In this document: piece after piece, positions 1 through 64,000 of the stretch
How the letters are laid out: each line of letters opens with the position of its first letter
How positions within the stretch are numbered: position 1 is the stretch's first letter
Assembly: GCF_019649055.1 (NCBI RefSeq)
Contig: NW_026570460.1
Span: 40,206-104,205 of the forward strand
Origin: Paramacrobiotus metropolitanus
Taxonomy: Eukaryota; Tardigrada; Eutardigrada; Parachela; Macrobiotidae
Length of the DNA: 64,000 bases
Direction: 5' to 3'
Program-made: the position numbers and the translations under genes
The notes under the pieces: model-generated
The model's database searches: none
Told to the model about the DNA's origin: nothing
Seen by the model: the letters and a program-made list of their open reading frames with translations, nothing else

Positions 1-760
1 TATAACACCGATTAAAACGCGCAAAATAATCATTACTTCATTAGAATTCTTATAAGTGCGTCAGCTGTTTTATGTATTCACCCGCCAAAGTTAATTCAGT
101 TAAGCGGAACGTATAGGTGTGCACTGTACAGTACACATAATTTTCAGCCTATTCGTGCCGCAACTCGTGTCTGAACGAGCACAGTATTGCTCGTAATACT
201 CGTAATTCGGTTAGTTAATAACCTGTTCCACAGGTATCCAGTAGCGTCAAGTTATGTGAATGCGACTGCAACACGCACTGTTTTCTCCGCATAATCGAGC
301 GGTAAGAGTTGCCGGCAAGTATAAAGCACATGCATACCATACAATTACTATGACGTATATACATTACTATGCTACGTACTAGTCATTCCTTATCGCAGAC
401 ACTCATTAATCTTCCGTACCTCGATTATCCTTATTGGAAGCCCCTTCGTTGAAGGATTCATAACGGAAATTGGGGAAGTGTGCCGGTACATGGTCTGAAA
501 TTCATGGACATACTGTATATCCACGAAAACTTTGGATTTTGCGCACTCCTAAACACTTTTTTTGCGACTGCTTTATGGCATTCTGTAGACAAAATTAAGT
601 TTTCGCACCCTCTGCCACTTTCCAGCACTTTCCATTTTTTTGAATGTACTCGATTTTGTACAAATAATTCTGGTACATCGTCCTTGCTTCGCATGTGACC
701 TTGACATAGAAAAATACACAGAAACTTCAACATTACGCTTTCGCACTTTTTAAAACTACT
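1..760. repeat. Right-hand part of a B-unit repeat
   Basis: This stretch is non-coding. It is homologous to 6,460-7,200, 20,310-21,070 and 41,700-42,450; shared landmarks are GTGCCGCAACTCGTGTCTG and TAATAACCTGTT. The first bases equal the sequence immediately right of the transposon that ends at 20,307, so the window opens inside a B unit. I see no coding frame that is conserved between the copies. Confidence 0.8.
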
Positions 761-854
761 TTTTTAATTTTTTAGAAACATTTCCCTCGTGAAATCGCTG
801 AAAATCGATTTCTCGCTGAGAAAAGTCCGAGTACCAAACGTCTTACTATGCAGT

Positions 855-2240
855 GCCTCAATATCAGCTTCTCAGTATCATGCGCCGGCGTAGCGATAGA
901 GCTGCTAATGGATTTCTTTCCAGGTAGGTATAGCCTTTACGCTAGCCTATTGCAGATTGCATACGGTAGAGGCTCCGTACATAGAAGAGTACGGCATCAC
1001 ACAAGCAGTACGTTGGCAAGATGAAGACTGCTTCAGGTCTTTGTGCGGTTACACTTGGGTCACGTACAGCAACCAAAAAATTAATCGAGTCGAGTGCCCG
1101 CGAGGACATGACCACCCTGCTCGGCGGTCTGAGTGCTCAAAAAAAGGTCCACGGGCAGCATAAGCTGACCTGCCATTCACTCATGTGTCTGAGCCGTTGC
1201 AAGCATCCGCGTAAGGCAGATAGTTTTTACGCGTCACCGCACGACGGAGGTTACGCTAACGTCGCGAACGGACGTAAAACCACCCGGAACCGAAGGTTCC
1301 ACATGGAACCGGAGCCGAAACTAACACAAACCGTGCAATCTGAAATAGGCTGCTATCAGCTACAAGCCTACAGTACCAGGTTGCATGCTTGTATTGTTAA
1401 CTCGAGGTTACATGATAGACAAATTTCTATCCCTGTTCAGTTGTTCGTAGTGGATTCTTGATTTGTTGGCATTCTTTAAGTTACAGATTAGCAAACGGCT
1501 TAAAAGTAAAGCTATACGAAGTATGTATCTCAGATATCTGTACTGTTTCAATTATAAAAGAATTCTGCATCAAACTTCCATGATGAAAGCACAATAATCT
1601 GAGCTGCGTCCCCTGTGATGGGGAAATTTAAGCGCGGTGTCTGGAACCTAATCAGACATTGTTGTATTATTTATTTTAGATGGGGATTTACAGAGTATCT
1701 CATCTAATTGACGTCTGGGAAACCGCTTCCGAAAAAGAGTCTTTACTAGCCGCGGTAAGTTTTGCACAACAGATTGCCAACTGTTTATCGTACCTTCATG
1801 ATAACACCGTTATACATGGCGATCTGAAATCGGCAAATGCGTTCGTACGACCGCATCCGCGCCGACCTAAAGCATATACTATGCTCATTGGAGATCTGGA
1901 TGATCGATGTTGTAATGACGAGTAGTCTAACACGCACGAAAGATGTCACAAAATACATGGAACTGTTCGCTACATGTCACCGGAACTGATCAAAACCTTC
2001 GTGTCCGTAGTGTAAACGAACAGGCCGCAAAACCGATGTTGGGAGTTTGAGTTGTATAATCATCGATCTTGCAGACAGTTTATCAGGAAATAAGGACCGA
2101 TGGCTGCATCAACGAGAAACAGCAGACCGGTGCAGAATCACGAATTCTCCGGATTACGTAATTTTAAATAAACTAGCGGATGACTTTGACATTACCTCTA
2201 CGAGAAGCTTAGATGGATCGGTTTTCTCTTAGATCTCATA
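855..2240 (+). pseudogene. Broken protein-kinase gene (relative of the second kinase domain at 26-31 kb)
   Basis: An N-lobe exon end (about 862-932, ending in AIELLMDFFPG) is followed by a GTAGGT donor. After an intron, acceptor TTTTAG at 1,679 restores phase 1, and the C-lobe begins with DGDL...HLIDVWE. The catalytic loop reads HGDLKSAN (about 1,819-1,842) and the DFG position reads GDLDD, exactly as in the intact gene at 26,290-31,831. The gene is dead: there is a premature stop near 1,922, the frame is broken around the activation loop (RYMSPEL is legible near 1,970) and a further stop follows near 2,014. Text resumes as KTDV.SL.CIIIDL before fading at about 2,240. The first half of the kinase and any partner domain are missing. 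Confidence 0.85.
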
Positions 2241-2469
2241 AAGAACAACTTCTTTAGTATCGAAATTCTTGAAATGTTTTCCTCGGTTGTTTGAGATATC
2301 GGTCGATGGTTTCCGTTGGGAAATGCGATGGTGCAAATGCTAATGTCATCAGGCCGATGGCCAGTCCCAAATTTGGCTGTTTGAGTACAGAAAAGTGTCT
2401 GGCTGCGCCTTTTATGATTACATAAGTGTTTCAGACCTGGCCACCATGGTGCTGCGGAAAGATATTCCG

Positions 2470-4031
2470 AAGACATTCTCTGGGTCCGTTCTGTTCTGCC
2501 TCGCCGCCAACAAGCTGTCGACTAGTCTCCAGTCCGATCTCAACGCCTGGTATCTGGACGAAGGGACGGCTGGAGGAGACACAGAAGTGGTTCTGGAGGT
2601 TTTATTAGAGTTTGTACGGATGCGCCGAAAATTGGTTTAGACATTAACTTTGCAAAGTGCGAGTTGTTTGTTTATAGCGGGACTGAAGCGGAGCAACAAG
2701 ACATCTATGACCGATTTGCCGCAGTCGTGCCTGGAATTCAAAGGCTGACTCCAGATACCCTGGAACTGCTTGGTGTTCCTCTAACGGACTGGTCAATCGG
2801 CCGCTGCTTGGACGGCAAAATTGGAAATCAAAAAATCGACGGACTTACTGGGCGTACTGCCGGTGCAGCAGGCGCTATTCCTCCTTAGAAACTGTCTATC
2901 GCTCCCAAAGCTTATGTATACGCTAAGAGCGGCCCTTGTAACAAATATCCGGAGAAGCTAGAGGGTTTCGACCACGTGATTAGGTCAAAAGCGGAAGAGA
3001 TTATGAATGTTAAGATGGATGGCTGCCTATACGGGCAAGCTACTCTGCCGGTCCAATACGGGGATTGGGACACCTAAAGCCAAAGAAATCGCAACGCCGG
3101 CCTATCTCTCTCGCTATATTCGACCGACAAATTAGTACGCACTATTGTGCCTGAAGATTGCCCCGAGGATCGGTCTGACGTTGAGTTCTACTGGCAGGAA
3201 CGTACAGAAAAGGGTGCACCTGCGTTAGAAGACCGAAGCAGCCAACGCTTGTGGTCGGATATGCTGACTGCCGGGAAACTGGAGGACTTAATGGATGGTG
3301 CCGAGTGCCGACGTTATTGCATCTGCTCGTCTGTTGGCTGTTTCTACTAAGAATGCCAGTGCCTGGTTGTTTGCGCTACCGGTTGCTAGCCTTGGCACAT
3401 TACTGGACGATGCCGGTCTGCGGGTCGCTGTTGCTTTGCGGATGTGGCACCGCTACGCAAGGAGCATAAGTGCCGTTAGAAATGGTTGATGCGTTTGGCT
3501 TACATGGCCTGTCGTGCATAAGAAGTCAGGGAAGGTTCAGGCGGCACGCCAGCCTGAACAGTGTAATCCAACGTAGTCTGGGTTCAGCAAAGGTGCCGAC
3601 AATCTTGGAACTGCCCAGAGAGGAGATTAGAAGGAGACGGCCGGATGGTTTATCACTCTTTCCCTGGAAAAATGGCCTTCCTCTGAATTGGAATGTGACG
3701 GTTGTTGATACGTTCGCTAAGTCGTATGTAACCGGTACATCAGAAGCCGCGGGATCTGCAGCTGATGACTCGGAAACACAAAAGAAACCTTTACTCGGAA
3801 CTGACTGATCGACACTTTTCGAACCAATCACCCTCGAAACTATGGGAAGTTGTGGCAGCAGTACCCGTCATTTCAGTTGGCCGACGCATTAAAGAGCAAA
3901 CAGGAGAATCGCGCGCCACCGAATTTCTTCGGCAGCGTATAAGTGTGGAAATTCAGCGTGGGAACGCTGCTTCTGTTCTGAGAACGGTTGGGTGTTCTAA
4001 AAAGCTTGAAGAATTATTCTTTTTGTTCTAA
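2470..4031 (+). pseudogene. 5'-truncated reverse-transcriptase retroelement, frameshifted (left copy)
   Basis: The frame starts inside a reverse-transcriptase domain with SLGP..LFCLAANKLS, then NAWYLDEGTAGGD, where the usual YxDD catalytic box is YLDE. It continues through LELLGVPLT to a C-terminal module with RPDGLSLFPW followed by W-N-V-T-V-V-D-T, and ends IQRGNAASVLRTVG before the stop near 4,029. The protein is split by several one-base frameshifts, and a small deletion near 3,478 removes part of the Cys-rich motif seen in the right copy. The organisation (RT, Cys/His motif, RPDG...WDxT) is that of a mobile-element polyprotein. I cannot assign the clade. Confidence 0.8.
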
Positions 4032-4139
4032 ATTGGTTCTAAATTATTTAAATGGCATTAAGCTTGTACAATTTGTCAATAAAAGAAACGGTGTGACGAA
4101 GTTATGTGTTCAAAGTTAAGTCGTCTGTTTTCTCAGTTT

Positions 4140-4745
4140 TATGCTGATGACATTTTCGAAGCTGTAACCATCGTTACTTATTGGTACACGTAAAGCGTTA
4201 AGGGATTATTGGGATTCGACAGTATTTTCGGCTTGTATAACGTAGGGCAACGTTTTATTTGGCAGCCAGATGCTACGAACCCGGCTTAACGGCCGCCATA
4301 TACGATATACTGCTGTACAGTCTACTTTGAATTCGTGTTACATATACGAGCAAATGACACTTCGTTTTGAGCGGTGGACTGGGATACGCTGTTCGCTAGC
4401 TTTCCTGCCTTCATCGGCCAAAAGTGGTAACGAAGCAAAGAAATCCCAGTCTGCGATTTGGAGCTCGATTCGGTTGTGCGGAATGGACCGAAAAATGCCA
4501 CTTTTCAGAAAACAGTGAATTAGGAAGCAAAACCAAATCAGGACATATTTTGTACAGTGGTAATGGATTAAACACAGAACTCGAAATAAGTAAAGCAGTG
4601 TACTGGCAATCTGCATCGCGATCCGCGTAGGTTAATACGCAATACATGCGCACAATGTTCGCGACGATTAAATAAATTCGTGTTTGGACTTCCTTAGCGG
4701 GAACCAATTGTTCGCGGAAGACATGTAGAGTCCCCATCATCCAAT
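4140..4745 (+). pseudogene. Heavily degraded second retroelement tail
   Basis: This aligns to 24,470-25,190, where a much more open copy of the same retroelement C-terminal region lies. Landmarks shared include the segments around 4,215-4,330 and 4,700-4,735. Relative to the right copy there are many short deletions and substitutions, and no frame longer than about 80 codons survives. Homology ends near 4,740-4,770, where sequence of the next B unit begins. Confidence 0.7.
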
Positions 4746-5827
4746 TGTGTCTTCAAACAAAGGTGAGATTTTTCTGAAATAACGGGAGGTGGAGACCGAG
4801 CCCTGGTGAGTTCTGGACTGTCTCGTAACTTACGGTTACAGTATACATATTTGTGCCGTACTTGTGTGGGATGACGCAAACGTAACTTTAACCGAGAGTG
4901 CCAATAAATTTGGGATTTAGCTTGTGAGAACCTGAAAAGCACCTAAGACCATAATTTTTGGCTTTACCGAGACTTTTCGAATTTGCAGTCTTGCCGAATC
5001 TGCACCTGGTGGGCAGGCCTCCATTCCGGCTAACCATTATCTTTCCCTGCCAGCTTTACCTATTTCGACGTCGCGCGTGTACATACGTACGAACAAACAC
5101 TTATTGCGCACTCATGAAATTGAATTAAAATGGTAGTAAAAGTATAACAACCTTCCTTTCAGTCATACCTATAATATCGTTAGTAATAATCCTAATTATT
5201 ATCCGCTAGTATAATCGCTACCAAATTATATCCGCTAGTGAAACACCAAACTACTAACTTCAAGCGTAGCAACACGCACACAATGTCCAGCGCTACGCAC
5301 AAGACATAGTTAATACGCGCGTACATGAATCATCACTTAATTCAGCATTGTGCGTGTGTACAGTGTAACCGTTAAAACAACCTTTCAGCATTTAGAATTT
5401 TTGGGTTAACATGATGAATTTATGAAGAAGACGCATTAAGCGATTTGGCCCGGTCCATAGCACCAATTTCGGGTACATACATCCACGGGAACAGAATGGC
5501 TGTTAGAATATTCCAAAAGGTTTAAATGCAATCAGAGGTACCAAAAGCCTCGTTATCAACCGATCGTATTATGTGAGTGGATGACCTTTTATTAGCTGTA
5601 AATCTGTAGAGCATGCTGTTAGGACCGTAAAAGGAAAGGGGATATCTGCCAGTCAGTACAAAGTACGCGGTTAAAAAATTATTCACAAAATTAATCAACA
5701 AACACTGTACAAACAGAACGCGTATTCAATACGCATACAGGTATTAATAAACCGGGTTCGAACAGAGAATCGCTTCTTCGCGCAATATGCGTTAACACGA
5801 AGCATGTACACTGTTCCAGCCACGGCG

Positions 5828-6246
5828 CTAGCGTGCCGCATCGTCTGCTTCCGCCCAGTCCGCGGTCATCTCCAGGAAGGCGCGCACCCGGCCCCGCGCT
5901 CCTGATAGCGCGCGCAGACGTGCAGCACTTCCGCCCGGAAGCACGCCGCCCGCTCCTGATCCTCAGCGTCCAGCCGCGCCCACGTCTCGCTGCACTGGCG
6001 GACCAGGCGAAGCTGGCTGGGCGTTGCGCACAAGGACTCCAACTCTGGTGAATCGGCTACCTTTTTATCGTCCCGCTCGAGGAAGTGCTCCAGGTACGGG
6101 TAAATCAACCAGCCCAACAGGGCACCGCCCACCACGCCGATAATCGTCGGGAGGTTGCAGACAATCCACAATCCACACGGGTACTGCTTCTCGGCCAGGG
6201 AGCAGAGAAATCCCAACGAACCGTTGCTGGCGGATGAAGCCATCAT
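5828..6246 (-). pseudogene. Small B-unit membrane protein, copy 1 (frameshifted)
   Basis: The start is the double ATG (MMASSASNGSLGF). A hydrophobic segment around WIVCNLPTIIGVVGG would form one transmembrane helix or hairpin, followed by YPYLEHFL and a charged helical tail. One base is missing near 5,887 compared with the 41 kb copy (CGCACCCGG versus CGCACCGCGG). This shifts the frame and ends translation early at about 5,866 instead of at the homologous stop at 5,828-5,830. A TATA box lies about 60 bases upstream. I do not recognise the family. Confidence 0.7.
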
Positions 6247-6302
6247 GGCGTATTGCAGATTTATAGAAGACACTAAACAACGGACGAGCGAAGCGAGACG
6301 GC

Positions 6303-6310
6303 GTTTTATA
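6303..6310 (-). promoter_or_regulatory. TATA box of the B-unit membrane-protein gene, copy 1
   Basis: On the minus strand this reads TATAAAAC, about 60 bases before the ATG. The same element stands at the same spacing in the other two copies (18,285-18,292 and 41,530-41,537), so the promoter is part of the repeated unit. Confidence 0.6.
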
Positions 6311-7861
6311 GATGAGATTTGAGCTCTGTGTAATCCAAAATTGTACTAGAAACTAAATGATTGCAACCGGTATTCGTTGTGTATTTTTATACGGCGTCAA
6401 CCGCCTCCGGAAACGGACAAGCGTATTCTCCGCTAATGCTGTTGTTCATTTCACAGTAGCACCGATAAAAACACTAATCATTCAGCTATATAGGTAGAAT
6501 TAAGAGGTAGGTATATAGGTAGTTTCTTCGTTAGAATTCTTAAAGGCTGCCAACTGTTTTTATGGATTCACGCCAAAGTGATTCCAGTACAGCGTAACGT
6601 ATACTCGTAATTTCCAGTTTATTCGTGCCGCAACTCGTGTCTGCACGAGCACTGCATGGTCCGTAATACTCGTAATTGTGTTGGTTAATAACCTGTTTCA
6701 CAGGTGATGGGTAGCGTCAAATAATGTTAACGCGATTTCTCGCTGCAGCTTGTTTTTTCCGCATAATCGAGCGGTAAGAGTTGCCGGCCAGTATAAAGCA
6801 CATAATTAAGTGCTGTAAAGCACACATAATTAAGTGCTGCGCTCATTAATCTTCAGTACTTCGATAGTCCGGCTTACTGGAAGCAATTTCGTGACAGGAT
6901 TTATAACGGAACTTACGGAAGTAACCAGTACATGGTATTAAATTCTTGCACATCCACGGAAACTCTCGATGTCGCGCATTCCCAAACATGGTGTAGCCAA
7001 AATTAAACTGCTCTCACCATCCGATCACTTTCGCTGTATATTTCGCACAACTAATCACCCGCGCAATCGAATTTTTTGAAGGTACCTAATTGGTACTGCT
7101 TAGCATGTGACCTTTAGATAAAAGATGCGACAATTGCTAATACATTCATGAATTTCACGCGTAAAAATATTCTAAAGGCACGTAAAAAAATGCATTAAGG
7201 TACAAGAATTTGAAATTCAAGCTTTCGTAATATTTAAGAAGTAATTTTCTGGGTTTCGTTGTAAAACCCTTTTGTACCCTGGTGAAATCTAAACACGTGG
7301 GTGATAAAAACGAATACAAAGGTGATCGGTTATTGAGAAACTTCTAAGTACCAAATTCTTATTCTTGGAATTTGGACCGATCTTCTTCAAATTCTGCATG
7401 TAAAGGCTTATAAATATAAAACTTTTATACGGAAACGTCCTAGTATTTTTTCATAATTATTTCCAAATTTTGCTATGCATTAGTATTGCCGAAGATTTTC
7501 GGATGAGTCATGAATGTACATTTGGCATCCAGACGTTTCTGCCTGACCGTAAATTCGTATCCGGACGGTTTTCGCCTGAGTGTAAAATTCGTTACGGTGC
7601 TCCGTCGTCTCGGCTGTCCCGCATATACAATAATCTATTTCCCTGAATAACAACAAACATCTCGCAAAATGGTAAAAAGAGAAAACAATTACAAATATAC
7701 TCGTATACCTCTACTGTATTAATAAAACGCAATACACCGGGTGGCTGAACAAAATGGGAGTCTCACAAAAGTGACCGTAGCCCGTGAATGGAGAATCGCT
7801 GACAAATATACATCATGGTGCGTTTGATAGATAAAATTGTCTAGTATTTGTTTTTGGTAAC

Positions 7862-8300
7862 TAGAATTTAATTTCCTGGTTGCGGGAGGAGGTTTGTCAT
7901 GTTAAGCCACCAGCACCCAAAATGTTTATCGTGTCCCAGTATTTCAGCCTTATTCCAGACCACAAACACTTTCATGTCCGGAAAAAATCGCCATTGACGG
8001 CGATGATTTTCGGGGCCGTTGGGCGTGATGGCTGAAGTCGGCAAATTGTTTTGCTCTGGATTTAAACCCATTCAAACAACATCCCTGGAAGAATTTTTGC
8101 TGACGCTGCTGGAAAGATCTCGAGAACGCAATGGGAAAAGAAAACGTGGTTATCTATCAAGACAACGCTCCGTGCCAACGTGCGACGTCAGTGCAGTCAT
8201 TTTTACCGGCTGATGCACCCCCAGGTTTTGTCTAACGGCTCCGTCCCGCCGACACCAGTGTGTGCGATTGAATTCCAATTAATTCCACTGTTTTGCATGG
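7862..8300 (+). pseudogene. Fossil mariner/Tc1-like transposase fragment
   Basis: Two legible pieces remain on the plus strand. The first reads TAMIFGAVGRDG near 8,000. The second, near 8,145-8,175, reads VIYQDNAPCQRA, the hallmark DNAPxH/QxA segment around the second catalytic aspartate of mariner/Tc1 transposases. Several frameshifts and stops separate them, and both ends of the element are missing. It is an inactive remnant lying between a B unit and the membrane-protein relic. Confidence 0.7.
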
Positions 8301-8348
8301 TAGTCTGACTAGTCTCTTAGATATTCTTTTCTTAGTGCAAGAAGCTTT

Positions 8349-9319
8349 GTGCAGGCGTGGAAAACACCTTCCAATGAATTCATTCAGAACTATGGTCCCA
8401 GCAACGACGTTGAATTTCAGGATATGAGGCTACAGAAATCCCACCTGACTGAGATTAGATATGAATCAGCATTCCAGTTATTTATTGTATATGTATGGGG
8501 AGTGTTTGTGGACGGCTGGTCCTGGGCAGCAAACTTATCATTTATGGCATCTGTACTATCTGTGGCTAAATTCTTCCCATTTTACAGTATGCTGCCCAGA
8601 AAGTGCGCTTTTCATGTTCGATTGTTCATGGAAAAAGATTACATAACGTTCGAGGAAGCCGAAGAATTACTTATCAGCAAACTCGAGGTCTTCGGAGTAA
8701 CATTTTTGAACCTAACCTTTACTCTATGGATCATTGGTTACCTTGTGCGTTTAACAACGTTCAACTGGATAGCATCCCTTGCCATGGTTTTATTCGACAT
8801 TCTGGTGATTTTTATTTTCCTAGTCTTCTCTTACCGGCGCTTACGCAAATATTCCTCGTCCAACTTATCTCATTTAAACGGTAAACTTAGTGACAGTGTA
8901 ATTGCCTGTTGTTCGGAGTTCTTTCTAACGGTGCTCCACTTTTTGCCGGCACCATTTGTGGGGATTCTGAGCCGACGTGGGACAATGCTTATATTGATCA
9001 TAATACTCATTAATTGTGTCATAGCCCTTTTTATTGAATTTTTCGACTGGACTATACCCGTGTATTGTGTAGCGTTATCATCAGAAACCATGGAACGGAT
9101 GCAATTGGTGCCGTTACTGTCGAAATGGTTTTATTTTTTAGCTGTTTTATTGCCGCATCTGTTTTAATGGTAGCAGCATTAGATTGGGTGTCCTGGCTTT
9201 CCTGGGTATCGCTTATTCACTATTATTACGCCAACAATCATTTACCTGGCACTGCAGGCACTAATCCCTGGAAATCGTCGCATCGAAAAAAGTGTTCAAA
9301 ATGCTTAGGTAAGGACTAA
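8349..9319 (+). pseudogene. Multi-pass membrane protein, frameshifted
   Basis: An open frame of 272 codons (to 9,167) encodes at least five hydrophobic stretches, including LFIVYVWGVFV, FLNLTFTLWIIGYLV and MLILIIILINCVIALFI. Near 9,120-9,140, at a T-rich run, the membrane-like text passes into another frame (FFSCFIAASVLMVAAL, HYYYANNHLPG), which stops at 9,319. No ATG precedes the frame closely. A good acceptor (TTGTGCAG, 8,346-8,353) suggests it begins as an internal exon whose upstream exons are gone. The segment ESAFQLFIVY followed by a tryptophan-rich helix recalls XK-related proteins, but I would not name it on that. It could be a live gene with a sequencing error. Confidence 0.55.
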
Positions 9320-9689
9320 CTGACCAGAGCGAAGCAAAAGTTTCAGAAATTCAGCGTTGTTGGTATATTTGCCTTAGAGAACTTGACAGAACGTCGTCAA
9401 AGAACCAGTGCTATCATTAAAACTTTAATTTCTTTCCCAACACCCGTATAATCCACTAAAATCCCAGAAGCTCTTCTCCCGGAGCAATCTTGTTCCCTGC
9501 AGATGGGAGATGTATGGTAGAAAATGTGTGTGACACCGCGGTATTACGCCTATGACAACTAGGGGCCGAACATTCGCCGCCGGGTAATCTCGCCAAGCGA
9601 CGTTTCGCGGGGCATTTAGTCGGCAGTGTATCCCTCGCGAGACAATTCATCGGGAGGCCGTTTGGATGTCGAGACATTCAGCCACGAGG

Positions 9690-10240
9690 CCGTCTCGACT
9701 GAGAGACCTTTGTTTCATGGGACAAATTTTATTAGGATTATTAGTATTGCCGCCGTTTACAGATCGACAGTTTGCTGACCGCCATCTTGCTGACCGACGA
9801 CTAGCTGACAACCTTTGCTGATCTATAAAACGTTTATGCGACAATTTGTTGAAGCGACACCATGACGATCAACAGCTTGCTGAACGACGTTTTGCTGATA
9901 CGAAATTTTGCTGAACACCGACACTTTGCTGACGAACTTTTGATGTCCAACAAAATATCTTCCCGAAACCCTGTACGAACCCAGGAAACCTACGAAGTCC
10001 TAAGAAAACATTAGAAACCTAGAAAAACCAAATAAAACCTAGAAACCTTAAAACCTAAGAAAACGCGGCCAATGTTACAAAACTGCAAAGCAAAACGAAC
10101 ATTAAGACGTAATAAAACAAGAACAAAACTAAAAACCTCACAAAAGTACTCAGGAAACTAGGAAATCCCACAACCTGATCGATAAGCAACCTGCCGATCA
10201 ACAAAAGAGTTTCCGCAAAGCGTCGGGCAGCGGAACTGGA
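9690..10240. repeat. Degenerate fold-back region with GCTGA-word repeats and CCTAAG-like core
   Basis: The left part (9,760-9,950) repeats the word TTGCTGA at irregular spacings of about 15-30 bases. The centre (9,980-10,150) is rich in AAACCTA/CCTAAG words. The right part (10,160-10,240) carries partly complementary words such as GTCGGGCAGC. The more complete version is at 38,250-38,860. Confidence 0.6.
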
Positions 10241-10274
10241 TGTCAGTAAACTGACGTGCTACCATTAAGTAAAC

Positions 10275-11257
10275 AGTTGTCGTGCAATATAATTGAATAA
10301 AATAAAGACGTGTGCGGTGGAAATAATGCACTTCCCGGACCACGACCAGTCGGAGGAATAGAGCGACTCTTAATCTCAACTTCTTATGTATTTCATGGAG
10401 CGAAAGGTTAAGGATGTTGATGTACAAGTATGAGATGATATGCAAGGATGAAGAAGAGGATCCGGAACCCGAAAGCCTGCTGAAAGAGAAGACACGAAAG
10501 GAAACACAAGGGATGCGTGAAGTTATACGTTACCTGTCCGACGCTAGATGGTAGCTGAAGCGTATGAGTATGACAAATCCATCAACCTGGCGCTACAGGG
10601 CATGAAGATCGAAGGGACCGAAAGGTCACGGCAAACAAGTGGGATCAAGTGGGTAGCCTGTTACGTCACGAGACTATCCGAAGATGATAATGCACGTCGA
10701 CGAAGTAGAGGAATGACCCTGACAATAGGTGAAAGGTCACCCAGAGGTCAGTTTGAACAGCCTCACTTGGAAAGAGAAGACCAGAGCAAAAGCCTGAAGT
10801 TAATCAGATCGAGTAACAAGACTCTACTTTTGTTGGGATTACAACTCTTGACATTTGTGTGGGCGACGAGCGCCTTATATAGCCCTGGGCACTCGCAGGT
10901 GCTGGCTCTTCGTACGCGCAGGTACGGGTCTGAGAACAATAGGGATTTAGAATCTAACCAATAAGAGACATCTGTGGACACGTGGACTAATCACACCGCT
11001 GCACAACTACACGTGGACTAATGAGAACATGAGGTCAACTAATACACTAGAACAATAGGTTGAGCTACGTCATCGAAGCGCGGTCACGTCGAAATGGCAA
11101 GTCGCGGTCAAAGTTCTCTGCTGGGGATTTCTGAGAAGTCGAAACTGAGACTCGGGGTCATGACTCGAGAAGAAGCTGTAGTAAAGCCTAAGCCGTATCG
11201 TCAAGGGTAGAAGTAGTAGAAGTAGTACCGATGTGTACTAAGGCACGCCAGTACGTC
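10275..11257 (+). mobile_element. Solo LTR of a retrotransposon
   Basis: The insertion begins TGTCGTGC and ends ...TACGTC(A). It is flanked by the direct repeat ACAGT at 10,270-10,274 and 11,258-11,262; if the end is read as TCA, the repeat is the four bases CAGT. The related locus at 38,870 has a single ACAGT at the same point and no insertion, which proves the boundaries. Inside are a TATATA box (10,876-10,881) and AATAAAATAAAG near 10,296, both expected in an LTR. No internal retrotransposon genes remain, so recombination between two LTRs has probably removed them. Orientation is inferred from the TATA box. Confidence 0.75.
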
Positions 11258-11330
11258 ACAGTCCAAAGGAAGCTACCCGCATGGCCGCTTGGATGGCTAC
11301 CATGCAAGTAGCTTCTTTGACTGTTTTACT
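11257..11330. repeat. Long hairpin, broken by the solo LTR (copy 1)
   Basis: GGAAGCTAC and GTAGCTTC face each other around a loop with CCGCATGG and CCATGC. In the X-block copy at 38,869-38,943 the stem is a perfect 22-base inverted repeat. Here the LTR inserted inside the left arm. Confidence 0.65.
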
Positions 11331-11621
11331 GTAGCCGGCAAATCGCTTCTGCCGTTTTACTTTGGCCGCAGTTCATTTTGGCAGACTCTTATTTTGGTCT
11401 AGTTTAGGCAAGAAAACCTTACTTTCGATGTAACTACGTTGCGATTGTTCCATAATCTTTCAAATAAACTAAGAATGGTCAAAGGATCGATTAGGCAGCC
11501 ATTGTATTTGCTGCATTCCACCGGCTGGAGCCTAGCATTGTGGCCCAACATGGTCCTTGTTTCCTCATCAATATAACATACGCCCGATTTTAGCCTTATA
11601 CGAGTTTTTCGGTTATTGCAG

Positions 11622-12476
11622 CTTTCAGGGAACGATACTGTAATTACCGGCCATGCTGGTTATGCGAATGGACGTGGTGTGACATGCACGAGCAGCTATG
11701 CAGGGATAAACTAACGGGGAACTGTTCCACTGGAGACCAGATTTCCACAGAAACAGAGGAGCGGAAGTTCATTCACAATGCCTTAAACGTTCCGTTTTTG
11801 GAAGAAAAACAAGACAATGAGAAATCGCAACAAGTGCTTCGGTTATTAGCGGCCATATACCTTAAGGACGGTAATGGAGATTTTCTCTTGTGCAGTTCTC
11901 ACTTGGGTGACTTGAAAAAAATTACAGCAGAAGAACCAATTTGTTGTGGCGATATCGTGCTGGCCGGTGTTGGAATACGGATTGTAACGTCTGATGGGAA
12001 ACGAGAAATTGAGTTATTTTCATCTGGAAATACCTTCAGAATTAATGCGGACATCCTGAATGTTTCCATGCACACATTCCTTAGAGAACTGTATTCGGAG
12101 AACTTTCTGAACGCAAAACTGGCTTATCAGTTGTTTTACAAGTCCAAATTTTATGATCTCGGTGTCAGGGATGGGAATGACCAGGATGATTACTGGAGGC
12201 AAGTCAAAACCATTAAAAAAGAACATTCTTCTTGTGGAGAACAGTGCGCTCTAAGAAACGTTTCCTGAATAAGAACGGAATCAGAGGCGTTCCGCTGAAA
12301 CCAAACAGAAAAGACAACCCGCATATTATGATCAAGCTGGACCATTCAGCCGCAAGTGAGAGCACCGTGATGGACGTCGAGGAGACCAAATTTTTCGTTG
12401 ATGTCACGTTGTTATCATCAAATACGGATAATCCACTTAACGTTGATCGGGAATGCCCGTCACTGTCCGAGACCTG
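11622..12476 (+). pseudogene. Protein X, copy 1 (frameshifted)
   Basis: An acceptor (TTATTGCAG) precedes a phase-1 frame that runs through an internal ATG at 11,684 to a premature stop at 12,268. One C is missing within GTTTCCTGAATAA compared with the 39 kb copy. The rest of the protein (LNKNGI onward) is open in another frame to 12,476, where a deletion removes the C-terminal acidic region. Compared with copy 2 it also lacks a three-residue repeat at CCGDIV versus CCGDSGDIV. I do not recognise the family. Confidence 0.7.
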
Positions 12477-12625
12477 AGCGCGTTAGCCAGCGATTTATCT
12501 GATCTGTCCTTCTTTTACTAGGACAATGCACTCGCTTTTTCGGGTACTGCTAGACCGAAGCGTAGATAAGTTACATGAAATTAAATTTACCTTATTGCTG
12601 ATGACAGAAATTTGATCTGTATTCC

Positions 12626-12925
12626 GTCACACCAGACGTAGGAAATTGATGTCCAGCCGTGTATTCCCGATGCTAGTACATCTGATCTGGGAATAAAGGC
12701 GACTATTACTATGTTCCACGTCATTTCCACCGATAACCGCTATTCATGCATAAAGCTATAGGTATAACCACGTTTACGGCGTCCACTGTACGGCAGTAAT
12801 CATGCCTATCACACCAGAAACAAGAGATCACGTTTTGGTCATTATGCCTCAGCAGAGCGTTTCTGCGGTTATTCAGACAACATTATAAGGCTTCGTTCTG
12901 TTTTTTTTCTTCTGATTAACTCGGT
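12626..12925. other. Non-coding spacer
   Basis: I see no gene, repeat or conserved signal here apart from a T-run at 12,901-12,908. It separates the X block from the palindromic element. Confidence 0.5.
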
Positions 12926-12930
12926 CTTAA

Positions 12931-13606
12931 GGGATTTGGCCCGGTACATCGTACCAAATTCGGGTACATACACGGGACTTTTCGCTGTCGCGCATTCCTA
13001 AACACTTTTTTGCATTGCTTTATGACATTTTGTAGCCAAAGGATTTGTATACGTAGGCACGAAATCCGTTTGCTCGCGCAACAGCCGGTTCGGGAGTTGT
13101 TAGTGAAATAAAATTCCCAAAGATTAAACGCGCGGAGGTGTACCAAAAGTCTCATTTAGAACCGCTGCTCTTCTGATTTTGCAAGAAAACGCACATTACT
13201 ATGAAGATCGTTTTGGTGCCGAACGAGCTTTCTACCATTTTTTCAAATTTTAAAATGAATTTCAAAAATTAAAAAAAATTAATTTAAAATTTGAAAAAAA
13301 TGGTAGAAAGCTGGTTCGGTACCAAAACGATCTTCATAGTAATGTGCGTTTTCGTGCAAAATTTGAAGAGCATCGGTTCATACTGAGACTTTTGGTACAC
13401 CTCCGCGCGTTTAAACTTTAGGAATTTTATTTCACTAATAACTCCCAAACCGGATGCTGCGCGCACAAACGGTTTTTTCGTCTATGTATACGAATCCTTT
13501 GGCTAGAAAATCTTATAAAGCAATGCAAAAAAGTGTTTGGGAGCGCGACAGTGAAAGTTGCCGTGGATGTATACAAATTGGTGCAATGTGCCGGGCCGAA
13601 TTCTCT
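12931..13606. mobile_element. Palindromic (fold-back) element with ~330-base arms
   Basis: The left arm (12,931-13,265) and right arm (about 13,280-13,606) are inverted copies around an A/T-rich centre at about 13,272. Paired landmarks are the CCACCAAAACG-type segment near 13,210/13,320, CCTCCGCGCG near 13,135/13,402 and GTATACG near 13,050/13,485. The left tip is TTAA followed by GGGATTTGGCCCGGTACAT, identical to the tips of the small element at 61,876. The right tip is degraded. Fragments of the same family lie in every B unit (near 5,445, 14,405 and 40,585). Confidence 0.8.
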
Positions 13607-13689
13607 AACTCTACGTGTTAGTAAAAGTTGGTGACGATGGTGACAGCTTCGAAAATGTCACGAAATTATTCGAAAATCAGCATTAGAGT

Positions 13690-14888
13690 GTATTACTTTC
13701 ACTGCACCATTCTGGTCAGACACATCCGAGTAACGATTCTCTCGCAATGATATTGGGTTACTGAGTTTTCTGGACCCCTCACTTACAGTTACTGTCATAC
13801 ACTTTTGGCATACTTTACCGTTATTTTTTCGCTGACGCAAACGTAACTTTAAGCGAGCGTGCCCGATAAATTTGTTATATTGTAGAGGCTTTGAGCGGAA
13901 GCTCAAAATAAGACCGCGCTAACCATTTATACTTTCAAGGTAAATGCATAAGAAATTTTGCAGAAGTGCACAATCGGCACCTGCTGGGCAGGCCTCCATT
14001 CTTTTTGCTCGCCCTTTGCCTTCCCCCTGCCAGCTTACCTATTTCGACGTCGCACGTATTGTACATACGTATAAACTTATTGCACACTCGTAAGAAATTC
14101 AATTAAAATAGTAGTAATAACCCTTTCATTCTGTCGTATCTATATAGCGTTATGATAATCTTAATTATTATCTGCTTGCGAAGGCGCAAACTACTAACTA
14201 AGAAAGCGTAGCAACACCAGTGACCTTCATTGTCCAGTGCTACGGACACAATCGCACAGCATACCCAAGACATTCATACAAGTACGCGTACATGAATTAT
14301 CACTTTCAGCATTGTGCGTGTGTACCGTGTAACCGTTTAAAACAACGTTTCAGCATTTAGAATTTTAGGGTTAACATCAAGAATTTATGAAGAAGATACA
14401 CTAAGCGATTTGGCCCGGTACGCAGCACAAAATTCGAGTACATACGTCCACAGGAACATTCGCTGCGCGCACTCCTAAACACGCTTCTGTATTTCTATAT
14501 GATATTTTGTTGCTAACGGATTTGTATATGTAGGCGTAAAACCGTTTGTGCGCGCAGCAACCGGTTCGCGAGTAATGGCTGTTAGAGTATTCCAAAAGGT
14601 TTAAATGCAATAAGATGTACCAAAAGCCTCGTTATCAACCTATCATATTATGTGAGTGGATAACCTTTTATTAGCTGCATATCTGTAGAATATGCTACAT
14701 GGGACCGTAAAAGGAAAGGGGATATATGCCAGTCAGTACAAAGTACGCGGTTAAAAATATATTCACAAAATCAACAAACAATGTACAAACGCAACGCGTA
14801 TTCTATACGCATACCGGTACTTATACTAAATCGGGCTTAAACAAAGAAGCGCTTCTCTGCGCAATATGCGTTAAATCGAAGCACGTAC
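13690..14888. repeat. B unit, copy 2, left part
   Basis: This matches 4,790-5,808 and 40,200-41,047. It ends exactly at the ACT target of the Harbinger element and resumes at 17,794. No gene is visible in it. The TTGGCCCGGTACGCAGCAC block (14,411) is a remnant of the palindromic-element family. Confidence 0.8.
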
Positions 14889-15185
14889 ACTAGTGAGTCG
14901 GCGATGTCCGCCTGGGGAAGCCACCGGGCGCCGTAAAACGCATTTACTGAAAAACTTAAAAGCGGTGCAGACTCATAAGTCCGGCTGCACCTGAATTATT
15001 TTCTTACCGTGTTGAAGTGTTTTACGTCTTGAATTGTTTCTACGGTGCCATAAGATGTTAAACTTATCTGAAATTATTATTGAGAAATTTTCACTTTTTC
15101 GTTGTTGATCAAGTCAGTGACTGTTGAATTTCTTTATCGCAACAATAAGCCCTACGTCGATCTGCATAGCACTTTCCATTTTCCA

Positions 15186-16318
15186 ATGGATGAAAATCCG
15201 GTTTCTCCTGCTTCTGCCATATCCGTAGCAACAGGTAAACTTTCAAGTTTTCTTATTCTAGAACCAGTATCTGATTTCACTTCCATCATTCATTCATAAT
15301 TTAAATTTTAGAATCAGCTGCTACAGAGAAGAAGTGTCGAACGCGCAAAAAATCCGCCAAACAGCAGTCAAGTGATTTGCAGCTTCTCCGTGCCACAGCA
15401 GACTTGAAGCCATTTTGGCTCCTGCATGTGCAAAGCAGGAAATTTGGAAGAAAATTGCCGATCAGATCAGCACATTGGGCACAGCGAGGACCAACAAATA
15501 TTGTCGCGAGCGAGTGAATACGCTACTGGCTAAATATCGCGCCAAAAAGACGCCCGCAATCGATACCACAGGTGATGAACAGCAACCGGAATCAACAAAA
15601 ACAGAGCTACTTTTGGAGTCAGTCTCCGCAGCAGAGGAAGAGTCAAAGACTATGACCGAAACTCAAAACGTGAAGGAATCTCATAATGCGAAGTTGATCG
15701 AAATACTGGAAGAAAGCACTAAGGAGAAACTGTCTAAGAAACCCCCCAGAAAGATGGATAAAAGCGACACGGAGTGGTGCACGGACGATGGTAATAAATC
15801 TTAATGTTGTACTCGTATGTAAAAAATTTTGTAGCTCTGCGTTACTTTGACAAAGAATACACGTTTGCGCACTGACTACATGGTCAAGTAATTAGTTACT
15901 AATAATACTTGAAATAATTTGCAGAAGCAGCTCGCATTCGGCACGAAGAAGAGAATCCCGAAATGTATACAGCCACTGGCACGCCATTGAAGAAAAAACT
16001 GAAACGGAACTACAGATCACCATTCAAGAGCCGCATCGGAGCTTCTGCTCGTAGAAACCGCGAAGATCTGTTTCGCGAAAAATTTCGTGCGGAAGCTGCG
16101 GCGCGTAAGGAAGAACTGCAAGATCGGCGCGAACAGAGATTTCGAGCGGGAGGAAAGAGAAAGACAGACAACTGGAGCGTGAAAAACACGACAAGAAAAT
16201 AGATTTAGAGCTTAAAAAATCTGAGCAGGATTCGAACTCCAGGGATCAACAGTTCCAGTTGATGCGGGAAATGATGCAGATGATGGCAAAAAAGCGATTT
16301 TTGTTGTTAAAAACCTGA
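15186..16318 (+). pseudogene. Harbinger Myb/SANT-like DNA-binding partner, frameshifted
   Basis: Three exons fit: 15,186-15,234 (start MDENPVSPAS, donor GTAAAC), 15,312-15,790 (donor GTAATA) and 15,925-16,318; both introns are phase 1. Exon 2 has a basic KKCRTRKKSAKQQ stretch, then LLRATADLKPFW and KQEIWKKIADQI, the tryptophan-spaced helices of a SANT/MADF-type domain. The C-terminus is a basic coiled coil (REKFRAEAAARKEELQ and onward) ending MMQMMAKKR. Single-base frameshifts near 15,405-15,415 and 16,145-16,155 break the frame. In this transposon family the partner binds element ends and brings the transposase into the nucleus; here that role is inferred from family knowledge. Confidence 0.75.
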
Positions 16319-16535
16319 TTTTTTTTGTTTAACTTTTAGTTCAACTGTTCGTATTTTTTTGTATCAATTTACCGCAGTAAATTTGGCAAAAATATCAGAC
16401 AAATTTACATTTGAGCAATTCGATAATCAAATAGCAAACGCCATTTCTGAAGATTTTATTCACAAAAAAGTGCAATACGATTATACGAGTACTAAAACAC
16501 AACAGCAGCAAAAATATGGAATCGAGACATCGCAG

Positions 16536-17603
16536 TTATTGCCGTTTAAAATAATCTTCTAATAATGGTGGCTGACAACCAAAATAATCAGTTGTTTGAC
16601 TTCCATACAAACATGTATGCGCGTTCGTTAAGATAACAGCAACGGGCACATATTTACCGGGATGTATGAGAAACACTTTCATGTTATCCCGATCAGTAAT
16701 AAAACAAAAATTTTGCTTTACTTTTTTGAAGCCCCACTCAACACAAATCCGCAAAGGTTTCATTTCATCATTAATACGGGCTTGCCAGGATCCGGTCACC
16801 GTGTTTTTATACACATACGGCATCACAAATAAACTTTTGGCCTACGTGCTGTCAGCATAAATCATTAGACGCTTTTCAAGAGGTACACCAAACTTCTCGT
16901 TCAATTTCTTTACTCAATCACCAAGTAGACTCCTCCTGAACATTGTGCTGTCATGCAACTTTCCTACGCATGGACCGTCAAATTGCAAGATCAGTCCATT
17001 GGGTGCCACAAGAGATTGGTATTTTACAGCATGGTACTTCTTATAGGAATAAAATTATCGTTGAATTTCGTCCCGTCCTGAGGGACGGCAGACCTCAATC
17101 AAAGTTCCATCCATATAGCCACTGCAGTTATCAAACAACCACCCTTTCTCAACATTTTTTGCACACAAATGCATGAAGAAATCTTCGGTTAAAAAGGGAG
17201 CGTAAAGGTTTGTTAAGAACCGATGCACAAAATTGTCGTAAATATGATCGACACACCAAGAAAAAATGCGACCAATAATACTGTCAGGTTTTCCAAACAT
17301 GATACTCATTTCGTACAGTCTGCCCTTCAACGCCAGACGTCTCAGAAGAATGCACAGACTTTCAATTCCACTCACAGTGCAACCATTATCTACCCGAATC
17401 ACATCGGGAATGCATAAAACCTTCTGAAGACGATACAGGTTACGATACGCTTACGGAAAACCGAAAGTTTGAAAGAGATTCTTCATCACTGTAGTAATTC
17501 AGGCTGAAACGCTTTCGATTATCTGTGCGTCGACGAGATAAAACAAAAACTTTTCATCGTCAACGCCACCCAGTAAATACAGATCTTCAATGAATTTATT
17601 CAT
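16536..17603 (-). pseudogene. Harbinger DDE transposase, frameshifted
   Basis: The start is ATG at 17,601-17,603 (MNKFIEDLYLLGG). RRRTDNRKRFSL follows in a shifted frame, then IRVDNGCTVSG through the helix-turn-helix region. The catalytic triad is legible as YMDGTLIEV (first D), MIYADST (second D) and ICVEWGFKKVKQNF (E). Frameshifts or stops lie near 17,540, 17,060 and 16,850-16,930. The gene converges on the Myb-like partner and ends about 220 bases from it. It would cut and rejoin element ends if it were intact. Confidence 0.8.
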
Positions 17604-17816
17604 TTTTATAAAAAAACAAATAGAACTTAATCTAACTAATCAAATCAGTAATCACGGCAATCCTACGCTGTTAAATAAGTTCGGCTTCCTGCGCATGCTC
17701 AAATTTTGTGGGCGCGCACGGTCGACCGGATTTATTGCTAAATGCGTTTTACGGCGCCCGGTGGCTTCCCCAGGCGGACATCGCCGACTCACTACTGTTC
17801 CAGACCCACCGCGGCG

Positions 17817-18229
17817 CTATCGTGCCGCATCGGCCGCTTCCGCCCAGTCCGCGGTCATCTCCAGGAAGGCGCGCACCGCGGTCCCGCTTTCCCGATAGCG
17901 CGCGCAGACGTGCAGCACTTCCGGCCGGAAGCGCGCTGCCCGCTCCCTATCCTCCGCGTCCAGACGCGTCCACGTCTCGCTGCACTGGCGGACCAGGCCA
18001 GCTTGGCTGGGCGATGCGCTAAAAAGCTCCAGCTCTGGCGAATCTGACACCTGTTTATCGCAACCGTCGAGGAAGTGCTCCAGGTACGGGTAGAGGAACC
18101 ATCCCAGCAGGGCACCGCCCACCACGCCGATAATCGTCGGGAGGTTGCAGACAATCCACACGGGTACTGGTTCTCGGCCAGGGAGCAGAGAAAGCCCAAC
18201 GAACCGTTACTGGCGGATGAAACCACCAT
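17817..18229 (-). pseudogene. Small B-unit membrane protein, copy 2 (frameshifted)
   Basis: The start is MVVSSASNGSLGF. A seven-base tandem repeat (ATCCACA twice) present in copies 1 and 3 has shrunk to one unit near 18,151-18,165, shifting the frame just before the hydrophobic segment. The rest is open in the other frame: WIVCNLPTIIGVVGG, then a charged tail ending TADWAEAADAAR and stop. Compared with copy 3 the C-terminus is five residues longer. Unknown family. Confidence 0.7.
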
Positions 18230-18284
18230 GGCGTTTGCGGATTTATAAAAAGTACTTAACAGGAAACGAGCGAAGCGAGCCGGC

Positions 18285-18292
18285 GTTTTATA
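18285..18292 (-). promoter_or_regulatory. TATA box of the B-unit membrane-protein gene, copy 2
   Basis: TATAAAAC on the minus strand, about 60 bases before the ATG, in the same context (CTCATC before, GCCGGCTCGC after) as in copy 3. Confidence 0.55.
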
Positions 18293-18450
18293 GATGAGAT
18301 TTGAGACGTTTGGAATCAAAAACTGTACTAGCAACCGAATGACTGCAACCCGTACTCGTTGCGTATTTTTATACGGCGTCAACCGCCTCCGGAAACGGAG
18401 AAGCGTATACTCCGCTCGTCATTCTTGCTAATGCCGTTGTTCGATGAATA

Positions 18451-20307
18451 TAGGGGGAAATCAGTTGCATAAGATACACCTTCCTTGTATTGCTCCAGTC
18501 ATCCGTATGGACTGCCACGTTATGGCTGAAGAGGGGTTTTGAAAGCGCTGTATTTGTACCTGCACATTGATGTAGGTACATACAGTACCGTGTAGGGCGT
18601 AGTGATAATCAACAAAGTGCTGCAGTCACTGCAGTCTTCAATGACAGCAGAATTTGCATTTTGTTGCGCATCGCGCAGGCAGAATCCTTCAAAACGGCAC
18701 ATTTACCACTAAAAGTGATTCCCGTAACTTATTCTTCATTTTGCAACCAAAGTTCCGCATAGGAAGCCAATTTTTTGCATGAAAATCGAAAGAGTGGAAG
18801 ATTTCGAAAACTTTCAAAATGTGAGCCAAATCACGGTGCCACACCGGGCGGTGCCACCTGCGTCACGTGTACGTACGCACTGGAAGTCCCTTAATTGGCC
18901 CGCGCTAAACCTTGGATTCGGATTCGGAGTTGGATTACTTAAACTTGGATTCGGATTACTCAAACTTGGACTTGGATCCCTTTACTTGGATTACATAAGT
19001 TCGATTACTTAACTTGGATTGCTTACCTTGGATGACTTGGATTTCCTGACTTTTCTTATTGGACTACTTATTTTGGGGCTTGGATTACGTTTCATTGTAC
19101 TGTTTTCTCGAGCTTATTTTTCTGTGATTCTCAGGTTATTCTTAAGGTTTCACAAGTTTCTCAGGTTACTTAGGTTTCTTACGTTTCTTAAATTTCTTAA
19201 GTTTATAAAGTTTTTTAGGTTTCTTTGGTTTCTTAGTTGTCTCAAGTTTGTTACGATTCTTGGATTAAAGAAAAGCGAACAACATTCGGGCCGAAAAAAA
19301 GTGATGATAACTACAAAACTAATGATAAATCAGTGTATGAAAGCAATGTATGCTATCTCCTCTGGATGAACGTTTCCCCTAAAAAGGCCATCACAAAAAA
19401 ACGCGCCGAATGATGTCATACTGTTTTGCTTTTAGTTTTGAAGTTGTGATCACTCTTGCGGCTCGAAAGTTCTTCGGTTTTTATAACTTAAGAAACCTAA
19501 GAAACCTAAGCAACCTAAGAAAACCTAAAAACCTAAGAAACCTAAGAAACCTAGGAATAAGTCGGGAATAACTGAAGACTAAGCCCGAGAAAACAGTATA
19601 ACAAAACGTAATCCAAGCCCCAGAATAAGTAGCTCAATTTAGGGAATCCAAGTTATCCAAGTTAAGTAATCCAACTTATGTAATCCAACTTATGTAATCC
19701 AAGTTATGTAATCCAAGTTAAGGGATCGAAGTCCGAGTTTGAGTAATCAGAATCCAAGTTTGAGTGATCCGAATCCAAACTTGAGTAATCCAACTCCGAA
19801 TCCGAATCCAAAGTTCAGCGCGGGCCCCCTTAATTTGGTTTTTTATAACGTTTAGCTTTCAGGTCTTCATGAAATGTTAAGGCAATTAAAAAGGAAAAGT
19901 GTTTTTCCAAGAATACAGGGCAGCTTGAAGGAAATTACTCATACCGTATGAGTCATACGCATTTCGAGATACGCTAGCTAAGCGACCCTATGCGCCTCTG
20001 AGACAGTCAAAACTGAAATCATTGTGCAAAATATTGTTATACCAGTTGGTAAGAACAAAGTACAATTTGGATTTTGATTGATATCTGATCGCAAAAGTTT
20101 CTTTCGCTATTAAATTTTGATAAATGTACAGTCTGCATTATTAAGATTAATCAATTGATCGGATTTGCACGGTACATGTACCTGCATCGAGGTGCAGGTA
20201 TAAATGTGGCGCTTTTAAAAACCCATGTTCAGCCATGGCGGGAAAATCCATACGGATGACTGGAGCAGTACAGGGAAGGTGCATCTTATGCAACTGATTT
20301 CCCTCTA
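18451..20307. mobile_element. Non-autonomous DNA transposon with ~145-base terminal inverted repeats
   Basis: The left end (18,451-18,600, TAGGGGGAAATCAGTTGC...) and the right end (20,165-20,307, reverse complement) match over about 145 bases with scattered differences. A TA duplication flanks both ends (18,449-18,450; 20,308-20,309). B units 1 and 3 read straight through here, so this is an insertion. No transposase is encoded. A separate palindrome occupies 18,895-19,840. TA target and long inverted ends fit a Tc1/mariner-type or similar MITE. Confidence 0.85.
18895..19840. repeat. Fold-back of CTTGGATT and CCTAAG word repeats
   Basis: The left arm (18,895-19,265) is made of CTTGGATTCGG/CTTGGATTACTT words followed by TTTCTTAGGTT words. 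The right arm (19,480-19,840) is the same in reverse order and complement (AAACCTAAG words, then AATCCAAGTT words). Both arms end in CCCGCGCT...GGATTCGGATTCGG. About 210 bases of unrelated sequence separate them. Plus-strand frames here are only translated repeats. Confidence 0.8.
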
Positions 20308-21164
20308 TATAACACCGATTAAAACGCGCAAAATAATCATTACTTCATTAGAATTCTTATAAGTGCGTCAGCTGTTTTTATGTATTCACCCGCCAAAGTT
20401 AATTCAGTTAAGCGGAACGTATAGGTGTGCACTGTACAGTACACATAATTTTCAGCCTATTCGTGCCGCAACTCGTGTCTGAACGAGCACAGTATTGCTC
20501 GTAATACTCGTAATTCGGTTAGTTAATAACCTGTTCCACAGGTATCCAGTAGCGTCAAGTTATGTGAATGCGACTGCAACACGCACTGTTTTCTCCGCAT
20601 AATCGAGCGGTAAGAGTTGCCGGCAAGTATAAAGCACATGCATACCATACAATTACTATGACGTATATACATTACTATGCTACGTACTAGTCATTCCTTA
20701 TCGCAGACACTCATTAATCTTCCGTACCTCGATTATCCTTATTGGAAGCCCCTTCGTTGAAGGATTCATAACGGAAATTGGGGAAGTGTGCCGGTACATG
20801 GTCTGAAATTCATGGACATACTGTATATCCACGAAAACTTTGGATTTTGCGCACTCCTAAACACTTTTTTTGCGACTGCTTTATGGCATTCTGTAGACAA
20901 AATTAAGTTTTCGCACCCTCTGCCACTTTCCAGCACTTTCCATTTTTTTGAATGTACTCGATTTTGTACAAATAATTCTGGTACATCGTCCTTGCTTCGC
21001 ATGTGACCTTGACATAGAAAAATACACAGAAACTTCAACATTACGCTTTCGCACTTTTTTAAAACTACTTTTTTAATTTTTTTAGAAACATTTCCCTCGT
21101 GAAATCGCTGAAAATCGATTTCTCGCTGAGAAAAGTCCGAGTACCAAACGTCTTACTATGCAGT

Positions 21165-22550
21165 GCCTCAATATCAGCTTCTCAGTATCATGCGCCGGCG
21201 TAGCGATAGAGCTGCTAATGGATTTCTTTCCAGGTAGGTATAGCCTTTACGCTAGCCTATTGCAGATTGCATACGGTAGAGGCTCCGTACATAGAAGAGT
21301 ACGGCATCACACAAGCAGTACGTTGGCAAGATGAAGACTGCTTCAGGTCTTTGTGCGGTTACACTTGGGTCACGTACAGCAACCAAAAAATTAATCGAGT
21401 CGAGTGCCCGCGAGGACATGACCACCCTGCTCGGCGGTCTGAGTGCTCAAAAAAAGGTCCACGGGCAGCATAAGCTGACCTGCCATTCACTCATGTGTCT
21501 GAGCCGTTGCAAGCATCCGCGTAAGGCAGATAGTTTTTACGCGTCACCGCACGACGGAGGTTACGCTAACGTCGCGAACGGACGTAAAACCACCCGGAAC
21601 CGAAGGTTCCACATGGAACCGGAGCCGAAACTAACACAAACCGTGCAATCTGAAATAGGCTGCTATCAGCTACAAGCCTACAGTACCAGGTTGCATGCTT
21701 GTATTGTTAACTCGAGGTTACATGATAGACAAATTTCTATCCCTGTTCAGTTGTTCGTAGTGGATTCTTGATTTGTTGGCATTCTTTAAGTTACAGATTA
21801 GCAAACGGCTTAAAAGTAAAGCTATACGAAGTATGTATCTCAGATATCTGTACTGTTTCAATTATAAAAGAATTCTGCATCAAACTTCCATGATGAAAGC
21901 ACAATAATCTGAGCTGCGTCCCCTGTGATGGGGAAATTTAAGCGCGGTGTCTGGAACCTAATCAGACATTGTTGTATTATTTATTTTAGATGGGGATTTA
22001 CAGAGTATCTCATCTAATTGACGTCTGGGAAACCGCTCCGAAAAAGAGTCTTTACTAGCCGCGGTAAGTTTTGCACAACAGATTGCCAACTGTTTATCGT
22101 ACCTTCATGATAACACCGTTATACATGGCGATCTGAAATCGGCAAATGCGTTCGTACGACCGCATCCGCGCCGACCTAAAGCATATACTATGCTCATTGG
22201 AGATCTGGATGATCGATGTTGTAATGACGAGTAGTCTAACACGCACGAAAGATGTCACAAAAATACATGGAACTGTTCGCTACATGTCACCGGAACTGAT
22301 CAAAACCTTCGTGTCCGTAGTGTAAACGAACAGGCCGCAAAACCGATGTTGGGAGTTTGAGTTGTATAATCATCGATCTTGCAGACAGTTTATCAGGAAA
22401 TAAGGACCGATGGCTGCATCAACGAGAAACAGCAGACCGGTGCAGAATCACGAATTCTCCGGATTACGTAATTTTAAATAAACTAGCGGATGACTTTGAC
22501 ATTACCTCTACGAGAAGCTTAGATGGATCGGTTTTCTCTTAGATCTCATA
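21165..22550 (+). pseudogene. Broken protein-kinase gene (right copy)
   Basis: It has the same exon-intron layout as 855-2,240: N-lobe end AIELLMDFFPG at 21,210-21,242, intron, and C-lobe from 21,990. This copy has lost one T in the GAAACCGCTCCG segment (22,030), so the C-lobe start is out of frame with the catalytic loop HGDLKSAN. Beyond the GDLDD motif one frame joins TKDVTKIHGTVRYMSPEL, which the left copy has broken. A stop follows at about 22,324. It is not a functional kinase. Confidence 0.85.
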
Positions 22551-22779
22551 AAGAACAACTTCTTTAGTATCGAAATTCTTGAAATGTTTTCCTCGGTTGT
22601 TTGAGATATCGGTCGATGGTTTCCGTTGGGAAATGCGATGGTGCAAATGCTAATGTCATCAGGCCGATGGCCAGTCCCAAATTTGGCTGTTTGAGTACAG
22701 AAAAGTGTCTGGCTGCGCCTTTTATGATTACATAAGTGTTTCAGACCTGGCCACCATGGTGCTGCGGAAAGATATTCCC

Positions 22780-24357
22780 GAAGACATTCTCTGGGTCCGT
22801 TCCTGTTCTGCCTCGCCGCCAACAAGCTGTCGACTAGTCTCCAGTCCGATCTCAACGCCTGGTATCTGGACGAAGGGACGGCTGGAGGAGACACAGAAGT
22901 GGTTCTGGAGGATTTTATTAGAGTTTGTACGGATGCGCCGAAAATTGGTTTAGACATTAACTTTGCAAAGTGCGAGTTGTTTGTTTATAGCGGGACTGAA
23001 GCGGAGCAACAAGACATCTATGACCGATTTGCCGCAGTCGTGCCTGGAATTCAAAGGCTGACTCCAGATACCCTGGAACTGCTTGGTGTTCCTCTAACGG
23101 ACTGGTCAATCGGCCGCTGCTTGGACGGCAAAATTGGCCAAATCAAAAAATCGACGGACTTACTGGGCGTACTGCCGGTGCAGCAGGCGCTATTCCTCCT
23201 TAGAAACTGTCTATCGCTCCCAAAGCTTATGTATACGCTAAGAGCGGCCCTTGTAACAAATATCCGGAGAAGCTAGAGGGTTTCGACCACGTGATTAGGT
23301 CAAAAGCGGAAGAGATTATGAATGTTAAGATGGATGGCTGCCTATACGGGCAAGCTACTCTGCCGGTCCAATACGGGGGATTGGGACTACCTAAAGCCAA
23401 AGAAATCGCAACGCCGGCCTATCTCTCCTCGCTATATTCGACCGACAAATTAGTACGCACTATTGTGCCTGAAGATTGCCCCGAGGATCGGTCTGACGTT
23501 GAGTTCTACTGGCAGGAACGTACAGAAAAGGGTGCACCTGCGTTAGAAGACCGAAGCAGCCAACGCTTGTGGTCGGATATGCTGACTGCCGGGAAACTGG
23601 AGGACTTAATGGATGGTGCCGAGTGCCGACGTTATTGCATCTGCTCGTCTGTTGGCTGTTTCTACTAAGAATGCCAGTGCCTGGTTGTTTGCGCTACCGG
23701 TTGCTAGCCTTGGCACATTACTGGACGATGCCGGTCTGCGGGTCGCTGTTGCTTTGCGGATGTGGGCACCATTACGCAAGGAGCATAAGTGCCGTTGTGG
23801 GGAAATGGTTGATGCGTTTGGCTTACATGGCCTGTCGTGCATAAGAAGTCAGGGAAGGTTCAGGCGGCACGCCAGCCTGAACAGTGTAATCCAACGTAGT
23901 CTGGGTTCAGCAAAGGTGCCGACAATCTTGGAACTGCCCAGAGAGGAGATTAGAAGGGAGACGGCCGGATGGTTTATCACTCTTTCCCTGGAAAAATGGC
24001 CTTCCTCTGAATTGGAATGTGACGGTTGTTGATACGTTCGCTAAGTCGTATGTAACCGGTACATCAGAAGCCGCGGGATCTGCAGCTGATGACTCGGAAA
24101 CACGAAAAAGAAACCTTTACTCGGAACTGACTGATCGACACTTTTCGAACCAATCACCCTCGAAACTATGGGAAGTTGTGGCAGCAGTACCCGTCATTTC
24201 AGTTGGCCGACGCATTAAAGAGCAAACAGGAGAATCGCGCGCCACCGAATTTCTTCGGCAGCGTATAAGTGTGGAAATTCAGCGTGGGAACGCTGCTTCT
24301 GTTCTGAGAACGGTTGGGTGTTCTAAAAAGCTTGAAGAATTATTCTTTTTGTTCTAA
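22780..24357 (+). pseudogene. 5'-truncated reverse-transcriptase retroelement (right copy)
   Basis: The text starts in the RT palm (SLGPFLFCLAANKLS), passes YLDEGTAGGD and then 125 open codons including FAKCELFVYSG and LFLLRNCLSLPKLMYTL. A stop and frameshifts around 23,275 and 23,655 follow. Then come LFALPVASLGTLLDDAG, the motif HKCRCGEMVDAFGLHGLSC, and RISVEIQRGNAASVLRTVG to the stop at 24,357. The RPDG and W-N-V-T motifs are split by a frameshift near 23,960. Truncation at the 5' side with an intact 3' side is typical of target-primed retrotransposition. AATAAA occurs 45 bases after the stop. Clade not determined. Confidence 0.8.
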
Positions 24358-24419
24358 ATTGGTTCTAAATTATTTAAATGGCATTAAGCTTGTACAATTT
24401 GTCAATAAAAAGAAACGGT

Positions 24420-25727
24420 GTGACGAAGTTATGTGTGTCTTAAAGTTAAGTCGTCTGTTTTCTCAGTTTTATGCTGATGATGTGTTTGAGCGACTGAGTA
24501 TCCATCCTGAGCTGTATTGGTACAGTAAAGATCATTATTGGGATTATTGGGATTCGACAGTATTTTCGGCTATGTATAACGTAGGAGAAACGTTTTATTT
24601 GCACAGCCAGATGCTACGAACATCCGGCCATAACGGCCGCCATAGACGAAGATATACGTGCTGGCATACAGTCTACTTTGAACGTTCGTGTTACAGATAT
24701 ACAACGGAGCAAGATGACACTTCCGTTTTGAGACGGTGGACTGGGACTACGCTGTATATATCGCTAGCTTTCCCTGCCTTTTTGGCATCGGCGCATCGAG
24801 TGGTAACGCTAAGCAAAGAAATCTACCAGTCTGCGACGGTGGAGCTCCTGGATTCGGTTGTGCGGCAATGGACCGACTGGGCAAAATGTGAACCACCTGC
24901 AGAAAAGAGCAGCAAGTGTCAGCGGACCTGGGACCGTCTAGCGACATATTTTGTACTGTCGGTGCTGAGGTTAGCAGCCACGAATGAAACCGGTAAAGCG
25001 GTGTTACTGGCAGCTCTGCATCGCGACTCCGGCGCATGGTTAAATACACTCCCGGCAACTAATATGCGCACAATCCTTCGCGACGATGAGGCGAGGGTTG
25101 GCGTCGCCCTTCGTTTTGGACTTCCTGTAGCGGAGGAACACGAATGCGTGATTCGCGGAAGACATGTAGAGTCCAACGGTCATCATGGCCTGTCTTATTC
25201 AACCAGCAAAGGCAGGTGGTCACGTCATGTTGAGCCGAAATAACGAGACAAAGCACGGTTTGGAGATCGCGGGCTATCCCTGCCAAAGCGAACCTTCTGG
25301 ACTGTCGGGTCGTAACGGCCAGCGGCCCGATAGTATGACATTGATTCCTGTGCGTGGCGGTAAGGCGGTTGTGTGGGATGCCACCTGTTGGGATACAGTG
25401 GCCTTGTCCCAAGGGAGCGCTAGCTCAAAAAAAGCTGGGAGCGTAGCTCAGCTGGCTGAAAACACTATGCGCGGGAAATACGCATGCGTGGAAGAACTGG
25501 GATATATTTTCTGGCCTTTGACGGTCGAGACTTTCGGGACATTTGGAATGTCTTTGGCCGAGCTTATCCGTTTTGTCGGCAGGAAGATCCGCGAAGTTAC
25601 CGGAGAACCCCGATCTATGACTTTTTCGAGACAAGGTTTAAGCCTTTGGGTAGCCAGAGGAAATGCAGCTGCTGTTTTGGGTACACTACGTGCACGTAAT
25701 GACATTGGGTGTTTTTTCATTGTGTAA
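24420..25727 (+). pseudogene. Second, divergent retroelement C-terminal fragment
   Basis: A long frame (to 25,243) contains GAWLNTLPATNMRTILRDDEARVGVALR, the equivalent of the same region in the upstream fragment but clearly divergent from it. A frameshift near 25,190-25,240 leads to the second frame with GQRPDSMTLIPV and VVWDATCWDT, then ARGNAAAVLGTL and stop at 25,727. This fragment keeps the aspartate in WDAT that is N in the upstream copy. Its RT domain is missing. Lying tail-to-head behind a relative, it may be a separate insertion or a leftover of a tandem insertion. Confidence 0.75.
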
Positions 25728-26289
25728 ATTTACTCATTTTAATTTGTATAAATCGGCATAGTCTTACTGTCATTGTGTGCTGGCTGACTAGTCGAATAAA
25801 ATCATTAGTAGTGTAACAAAATTTTGACGTCCACTGTACGTATAACCGAATCTTTCCAAATTCCTATTGGACTTGAAAAATTCACCATTCTGTTTTCTTT
25901 GTCACTCTCGCGTTTCGTGCTACGCATGGTGCAATTGTATACAGCGCCGCCGGATTGTTCCCATATTGTTAATAACGCCGCCTATCAGTTAGCCGACCAT
26001 GTCTGCTTAAGGATATGGGCATGCAAGTGCGGAAAACAATTTTAAAATATAGAAAAAAACAATTTCGTAGTTAATCAAAAGGGACTGTTATCGTAGGGCA
26101 TTATTTTTATCCGATCGCTTGAAAAAGACAAACCTGCCGGGAAGAGTTCAAAGTCAAACCTTGATGGAGGTGATATAATATACTATGCCCGCTTCCATCT
26201 GGCAACCAGTCATTCACGAGCCACAATCGCACGCAGCACAGTTAAATAATATATAATATGTCCTGATGAATATAATGATCGTGCACCCG
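25728..26289. other. Non-coding spacer
   Basis: No gene is visible between the retroelement tail and the 3' end of the kinase gene. An AATAAAATC near 25,796 could serve the retroelement transcript. Confidence 0.5.
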
Positions 26290-29200
26290 CTACATATTCT
26301 TAAAATTTTCCCACGCCACAGCGAAAATTTTTTCTAACTCGTAAGATAGTTCCACGGATGTTATTCGATCCTTGCTGCTGCTGCACAATGACTTTTCTAT
26401 CAAAGCGGTGATTTCCTCATGGCTGGAGTGTATTAAAAGAGGAACAAAGCCATCCGCTAGCTTCCTCAAAATTACGTAATCCGGATAATTCGTTATGATG
26501 CACTGGTCTTCTGTTCCCTTTCGGTGCAGCCATCTATCCTTATTTCCCAATAAACCGTCCACAAGGTCGATGATTATGCACCCTAAACTCCAAACGTCCG
26601 TTTTCCGACCAATCCGATCCGTCGGCACCTCGCAGACAAATGTTTTGACCATTTCCGGTGACATATAGCGAGTGGTTCCATGCATTCGGGTGACATCCTT
26701 TGTACATGTTTGGCTACTCGTCATCATGCATCGGTCATCCAGATCACCGATCACCATAACGTATCCGCCAGGTCGGTGAGGTTGCGATCGTACAAGTACA
26801 TTCGCTGGTTTCAAATCGCCGTGTATAATCCTTTCGGAATGAAGGTATGATAAACCCCAGCTAATCTGGAGTGCAAAACTGACGCCGGCTAGTAATGACA
26901 TTTCTTCTGATATCGCTTCCCAAACGTTAATCAGGCAAGCCAAATCACCATCTGCAATATTTAGAAAGTTGCGCAGAAATTTTAAATTTAATAAACTAAT
27001 ATTAATTTTATCATTTTTATTAATCGTTACGCGCTACAGTCCTTGCAACACATAATTTACGAATTCAGCTCTTCTATCGGAAAAGGATATACGTGTGCCT
27101 CGGTTTGGGCTGTAATTTCTTAGGTAAGTGGTGATTCCAGCTTGCTAATGAGATACATTTAACCCCATTTAACTTTAAAAGACCCAAGCGGAGGAAAGCA
27201 GCTGATTGTTCTAATTCTGGAGCCCGGATGCGTCCATTGGACAGTGGCTCGCCAAGCTCACTATTTAGGGAAGGTGCGGTAACTGGAACCCACTCTCGGG
27301 TACGGCTTCTCAACTCCAAATGCGCGCCCAAGAATCGAAACGAATGTGAAAATAACTTGCTGCAAACAGTGCTAGGAATTTTTACGCGTGTTTTTGCCAC
27401 AGGAATTGCCAGAATTCAACAAAATATGGAAAGATATTACGAATTCCTTGGGAGCATGGGTTATTGAAAAAATGTAAAATGTACTTTGGTCTATATGTAC
27501 GCTTTGTGAATTATTAACCACTGTCTGTAAGGCTAGAGTCCTAAAACTAAGCTAGTTAGGCTATTTTGCCGCAGTAAGAACAATACGCGGCAATATAGCT
27601 AGCTAACTATTTTGCTGCACACAATAGCCACAGGTATACCAATGAGATTTCTTATAAAACGTAGCCGATTAAATTGAAACCTTATGTAAACAAACTTCTG
27701 CTAAATGAAGTTGCAAAGCGAGATGGTGTACTAGAGACATTACGTGCATGGCTTATAAAATTATAGTAGCTTATTTTTAAGCAGTTTTTTGCAGCAAGGG
27801 ACAGTAATTATCGATTTTGTGGCACCCCCCCCCCCCGCAATAAGCGCAACCCCCGTAATAAGCGCACTGCCGCATTCATGTTCGAAAAATAACGTCACCC
27901 CCGAAATTACCGCACCCGGTGCGGTAGTTGTATGTTAAGTCCAGTAAACCGATAATTACACCATATTTTGTGTTTTAAAGCGTATTTATTTAATCATTTG
28001 AAAGCTGAGTTGTGATCGAAACCTTAACATAACATGGCCATATGCTTGAATACAAAGTACAATCAATGACGATTGACGAAGCAACAAAAATGAGTCAGTT
28101 ACTACTGTAGAAGTAGTCTAGTAGAGGTATCAAACGCTATTGCTAGTTAACCATTTAGTACTAGGTAACTGCGGCGCTTATTTACAGTAGAGCAAGATGA
28201 GCAGTTGTTTCGAAAAATAATGGGCCCTTGCGAAATTTATTCTTGACTAATAAGCGCCCTTTCTAAAATTTATTCTTTGAGAAATAAAGGCACCTCCCGC
28301 TTCATGGTATCCGAACTACAATATTTGCCGCCCAGTGCGGCAAATTCGATAATTACGGTATTTGACCGCTTACTGGATTCTTGGTTGTGAAAGTCGAAGC
28401 CGGATGCCCCTCCCGCACAAGCGATTTGAATTCGATATGTGCGGAAGTGACTACTACTTGTGAGATTCGCTAAAAAATCGCAAACGGTTACCCAAGCAAA
28501 ACAAAAAATTTTAAGCAAAAGAAACACAAGAAAAGCCTAAGATACCTAAGAATAACCTGAAAATAACAGAACATCTTAAGAAAATATAAGAACCAGATCT
28601 GAAAAAACCATAAGAATAACCTAAACTGAATAACCTAAGACCTAAACTGAATGACCTAAGAAATCTAAGAACAACCTAAGAACAAAACTTCAGAAACCTA
28701 CGAAATCTACCTAACGTACTCACGTAAAATAGCGGACCAGCTGAAAACCCGCAGTGTGCGGCAATTGGCCAGCTAACTAACTGGCCGCAGATACTGCGGC
28801 AAAACAGCTCAAAAGCTATTTTGCCGCAAAAGCTGCGGCAGTACGTAGAGCCACTCCGTAAAACCAACCAGTAACAGTCAACGGTATAGAACGCGATCTG
28901 CTTTGACGATTTTTATTCTACATCATTGAAATGTGCATTCTCATTGGTAAAATACCGAGTATAAAGGAAATCAGCATAAAACACTGCCATGGATCGATGC
29001 GCTAATTGTGTAAGCAACTGAAATTTCGAAGCTGACTGGGGAAATATATAGCAACACATTCATGTGCAAAGCTCTCCACTAACCTGGAAAATAGTCCATT
29101 AACAGCTCTATGGCAGCGCCGGTACCGGATACGAAGCAGCTGATTTTGTAGTACCGCACTATATTTTTGTTTCGCAGCTGCAGCAGCTGTCTCCACTTGG

Positions 29201-31831
29201 CAGCAGAAGTGATGCAGTTTTCGCTGTCAACATTTCCGGTTAGTCTAACGTAGATCGCTTTAACAGCAATCGAGCCTGAACCGGTAAAGTCACCGCGAGC
29301 AGTAATTTCAGCTTTATAAACTGCCCCAAACGGCCCCTGTCCAATTTTGTCCGTTGTGGGATTGTATTTGTACCGACAAGAGCTGCCGATACTTTCCATG
29401 GTTTTTTCTTCGTCATTCTGCGAGCTCCTTGGATCAAGTGCTGTACCCGATGGCTCCGAAGTGCCTTGGACCTTGTTGGTAATTCCATCACGATTGTCTT
29501 CCAGCTCTGAAATATATTTAAAATATTCAGTAACCAACCTGTTACCTCATTTTAGCTTGTGCAAAACTGTTCTTAAAAATACCGCTCTGATGGTTCCATA
29601 CCTTTTTGACTGGAATGGGCGTCGGTGATATCACGGTCGGTTTTAATGCAATCTGTCTGACCTTTAATGAAGTCATGATCACAGACCGCATCCATGTATG
29701 GTCTTTCCATCTTATTAAACACCATGCATCGTTGAAGGAAACTCCGAGCCTGAATCAAGAAAATAATCTCATTCCCATAGCGAGCTTCCCGCCTGAAGTC
29801 GCCATCAATGCACCGCGCGATCAACTTAGAAAAAGCCTCCTTGGCTAGTCCATCTAGTGATTTTTTTAGAAGCATACGCAACACTATCGGTATGGAATAT
29901 GGCGCACGGCCTTGCAGCATAAAGACTAAAATGCAGGCTAAACTCCATACGTCGCCCCGGCGGCCCATGAAGAAACCTTTCTTGCGACTGATCTCTTCTG
30001 GGGCCCTATACGGCGACACCATGTCCCGTTTTTTCGCTTCCGGACGTTGAATTCCTTTCTCAAGCCAATCAAAAAGAGGCAAGCAGTCAGTTATCTTTAG
30101 CAACTTTGGCAATTGTTCCGAAAAAATTAAATTTTCTGGACACAGTTCCCCGTGTACTATTTCCCGTGAGTGTAGATATCGTAATCCAGATGCGACGTCA
30201 GCAAAGTATCGTACCACTTCATTGGCCTCATAACCAGTGTGATAGCGGCGAGAAAAAGCTTGCATATCTTTTTCCAGGGTAACGTCTATGGCAAAAAGTC
30301 ACCGTTATGCGGCTTTTACAGTAATGGAAAATAACCGTAACTGAAAAAATTTTAAGTCTTTAATAATTAAACAAGCGCAGACGTATTGTTATATGCATTG
30401 GCTGATGCGAATTAAAATCTTCCATAATTTGTAGTTCTGCAAATGTTCTGCACAACAGCCCAGGATATTTGGTACAACGTTGCTGATGTTAACTTTCTCA
30501 ACGCTTTCCTCTCATGTAATTACAGGTACTTAAACTGCTAACCACCCGTATCTGTAAAAAAAAGCAGGTACTGAAAGATTAGTTTTGGTTTGTGAAGCGG
30601 GTCCGCAGATTGTAGTACACTGTATACCTAGTTTTTTTGGTGAGTTGGTACTAGCCTGGCAGGCCCGCAAGAAAGGGGGGGGGCGCACCGGCGGTGGCCC
30701 TTTCGCGGATTTTTGACCGCCCTCCCGGCGCGGCGTCCTGACGGCCGAGAAGGGCTCCGCTGCCCTGGCGCCGCTTTTACTGCCATGGTTCCGTACGTTT
30801 TTCAATTTTTTTATTATATAAATTAATGAGATTTGTGGTTCGTTATTTCGTACAGTAATCTGCGTGTTCAGAAAGCTTGAAAAACATTTAAAACCAGGCT
30901 AAGGTTAATACCATCTACCGAAAGCTTGAAAAACATTAAAACCAGGCAAAGGTTAATACCATCTACCGATCGACGGGTTTTGTCGGGCCAATATACGGTT
31001 CAAAAATAAAAAGAAATTAAAAATAATTTTTTCTATTAAGCGCCCCCCTGGCGGCGGTCAAAAAATGGTGCGCCCCCCCCTGTCCAAAAACCTTGTGGCG
31101 GGCCTGGCCGCTGCTAGTCATTGCAGTACAAGTTTGTATATATGTACCTAACTAACGTAAGGTTAGAACCTGACCCCGCCCACCGGTCCGCCACTGAGAA
31201 GTGCCACTCAGCAGACGTTTGATGCGGGTGGTCTAGGGAAGAAGTGCGGCAGGTCGTTCGAATAATTCTGGGATTATATAGTAAATAAACCTATCGCTTT
31301 TTTGAACCAAGTTATCAGTCTCGTGACATTTGGTTCCCTGGTAAATGGGTTAGCTGAACCGCACAAGAAAAATAATGAAATTAATGGCTGTCTAGTTAAG
31401 CGAAAACGTACTCAGTAAAAACATATTTTGATTCAAACATATTGTTCGTTACCACTGCATCGTTCCATGAAAATGCACAGTTGAAAGTCATCTCCAATAC
31501 TGGACGCGTTCAAGAAATAATACTTCACAATGTTGGAGTGTTCCAGCGCGCGAATTATTTCGAATCTGTTCGAAACCGCCGGTCCAAAGATACAACCACT
31601 GCCAGAACCACGTGAGGCCTGAAGTACATGAGACACAAATTCGTGCCGAAATCGCATTAATTTCACCGCAAATTCTTGACCGCTGGATCTGTCTTCGGCT
31701 TTACACACATCAAAACCACTATTTCCACGACCCAGCAATTCGGTAGTCACTTTCATAGTCCATGGTGGCCGAAGATTGTTAATGTCCAGACGCTCACGAA
31801 ATCGTTCAATATCTGTACTTGCTTGTTCCAT
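26290..31831 (-). CDS. Tandem protein-kinase-domain protein (pseudokinase plus atypical kinase)
   Basis: Four exons join in frame: 31,453-31,831, 29,602-30,285, 29,084-29,506 and 26,290-26,951, predicting 715 residues; all three introns are phase 1. Domain 1 (about 28-330) has a glycine loop LLGRGNSGFDV and lysine K57 (FAVK), but the catalytic loop is HGELCPEN (171-178) and the DFG site is DCL (193-195), so catalysis is unlikely. Domain 2 (about 404-710) has KIGQGPFGAVYK, K437, HGDLKPAN (539-546), DLD in place of DFG (565-567), TTRYMSPE and DVWSLGC. It keeps the key Lys, both Asp and Asn, so it may be active. There is no signal peptide or membrane segment. A pseudokinase beside a kinase often acts as a regulator; that role is inferred. 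The 2.1 kb last intron is filled with transposon-like repeats. Confidence 0.85.
27801..28359. mobile_element. Candidate MITE inside the kinase intron
   Basis: The ends ACAGTAATTATCGATTTTG and, inverted, ACCGTAATTATCGAATTTG match with two differences. Inside are repeated TAAGCGC words, an 11-base C-run (27,827-27,837) and the palindrome TACCGCACCCGGTGCGGTA. No coding sequence. The target duplication is not clear. Confidence 0.5.
28500..28860. repeat. CCTAAG-rich low-complexity repeat and TTTTGCCGCA hairpin
   Basis: At 28,530-28,700 CCTAAG/CCTAAA words recur every 10-20 bases, as in the fold-backs at 9.98, 19.5 and 38.5 kb. At 28,765-28,850 the word TTTTGCCGCA appears in both orientations and forms a hairpin. 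The same word occurs near 27,562. This lies within the last kinase intron. Confidence 0.55.
30655..31113. mobile_element. hAT-like MITE in kinase intron 1
   Basis: Inverted ends (CCTGGCAGGCCCGC at left; CAGCGGCCAGGCCCGCC inverted at right) continue into facing G-runs with GGGGCGCACC near 30,675 and GGTGCGCCCC near 31,070. CTAG flanks both sides. The CAGNGGC...GGCCCGCC end type is common in hAT elements. It includes the GC-rich block 30,690-30,780; reading frames there are translated repeat. An internal 49-base tandem duplication is listed separately. Confidence 0.55.
30871..30967. repeat. 49-base tandem duplication
   Basis: Two units beginning GAAAGCTTGAAAAACATT start at 30,871 and 30,920 and differ by a few small changes. 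They lie inside the hAT-like element. Confidence 0.8.
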
Positions 31832-31876
31832 GTTCCAGCAATGTATTTCATCTTCCGTGTTCCAGCAATGTATTAC
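31828..31876. repeat. Direct repeat at the start of the tandem-kinase gene
   Basis: TGTTCCAGCAATGTATT occurs at 31,831 and again 29 bases later (31,860). The first copy overlaps the predicted ATG on the other strand, so the repeat may shape the 5' leader or reflect slippage there. Confidence 0.6.
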
Positions 31877-32267
31877 AAGATAAATACTAAATGTTAATTA
31901 AAGTGATGTTCAACCTCCTTCCGTTCATCCAAGCAAACAAAATAAATCTTCGAAATCGCGACAAAATGCTCATATAGAGGAATGAGTCGAACACTGGTGC
32001 GTTTTATTCGGTGCGACCGTACGGGTGGGCTGAAATGTTGATATTCAAACGCGCGCTGAAAATCCCAGAGTTTCCGTCCGTTCTATAAAATTAATAACGT
32101 TTCGCATGCAGATAACACGCTACGCTCTTGTTCTACAGAGAGAGAGAGCTTATGCTGTTAAAGGGGCAGGGGCTTATCTTATCAAACTTTTCTTTTCTTA
32201 GTCGAAACGAAAGCGTTACGTACACCAGAACGTGCACCGTTGCAAACTTACACCACTACGACACATT

Positions 32268-32770
32268 GGTGGAGGTCAATTACATTTGGGTAACTGTTGC
32301 GCGTCGGGTAATGGAGAGACGCGTAAAAAATTAGCCATGACTCAGCAGAAAAACAATCGTCCAATCGTGAGTCGAGTACGCTTCCGTGCCAAGAAAGAAA
32401 TTGAACACCGACGTGGAACTGAAAAACTCATTTTTAATGCTGTAATGTGGTAAATGTGGTATTACGTCAAAAAAGTTAATTATGAGTTTTGGATTGTGAA
32501 TCTGGGTCGTTGGATTTACTTTTGGTCCAAACACACACAAATTTTGTTGATCTGTGCAGGAGAGTTACGAGTTACTCGTAGTTTGGGTAATGGTTGCGCT
32601 TCGACGTCAAAGCGCAACGCTTACGCGGACAAGTAAGCTGAAAACCCATCCCAGATTTTGTGACTGCGAATCAGAATGTTTGCTTGGTTACGCGCTGTTA
32701 CGTCACACTTTTTACGCGTTTTCCCGTTACCCGACGCGCAACGCTTACCCAAATGTAATTGACCTCCACC
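32268..32770. mobile_element. MITE with ~60-base terminal inverted repeats and ATT target duplication
   Basis: The ends begin GGTGGAGGTCAATTACATTT on both sides (inverted) and match over about 60 bases with a few differences. ATT flanks both ends (32,265-32,267; 32,771-32,773). The inside has no coding frame of note. It lies upstream of the tandem-kinase gene, within about 450 bases of its start codon. Confidence 0.8.
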
Positions 32771-32934
32771 ATTGTATAACTGACTCAACCGTTCGCCCAT
32801 TCCATTAATTTCGAAATTGCTAATTTTCAAATTACTAAACTAGTGATGGTTGATAACCACATCATTGCACCTAGCACGAGCAACTGTTATGCATTTCTAG
32901 TAACACTTGGAAACGGTACGTACCACTGGAAATG

Positions 32935-33125
32935 GAATCAATGTGTGGAATTCCACCTATCCCATAGGAAAGAGGTAAGGAACGCCCATCCACGAAAAAT
33001 GGAATTCCACGAATGGCATCCAATTTCCAAATCCGCTCTCCATGCGAGCGGCCCGGGTTTGGAAAATGGAAAACAGGAAATCCGTGGAATTCCAATTTTT
33101 GCTTGGAATTCCAGATTCCCTGTAT
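32935..33125. repeat. GGAATTCC-rich repeat patch
   Basis: TGGAATTCC or close variants occur at least six times in under 200 bases, in both orientations (palindromic word), interleaved with GGAAATGGAA-type words. I see no coding role. Confidence 0.5.
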
Positions 33126-33129
33126 TTGG

Positions 33130-33677
33130 AATTTCAAGCGCGCAGAAATGCCGGGCGAAAAATTAAAAACTGAAAATTTTTGATGTTTTTCAACGGGTCA
33201 ACCGCCTAATTGCATTAGGTCCCAAAATTGCGTTCACGCATTACACCTATGCTAACGTTAACTACCTAGCTCTTAATTGGTAGATAGCACAAAGCAGCCT
33301 GAACAGTGCTTTGCTATCGAAAGGTACCTTTTGGTCGGCTCCGTAGACACAATGGTTAAGACGTATAGGAACCACTTGAGGTTCCTATGTTGTGTTCATC
33401 TTAAGACATTTACAATGGAAAAGATTCCAAACAATTAATTAATGGCTCCGTATTGTCCCGTAATCCATTTCCACATAATTTGAAACCGGACATTATCATT
33501 AACTGGCATTTCTGCTTCAGTGTGATTGAACAGTTGCACCATTTGTAGTCCTAAAATTCCAGTACTCGTATTTCACATTGTTGTTGATACCTTTTTGATT
33601 GCGTTTTCACACAACTTTCCAATTCATAAAATTATTAACGGACATTCTGCTAATTCATAGTACGCCCCATCTGACAT
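33130..33677. other. Non-coding region at the left side of the second Harbinger element
   Basis: No gene is seen. A short hairpin AGGAACC...GGTTCCT at 33,369-33,389 resembles an anticodon arm, but no complete tRNA fits. The left end of the Harbinger element probably lies here, but I could not pair its terminal repeat. Confidence 0.4.
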
Positions 33678-35163
33678 ATGAATATAGTTAACACTTTATA
33701 CGAACTTGCCGCATTTTCGGCGGCCGAAAGTGCAAAGTTATGTAACAGTGCGGCAGAACTTCTGAATCCCAATATGAATTGCACAAACGGAATAAATATC
33801 GCGGAAATTGTCGAAGATGTCGTGACTAACGATATATTTGGAGAAGAGTCTATTGCGGATAAGCTTCGAAGGATACAAACACCAATAGATCGCAAAGGCC
33901 GTTTCAATTCGGTGACCGAAATGCTGAGGTTTCCGTTTGTGCCAATTATACGGCATCAAATGATTATTATATACATTTCACGAGACAGTACTCGCTGTTA
34001 TATACTGACGGTGTATCTACAAAGCGCAAGACAAAATTTTGTACCAAAAGACACTGGTAGAGAGTAATTAGCGCGATGCTGGCGCTTTAATGATAGCCAC
34101 TGCACTACGGCCATTGCAATAATGACATTTACCATCGATATGCCTGCGACTGATTGGGTGTTCACAAATAACTCCATTACTTTATCAGTTGCAGTTTCCT
34201 TATACATTCTTGGACATCGTGCGAGTTTCACAGTGGTTTCTGCTGTTTTGGCATCGGGAGGTCAACTGCTTATGCATATTTTGCAAAATTTTTGAATGCT
34301 ATGAAGGGATGTTTTGGTGATTCATTAAACCAACCCCTTACGTCGGCCCAAGTCGAAAAATATGCAGAAGACTGCAGCACTGCTTTTCGTGAAAAAGTTG
34401 CAGTTTGGTGTCCAAGAATTATTGGCGCCGTGGATGGTTCGCATATTTATATTAACGCCATGTCTGAGGGCCCAGACGGTTACTACAACCGGAAGCAGAG
34501 ATACAGCGTTATCTTACAGGTACCGATTATACTAACAATTTTCAACACATTACAGTATGTACTCGTAACACAAATTGACATAAAACATCAATACATTTTC
34601 AAGTTTATATATTATATTATCCTGAATTAAATTTAGTTTAAAATTTAGGCAGCTGCTTCCTTATCTTGCGAAATTTTACACGCTGTATTCGGGTTTGCCG
34701 GTCGAGTACATAATGCAACTGTGTACAAGAATTCGAAAGTGTCGGAGTGGTTGCCCCCCAGCGTTACGCTGCTGGGTGACAGCGTGTACCCATTCAGCCA
34801 GCAGCTGATTATGCCATTTCGCGACGATGGCACACTCGACCGGAGCAAAAAACACTACAATGGGATGATATCGTGTAAACGGTGTTGCGTGGAGCGAACG
34901 TTTGGTCAGCTAAAAGTAAGGGGACAATTATGTTCCACATTCCGTATCGCGATATGAAAACAGGGAATCTCGTAATACTTGTCTGCTGTCTGCTCCATAA
35001 TATATGCGTTGGACATCTGGACCTGTTTGACTTCGATGATACACCGGCGGAAATTGTTGAGCAGGGCTACAATGAGGATGTACCTGTCGAACCGCCTGCT
35101 GATGATCGTACAGTTACAGCGAAGCGCTTAAAACTTATGACAAAAATTTTGGGTGGGAAGTAA
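33678..35163 (+). pseudogene. PIF/Harbinger transposase, second element
   Basis: Legible blocks in order: an N-terminal segment (33,678-33,950); a helix-turn-helix stretch with FGIGRSTAYAYFAKFLNAM near 34,245-34,305; IIGAVDGSHIYI (first catalytic D, about 34,420-34,455) ending VILQ before a GTACCG donor; and, after acceptor TTTAG at 34,649, VFGFAGRVHNATVY, LLGDSVYPF (second D) and CCVERTFGQLK (E). A frameshift near 34,915-34,930 precedes HIPYRDM.TGNLVILVCCLLHNICV and the stop at 35,163. The DDE triad is complete, but frameshifts near 34,240 and 34,920 break the protein. It converges with its Myb-like partner 360 bases downstream. Confidence 0.85.
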
Positions 35164-35521
35164 TTATCGAGTTATAATCCCCTCTTTCCAATTTTTTTGA
35201 CAACCGTACTCCCATTTAGATTTTAAGTGGGTTTTCAGTGTAATATTACCGCATACCCAATACGTGTTTTTGTTAGGTCGTTTACCGTAAAAAAATCATC
35301 GAACAATGCAACAAGCATGAGCTAGCAACCTTCGTGGGTGTATAATAAATGTTTGTGAAATGCTATTGCAGCCCAGAAATTAAAATTTTGTAGTATAGTA
35401 TGCATACTTAGAACGTCCAAAAAACAACCAACAAGAACTCAATAAATGTTTTTGTGATCAAATGTTAAGTGTAGTTGTAGCGCGCTTAAAATATGCTCAT
35501 GCATGAAAACGTTTTGTAAAA

Positions 35522-36877
35522 CTACTCACTATCAATACTAAAACCGCCAATCTTTAACCACTGATCAATTTTGTTCATCAGATTTTCACTTGTCTCCCGG
35601 TTTTCCTTGCACTTCTCGATCACCACGGCGTTTGCTTGTGCGCGCTCCTCGCGATCTTCCGCTCGCAGTAGTCGCAGCGAAGCAATTCTTTCATCCGATT
35701 TTTCTGATTGAGCTTCCAGCTTACCCATCAACTAAAAATTTAAAATTTGAGTTATAAATACAATGTCAGTTGTATTATCAATGTCAGTTATGTTATATTG
35801 TTAGTTACAAATCTCTTTTCTTATAAGAATAAAAACAAAATATTAAATTTACTAACAACTATATTCAGTGTATTAGTGCAGTAACAGTTTTTTTTTAAAC
35901 TTTTATGTAGTACTTACTACAAAACACACAGTATTGTAATGAGTATTACTATTATTATTGCTTTTTCATGTAAGTAAAACCGGCGGAAATTGTTGAACAG
36001 GACGCTACGACTGCCAAGGGATGCCTAACCAGTGTGCTGGCAACTTATAGATTAGTAATTTATTATTAATAAAGATATAACATTAAATATATATGGTAGT
36101 ACAAGTACTGTGTGTGGTGTACCGTAGTATTGTGTACCTGTGCACGAACATCCGGTCGGCGTTTCTTTTCTGGTGGCGTAGATTTAATGCGCCAGGGTGC
36201 GGTTGCTGCCTCCCGTTCTTCCTGTTCAATGACAGGGTCATACCCGCACATAGCGGATATGTCGTCCGTTTCCGGCAATCCCGACGCTCCGCGGTTTGCC
36301 GGAATAATGTCGCGTATGCTTTCCTTAAACGACCCTAAAAATGTGTTGGAATAAAATTTAATGTTACTTTAACTCAAAATATAAGTGCATTATAAGGGTT
36401 ACAAATATGCAATAATAAAAGTCATTAAACGGTACTATAACTAAAGGATTTATAATATTAAAAGATAATTCAACAATAAATGGTAATATTATGATAATAC
36501 TAATATATATTATTGAATTAAATACAACAATAATTATAATATCACGGATTATAGCATAAAGCACTTGCTTTTGAATATATTAAAGTTTGCCTACAGGTTA
36601 GCCGCTTACGTTTTCGTCCATGTGTATTTTCCAAGCTGACGTCTTTGCGGTAATGCAAAACCGAGTCAAACAATTCGAAGAACGGCCATTCAGACGGTTC
36701 AGTTCCGGTGCCGGAATGTTCCTGTTTCTCCCGCTTGTAGGTGGTAAAAGAGTTGTCGTACCGTTTTTGGACGTGTGCATAGGTATGCGGCAGTTCAGGC
36801 CAGATTTCTTTCATTTCCGCAGTTGTAGTTACCCAATACTGCCGCTTGTGTTTGCAGTTGTTGAATTTATCGTTCAT
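35522..36877 (-). CDS. Harbinger Myb/SANT-like partner protein, three exons
   Basis: Exons 36,610-36,877, 36,138-36,334 and 35,522-35,731 join in frame (intron phases 1 and 0), predicting 224 residues with no lesion. Residues 1-90 carry the SANT/MADF-like pattern (KRQYWVTTTAEMKEIWPELP ... YDNSFTTYKREKQEHSG ... WPFFELFDSVLHYR). The middle is acidic (MCGYDPVIEQEEREA) followed by a basic PPEKKRRPD nuclear-signal-like stretch. The C-terminus is a coiled coil (RLLRAEDREERAQANAVVIEK). Convergent placement with the DDE transposase matches the first Harbinger element at 15-17.6 kb, although the two partners are quite divergent. In the family this protein assists transposase binding and nuclear import. 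Being intact beside a broken transposase may mean recent decay. Confidence 0.75.
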
Positions 36878-36899
36878 GGCCGCCGCTTGGTAATAATAA

Positions 36900-38117
36900 A
36901 GCTAAAATAATCAGCATCTAGTCTCTATTTTATATTATAAAAGAATGAGACTTTCAAAATTCCATTTCCATACAGTTCGCCAGGACCCTACACTGAACCA
37001 AACTTCGATGGCTATATATCATTCGATAGCCCTAAGTTTCTATATTTGCCATCAGAGGTCTGTTTTTGAAACAAACGGTAGGTTTAAAAGAAAAGTTCAA
37101 AAAACCTTAGCATGCAAAGTCTATGGGAAAAGTGGAGAACCCACCACTACAAAACGATCACCCCACCACTGCCAAAAAAATATGTCGATTTTTGATAAAT
37201 CACCTAAAAAGTTACAATGGATGAAATTTTAATGGGTATGAATCACTCGAAAGCCCTGAATTTATAGATTTTACCTCTAAAGCATGGTTATAGAGGAATA
37301 TCAGGATTTGACAAGAAAGTCTGATTAAAAAGTCTACGGAACAGTCGAGGTTCATATTTCCAAAACCCAGTTTTTCAAGTTGCTGTCCTACGCAGCGCGG
37401 GTGACCAGATTTAAAGTTGCTGCGCTCTATTGGGCGGGTACGAATGTTTTTGCTAAATCTAAATAGTGAAGCACTAAGGCCTCGGCCCCAGCATTAACCG
37501 TATCTCGCTACGGTACACCACCGCACGAAGTGGCCTTCATAAAAGCTATTTTCTATCGAAATTATTCAGTGCGTTTGACACTGAGCAAAAAGGGAAATAC
37601 TAACTTTGTAAATCGTCAGTCGTGTAACAGGCGAATTTGCGCAATTTTCTGCGTTATAATTTCACGGGAAAAGCAGTTCGAAGATTAGACTACTATACAA
37701 GTACATATGGTTGCTTACCCAGCAAATGCTTTACAACCAATACGGAAATGTGCTCTTTATGCAAAAATTACCAACGTCTAACCGATTAACCGTCTTTCGT
37801 TAAGCAGAATAAACAGAAAATACTGATTAGCGTGGCCGACGGAGTTGATTGAATGGATGCAGTTAATATAAGCCATATGCTACATTTACGGTAAGTTTTG
37901 TGAAACTCCAAGTACGAGGTAAATTACCAGGTGCTTAGCTACTTTAGTCTACTTATTAGTAGTTTCACTGTTGTGTTCTTAATACAAAGCATTATGGAAA
38001 AATATTATGTATTCCTATTGATAATTGTATCGACAAGGGCACCAGCGATATTTGGCTGAGCCGTCTTAAATTATAAGGAAGGCGATATCTGAAAAGGGAA
38101 CAATGCTTGGAAATAGG
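36900..38117. other. Non-coding region
   Basis: No convincing gene. The 95-codon plus frame at 36,945-37,232 has no family resemblance and no supporting context. Two loosely similar stretches (near 37,015 and 37,225: AT.CATTCGA.AGCCCT) hint at an old internal duplication. The right end of the second Harbinger element should fall here. Confidence 0.4.
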
Positions 38118-38249
38118 CATTTAGTCGGCAGTGTATCCCTCGCGAGACATTTCATCGGGAGGCCGTTTGGATGTCGAGACATTCAGCCACGAGGCCGTCT
38201 CGACTGAGAGACCTTTGTTTCATGGGACAAATTTTTATTAGGATTATTG

Positions 38250-38860
38250 GTATTGCCGCCGTTTACAGATCGACAGTTTGCTAACCGTCATCTTGCTGAC
38301 CGACGACTAGCTGACAACCTTTTGCTGATCTATAAAATGTTTATGCGACAATTAGTTGAAGCGACAGCATGGCGATCAACAGCTTGCTGAACGACGTTTT
38401 GCTGATACGAAATTTTGCTGAACACCGACACTTTGCTGACGAACTTTTGATGTCCAACAAAATATCTTCCCGAAACCCTGTACGAACCCAGGAAACCTAC
38501 GAAGTCCTAAGGAAACATCAGAAACCTAGAAAAACCAAATAAAACCTAGAAACCTTAAAAACCTAAGAAAACGCGGCCAAGGTTACAAAACTGCGATGCA
38601 AAAACGAATACGAAGACGTAATAAAACAAGAACAAACCTAAAAGCCTAAGAAAAGTACTCAGGAAACTAAGAAACCCATAACCTGATCGATAAGCAAGCT
38701 GCCGGTCAACAAAAGAGTTTCCGCAAAGCATCGGGCAGCGGAACGGGAGAAAAGCGAATTGTCGGTCAACTATCTGTCAGTCAGCAAGTTATGTTAATCA
38801 GCAACATATCGGTCAGCAAATTGTCGGGCAGCGAACCGGTTGTCAGTAAACTGACGTGCT
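38250..38860. repeat. Fold-back of GCTGA words around a CCTAAG-like core
   Basis: The left arm (38,265-38,455) has TTGCTGA/GCTGAC words. The centre (38,480-38,680) has AAACCTA and CCTAAG words. The right arm (38,690-38,860) has the complements (GTCAGCAAG, GTCGGGCAGC). Spacing is irregular, so it is a degenerate inverted array rather than a simple satellite. Confidence 0.65.
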
Positions 38861-38868
38861 GCCATAAG

Positions 38869-38943
38869 TAAAACAGTCAAAAGAAGCTACCCGCATGGCC
38901 GCTTGGATGGCTACCATGCAAGTAGCTTCTTTTGACTGTTTTA
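38869..38943. repeat. Perfect 22-base-stem hairpin
   Basis: Arms 38,869-38,890 and 38,922-38,943 are exact inverted repeats (AAAAGAAGCTAC / GTAGCTTCTTTT at the inner ends). The 31-base loop contains a second small inverted pair, GCATGG and CCATGC. The same structure, interrupted by a solo LTR, is at 10.27 and 11.26 kb. Confidence 0.8.
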
Positions 38944-39153
38944 CTGTAGCCGGCAAATCGCTTCTGCCGTTTTTACTTCGGCCGCAGTTCATTTCGGCAG
39001 ACTATTATTTTGGTCTAATTTAGGCAATAAATTCTTGTATTTGCTGCAGGCTACCGGCTGGAGCCTAACATTGTGGCCCAACAGGGTGCTTGTTACCTCA
39101 TCAATATAACATACACCCGATTTAACCTTATACGAGTTTTTCGGTTATTGCAG

Positions 39154-40124
39154 CTTTCAGGGAACGATATTGTAATTACCGGCCATGCTGGTTATGCGAA
39201 TGGACGTGGTGTGACATGCGCGAACAGTTAGACAGGGATAAACTACCGGGGAAGTGTTCCACTGGAGATCAGATATCCACAGAAACAGAGGAACGGAAGT
39301 TCATTCACAATGCCTTAAACTTTCCGTTTTTGGAAGAAAAACAAGACAATGAGAAATCGCAACAAGTGCTTCGGTTATTAGCGACCATATACCTCAAGGA
39401 CGGAAATAGAGATTTTCTCTCGTGCAGTCCGCACTTGGATGACTTGAAAAAAATTACCGCGGAAGAACCAACTTGTTGTGGCGACAGTGGCGATATCGTG
39501 CTGGCCGGTGTCGGAATACGGATTGTAACGTCTGATGGGAAACGAGCAATTGAGCTATTTTCATCAGGACCCCCCTTCAAAATTAATGCGGACATCCTGA
39601 ATGTTTCCATGCACACATTCCTTAGAGAGCTGTATTCAGCGAAGTTTCTTAACGCAAAACTTGCTTATCAGTTGTTTTACAAGTCCAAATTTTATGATCT
39701 CGGTGTCAGGGATGGGAGTGACCAGGATGACTATTGGCGGCAAGTCAAAACCATTAAAAAAGAGCATTCTTCTTGTGGAGAACAGTGCGGTCTGAGAAAC
39801 GCCTCCCTGAATAAAAACGGAATCAGAAGCGTTCGGCTGAAACCCAACAGAAAAGGCAACCCGCATATTATGATCAAGCTGGACCAGTCAGCCGCATGCG
39901 AGGGCATCGTGATGGACGCCGAGGAGATCAAATTTTTCGTAGATGTCACGTTGTTATCATCAAATACGGACACTCTACTCAACGTTGCTCGGGAATGCCC
40001 GTCACTGTCCGAGACCAGAACAGATCCTGAAACGCTGGAGCATGTTAGCGATTTATCAGATCTGTCCTTCTTTTACCAGGAAAGTGCACTCGCTTTTTGC
40101 GGGTACTGCTGGACCGAAGCGTAG
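39154..40124 (+). CDS. Protein X, copy 2 (open frame, family unknown)
   Basis: A frame of 302 codons runs from ATG at 39,216 to 40,124. It is also open upstream to an acceptor, TTATTGCAG at 39,145-39,153, in phase 1. The upstream part encodes a Cys/Trp-rich stretch (RYCNYRPCWLCEWTWCD), so the true protein may start in an earlier exon and the ATG may be internal. The rest is soluble and mixed-charge, with notable pieces EEPTCCGDSGDIVLAGVG, FLRELYSAKFLNAKLAYQLF and a C-terminal FFVDVTLLSSN; no membrane segment. The broken copy at 11,622 shows mostly substitutions that keep chemistry, suggesting past constraint. No known domain is recognised. Confidence 0.65.
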
Positions 40125-40357
40125 ATAAGTTATATGAAATTAAATTTACCTTATTGCTGATGACAGAAATTCTGACTAGGCTACGTGTTAAGGTAGGTTT
40201 GACTAGGCACGTATTACGTATTTTGACTAGGTACGTTATTAATTATTTGTCAGGGCGCAAACAACTACTAAGAAAGCGTAGCAACACCAGGGTCACAGAC
40301 TGACAGTCATTGTCAAGTTGCTACGGACACAATCGCACAACATTACCAAGACGTTCA

Positions 40358-40460
40358 TACGCGTATACACGTATATATATACGTTTATATTGTACGTATA
40401 TATATGCGTACATACGTATATGCGTATACACGTATATACTTTCATACGCGTAACTCGTAA
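40358..40460. repeat. ACGTATA microsatellite-like tract
   Basis: Alternating ACGTATATAT/GCGTATACACG words fill about 100 bases and are locally self-complementary. The equivalent place in B units 1 and 2 is shorter, so this tract has expanded here. Confidence 0.7.
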
Positions 40461-41068
40461 GTACGCGTGCAAGATACATCACCTCAGCAATGTGCGTGTG
40501 TACAGTGTAACCCTTCAAAACAACATTTCAGCATTTAGCATTTTAGGGTTAACATCAAGAATGTATGAAGAAGACGCATTAAGCGATTTGGCCCGGTACA
40601 TGGCACCAAAGTCGAGTACATACATCCACGGGAACATTCGCTGCCGCGCATTCCCAAACACGCTTCTGTATTCCTATATGATATTCTGTTGCTGTTTATT
40701 TACATCCTGTTTAAATGCTGTTTGCTAACGTTGAGTTTTTCTGATTACGCTGCACAGCGTCATTGTATCTTAACCAGTTTTTACCATGAAAATTATACAG
40801 TGATTAGCTATACGTTCAGACATATTATGTGAGCGGATTACCTTTTATTGGCTGTATATCTGCAGAACATACTGTTAGGACCGTAAAAGGAAAGGGGATA
40901 TCTACCAGTCAGTACAAAGTACGCGGTTAAAAAGTATTCTCAAAATCAACAAACACTGTACAAACGGAACGCGTATTCAATAATAAACCGGGTTTAAAAA
41001 AACAAGCACAACTCCACGCAATATGCGTTAAAACGAAGAATGTACACTGTTCCAGACCCACCACGGCG

Positions 41069-41473
41069 CTAGCGTGCCGCCCAATCCGCGGTCTGTTCCA
41101 GGAAGGCGCGCACCGCGGCCCCGCGCTGCTGATAGCGCGCGCAGACGTGCAGCACCTCCGCCCGGAAGCGCGCCGCTTGCTGCTTATCTTCCGCGTGCAG
41201 CCGCGCCCACGTCTCGCTGCACTGGCGGACCAGGCGAGCTTGGCTGGGCGATGCGCTCAAAGACTCCAGCTCCGGCGAATCGGACACCTGTTTATCGCCA
41301 CCGCCGAGAAAGCGCTCCAGGTACGGGTAGAGGAACCAGCCCAGCAGGGCACCGCCCACCAGGCCGATAATCGTCGGGAGGTTGCAGACAATCCACAATC
41401 CACACGGGTACTGCTTCTCGGCCAGGGAGCACAGAAATCCCAACGAACCGTTGCTGGCGGATGAAGCCATCAT
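41069..41473 (-). CDS. Small B-unit membrane protein, copy 3 (intact)
   Basis: A 134-residue frame starts with a double ATG (MMASSASNGSLGFLCSLAEKQ) and ends QTADWAAR. Residues about 27-48 (WIVCNLPTIIGLVGGALLG) form a likely transmembrane segment, followed by FLYPYLERFL. Residues about 60-134 are charged and helical, with a Cys/Trp pair (RQCSETWARL, VLHVCARY). The coding sequence is far more GC-rich than its flanks. A TATA box lies about 60 bases upstream. Two other copies differ by lesions but keep the same protein text, so the unit probably spread with a working gene. No known family; it is either a cellular gene captured by the repeat or a gene that belongs to it. Confidence 0.65.
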   Translation of the reverse strand: MMASSASNGSLGFLCSLAEKQYPCGLWIVCNLPTIIGLVGGALLGWFLYPYLERFLGGGDKQVSDSPELESLSASPSQARLVRQCSETWARLHAEDKQQAARFRAEVLHVCARYQQRGAAVRAFLEQTADWAAR

Positions 41474-41529
41474 GGCGGATTGCGGATTTATGGAAGATAC
41501 TGAACAGCGGAAGAGCGAAGCGAGCCGGC

Positions 41530-41537
41530 GTTTTATA
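41530..41537 (-). promoter_or_regulatory. TATA box of the intact B-unit gene
   Basis: Reads TATAAAAC on the minus strand about 60 bases before the ATG, conserved in all three copies. Confidence 0.6.
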
Positions 41538-42482
41538 GATGAGATTTGAAACTTTTGTAATCACAAATTGTACTAGCAACTAAATGATTGCAATCGGCAT
41601 TGGTTGCGTATTTTTATACGGCGTCAACCGCCTCCGGAAACGGACCAGCGTATACTCCGCTCGTCATTCTTGCTAATGCTGTTGTGCATTCAACACTAAC
41701 ACCGATGAAAACGCAGCAGCCATATATCACTTCGTTGGAATTCTTATAAGGCTGTCAGCAGTGTTTATGGATTCACTCCAAACTGAATCCAGTAAAGCGT
41801 AACGTACAGTTGTATAGTCCGGATAATTTTCAGTGTATTCGTGCCGCAACTCGTGTCTGCACGAGTGTAGTATTATTCGTAATAATCATAATTTTGTTAG
41901 TTAATAACCTGTTTCACAGGTGATGAGTAGCGTCAAGTAATGTGAATACGATACGATTTCGAGCAGCGCTGTTTTCTCCGCATGTCGAGCGGCAAGAGTT
42001 GCCGGTAAGTATAAAGCCCATACTGAAGTGCGTACAATTACTGGTAATTCGTTATCGTAGACACTCATTAATCTTCTATACTTCGATAATCCTACTTATT
42101 GGAAACACTTTCGCGACAGGATATAACGGAACTTGCGGAAGTACACTGTATGCCGGTACAGAGTGCACAAGTACATGGTGTCTAAATCCTTGTGTAACCA
42201 CAGAAATCTTTTGATTTCGCGTACTCCCCAACACCTTTTTTGCACTGCTTTATAATATTGTGTAGACAAAATTAAACTTATCGCACACTCTGATCACTTT
42301 TGCTATATATTTCGAACAAGTGCATAATCGTCTTTTTTAGAGGTACATAATTTTGTGGAACGTAGTCTTCGCTTTGCATGTGACCTTTACACAAAAAAAT
42401 GTACAAATTACAAGTACAAATCTAAATCATAAAACAAATAAAATCTATCCACTGAGTCCGTTACGTAATTTATACGAGTACA

Positions 42483-43266
42483 TAGGGTTGTCATCCCACC
42501 AAGGTTTTAGAGGTGGGATGTGATGGGAACGTGAACAGGAAGTGATGTGATTGGTGGGATAGACTACCAATATATTGATTAATTTCCGACATATTGTTTG
42601 CAATGAAATTAAAAATTTTTATGCTAGCTGTTTGTTACAACAGAGAAGCCTTGCGAAAAAAATGTATCTGTAAGAGAGTTAATTTACCGACATTACTGGT
42701 AAAACAAGTTAACAAAAGTCAAAACCCAAAAATCGCACGCAACGGAATCTGATGGTTCTCACGGTGGTTTTAAAGAAGTAAAAACCGTTGGAGAATTACG
42801 TCAAGTACTGTATCGTATCATCATCTTCCACAACGGTCACTTTATCGATCATCCAATCGCCGTACACCTTTTCGCAAATATTTTTCCAATAAAAGCGAAT
42901 ATTAGACGTGAACCAAGTCACTCAAGACTCGAAGTATTTGTACAAGTACTCTGTATGTGAATCAGTGCAACCATTCGCATTTCTCGATTCCAAATTGCTC
43001 CATCGCCGAATTTGTTAGAATGTCACTTAGAAAGTTAATATATCTAAAAATATATGCACTGTCGATGCGCAGTGCGCTATAGGTCAGAACTTCAGGTAGA
43101 GGATTTTGATCTTTTATTTTTAAAAATACAATTTCATCCCATCACATCACCGCGTCCCATCACTCATCACATTTTTTATCCCAGCCGCAGTTGTTCGGCA
43201 TGATAGGATTGTGAGCAGGAAGACGGCGTGATTGTGAAAGCGTGTGATGACGTGATGACAACCTTA
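42483..43266. mobile_element. hAT-like MITE inserted in B unit 3
   Basis: The ends read TAGGGTTGTCATC and, inverted, TAAGGTTGTCATC, fitting the TARNG rule of hAT ends. GAGTACA lies just outside each end, an imperfect 8-base target duplication. Subterminal regions repeat GTGATG/CATCAC words in opposite orientations. B unit 1 near 7,145 reads through without it. No transposase. Confidence 0.75.
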
Positions 43267-44073
43267 CCGGAGTACATTCATGAATTCCATGCGTAAACCT
43301 TAATTGTGGTGAAATTTGTGGAAATGTGAAAAAATGTGAAAAATATATGAAAAATGAAAAAAACATATATATGAAATAGGTAAAAAAATTAAATTTCATT
43401 AAGGTTCAAAATTTCCAAATTGTGCTTTCGTACTTTTTAAAAGAAATTTTTGTATTTTAAAAAAAATATTTCTGTGCCCTCGTGAAATCTAAATACGTGG
43501 GTGACTAATCGAATACAAAATAAAGTGACAGATTGCTGAGAAACGCTCATGTACCAAAACGTATCATTATGGACCGATCTTCTTCAAATTCTGCACGCAA
43601 AAGCTTATAAATAAAAAGAATTTTCTTCTTCTTCTTTCTTTTTTGTAACCGTCCTCGAATTTTTTGATAATTATTTCTAAATTTTACTTTCTAATAATAT
43701 AGCCGGACATTTTTCGAATGAGTGTACATTGCACAATTCACATCCGGAGGTTTCTACCTGACCGTAAATTCGTATCCGGACGTTTTTGCCAGAATGTATA
43801 ATTCGTGATAAAGGTGCTTCGTCTCGACTGTCCCGCATATACGCCCAATTTATTTCCCGGAAATAACAACAAACATCCCGCCAAAAATGGTAAAAAGAAG
43901 AAAAACAATCAAAAACATGTAAACCATACTAATAAAACGCAATATAAACTCTATCCACCCCCCTTTTATATTCCTCAAAAAAGTAACAAAATAAACAAAA
44001 AAAAACCACCCCTGTGCAAAAAAAAACCTCTCTAAAAGAATAAAATTTCCAACCACCCCCACCCCGCCCCCCG

Positions 44074-47000
44074 TCAGGGCGGGCGGCGGGCCTTACTCCA
44101 CTGGAACGCCAGCGACGCGCCCGGCCGCACTTTCAACCGCCGCCGGGGGGCGACCGGGGCCCCGCCCCCCACCGTCCACTGCTCGGTGACCCCCGCCGTC
44201 TCCGGCTGCACCACGCGCCCGTCCACCTCCAGTCCGCACGCCGCCAGGAAGGCTAGGTCGTGGGCGGACAGGGGGAAGAGGGGCGCCAGGGTGACGAGGG
44301 CGGCGTCGTCCTTGGCGTCGGGCCGGAGGGGCGGGGTGGTGAGGGGGAGCGCCAGGCTGACGGGGACGCTGAGGGGCGGCCACAGGAGGGGGAGGGGCGG
44401 CGGGGGGGCCTCCAGGGGGAGCACGCATTGGATGGACACGTGGCGGGCCGGTTTGAGGGGCGCCGCCACCGCCGCCGCCGCCGCCGCGGGGGGCGGTTTA
44501 CTGGGGAGGGGGGCCGGCGGGAGCGTCGGACTGTGCACTGTGGAGAAAATTCACCGGTTACTGAATTTCTTGGATGCCTTGGCTTTTTTTCTTAATTTAG
44601 TACGAATTTTCATCCATAATGCGATTTTTCCGATTTTTTACTTACGATTTTATTTTTATCCATTTTAATATAGAAATTAATTTTTTATGTACATTTTAAT
44701 TACGAGTATTTCTTTAACTTGCTTTATTTTTCAGGAATTTCAAGTTTTGCAATCAAGAATTTCTTTTAGGAATTTCAAGTTTTGCAATCAGTTTCTTCTG
44801 TAGATTTAATTTATTTTCCGTTTATTCTATTTGTATATTTTAGTATTAATTTTACAATTTGATTCCATAAGAATTTTTATTTTATTAGGAACAATTCTGT
44901 TTTAATTCTCTATTAAATAAATTTTTGCCTGATTTGTCTAACCCACCTGGGACGTAGAGAAAGGGGAAGGCCTGGCTGCACTTCTTGTTGTTCTTGAGCA
45001 CGAGGGAGACCGGGACGGGCTCGTGGATGACGGCCAGGCGGTAGGGCGGGATCTTGGCCACCAGGTGGACCTGCGTGAAGAAGTTGGGCATCAGCTGCAC
45101 CGCCTCCTGCCACACCAACTTCTCCCGCCCTGCGCAAGTGCAAAATACAACCGCTTTACATTATTTCGCATTTCACGGGCTCAATAAATAATTATTATAT
45201 TAATTAATTCATTTATTTATTTAATCAATAATTTATTTTGTAATTTTCAAATTACTCTGTAATTTACGGGCTCAGTAAATAATTATTATATTAATTTATT
45301 TGCTTATTGAATCAGTAATTTATTTTGTAATTTTTAATTACTATGCGATGATATTTGATTTGATTTAAATTTCTATATTTGACATATATGTATATTTGAT
45401 TTAATTAACCAGATTAATCGTTTTTTATGTAATAAATAAGTAAATTAACTAATTTACCTCGGAATCTGGTTGACTCATGTCGTAATTTCTTTAATTAATT
45501 ATTTTTGTATTTAATTAGCCAGTAAATGTCAATAAATAATGGATTCGTACAAATAAATCCGTAAAATTTCTAAGGAATGCCCAATATAAAATACTCGTAC
45601 CGGCGACATCGGCCACTTCCTGCACGAACAGTCGCGTGGATCCCTTGACCAGATTGCGTCCGATGACGACAATCTCCACGCCGCCACAGGCCGGCGACTG
45701 CGTCAGCGAGGTGTACTGGATCTGCGGGACGCCGGAGGAAGGCGCTAAAAGATATAATAAATCACAACAAAAAAAAAATGACATTAAACGAATAAATCAT
45801 TTACTAAATTAGTAGCAAGAAAAAAAATATTTATTAATTATTCTTTATTAACTAATTTTTGTTAATTACTTATTAATCAATAATGAATTACATTTTTATT
45901 AACTTTAATTTATTAAATAATATTTTATTAATGAATAACTATTCGGTGTGTTAGCTAATTTCAAGCAAATAATTTAAGAAACACCTAAAAAATAATACAA
46001 ATTATTAAGTATTATTTATTAATTAAATTGTGTAAATAAATCATGAAAATAATAATTTTTATTAAATTTAATTAACTGAATAATACTGTAACAATAAATA
46101 AATTGTTAATTAAGCTAATTTTAACAAATACTTAGGAAGAAACACTTAAAAATACTACAAATGAATATGTCTTATTATTAATTAATTTTCTGGATATGGG
46201 ACAGTGAGGAAGAGGGACGTACTGCAGGAGATGACGCTGGAGACGGCCTGGGCGGTGTGCGTGACCTGGTCGGAGTCGGTCATGATGGCGCGGAAGACGA
46301 GGCGCACGTCGGCCGTCCATTTGCGCCGGTTCAGCGCGTCCTTCTTCTGCGAGCTGCCGCTGTGCTCCAGGTCCGAGTTGCGCAGCTTGACGATGCCCAG
46401 ACAGTTGATGCTGCACCCACCACAATCATCACACATTTATTCCCCTTTTATCAGTTTTATTCACGAATTCTATCCACAACTAAGATGTATTTATCCGACT
46501 TTTATTTCATTTTATTAAGCATTTTTTTCCAGATCAAACATATTTCTCCTGAATTCCGTTTCCATTTAATACGAATAATATTTTATTATAGTACAATTTC
46601 TTTTTAATAAAAGGCGAATTTATTCCAGATTTCTTTCAAATTTCTTTTCCTTTTCATACGAATAATATTTTATTATAATAGGAAATTTTCTAATTAAAGG
46701 CAAATTTAACCCGGATTTTTAATTTTTCCGAATTTCCTTTCCTTTTTATTACGAAAAATGTTTTATTTTAAAGGCGAAACTTTTTGATAAAACGCGAATT
46801 TAACCCGGATTTACTCCGAATTTCCTTTCCTTTTTAATACGAATAATATTTTATTTTATTACCAAACTTTATTTATATCATAATTTTATATATATTTTGT
46901 TACTGTACATAATGCTGCGAAGCGAAGCGGTAGGTGACGTACTTGACGAGGCCCTTGCAGCCGGGCGGGACGTCCATCTCGAGGGCGGTGGTGTGGGCGT

Positions 47001-50000
47001 CGAGGTTGACGATGCGCGCCTGACTACTGGTGCGACCGCCCACGATGCAGACGCGATACCAGGGATGGACGCGCACCGGATCCGTCTCCGACCCGATGAA
47101 CACCTGCAGCACCGCCTTCCCGCCGCGCTGCTCCCCTTCCCAGTTCACCAGCTATCCAACACAACAGGATAAATAAATTCCAAATTAAACGTTAAATAAT
47201 CGATAAATAAATTCACAGTTAGACTATCACAAATTAAGAAATTCGCCGGTCGTCATCAGAGCGTTAAGAACTAATAAAAACAAAATAAATACGACTTGTA
47301 AATAAAAATTCATTCGCAACTAAATTCGTATTATTAGTGCGTAAAATAACGGATAATAAATCCTCTGGAAATCCTCTACCAAAGTCGCAAACACAGCGCT
47401 GGTAAGTATCAAATAAATTCATAATTAAAAATATCCTATTAAATTTACAATTAACAGCGTTAAAAATCAATGAGTACATTCGAATTAAAATATTAATATT
47501 CGCCGTCGGAAACTCGAAATACTGTCAACCAAAAAAATCGCAACCAAACTCATAAATTACTAGCGTTAATTCGTTATCGAAGAGCTAACACTGTAAAGCG
47601 TTGACCTGAAAACCTATTTAAAAATCACTAATAAATCCACTGTTAATACGGGAGAAAAAATAAAAATTCGTAAATTCCCAATTAAAAATAGCTTTCTAAA
47701 TTTGTAAAAAAAATTCTGAAAATTATTAAGTAGAGAAATTCAGAAAAACATATGAAAAACATATTCGTGAACTTATAAATAATAAACCCGCGTAATTACA
47801 AATACTTGTTAAATCCGAAAAAAAATCGTAAAAATTCGAAATAAAACTTAAATTCGCCAATAAACAGTATCTACGGAAATTCACAAACAAACTCGTAAAA
47901 CAGCTAAATAAAAGATAAATTCGTAAAACAATACGTTTATTAAATTCACTAACAAGGGTTTGTAAAATTACTAAATAAAACATAAAATCTCAATCATAAA
48001 TGTCTTCTTAAATTCCAAGAAACAATTCGTAAAATTAAAAAATCTAATAAAACATAATTGCATAAGTAAAAATACTGTGCCTTCCTAAAATTCACAAAAG
48101 GAATTTCGTAAATTTCTAAATAAATCATTTCAGTTCGTAATTAAAAATTCCTTCATAAATTCGCAGGAAACAAATCGTAAAAATTCTAAATAAAAATTAA
48201 ACTGCTAATTAAAAATCACCGCACCTGCACGGACAGCGGGAAGCGTCCCGTGCTATCCTTGACACACCCGCGACTCCCCTCCTTCTGATACCGCGGCCGA
48301 TAATGACTCTCCGGCTGCCGGATAATCTTCAGACAGATCCCCGAGCCGTCCTGCGCCTGCACGTCAATGTGCAGCGGCATACTGCCGTCCTCCTCCGCCT
48401 GGTGGTCGATGGCGATGTACGCCTCCTTCTCACTGGAATTCCGCGGGGTGGCGCCGCCGCCCGAAGGCGGGCGCGGGCTGCTAGTGGTGACGCTGGTCTC
48501 CCACACCTCCTCGCCGCCGGAGGTGGTCGGCCGGCCGCCCCCCGTGGCGGAGGCCGTCCAGTAGGGGTGGTCGGGTGGGCGGCGGTGCGGGGACGAGGTG
48601 GACTCCAGGAGGCGGCTACGGGGCCGCTCCCCGCCCCCGCCACCGGGGGAGAGGGTGTCGTACACGCTGGCTGTGCGCAATAACTGCAAGCATCCATAAA
48701 TTACCGTTTTATTCGGGCTGATTTCTTTGGCGATTATTTGTACAAGAATTGTAATCTAAATTAGTTATTATTCAATCTAACGTTTCGGTGAATTTATTTA
48801 TTATAATTTAGACAACAATAAATAATTTATTATAATCATATTGTAATATATTCAATAGTATTTATTTACCGTTATAGAAGTATTCATGGATGATTTCTTC
48901 GGCTATTTTTGTTCAGGCAGGAATTATAATTATTTTGTTGTTTCTATTCCTCAATATATTTACTTTATTTCTAAATTTATTTAGTATAATTTAAATAATA
49001 TGAAAGAATAATTTATTATACAGCATTTAATTAATCTACTACAGACGATTTATGTATGGCCGAATTTTTCGGCTATTTTTGCGAAAATATTACAGATACT
49101 GATTTAATATAATTAATATTATTCAATTTATTAACGTCCATGAATACCGTTTTATGCTTAGCTGAATTTTCTTCGGCTGTTCTTTAAATACTGCCAGTAA
49201 TTTAATGTTGCCTTTTTAATTTCATTTGGTATTATTAATAATTCTTCCTTTTTAAATTATTATTGAAATTATGTATCATTTTTTTCGAAATGTTTCTGTC
49301 TTGTATTCTTATTAACTATTATTTTAGAATATTATATAATACAATTCCGCATGCGGCGATTTGTTTGCGTACCGGGGAATGTGGCGAGGCGGGGTTGTTG
49401 GGGCAGGAGGAGGGGCGGCGCGTGCCGGCCTCCACCTTGATGGACTCCATGCGGGGATGGGCGGAGGCGGAGGCGCCGCCGTAGTCGGACAGCACCGGCG
49501 ACAGGCAGTCGCGCTCGCCGCCGGCCTCGTCCAGCTCCAGGTGGGGCTGCGGCTGGCGCGTGTAGCGCGGCAGCGACGTCGAGGTGGACTGGGCGTAGTG
49601 CAGCGGCCGCGGACTGGAGAAGGAGGAGGTGGACGTCGTCGAGGACATGCGCGACAGCAGCTCCACTGAGGGATGCACCAGGGTGCTGTACTCCGGCTCG
49701 CTCTCCATCTCTTCCTGCTCTGCACCGCATCCTGTTCCCAAAATTAGATTAATTGTTAAATTAAATTTATAAAAAATCTAAACAAACGTTTGGATAACAT
49801 TTTATTATTAATTTTAAAACAGTTTAACATTTAAGATTTATTTCAAAATTGCTTTCTTGATTTTATAAAATTTTATTACCCTTTCCAAAACATTTTGTTA
49901 TCACCATTTATTTCTCAAATGTTTTCCTGATTTTTTAAAATTTTAATAAAATTTTCAAAACATTTTATTATTAAAATTTATTTGTTAACTGTTTTCTTGA

Positions 50001-53000
50001 TTTTAAAAAAATTTTATTAGCATTTCCAAAACATTTTACTATTAACATTTTTTTTAAATTGTCTTCTTGATTTTATAAAATTTTATTATCGTTTCCAAAA
50101 CATTTTATTATTACGATTTTATTTGTTAATTGTTTTTTAGATTTTATAAAATTTTATTAACATTTCCAACACATTTTCTTACTAACATTTATTTCTTAGT
50201 TGTTTTCTTGATTTTATAAAATGTATCTTCAAATTTTAAATTGTTCTGAAAACAATTATTTAGTAACAAACTTAATTATTTTGAAAATATTTTTTTACTT
50301 AACTGTCTAGTTTTGTAGAAGTAGCCATGCAGAATATTCTAAGTGGTTCATTTTTTAAAAAAATATTTTGTAGACTTAAAATACACAGGCTATCCTAAAA
50401 ATTTATACTGATTTTTCTCCCATTTCTTATGTTTTCTTATGCTTTCTTATATTTTCCCGTTTTCTCATGATTTCTCGAAATAATTCCATCGTCAACTACG
50501 CACCGCCGGAATCCATGCCGGTATTGCGGTAGACGGTGGCGCCGCCGCGGCGCCCCACGCTGGAGGTGGAGAGGCTGGAGGAGGGGGAGCCGGGCGTGGC
50601 CAGGACGTAATCCGGCAGAAGGCCGCCCGCACCGGGGCGGCCGCCCGTCGACTGGATGACCGACTCCTGGACGCCGGTGGCGCCGGCCACGCGCGGCCGC
50701 TTGACGATCTGCGGGTGGGTCTTGGAGCGGTCACGTGCGGCGGCTGTCCATCAACACAATTACACCGTATATCAGCTGACGCACTATCTCTCGTTATCGT
50801 TATCCCATACAGCGTAATTATAGTGATTTCGAATCATTAGCGGCTAGGCGTCGTCGGAACGTGCCCGTACTTGGGATAATCACGCGTAACTGATGTAATA
50901 GGAATTTTGCCAGAATACCGGCACGGGACTAATTCCTGGGTAAATGCCGGGAAATCAGTGACCGGCAAAATCTAGTACTATAATATTATGATTACTAGAT
51001 GATTATTTTTATATAAGAACGCGCCACAATTTCAAGCGTTTCACATTTCAACCTTCAAAAGCAAACCGGGCTTCGAGAATTTTGCAACGGTCGAATATGA
51101 AAAATTCATTTTCTCGAATTATTATCAAATAAATAGATACAGAAATCGATCGGATTTAATGCCAGTTTACGTGTTCCATAAGCCCTGCGCCTTTTTTCAA
51201 ATACCTTTTTAGCGATAATCATTAAAACAAATCGAGTAAATACTCAATTAAACGGTTCTGTTGGTTCGTAATTAGCAAGCGGAATTCTTTATTAAAACGA
51301 TATTTAATAAGCTATATTTGTTAAAACATATATATTTATTAAAACACATACATTTATTAAGACTATCTCATATTGATTATTAGTTTTTTAGAACATATAA
51401 TTATATTTATTAACAAATATACTTATTAAAACCAGATTATGTTTATTATACTATATTTATCGCTATATTTAAATATAAATCCAATTTTTTATTAAAACGA
51501 TATTTACTAAAACTAAGCTACACTTAATAAAATACGTCGATTAAATACTCAGACTACTGGTTTATAGTTAGTAATCAGAATTCTTTTTTACTTTCTTTAT
51601 TTCTTCAAGCTGTTTATTTGTTGGTGCCGAGGTTGTTAATAGAATTTAAATTGGAAAGCCGGTACTGCGCCCTTATTCGGCGCGGCACACGGTGCAATAA
51701 ACAAGCCCGCGGGCGCTCATACCATGGAGGCACACACACCGCACCGTCATTGGAAAACACTAAACAGCAGCGGAATAATCTGAGCCGCAGTGTTCTGCTG
51801 ATCAATAGGCTGTCAGAGGGCCGGCTCAACGCACCGCGCCGATGAAAGGGAACAACGGCAGGTAGATGCCGGTGCCAAGCGGATGTGCTTGTCTCACTAA
51901 ATACAGCGAACACGCGGCCGGCTAATGTTATTGCCACCCTATTTAGCCGTGCTTCCGATCGCTGATCTTCTGCGAAAGAAATCGGCAATCGGCCGCATCG
52001 CTGGTTATCTTGTCCCTCTTATTTTAATGAATAATACTTCTATGATTATTCACTGAATAAATAGACGGAATAATTCCCGGTGGGGTTTCCAATAGGGTTG
52101 AAAATATTTCCCGGGCAACTGAGAGGGAAGGTGACTTAAAATAAACAAATGCGGCATGACCGATTCTTTAAAGTTCAGACTAAATAAATAACAAACTGAA
52201 AATAACCAGCATTACTGCTACATAAGGAGGATTAAACATCAACAGTTTTCGACCGTTTCAAAATAACTGCAAATAAAATAAGAAATTCAAAAAAGATGTT
52301 TTCCATTTCAAGTTTGAAATGATTTGATTGAAAGCCAGAAATCTGAAATGTTTGAACGGTAAATGGCACCTGTATCTCGCGCAATATATAAACTGGCACA
52401 GCCAGAAATACCGGTCATTATTATCTATGACATGGTTATCATTAATCTCCCACTGTACTGTAATTGTCGCTGGAACTACGAATAGCAATTTTAAAGAAAT
52501 TATTTTTCTGGAATTTATGTGTTTTCCCGTTCACATCAATCATTATCTACAAAATTTTCGAAATAAAGAAAAATGATAATAAATAAAATCTGTGAACGGG
52601 TTTAGATGAATCTATGAAATAAATTCCAACCCGTAATAAAAAAATTCCGAACGATTAAAAGCAGGGTCAGTAAAGCACTATCCTTAATTGAACAGAATCC
52701 TTGTAAATGTCTTCCAGCACACAAATTTTGCCAGTGACAAAATTGTTGACGAAATTGTCGAAAAAGACGTTGCACCCGAGACACGCGGTGCGTGCTTGGT
52801 GAGACAAGGCATCCATTGAACCGCATAAGCCGAAATAATTTCTCCATGTAAACCTCTTGCCGCGCGCGCCCAGTAATCCCCTTATTTACTGCCGCCCGGA
52901 AATTAAAAAAACACGCTGAACATTATGCCGTGGCGTCACCAACTGCCGGCTGCAATTCCTCGCAACCTACGCTTTCCCGTAAAATTGCAAAACATCCCAT

Positions 53001-56000
53001 CACAACACCGCCGAAAAGCCTCTTGCGCGGCGCCCATGACGTCACGCGAAACTAGCCTACTCTCGGTGTCTGCTCACGGCGGTTGCGTCAGCATCACGTG
53101 CGACGCGGATTTTTCTCACCGTGGCAGTTTTCTCGAATTTTCCACCGTGTAAACGCGCGGGGCCGCTCGCTGGTAGAATGATTTCTCCCGCTTTGCAACC
53201 GGGTATGAAAAATTCACCGGCGCTAAGCGAAAACCTACGGACCAGCCCCGACAGTATTTTCCGCCTGCTGAAGCACATTCACACTCGGGAAACGCCCGGC
53301 CTGCGTCATTTAATTGCCGCCAGTTTGCCGGTACCACGTCGGCAAAATGTTGCCAGTTTTTCAAGTGACAGAAATCGCTGCGCCAACGCTGCGTAGCAAT
53401 TTCTGGCCAAATTTTACCGCTGCGACAATTTGGCACACATAATAAACTGGCATTATTTCACGTTCGATCAACGCCGTACTTCTGTTAAACACAAATCGGT
53501 CGGTTTTGCATCAATCTGGTTAGAAGCGAGCGCATTATCTTCTCAGCCTGATTCACAATAAATCATAGTAATTCTTTTTTTCCAAGTTTGTTAATAAATA
53601 ATTTCTTGTGATATATTTTTGTTATTCGAACAGAAATTGCGAAGCTAAAAAACATTATTTCTGTTTGGCGAAAAACTAAAAATTACACAGAAAGAGAGTG
53701 GGAATTGTTTTCTTCAACTTTCACGATAAATTCGCACACTCCTGCCACACTGAGTGGTTGCAATAGCTTCAACTTTTCAAGTGCCTGGAGTCTCTGAATT
53801 TATTCCATTTTAAATTTCCAGTTCGGAGATTTCCGTGAAATATAAATTTTCGGCAAAAAAAAAACGATTTCGATATCAATACAAATTACTCTGAAGGAAA
53901 TCACTCGGCTGCATTAGGAGCTATGTCCCTGAAAGCGACAAAAAATATAGCGAGAGCAAAATTTCCAGCCTAATGCGTTGACAAGTAATCTTTATAATAC
54001 AATTTGTGCTTTTAAAACTGATGACCCAGTTCACATTAAATCACTGCCCAGTGAGCGGGCCAAACAAAGAGCAACTTTGTTTTATGTTAAGGAAAATCAG
54101 CAATTCCACTTAATTTCATAACTGAAAAAAATTTTGAATTTATCAATCATTTATTTTAATTAATTTATGTTTATTCGCGGAAGTAAATAATAACCGTGAA
54201 TATCTTGAGAGAACGACACGCCAGACGCACTGTGTAATAAGCGATATGGAGCAAAGTGACGTCATAGTGTTCAACGCGGCATCATCCGCGCTCATACGCT
54301 GCGCAGCGGCTGTATCATACATGTACACAGCTGCAATATCACAGCCGATATCGGCCAATGCAGTGAGCCGATATCATCATATTATCGGCCAAAATAAATT
54401 AGTACGCTCACACACACTCTACCGCGGCTATTCGGAGAAACCGTTCATTCTGAAACGGCCTCGCATATGCAATCCTATAAACTGTGCAACGGCTGCACCT
54501 GTACACACAGTACACGCAATTAAATTAACTCTGTCAAGGTCATTGTTAGGCATCATCATTCCGCTGCTCAAAACCAGACACGAAGAGGAAAAAATGCCCT
54601 ACTTCCGCGCGCCGTTCAACTCGCTGAACAAATCCCCGAGGGATTCGCTGCTGCGGATCGATTTATCGAACGGAACAACGGGATGATGTAAGAAATTACC
54701 GAAATATTGGGTTTTAACGACGGAAACATTATCATTTAATGCGCAACACTGGGGGAAAATTGCACAAGAAAATTCCGGAAAAACTGGACAATTTTGCGGA
54801 GCAGATTACCGGAAGAAAATTAACCAGAACGCTCTGTAATCAAAACAGTTCCAGGTACTCCAAATACACATTCAACACATACAGATTCTCCAAATAAATA
54901 TTAAAAACAATTCAAAATATTTCGAAACAGAACGTGAAAAATATTTCGAAATCTGTTTAACAAAAGTTCAGAATAATTCGAAAAACGTTAAGTAAAAAAC
55001 ATCAAACTTACTGAAACAAATTTGCTTGAAAGTAAAAGAAAATAACTCAGTCTTACTTGGGTGAATAGAAAAAATTATTCAAAAAACGATAATAATTTTC
55101 ACCAAAACTAAGAAAAATAAACCATCATAAAATCACAAACCGCGGAATTAAAACCCAAAAAATTTTGTCTATGAAACGGCAGAAATAATGTAAGTTACGC
55201 AGAAACAAAACCCGAAATAATCTGAAATAAATCCAGTAAAATGCAAACAGGAGAACAAAAATTCTAAGAAAATTGGGGAAAAAATCCAATAAAAATTCAG
55301 AAAAAAATAGAAGCAAAATCCCAGAAAATACAACCAAATATAAGAAAAACGGGCAAAAAATCGGGGACATACCTGAAGCAGCGGCCATATACTCGCTGAG
55401 ATCCTGCCGCACCGACCAGCTAGCCGAGCGCACCGGCACGGGATCCACGGCGGGCGCGGGCCGGTCGCGCGGCACCATAAACTCCCCGCGCTTCTCCGCC
55501 GGCACCCCGCCCCCGCCCCCCATCGCCGCCATCCGCACCGCCTCCGACGCGCCACTGGCCACGTAGCGGAACAGTCCCGACGTCATCCCGGGCGTCACGG
55601 ACACCGTGGGCGGGTACACCAGCACCTCCGACTGCAGCCGGCTGGCCAGCACCGCCGCGGCCGCCGCCCGCGCCTCGTCCTCCTCGGCGGAGGGGGCGGC
55701 GAAGGGCGGCGGCAGGAAGGCGGGATCGTCCATCTTCATCAGGCGTTTCCGCGGGTTATAAGCGGCGCCGACGGGCGGGAGGCCCTCCTCCCGCTTAATC
55801 ACCGTCTCCTCCTCGCCCGTGCCCCAGTACAGCGGGCGGTAGGTCGGCGGGGCCGGGGGGCGCCCCCCGGGGGCGGTGGTCGTGTTCCAGTCCATTTCCT
55901 CGGCGTTCTCCTCGTAGCGGACGTCGAGATTGACGTGGACGCCCGGAGGGGGGCGGGTGGAGGGGGCGTCCCCCGTGGGGTCGGCGGATTGGGAATGGCG

Positions 56001-56027
56001 CAGGAGACCTTTGCGGCGCCAGCTCAT
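44074..56027 (-). CDS. NFAT: NFAT-family (Rel-homology) transcription factor, nine exons
   Basis: Exons join in frame as 55,373-56,027, 50,504-50,743, 49,373-49,731, 48,225-48,683, 46,943-47,151, 46,223-46,410, 45,601-45,744, 44,947-45,129 and 44,074-44,537, predicting 966 residues. The DNA-binding Rel region starts near residue 530 with KIIRQPESHYRPRY and EGSRGCVKD, the base-contacting loop typical of NFAT. It continues with VLQVFIGSETDPV, INCLGIVKLRNSDLE and VRLVFRAIM. An IPT fold follows (GVEIVVIGRNLVKGSTRLFVQE; VHLVAKIPPYR; PVSLVLKN). The N-terminal half is low-complexity with many SP sites, a basic IVKRPRV stretch and two IKxE sumoylation-like motifs (VIKREE, IKVEAG). I see no clear PxIxIT calcineurin-docking motif, which favours an NFAT5-like type. 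The C-terminus (exon 9) is proline/alanine-rich. It would act in the nucleus. Exon 3 has two in-frame acceptors 12 bases apart. Confidence 0.9.
51000..52860. other. NFAT intron 1, AT-rich part
   Basis: No gene is supported. Plus and minus frames of 70-125 codons near 51,614-51,988 lack splice context and family resemblance. Repeated TATTTATTAAAAC words fill 51,290-51,540. Confidence 0.45.
53037..53044. promoter_or_regulatory. CRE octamer TGACGTCA in NFAT intron 1
   Basis: A perfect palindromic cAMP-response element in a locally CpG-rich stretch (52,850-53,400) that might be an internal promoter of the NFAT gene. Function is inferred only from the motif. Confidence 0.4.
54246..54686 (+). other. 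Uncertain open frame in NFAT intron 1
   Basis: A 146-codon plus-strand frame is open, but only its last part (from an ATG at 54,594, MPYFRAPFNSLNK) has coding-like GC-rich composition, and a GTAAGA donor follows at 54,688. The opposite strand of the same stretch is also open (SIRSSESLGDLFSELNG) and ends at a GTAGGG donor, which would fit an alternative NFAT exon. The sequence does not decide between them. Confidence 0.25.
54257..54264. promoter_or_regulatory. CRE octamer TGACGTCA
   Basis: Second perfect CRE, 1.2 kb from the first and inside NFAT intron 1. Confidence 0.4.
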
Positions 56028-57463
56028 TTTTCAACCAGGGAACATTAACAAGCACACCAATCCGATACAACGGGAATTTTAAATCAACGAACATCCAACA
56101 CAGTGTTGCTGGCGTGGCGACAACGGCAAGGGACTGAGAAATGATTAAACGGGATCAACAAGGACGGGATGATTAATCACGGGAAGATGAAAATTTAATA
56201 ATTTCGCTGTTAAATCAGCAATGTGCAGAAAAGACTGTGTATACAGCATGCAGCATGCACATGCGGTGTGGCAGCGCTTTTCGCGGAATCGCTGATCAAT
56301 GGAGTGCGATGTATGTATAGTACAGTGCTCATACAGCGGGCTCTTGAGTCGACCAGTGCGTTAGAAACCAGCATGCAGAAACCCTAAACAAGCCTGCGCT
56401 CGATTCCTGGTAAAGAACTGTATGATGTACGTGTGTGTGTGTGTACAGCCGTTTCAGCTGACTGGAATGGCTGGCGTACTTGAATACGGATATACGCAGT
56501 CTCTCTGTTCAGTGTGTACCACTCTCTCTGCGCAGTGTCGCCACGGCTATACTGATATAGGCGCCAGACAGCATGCAGAATACAGCCTGTACAAGGAGTG
56601 GAGCGGTTGCGCTGCTAATGGAAAAACAGGCTGCGGGAGTTTTTGTCAAGGGTGGCGCGGTGTATCATGTGTGCGGCGGGAATGTGGCGTGGACGCATGC
56701 GACAAGCACCAACCGCGGAGGAAAAAAACCGCCGCACAAAACCCCGGAATAGCAAGTCATGCGCGGCGGGCGATTACCCAGTCGTGTGGCAGCGGCGACG
56801 GCGCGGCGTGACTCAGTGCGTGACGTCACATTGCACTACTTCCATTTCCAATGGGTGGGTTGGCGGTTTCCCACCGATTGGTCCGTGCTGTGACGGTGGA
56901 AATGGAAGGACGGCGACGGAACTCACATGCGTCGTTCTCTGTGTGGATTTGTACTGAATGCCGGATACGGTTTATGGTCGCGGAATTTGAGTGTTTATCG
57001 GTTATCTATGTCTCAGTTATTCAGAAATCAGAAGATTACTGTAATGTTATCGCAACACGTAGAAACTTCCTCAGAGTAACAATGCCGCAGCCATAAAATT
57101 AATCTTGGAGCACGAATGGTATCGTTTATTATTACGTAATAACATTGTTTTGTAGTGCTATCACAATTTCAAAAGTTTCATATTTCAAGCTTCAAATCAA
57201 ATCATTTCAAAATAAGTCGAGCTTAGAAAAGATTTGCAACTGTTTGAAAAAAAAATCCATTTTTTTGGTAAATTACTATTTAGTGATTAAAAGGTGCAGG
57301 TACTGATCACACTAAGTGCCTATAAAATTTTTATTCGCGAGAAAGGCAGTATAGAGGAAATGTTCTTGTATAGAGGAAACGTTCTTGTTGTGATTTGGCC
57401 ATGTATGACTTGCGGAAAGGTAGTTTTCTTGCTTTCGGTTATTCGTGTGATTTTTATTCTTGG
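56028..57463. other. Upstream region of the NFAT gene
   Basis: This is GC-rich near 56,650-56,920 and contains a GTGTGTGTGT run (56,430). It has no supported gene; the 129-codon plus frame at 56,422-56,811 lacks any recognisable domain. The NFAT transcription start probably lies here. Confidence 0.45.
56821..56828. promoter_or_regulatory. CRE octamer TGACGTCA upstream of NFAT
   Basis: Third perfect CRE, about 800 bases upstream of the NFAT start codon, in a GC-rich stretch next to GTGACTCAGTG, an AP-1-like site (56,809). Confidence 0.45.
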
Positions 57464-57635
57464 ACTAGTTGAACCCGCGCAAATTGCGCGGAAAAAATAG
57501 GCTAAATAATTAAGGTTAAAAGTTTTTCCCGAGTTTACTTTTATTAATAACTAGTTGAACCCGCGCAAATTGCGCGGAAAAAATAGGTTAAATAATTAAG
57601 GTTAAAAGTTTTTCCCGAGCTTACTTTTATTTATT
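57464..57635 (-). mobile_element. Two tandem Helitron 3' ends
   Basis: An 86-base unit is repeated (starts 57,464 and 57,550). On the minus strand each unit ends with the hairpin CCGCGCAATTTGCGCGG, then GTTCAA, then CTAG followed by T. A GC hairpin a few bases before a CTRR terminus, inserted before T, is the hallmark of a Helitron 3' end. The matching 5' TC end should lie at higher coordinates, but I could not identify it. Confidence 0.7.
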
Positions 57636-57639
57636 ATGG

Positions 57640-59518
57640 CTAAATCGACCCCAAAACTATTCTATTAATTGTAACCTGGTTTTAAAATCGCTTATTATTA
57701 AATCTGCTCCTGTACAAAATATGCGTTTGATTACCGGCGTTATTTAATTTTTAACCTTTATAAATTGTTTTTCACTTCACGTCTATGTAATTTACAGAAT
57801 AAGAACCCGAAAATATAATGAAAGTAGAGCCGATTTACGACTTGCGGTGAGTTTCGGCTTGTTTTTGTGGTAGACTTTTAAAATGGTTTGCTTACCTACT
57901 TACACTTCAGTTTTCAGCTGTTACCCAGGAAATTCCAACTTTTCAGAACCCTTATGCAGCGACTCGCTTGCTTGGCGTCGCTTTCGGCTCTGCCTTCGAC
58001 TCAATAGAGATCAGAGGGGCAATTACCAATGCCTTGTGAAGTAATTCTAGCCGCTACTAAAATTAGGTATGCACAATCAATCGGTTATGAATAAAAATTA
58101 AGTAAACAATGGGAGAGCACTTACAATAATAATATAACCTTATTAACCACACAGTACGCACATTATACATAGAACAAAAAAGGGTTTTGGGTTTGCAAAA
58201 TAGTGTGAAAAATTGCCAATATAAAGTAAATGGTGCCTGACTGCCTGTGTTCATCACACTCCGTAGAATAATGACTTCACATGACAGTACGTACTGCGCC
58301 AGCCCATGGTTGGGTTGTTACGTTCACATTGAGCATCCCGGTTCGGGAGCCAGCTACGTAACAGCAGCTAGTTGAGAAAATTAATGATTTCTCTTTTCTC
58401 TGTTGCCGCTGTGTTCCGTAGACGTTGCATAGTAGGGTTTTCCAAATTTTCTTCGGAAACTTATTTATTTTTCAAATTAGATTCACATTGTGCACTTCTA
58501 CCGAATAAGGGCTATTAAACGATATATAGAGAGCAGAGATTAGCCTAGTACATCGTCCGTAGGAGGAGCGCAAACACACTGGCCGCACCCCCTCTTAATC
58601 TTTTATTATTAAGGATGTTATGCACACCCATTATTAAAATTACTTTGCATGTACCCATGCACTTCGTTTTAACGCGTGCGCCGCAATTATATGTACGTTT
58701 ATAATACAAAAAATTACCGGTATAGATGATATTCGTTTTGACTTACCAGTTAGTTTTACAAGTATTGGTCGCGCTAGCGCGCGACCAGTTGTGTTCGAGG
58801 TATGGAAGAATAAAGAAAACCACAAAATATACAGCACTTGATAATATTTTAAAAACCTGAAAACGCAAAAAATATTTTAAAACCTAAAAACGCAAAAAAT
58901 TGGAGCCCAACCCAAAGAACCTAGCGGAGAAATATCTCGAAAAAATTAAAAAGCAGAAAAGCGCAGCTGTACCCAGCTATGTTCGGCCAGTTATAAATAT
59001 TTTTGTGAGCCGTTTAGCTTTTCTTTCTGGGCCGAGTGAAAATATATTTAGATGATTAGGTATCCAAACATTTAGATATCGAGAAATTAATTACTGAATG
59101 TTTAGAAAATCTGGACCTCGCATGTACACACTGTACCTATACATTACATTACTGTACTAACTTGTAAAAGTAATGTACATATTATACACTGTACATTACT
59201 ATTACGTATAAAACTGTGATTATGCCTTACAGTACATTACAGTAAATTACTTTTACGATTAGTACATTACTAAAACTAATGTACATACATTACGTTATTG
59301 TATTATTATTAATCACTGTACAATAAAAATTATTGTCGGTTCATATTAATTCTTTGGTTAATCACGTCGGAAGGTAAAACAAACAAGAGAGCGCAGTGTG
59401 ACGAAAAATTGTACTGTACAACAGTGCAACGTTAACATTGGCAAGACGGAAATTATAATGAAACGAGCCGGATCAGTCGGCTCGCAGTTTACTGCAGTAA
59501 TACTGTGTTTAGCACGGT
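57640..59518. other. Intergenic region, partly Helitron-derived
   Basis: No gene is supported. Features seen: the palindrome TCGCGCTAGCGCGCGA at 58,768; a 30-base near-duplicate (AAACCTNAAAACGCAAAAAA) at 58,850-58,900; and a run of TACATTACTGTA-type words at 59,140-59,320. The interior of the Helitron ending at 57,464 is probably included. Confidence 0.45.
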
Positions 59519-60623
59519 TCATACGTGGAAGCCGGCCGAGACCTGCTTGTTGATCATGGGGGCGGCCGCCGACGACTGTCCGGTCTGCTGGAAGTCGGAC
59601 GGACTGGGGAAGTCCGACATCTTGATCCCGATCGTCTCCAGACTCGGCGTGCGGACCGCTGCAACAGGGTACATCAATTCGGCTGTTTCTTAGGCTTCTT
59701 AGATTTCTTAGACTCAGCACGCAGGCAGAATAATATGCAGAAATGACACTAACCGCCGACGGATTTAATTATATCCTGGAAATCCTTCCACATGGTGTTG
59801 GCGCCCACTTCCGCCATGCTCGTCTGGCCGAAGCCGCTAGCGGCACCGACACCTGGCATAAGAAAACGGTATTACCGCGGTTGGGAATCGTCAATGAGGC
59901 AGAACAACGTACTGTCGAAGCTGCTACCGCCCGTGCCGGCCATGTTGCTGACATCCTTAATGCCTGTCGCACATTAATCAACATGTGACCTTTTGCTATT
60001 CATGGATCGGTTTAGCTGGGTAGCTATCTTACCGGGGAATTCGCTGACTTTGCTTACGTCCTTGAAATCGTCGAAGTTAATTCCGATATCAGCCATACCT
60101 GTGAAATAAATATCTATATCATAATATATATTCCGTTCATAGTATTATTTAATTTGGTTTCGTTATAAATAAGGCAGTGCTCGTTACAGCTAGCCGAGGC
60201 CAATCATGGCCGAAAGTACTATCCACATCGCTTCTGAACGGCTTACACAGATACCTTATGATCGACTGACCCATGTTCAAATGCTCACAGGGAACTCTTC
60301 TCCGTTCCAGTTACCAAGGTCTTCGATTGTTCTAAGCCGTCATCACCCACGAAATTGAATTAAGTACATTCAAGAAAAGTATTCTTACCGCTGTTCATGC
60401 CCCCGCTCCCTCCGGCGCCGGGGATACCGGGCATCGGGGGTGCTCCCATCCCGCCCATTCCACCCATCCCTCCCATTCCACCCATCCCTCCCATTCCGCC
60501 CATTCCCATGGCCCCCATGGCGCCACCCATCAATCCCACCTGCCGTCGGGAACGGGCCGGCCGCGAGTGGACGGCGGAGAACATGAGGATCAGGACGAAA
60601 TTCTTCACCGTTGTATACGACAT
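59519..60623 (-). CDS. Secreted Gly/Met-rich protein, four exons
   Basis: Exons 60,389-60,623, 60,033-60,098, 59,754-59,852 and 59,519-59,658 join in frame with phase-1 introns throughout, predicting 179 residues. Residues 1-20 (MSYTTVKNFVLILMFSAVHS) are a signal peptide, followed by a basic RPARSRRQ that could be a processing site. A run of GMGGM repeats (about six) and a Pro/Gly segment follow. Exons 2-4 encode three related short helices, DFKDVSKV, DFQDIIKSV and SDFPSPSDF, each preceded by an IG or VG-containing turn. It is probably extracellular; function unknown. The start was chosen because the signal peptide begins exactly there. Confidence 0.8.
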
Positions 60624-61875
60624 TTTTATGGATACGCTGTTCCCGCAATTGCGTAACAAAACCCTTGGAATCCCAAAATTAATTACTGTAAAAAAAAGTG
60701 CTCCAAGATAAATTCAATAAATAAATTAAATTAATATATCAACCGTTAAACAGGAAAATGCAGCCCAAGAAAATGCAATGGAGTGTAAATTATGTAATAG
60801 CGCAATTTTAAAAGCCGGCGTAAGGGTTTTATATGGAAGTGCGATAGTGTCCGGGTTAATGAGTAAGTTGACCTATATTTTTCTGATATTAACACTCATA
60901 CTGCATTAATTAGCGGGAAAGTAAATTAACCGCCCGCTGCGCTACACCGGCCAATGACTATGAATGCAGCGCATTAAAAAATCATTTTAAAACCGTAATT
61001 AGCCTGCCGGACGCCGCGGAGGCGGGACCAGTGGTGCATAACGCGAAATACGCGCGCAGCGTTCGTTGCATATTTTTGCGGTGTTTGGACGCCGTTCACC
61101 CACACAGTCAGGGTTAGCGTGTAGCGCGCTCGCACTGAAGTTTTCAAGTGCGCGCTGAATACAGTGAATAGGAAACAGCGCTGCATTGACCGCCGCGCAG
61201 TGGCGCACGTTCGTCCGCTCGTCGTGCGAGTTTCTTTCTCTGGCCGCGGCCAAGCTGCAACTGCGACAGTAATGCCGTGCAGTTTAATATGCCGCAGCTG
61301 ATTATACAGGTATTTGGCTGATATCTTTGGAGAAAATCTTGATTGATACTTCGATTTTTCTCATATTTCAATCACTTTAAGTACACGGTTTCATATTTTG
61401 GTCGCTGGTCACTAAGACCACCACCCACGTACGTGGCGCGCTACCTGAATAGCTGCTGATCGCACAACGTGTTTTTTTCACTGGTCTGTAGTCAATAAAA
61501 CAAAACTTAAACTGTTGGAATTAAAAATTTATGAAATTTGCAAACGTGGAAGAGCCGTTCTCGCCCGATTTCTGTTCTTCGTTTTGTTATTTACGGAATA
61601 ATTTTTTTGGGTTCATGCTTCGAAATTCATGAGCGAGGTTTTTACTCTGAAACCTATGCATTTCTGGTATTTTTGTTTGTTAGGAAATTTTAACACCCGG
61701 TAACCAAATACGAGAACGTACGCTTGAATTGATCGAGATATTAGAAATACCGAAGCATTGTATGTACAGTACTCGTAGTATTACATTGGTGCAATTCAAG
61801 AATATAACTTTAATCAGCAATGTTATACCACGGCAGCACCTTTAACCACCATCGTCTAAATGAAAAATCCCTTAA
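60624..61875. other. Upstream region of the secreted-protein gene
   Basis: No gene is supported. The minus frames near 60,974-61,371 overlap one another, have no domain and no splice partners. The promoter of the secreted-protein gene should lie just above 60,623. Confidence 0.45.
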
Positions 61876-62041
61876 GGGATTTGGCCCGGTACATAGCGCC
61901 AAATTTGTATACATCCACGGCAACTTTCGCTGTCGCACTCTCCCAAACACTTTTCTGCATTTCTTTATGATATTTTGTAGCCAAAGGATTCGTATACATA
62001 GGCGAAAAACCCGTTTGGTACTATGTACCGGGCCAAATCCC
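61876..62041. mobile_element. 166-base MITE with TTAA target duplication
   Basis: The perfect inverted ends GGGATTTGGCCCGGTACATAG are flanked by TTAA on both sides (61,872-61,875; 62,042-62,045). The inside is homologous to the arms of the palindromic element at 12,931-13,606 and to fragments in every B unit. The TTAA target recalls piggyBac-type elements, but the terminal GGG differs from the usual CCC. Confidence 0.85.
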
Positions 62042-62045
62042 TTAA

Positions 62046-63523
62046 GTTAATATGAAAAGGAAAGGTACCCAAAACACCTTGAGCATTTCCACGCTGCAAA
62101 TCTCAAGACTGAAACGCTGAAACAGGAAGCGTCGATATATGTAATTCAATACAAACTGTATCTGTATGTGAACAGTGCCGGTTTTAGCTTTCTAGTTTAC
62201 CTGGATACGCTAGGGCGCTGGTAAGGCAATCTGCAACTTGCCGGTAGCTAGCGGGAACCGAGATCCTGACTGACCTTTCGCCAGCCACTTGCTTAATTAC
62301 TGCAAAAGATTCAGCACTGTGCTATAATGAAGGTATTACTCAGTTAAAACATCTAAAACTGACAATTGAGAATGATCCTCTCGCGTGTCTCAACCAGCAC
62401 AAAATAAATAAGATATGCAGCGAAACAATAAATCGGAAAAAAATCAAATATTAAGAAATTTAATAAAAAATCGTAATAATATTAAACGATTTATAAAAAG
62501 CGCGCATTTTATGATCAATAATTTTAAGACATTATATGTAGACATTATTTACGTATAACTGTATTGTAGGCATTAATTATATCATTATTAACTATGGACA
62601 TTACTTATGACATATGGGCATTAGCGCTAATTATGGACACTACGTACACACTACACACATTTACGTTACTCATTCAATAAATGGGCAACATAGGTAAAAT
62701 GTTAAACCTGTCAGTTTCGGTCCAGAACGACCGTTAAAGTTTTAGCACAAGTTGCACAAAGGGCCATATGCCGATACAGTGTGCAGTGTAAAAACCATAA
62801 GTAATAGTTATCATTAGATTAGCTTTCTATATATGTAAATGCCGAAAATCGGTGAATTTTTGTTTATGTACTCATGTACTTAATCACAAAGGTGTACGCG
62901 ATTCGCATTCTCATTACACACGCACGGCACATGTACCGGCTCGACTCGCTATCGCGTTAGTAATAATGCATGCGCAGCCGTACAATACTCTGCGATTGCT
63001 TTATTCGGCTAGTTCTTTCGAAAACGGCTCGGCTTACATAGTAATTCATTAATCAGATGGTACTGTCATGGACAAAATTCAATTTGCAAAGTACGGTAAT
63101 TCATTCGACTAGACCTACGATGGAGGCCATAACACCGCGAAGTACTCGCGTCAGAGCACGACAATACTCACAACAGCCAAATAATATACAATGTCGGTGC
63201 ATATCGTTATTCGCGGAATTAATATGCACATTCGGATCGGCTTTGCATGTCACTGCGTCGCATGGACCACTGACGCCAATGATATCACCCATTCTTAGGT
63301 GCTGCAGCAGTCTTTCTTGTGATGCCGTGCCGGTGGCCAATGTACTGTACAGGTATCGCTTACAGGGAAAAAAATGTAGGCCTTTACATAAATATTCTTC
63401 TCGCACAAAAGGTAGGTATCTGCACTGCCATTTGCTTATACCGTACTAATTACTATGTCATTCTGACTGCGTAGCATTAAGAGATAACTTTTAATGATCT
63501 CCTTGCGCAAACCATTGCTATCC
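62046..63523. other. Non-coding region
   Basis: No gene is supported. Overlapping plus and minus frames at 63,057-63,449 have no recognisable domain. TTAC/CATTA-type words are frequent at 62,540-62,680. Confidence 0.4.
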
Positions 63524-64000
63524 ATGGCAAGCTTTTTCAGATATCCCGTACGCGGCATCTTCCTGCTGTTCTTTTTAGTCCAACCGTTCAACACCAAGCT
63601 CTTTATCCGCCGGCACCGGCGACCCAATTTAGGGGATGCCACCGCCTTCCGGGGGATTGCGAGCGACCCTTCATCAATTGCCACCGGAAGTCGATCGAGA
63701 CCGTCGGAACAGTGCGGTCAACCCGGGGACGGGAGCGTCGATCCGTTCGGGTTGAACCGCAGCCCGGCAACACGCAGTCGGCAACGGGAGACCTTCGTAC
63801 ACCGGCGTCCCGCCAACACTCCGCGGGAATGGAGACCGGAAGCGGAAGGACGGGTTCTGGACGGCGCTGACGTTAGCCCAACCACGGCATGTTGGCAGGT
63901 ACGCCACGTCGAACAGATTAAGCGGCTGTTGGGGCATCTGGTTATTAGCGTGTTTGGAAGTTATATGCTGAACGAAGTCGCACATGAATACACGCGACTA
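63524..64000 (+). CDS. N-terminal part of a secreted or membrane protein, runs off the window
   Basis: From ATG at 63,524 the plus frame has no stop for 159 codons to the last base. The N-terminus MASFFRYPVRGIFLLFFLVQ is a signal peptide or signal anchor. It is followed by a basic, proline-rich, probably disordered region (FIRRHRRP; NRSPATRSRQRE; RPANTPREWRP). A strong donor, CAG|GTACGC, lies at 63,898/63,899, so the first exon may end at Cys-Trp-Gln and the last 34 codons may be intron. The exon is GC-rich like other single-copy genes here. No family recognised. Confidence 0.55.
   Translation, partial: MASFFRYPVRGIFLLFFLVQPFNTKLFIRRHRRPNLGDATAFRGIASDPSSIATGSRSRPSEQCGQPGDGSVDPFGLNRSPATRSRQRETFVHRRPANTPREWRPEAEGRVLDGADVSPTTACWQVRHVEQIKRLLGHLVISVFGSYMLNEVAHEYTRL

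Follow-up and report, generated by a model that had tools for sequence, protein, structure and literature searches.

Among the known tandem pseudokinase–kinase genes are those of the Janus kinases (JAKs) and GCN2. In the JAKs, the pseudokinase domain JH2, whose catalytic motif reads HGN, regulates the kinase domain JH1. The stretch of the Paramacrobiotus metropolitanus genome analyzed here (64,000 nucleotides of contig C240; hereafter, the window) contains a gene with this domain order, in which four exons on the minus strand (31831–26290) encode 715 amino acids. The initial annotation had proposed a profile search of both domains, and each of them matches the Pfam Pkinase model (domain 1, 102.6 bits; domain 2, 110.6 bits; gathering score, 31.7), placing both in the protein kinase superfamily. 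Domain 2 belongs to a group that we term GDLDD kinases, a name coined here for kinases with HGD as the catalytic motif, DLD at the DFG position, SPE in place of APE, and Arg or Lys in the helix-C Glu column.

Like the Janus kinases, the window gene places a pseudokinase ahead of a kinase, and in its first domain the catalytic Asp is altered but the β3 Lys is not. Janus kinases also carry FERM and SH2 domains, whereas a Pfam scan of the window protein at E 0.001 matched kinase models only, with no FERM, SH2, Kelch or HSP70. GCN2 has the same pseudokinase–kinase order and is the best PDB chain for a GDLDD profile (110 bits; best 60 of 2809 chains), but it contains RWD and HisRS domains, and Pfam found no GCN2-specific domain in the window protein. 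The match falls partly on each of the two GCN2 domains (48 and 44 bits) and so reflects general kinase similarity. Other chains among the best 60 of 2809 were ULK1 (105 bits), NEK7 (101), MAP3K2 (100), MAP3K5 (98), 7t6f (97; a full-length JAK-type chain that we take to be JAK1) and JAK2 (83), and no close kin was seen among these 60. With domain 2 as a single sequence, the best PDB match is MAP3K5 (ASK1; E 3e-16), whereas with the profile MAP3K2 and MAP3K5 score no higher than GCN2, ULK1 and NEK7 (best 60 of 2809). ASK1 has HRD, DFG, APE and the helix-C Glu, and domain 2 has none of them.

POMK (SGK196) resembles the GDLDD kinases in having DLD for DFG and no helix-C Glu, and it binds ATP (PMC12599244). 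Unlike POMK, which is without the canonical β3 Lys, GDLDD kinases keep this residue in all 38 rows of our family alignment that have a letter there; POMK is absent from the best 60 of 2809 PDB chains for the GDLDD profile. For the evolutionary pattern, the closest parallel is provided by the plant tandem kinase–pseudokinases, such as WTK1/Yr15 and RPG1, where many separate kinase duplications and fusions have occurred and one partner decays (PMC6170490). WTK1 differs in that the kinase comes first and the pseudokinase second, and in that other kinase families are involved, those of the plant proteins being of the WAK/RLCK type; here, it is mostly the first domain that has decayed. On balance, we favor a reading of the window gene as a JAK-like pair, in which a degenerate regulatory domain precedes an atypical, probably ATP-using kinase, and which would be an arrangement that evolved several times.

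Domain 2 and the GDLDD kinase family

Domain 2 is encoded by the last two exons. Exon 3 (29084–29506, minus strand, as for all parts of the gene) supplies the linker and the N-lobe, with GQGPFG (29325–29342), the AVK that contains the β3 Lys (Lys437; 29259–29267), and Lys458 in the helix-C Glu column (within 29196–29201). Exon 4 (26290–26951) supplies the C-lobe through the stop codon, with HGDLKPAN (26800–26823), DLD (26737–26745) and MSPE (26653–26664). In the spliced protein, HGD occupies residues 539–541, Asn546 follows, and DLD occupies residues 565–567 ahead of SPE, which bears out the earlier description of domain 2 as keeping Lys, Asp and Asn alongside HGD and DLD. The domain shows all four GDLDD features and lies inside the GDLDD clade (100/100).

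A search of the P. metropolitanus assembly (169,799,020 bases in 533 contigs) with domain 2 gave at least 134 matches, with 113 of 758 candidates scored. We took 40 further loci, 37 among the better matches to domain 2 and three from a search with domain 1. All 37 of the former belong to the GDLDD family. Their catalytic motif is HGD in 30 (NGD, HCD, HTD or HGY in the rest), and the DFG position reads DLD in 35, DLG in one and DFD in one. HGD together with DLD was found in eight more (the window gene, L004, L005, L007 and L013–L016), all of these GDLDD loci having been chosen by likeness to domain 2. The three loci from the domain-1 search are kinases that read HRD, followed by DFG in two of them and by DFD in the third. 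These data support the view of the initial annotation, which had called for a survey of the genome for other members, that DLD is a family trait.

We also scanned the genome for DNA encoding the pattern HGD[L/I/M/F/V]KPxN[I/V], which occurs 182 times (reversed control, 0), and sampled about every seventh among 100 listed places, 12 in all. Ten of the 12 are clear family members, nine with DLD and one with DMD. All ten retain the DxD Asp and carry Arg or Lys in helix C, and the models of two contain a stop; their HGD and Asn are no evidence, because the pattern required both. The other two places are weak matches, yet they also read DLD. A fair guess is that the genome holds about 150 GDLDD genes, broken ones included. 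Relatives were also sought outside this genome, and nothing near was found in viral contigs (three loci, 24–25% identity) or in bacterial and archaeal contigs (kinases of 23–36% identity, best 80 of 350 confirmed); an NCBIfam scan returned distant bacterial kinases only, under the cut-off.

Two broken relatives of domain 2 lie in the window, both on the plus strand, and were originally cited as support for the DLD trait. The first (863–2187) is fragmented but keeps HGDLK and GDLDD, and a second copy (21173–22497) sits within the segment 20308–24876, which duplicates segment 1–4491 at 97.7% identity. Both do keep GDLDD, but as copies of one duplicated segment they count as one witness. By eye, this duplicate holds reverse transcriptase-like frames in addition to the broken kinase. 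Elsewhere in the window, a second duplicated coding stretch (11502–12615 and 39035–40175, 90% identical) has a frame with PYTSFSVIAAFRERYCNYRPCWLCEW, and frames at 34172–35163 resemble, by eye, a HARBI1-type transposase.

The helix-C Glu is held to be necessary for an active N-lobe and is usually treated as invariant. Its replacement in domain 2 and nearly the whole family is a feature absent from the initial annotation. In an alignment of 40 family domains with ASK1, the helix-C Glu column holds Arg in 29, Lys in seven, and Gln, Met, Val and a gap in one each; ASK1 and the five canonical relatives all have Glu there. Asp stands as the last letter of the DFG motif in 39 of the 40, and APE reads SPE in 35. 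Seven loci with an N-lobe model that is missing, doubtful or interrupted by a stop (L015, L027, L028, L030, L031, L037 and L043) were excluded from the residue counts, and all seven retain the HxD Asp, the Asn and the DxD Asp.

Several GDLDD kinases are joined to other domains. Of three C-terminal tails submitted to Pfam, two (L070 and L074) contain Kelch and one (L073) gave no match. The tail resembles a Kelch region by eye in five of the ten sampled members, and a kinase followed by Kelch may be the commonest build (judged by eye from tails within L021–L057 and L158–L169). HSP70 follows the GDLDD kinase in L071 (C150:131600-134700; E 7e-32), and an HSP70-like domain precedes it in L014 (C170:96500-101500; E 3e-15). 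The single-exon GDLDD kinase L021 (C253:19500-21900) has, by eye, an apparent C-terminal transmembrane helix.

The loss of the helix-C Glu from nearly all members is a point against domain 2 being an active kinase. Alternatively, the two domains and all GDLDD kinases might be noncatalytic scaffolds that bind ATP or partners, a role that the helix-C Arg and Lys, the third-position Asp and the Kelch and HSP70 partners would fit. Scaffolds would not, however, be expected to conserve catalytic residues as these proteins do: Lys, HxD Asp, Asn and DxD Asp are lost in 0 of 11 second domains and in one of 29 single domains, and the DxD Asp is kept in all ten sampled members. Moreover, POMK binds ATP despite having DLD and neither the β3 Lys nor the helix-C Glu, so a DLD kinase without this Glu can do so (PMC12599244). 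We therefore consider the scaffold explanation unlikely, and the JAK-like pair remains the reading that we pursue below.

Exon model of the tandem gene and comparable loci

Exon 1 (31453–31831), with its start codon at 31831, encodes the N-lobe of domain 1, including the GRGNSG loop (31715–31732), the AVK with the β3 Lys (Lys57; 31661–31669), and Arg89 in the helix-C Glu column (within 31565–31570). A hinge intron (30286–31452) separates it from exon 2 (29602–30285), which encodes the C-lobe with HGELCPEN (30131–30154), DCL (30080–30088) and APE (29996–30004). The two domains are separated by a linker intron of 95 nt (29507–29601), and domain 2 is divided by its own hinge intron (26952–29083), whose position in the fold is about that of the domain-1 hinge intron. 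All three introns are GT–AG and phase 1, and the 715-codon frame contains no stop or frameshift. Of 40 other kinase loci, 31 likewise have a phase-1 intron.

Because the first alignment had used the predicted protein itself as the query, we rebuilt the model with queries drawn from other contigs, namely seven domains of paralogs, to avoid circularity. All three first-domain queries placed the start at 31831 and recovered the first hinge intron exactly. The second hinge intron was exact with three of four queries, L007 moving the acceptor to 26904. For the linker intron, a joined L007 query recovered the acceptor (29507) but put the donor at 29661 instead of 29601. Third codon positions are the most divergent in both halves of the gene (domain 1 versus L007, L008, L009 and L011: 0.64–0.67 at third and 0.36–0.44 at second positions), a comparison that averages both lineages and by which recent relaxation cannot be dated. 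The four-exon tandem gene that was first proposed is thus upheld by its splice sites, its open frame, and the recovery of its start and hinge introns with paralogs.

Including that of the window, 12 two-kinase loci were found in the genome. As in the window, predicted introns join the two kinases of L007, L004 and L006 (contig C97). At eight further loci (L061, L062/L041, L068, L046, L064, L069, L065 and L066), the junction falls inside one open exon, which makes fusion credible there without a transcript. Six linkers that were measured are 15–49 amino acids long, in frame and free of stops, and a single frame crosses the junction in L046 and L069. Stops are present in L064, L065 and L069, which may be broken genes. 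Linker-intron phases are 1 in the window gene, 0 in L006, and possibly 0 or 1 in L004; for L007 the aligner gives phase 2, while inspection by eye allows a GTAAGT donor with a phase-1 acceptor. No fused pair was seen at the 12 sampled pattern places, which were scanned as far as 2.2 kb ahead of HGD and 1.6 kb past it; upstream of one of them, L166, another kinase ends at a stop of its own. With 12 such loci in this genome, and with 92 plant tandem kinase–pseudokinases described (PMC6170490), the rarity of such pairing put forward in the initial annotation is not supported. Two other kinase loci, L010 (C69) and L012 (C404), are apparently near-identical and are perhaps two haplotypes of one place.

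These loci bear on whether the window holds a pair of neighboring single-kinase genes that are transcribed independently or in operon-like fashion and have been misread as one. With the linker intron left unspliced, domain 1 would stop after nine more codons; its single-gene relatives end shortly past the kinase domain; exon 3 offers one in-frame ATG, nine codons ahead of YKYNP; and the linker donor is the one junction feature that was not recovered with a paralog query. Yet the halves lie just 95 nt apart with matching phase-1 sites, the junction is within one exon at eight other loci, and the domain-2 exons of the partnered paralogs L004 and L006 contain no in-frame ATG. A missing ATG alone is no proof of a fused first kinase, because L005, from the clade of domain 2, also has none in its N-lobe exon and a search of the 7 kb preceding it (L017) turned up no kinase. 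Taken together, these points make two separate genes very unlikely, and we treat the locus as one tandem gene.

Origin of the pairs and decay of first domains

In the spliced protein, domain 1 has Lys57, HGE at residues 171–173, Asn178, DCL at 193–195, and APE; the unusual HGE and DCL motifs first noted in the DNA are hence verified. The metal-binding Asp (Asp193) is retained within DCL. We regard the domain as dead because the HRD Asp is replaced by Glu and, in addition, Arg89 occupies the helix-C Glu column, although a Glu stands two residues on and this second assignment depends on the alignment.

Domain 1 is not a GDLDD kinase. In a careful tree, it groups with L007, L008 and L009 (100/98) in an HRD/DYS clade, far from the GDLDD clade. 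L008 and L009, which are intact single-gene relatives, read HRD/DYS and have the helix-C Glu, and L003, a related fragment, reads HGD/DYS. Moreover, the tip branch of domain 1 is long (1.23, compared to 0.43 for L009, 0.50 for L008 and 0.50 for domain 2). The motifs of its relatives, its place in the tree and this long branch indicate that HGE and DCL arose in the window gene's own line. As judged from these sequence comparisons, HGE/DCL is local decay and not a family trait, and the two domains have separate origins. It had been anticipated that canonical homologs would mark the altered motifs as local errors; this holds in part for domain 1, whose relatives read HRD/DYS, and fails for domain 2. 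A local-error reading of domain 2 was rejected, since HGD/DLD is found family-wide.

Another trace of a domain-1 N-lobe was seen in L004 (C97:259500-266500), where a relict of about 32 residues matches the N-lobe of the window gene at 85–91% identity and precedes both a first kinase of another sort and a GDLDD kinase. This locus is perhaps a former three-kinase gene, or one whose first domain was swapped.

That the window gene as a whole is a functionless, decaying duplicate, as the long branch of domain 1 and the two broken relatives of domain 2 in the window might suggest, is scarcely credible given 715 codons with no stop or frameshift and third codon positions that differ most in both domains (an average of both lineages).

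Classified by the clades of both halves in the careful tree, the 12 pairs are of about six kinds: the window gene and L007; L004 and L006, the latter assigned by its first domain alone; L064 and L069; four genes of C19/C171; L065; and L066. First domains fall in several separate places, and the starred branches force at least three changes, a strict count that may equal one gain and two losses. Pairs thus seem to have formed several times, to the extent that the tree can tell.

To compare decay, we counted loss of any member of the triad comprising the HRD Asp, the Asn and the DFG Asp. The triad is impaired in 10 of 12 first domains, in 0 of 11 second domains (the partial second domain of L006 being outside the 11) and in one of 29 single kinases (the ten sampled members being outside the 29, and L055 being counted as single despite the dead C-lobes behind it). 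Fisher tests, with kinship ignored, gave P values of 6.7e-5 for first versus second domains and 6.1e-7 for first versus single. When L064, L065 and L069, which have stops in the first domain, were removed, the counts were 7/9 versus 0/8 (P = 0.002); with L006, which has a stop in its partial second domain, also removed, they were 6/8 versus 0/8 (P = 0.007). At least one decayed first domain occurs in every one of the six kinds of pair, and the β3 Lys is retained in all 12 first domains. The two first domains with a full triad are those of L061 and L046. The C161 gene (L055/L072) has the reverse order: its GDLDD kinase is intact, and dead C-lobes come after it. These C-lobes have no N-lobe; one, with GGIFPEN, is in the same exon, and another, with HRSVNSNV, lies farther on. 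Because partners were sought partly upstream only, the counts favor the pseudokinase-first order. Within that constraint, the motif counts place decay mostly on the first half.

Possible working and significance

In the JAK-like pair that we favor, domain 2 would be an active but atypical Ser/Thr kinase, since the phosphotransfer residues are kept there and in nearly the whole family. Domain 1 would be a regulatory pseudokinase acting in cis on domain 2, by analogy with JAK and GCN2. With Lys57 and Asp193 kept, nucleotide binding by domain 1 is possible.

A bolder proposal, which we put forward tentatively, is that GDLDD kinases form a charge-rewired class. The helix-C Arg or Lys and the Asp of DLD would possibly be paired, such that a different salt bridge closes the active site, and the approximately 150 genes of this one tardigrade, some joined to Kelch or HSP70, would several times have been made into JAK-like switches. 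Against this, the helix-C and DxD changes coincide a single time, at the clade's base, and the 40-domain alignment did not show helix-C charge and DxD changing together among family members. There are also exceptions: Arg occurs with DLG in L022; Gln, Met and Val occur with DxD in L024, L064 and L069; and the canonical relative L058 has Glu with DFD.

Four things seem to be new here: the GDLDD family, in which the charge on helix C is reversed; the size that this family has reached in a single tardigrade; the repeated pairing; and decay that falls mostly on the first half. A literature search, with most subscription journals outside its reach, found no description of the GDLDD family and, by title, no study of the Paramacrobiotus kinome. 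PMC5531438 reports 27 kinase clusters among the tardigrade-only clusters of two other species, and these may include GDLDD kin.

If domain 2 is active, then an entire family of kinases can dispense with the helix-C Glu. One animal genome would also hold several separately formed pseudokinase–kinase genes, natural replicates that bear on why dead and live kinases join and which half decays.
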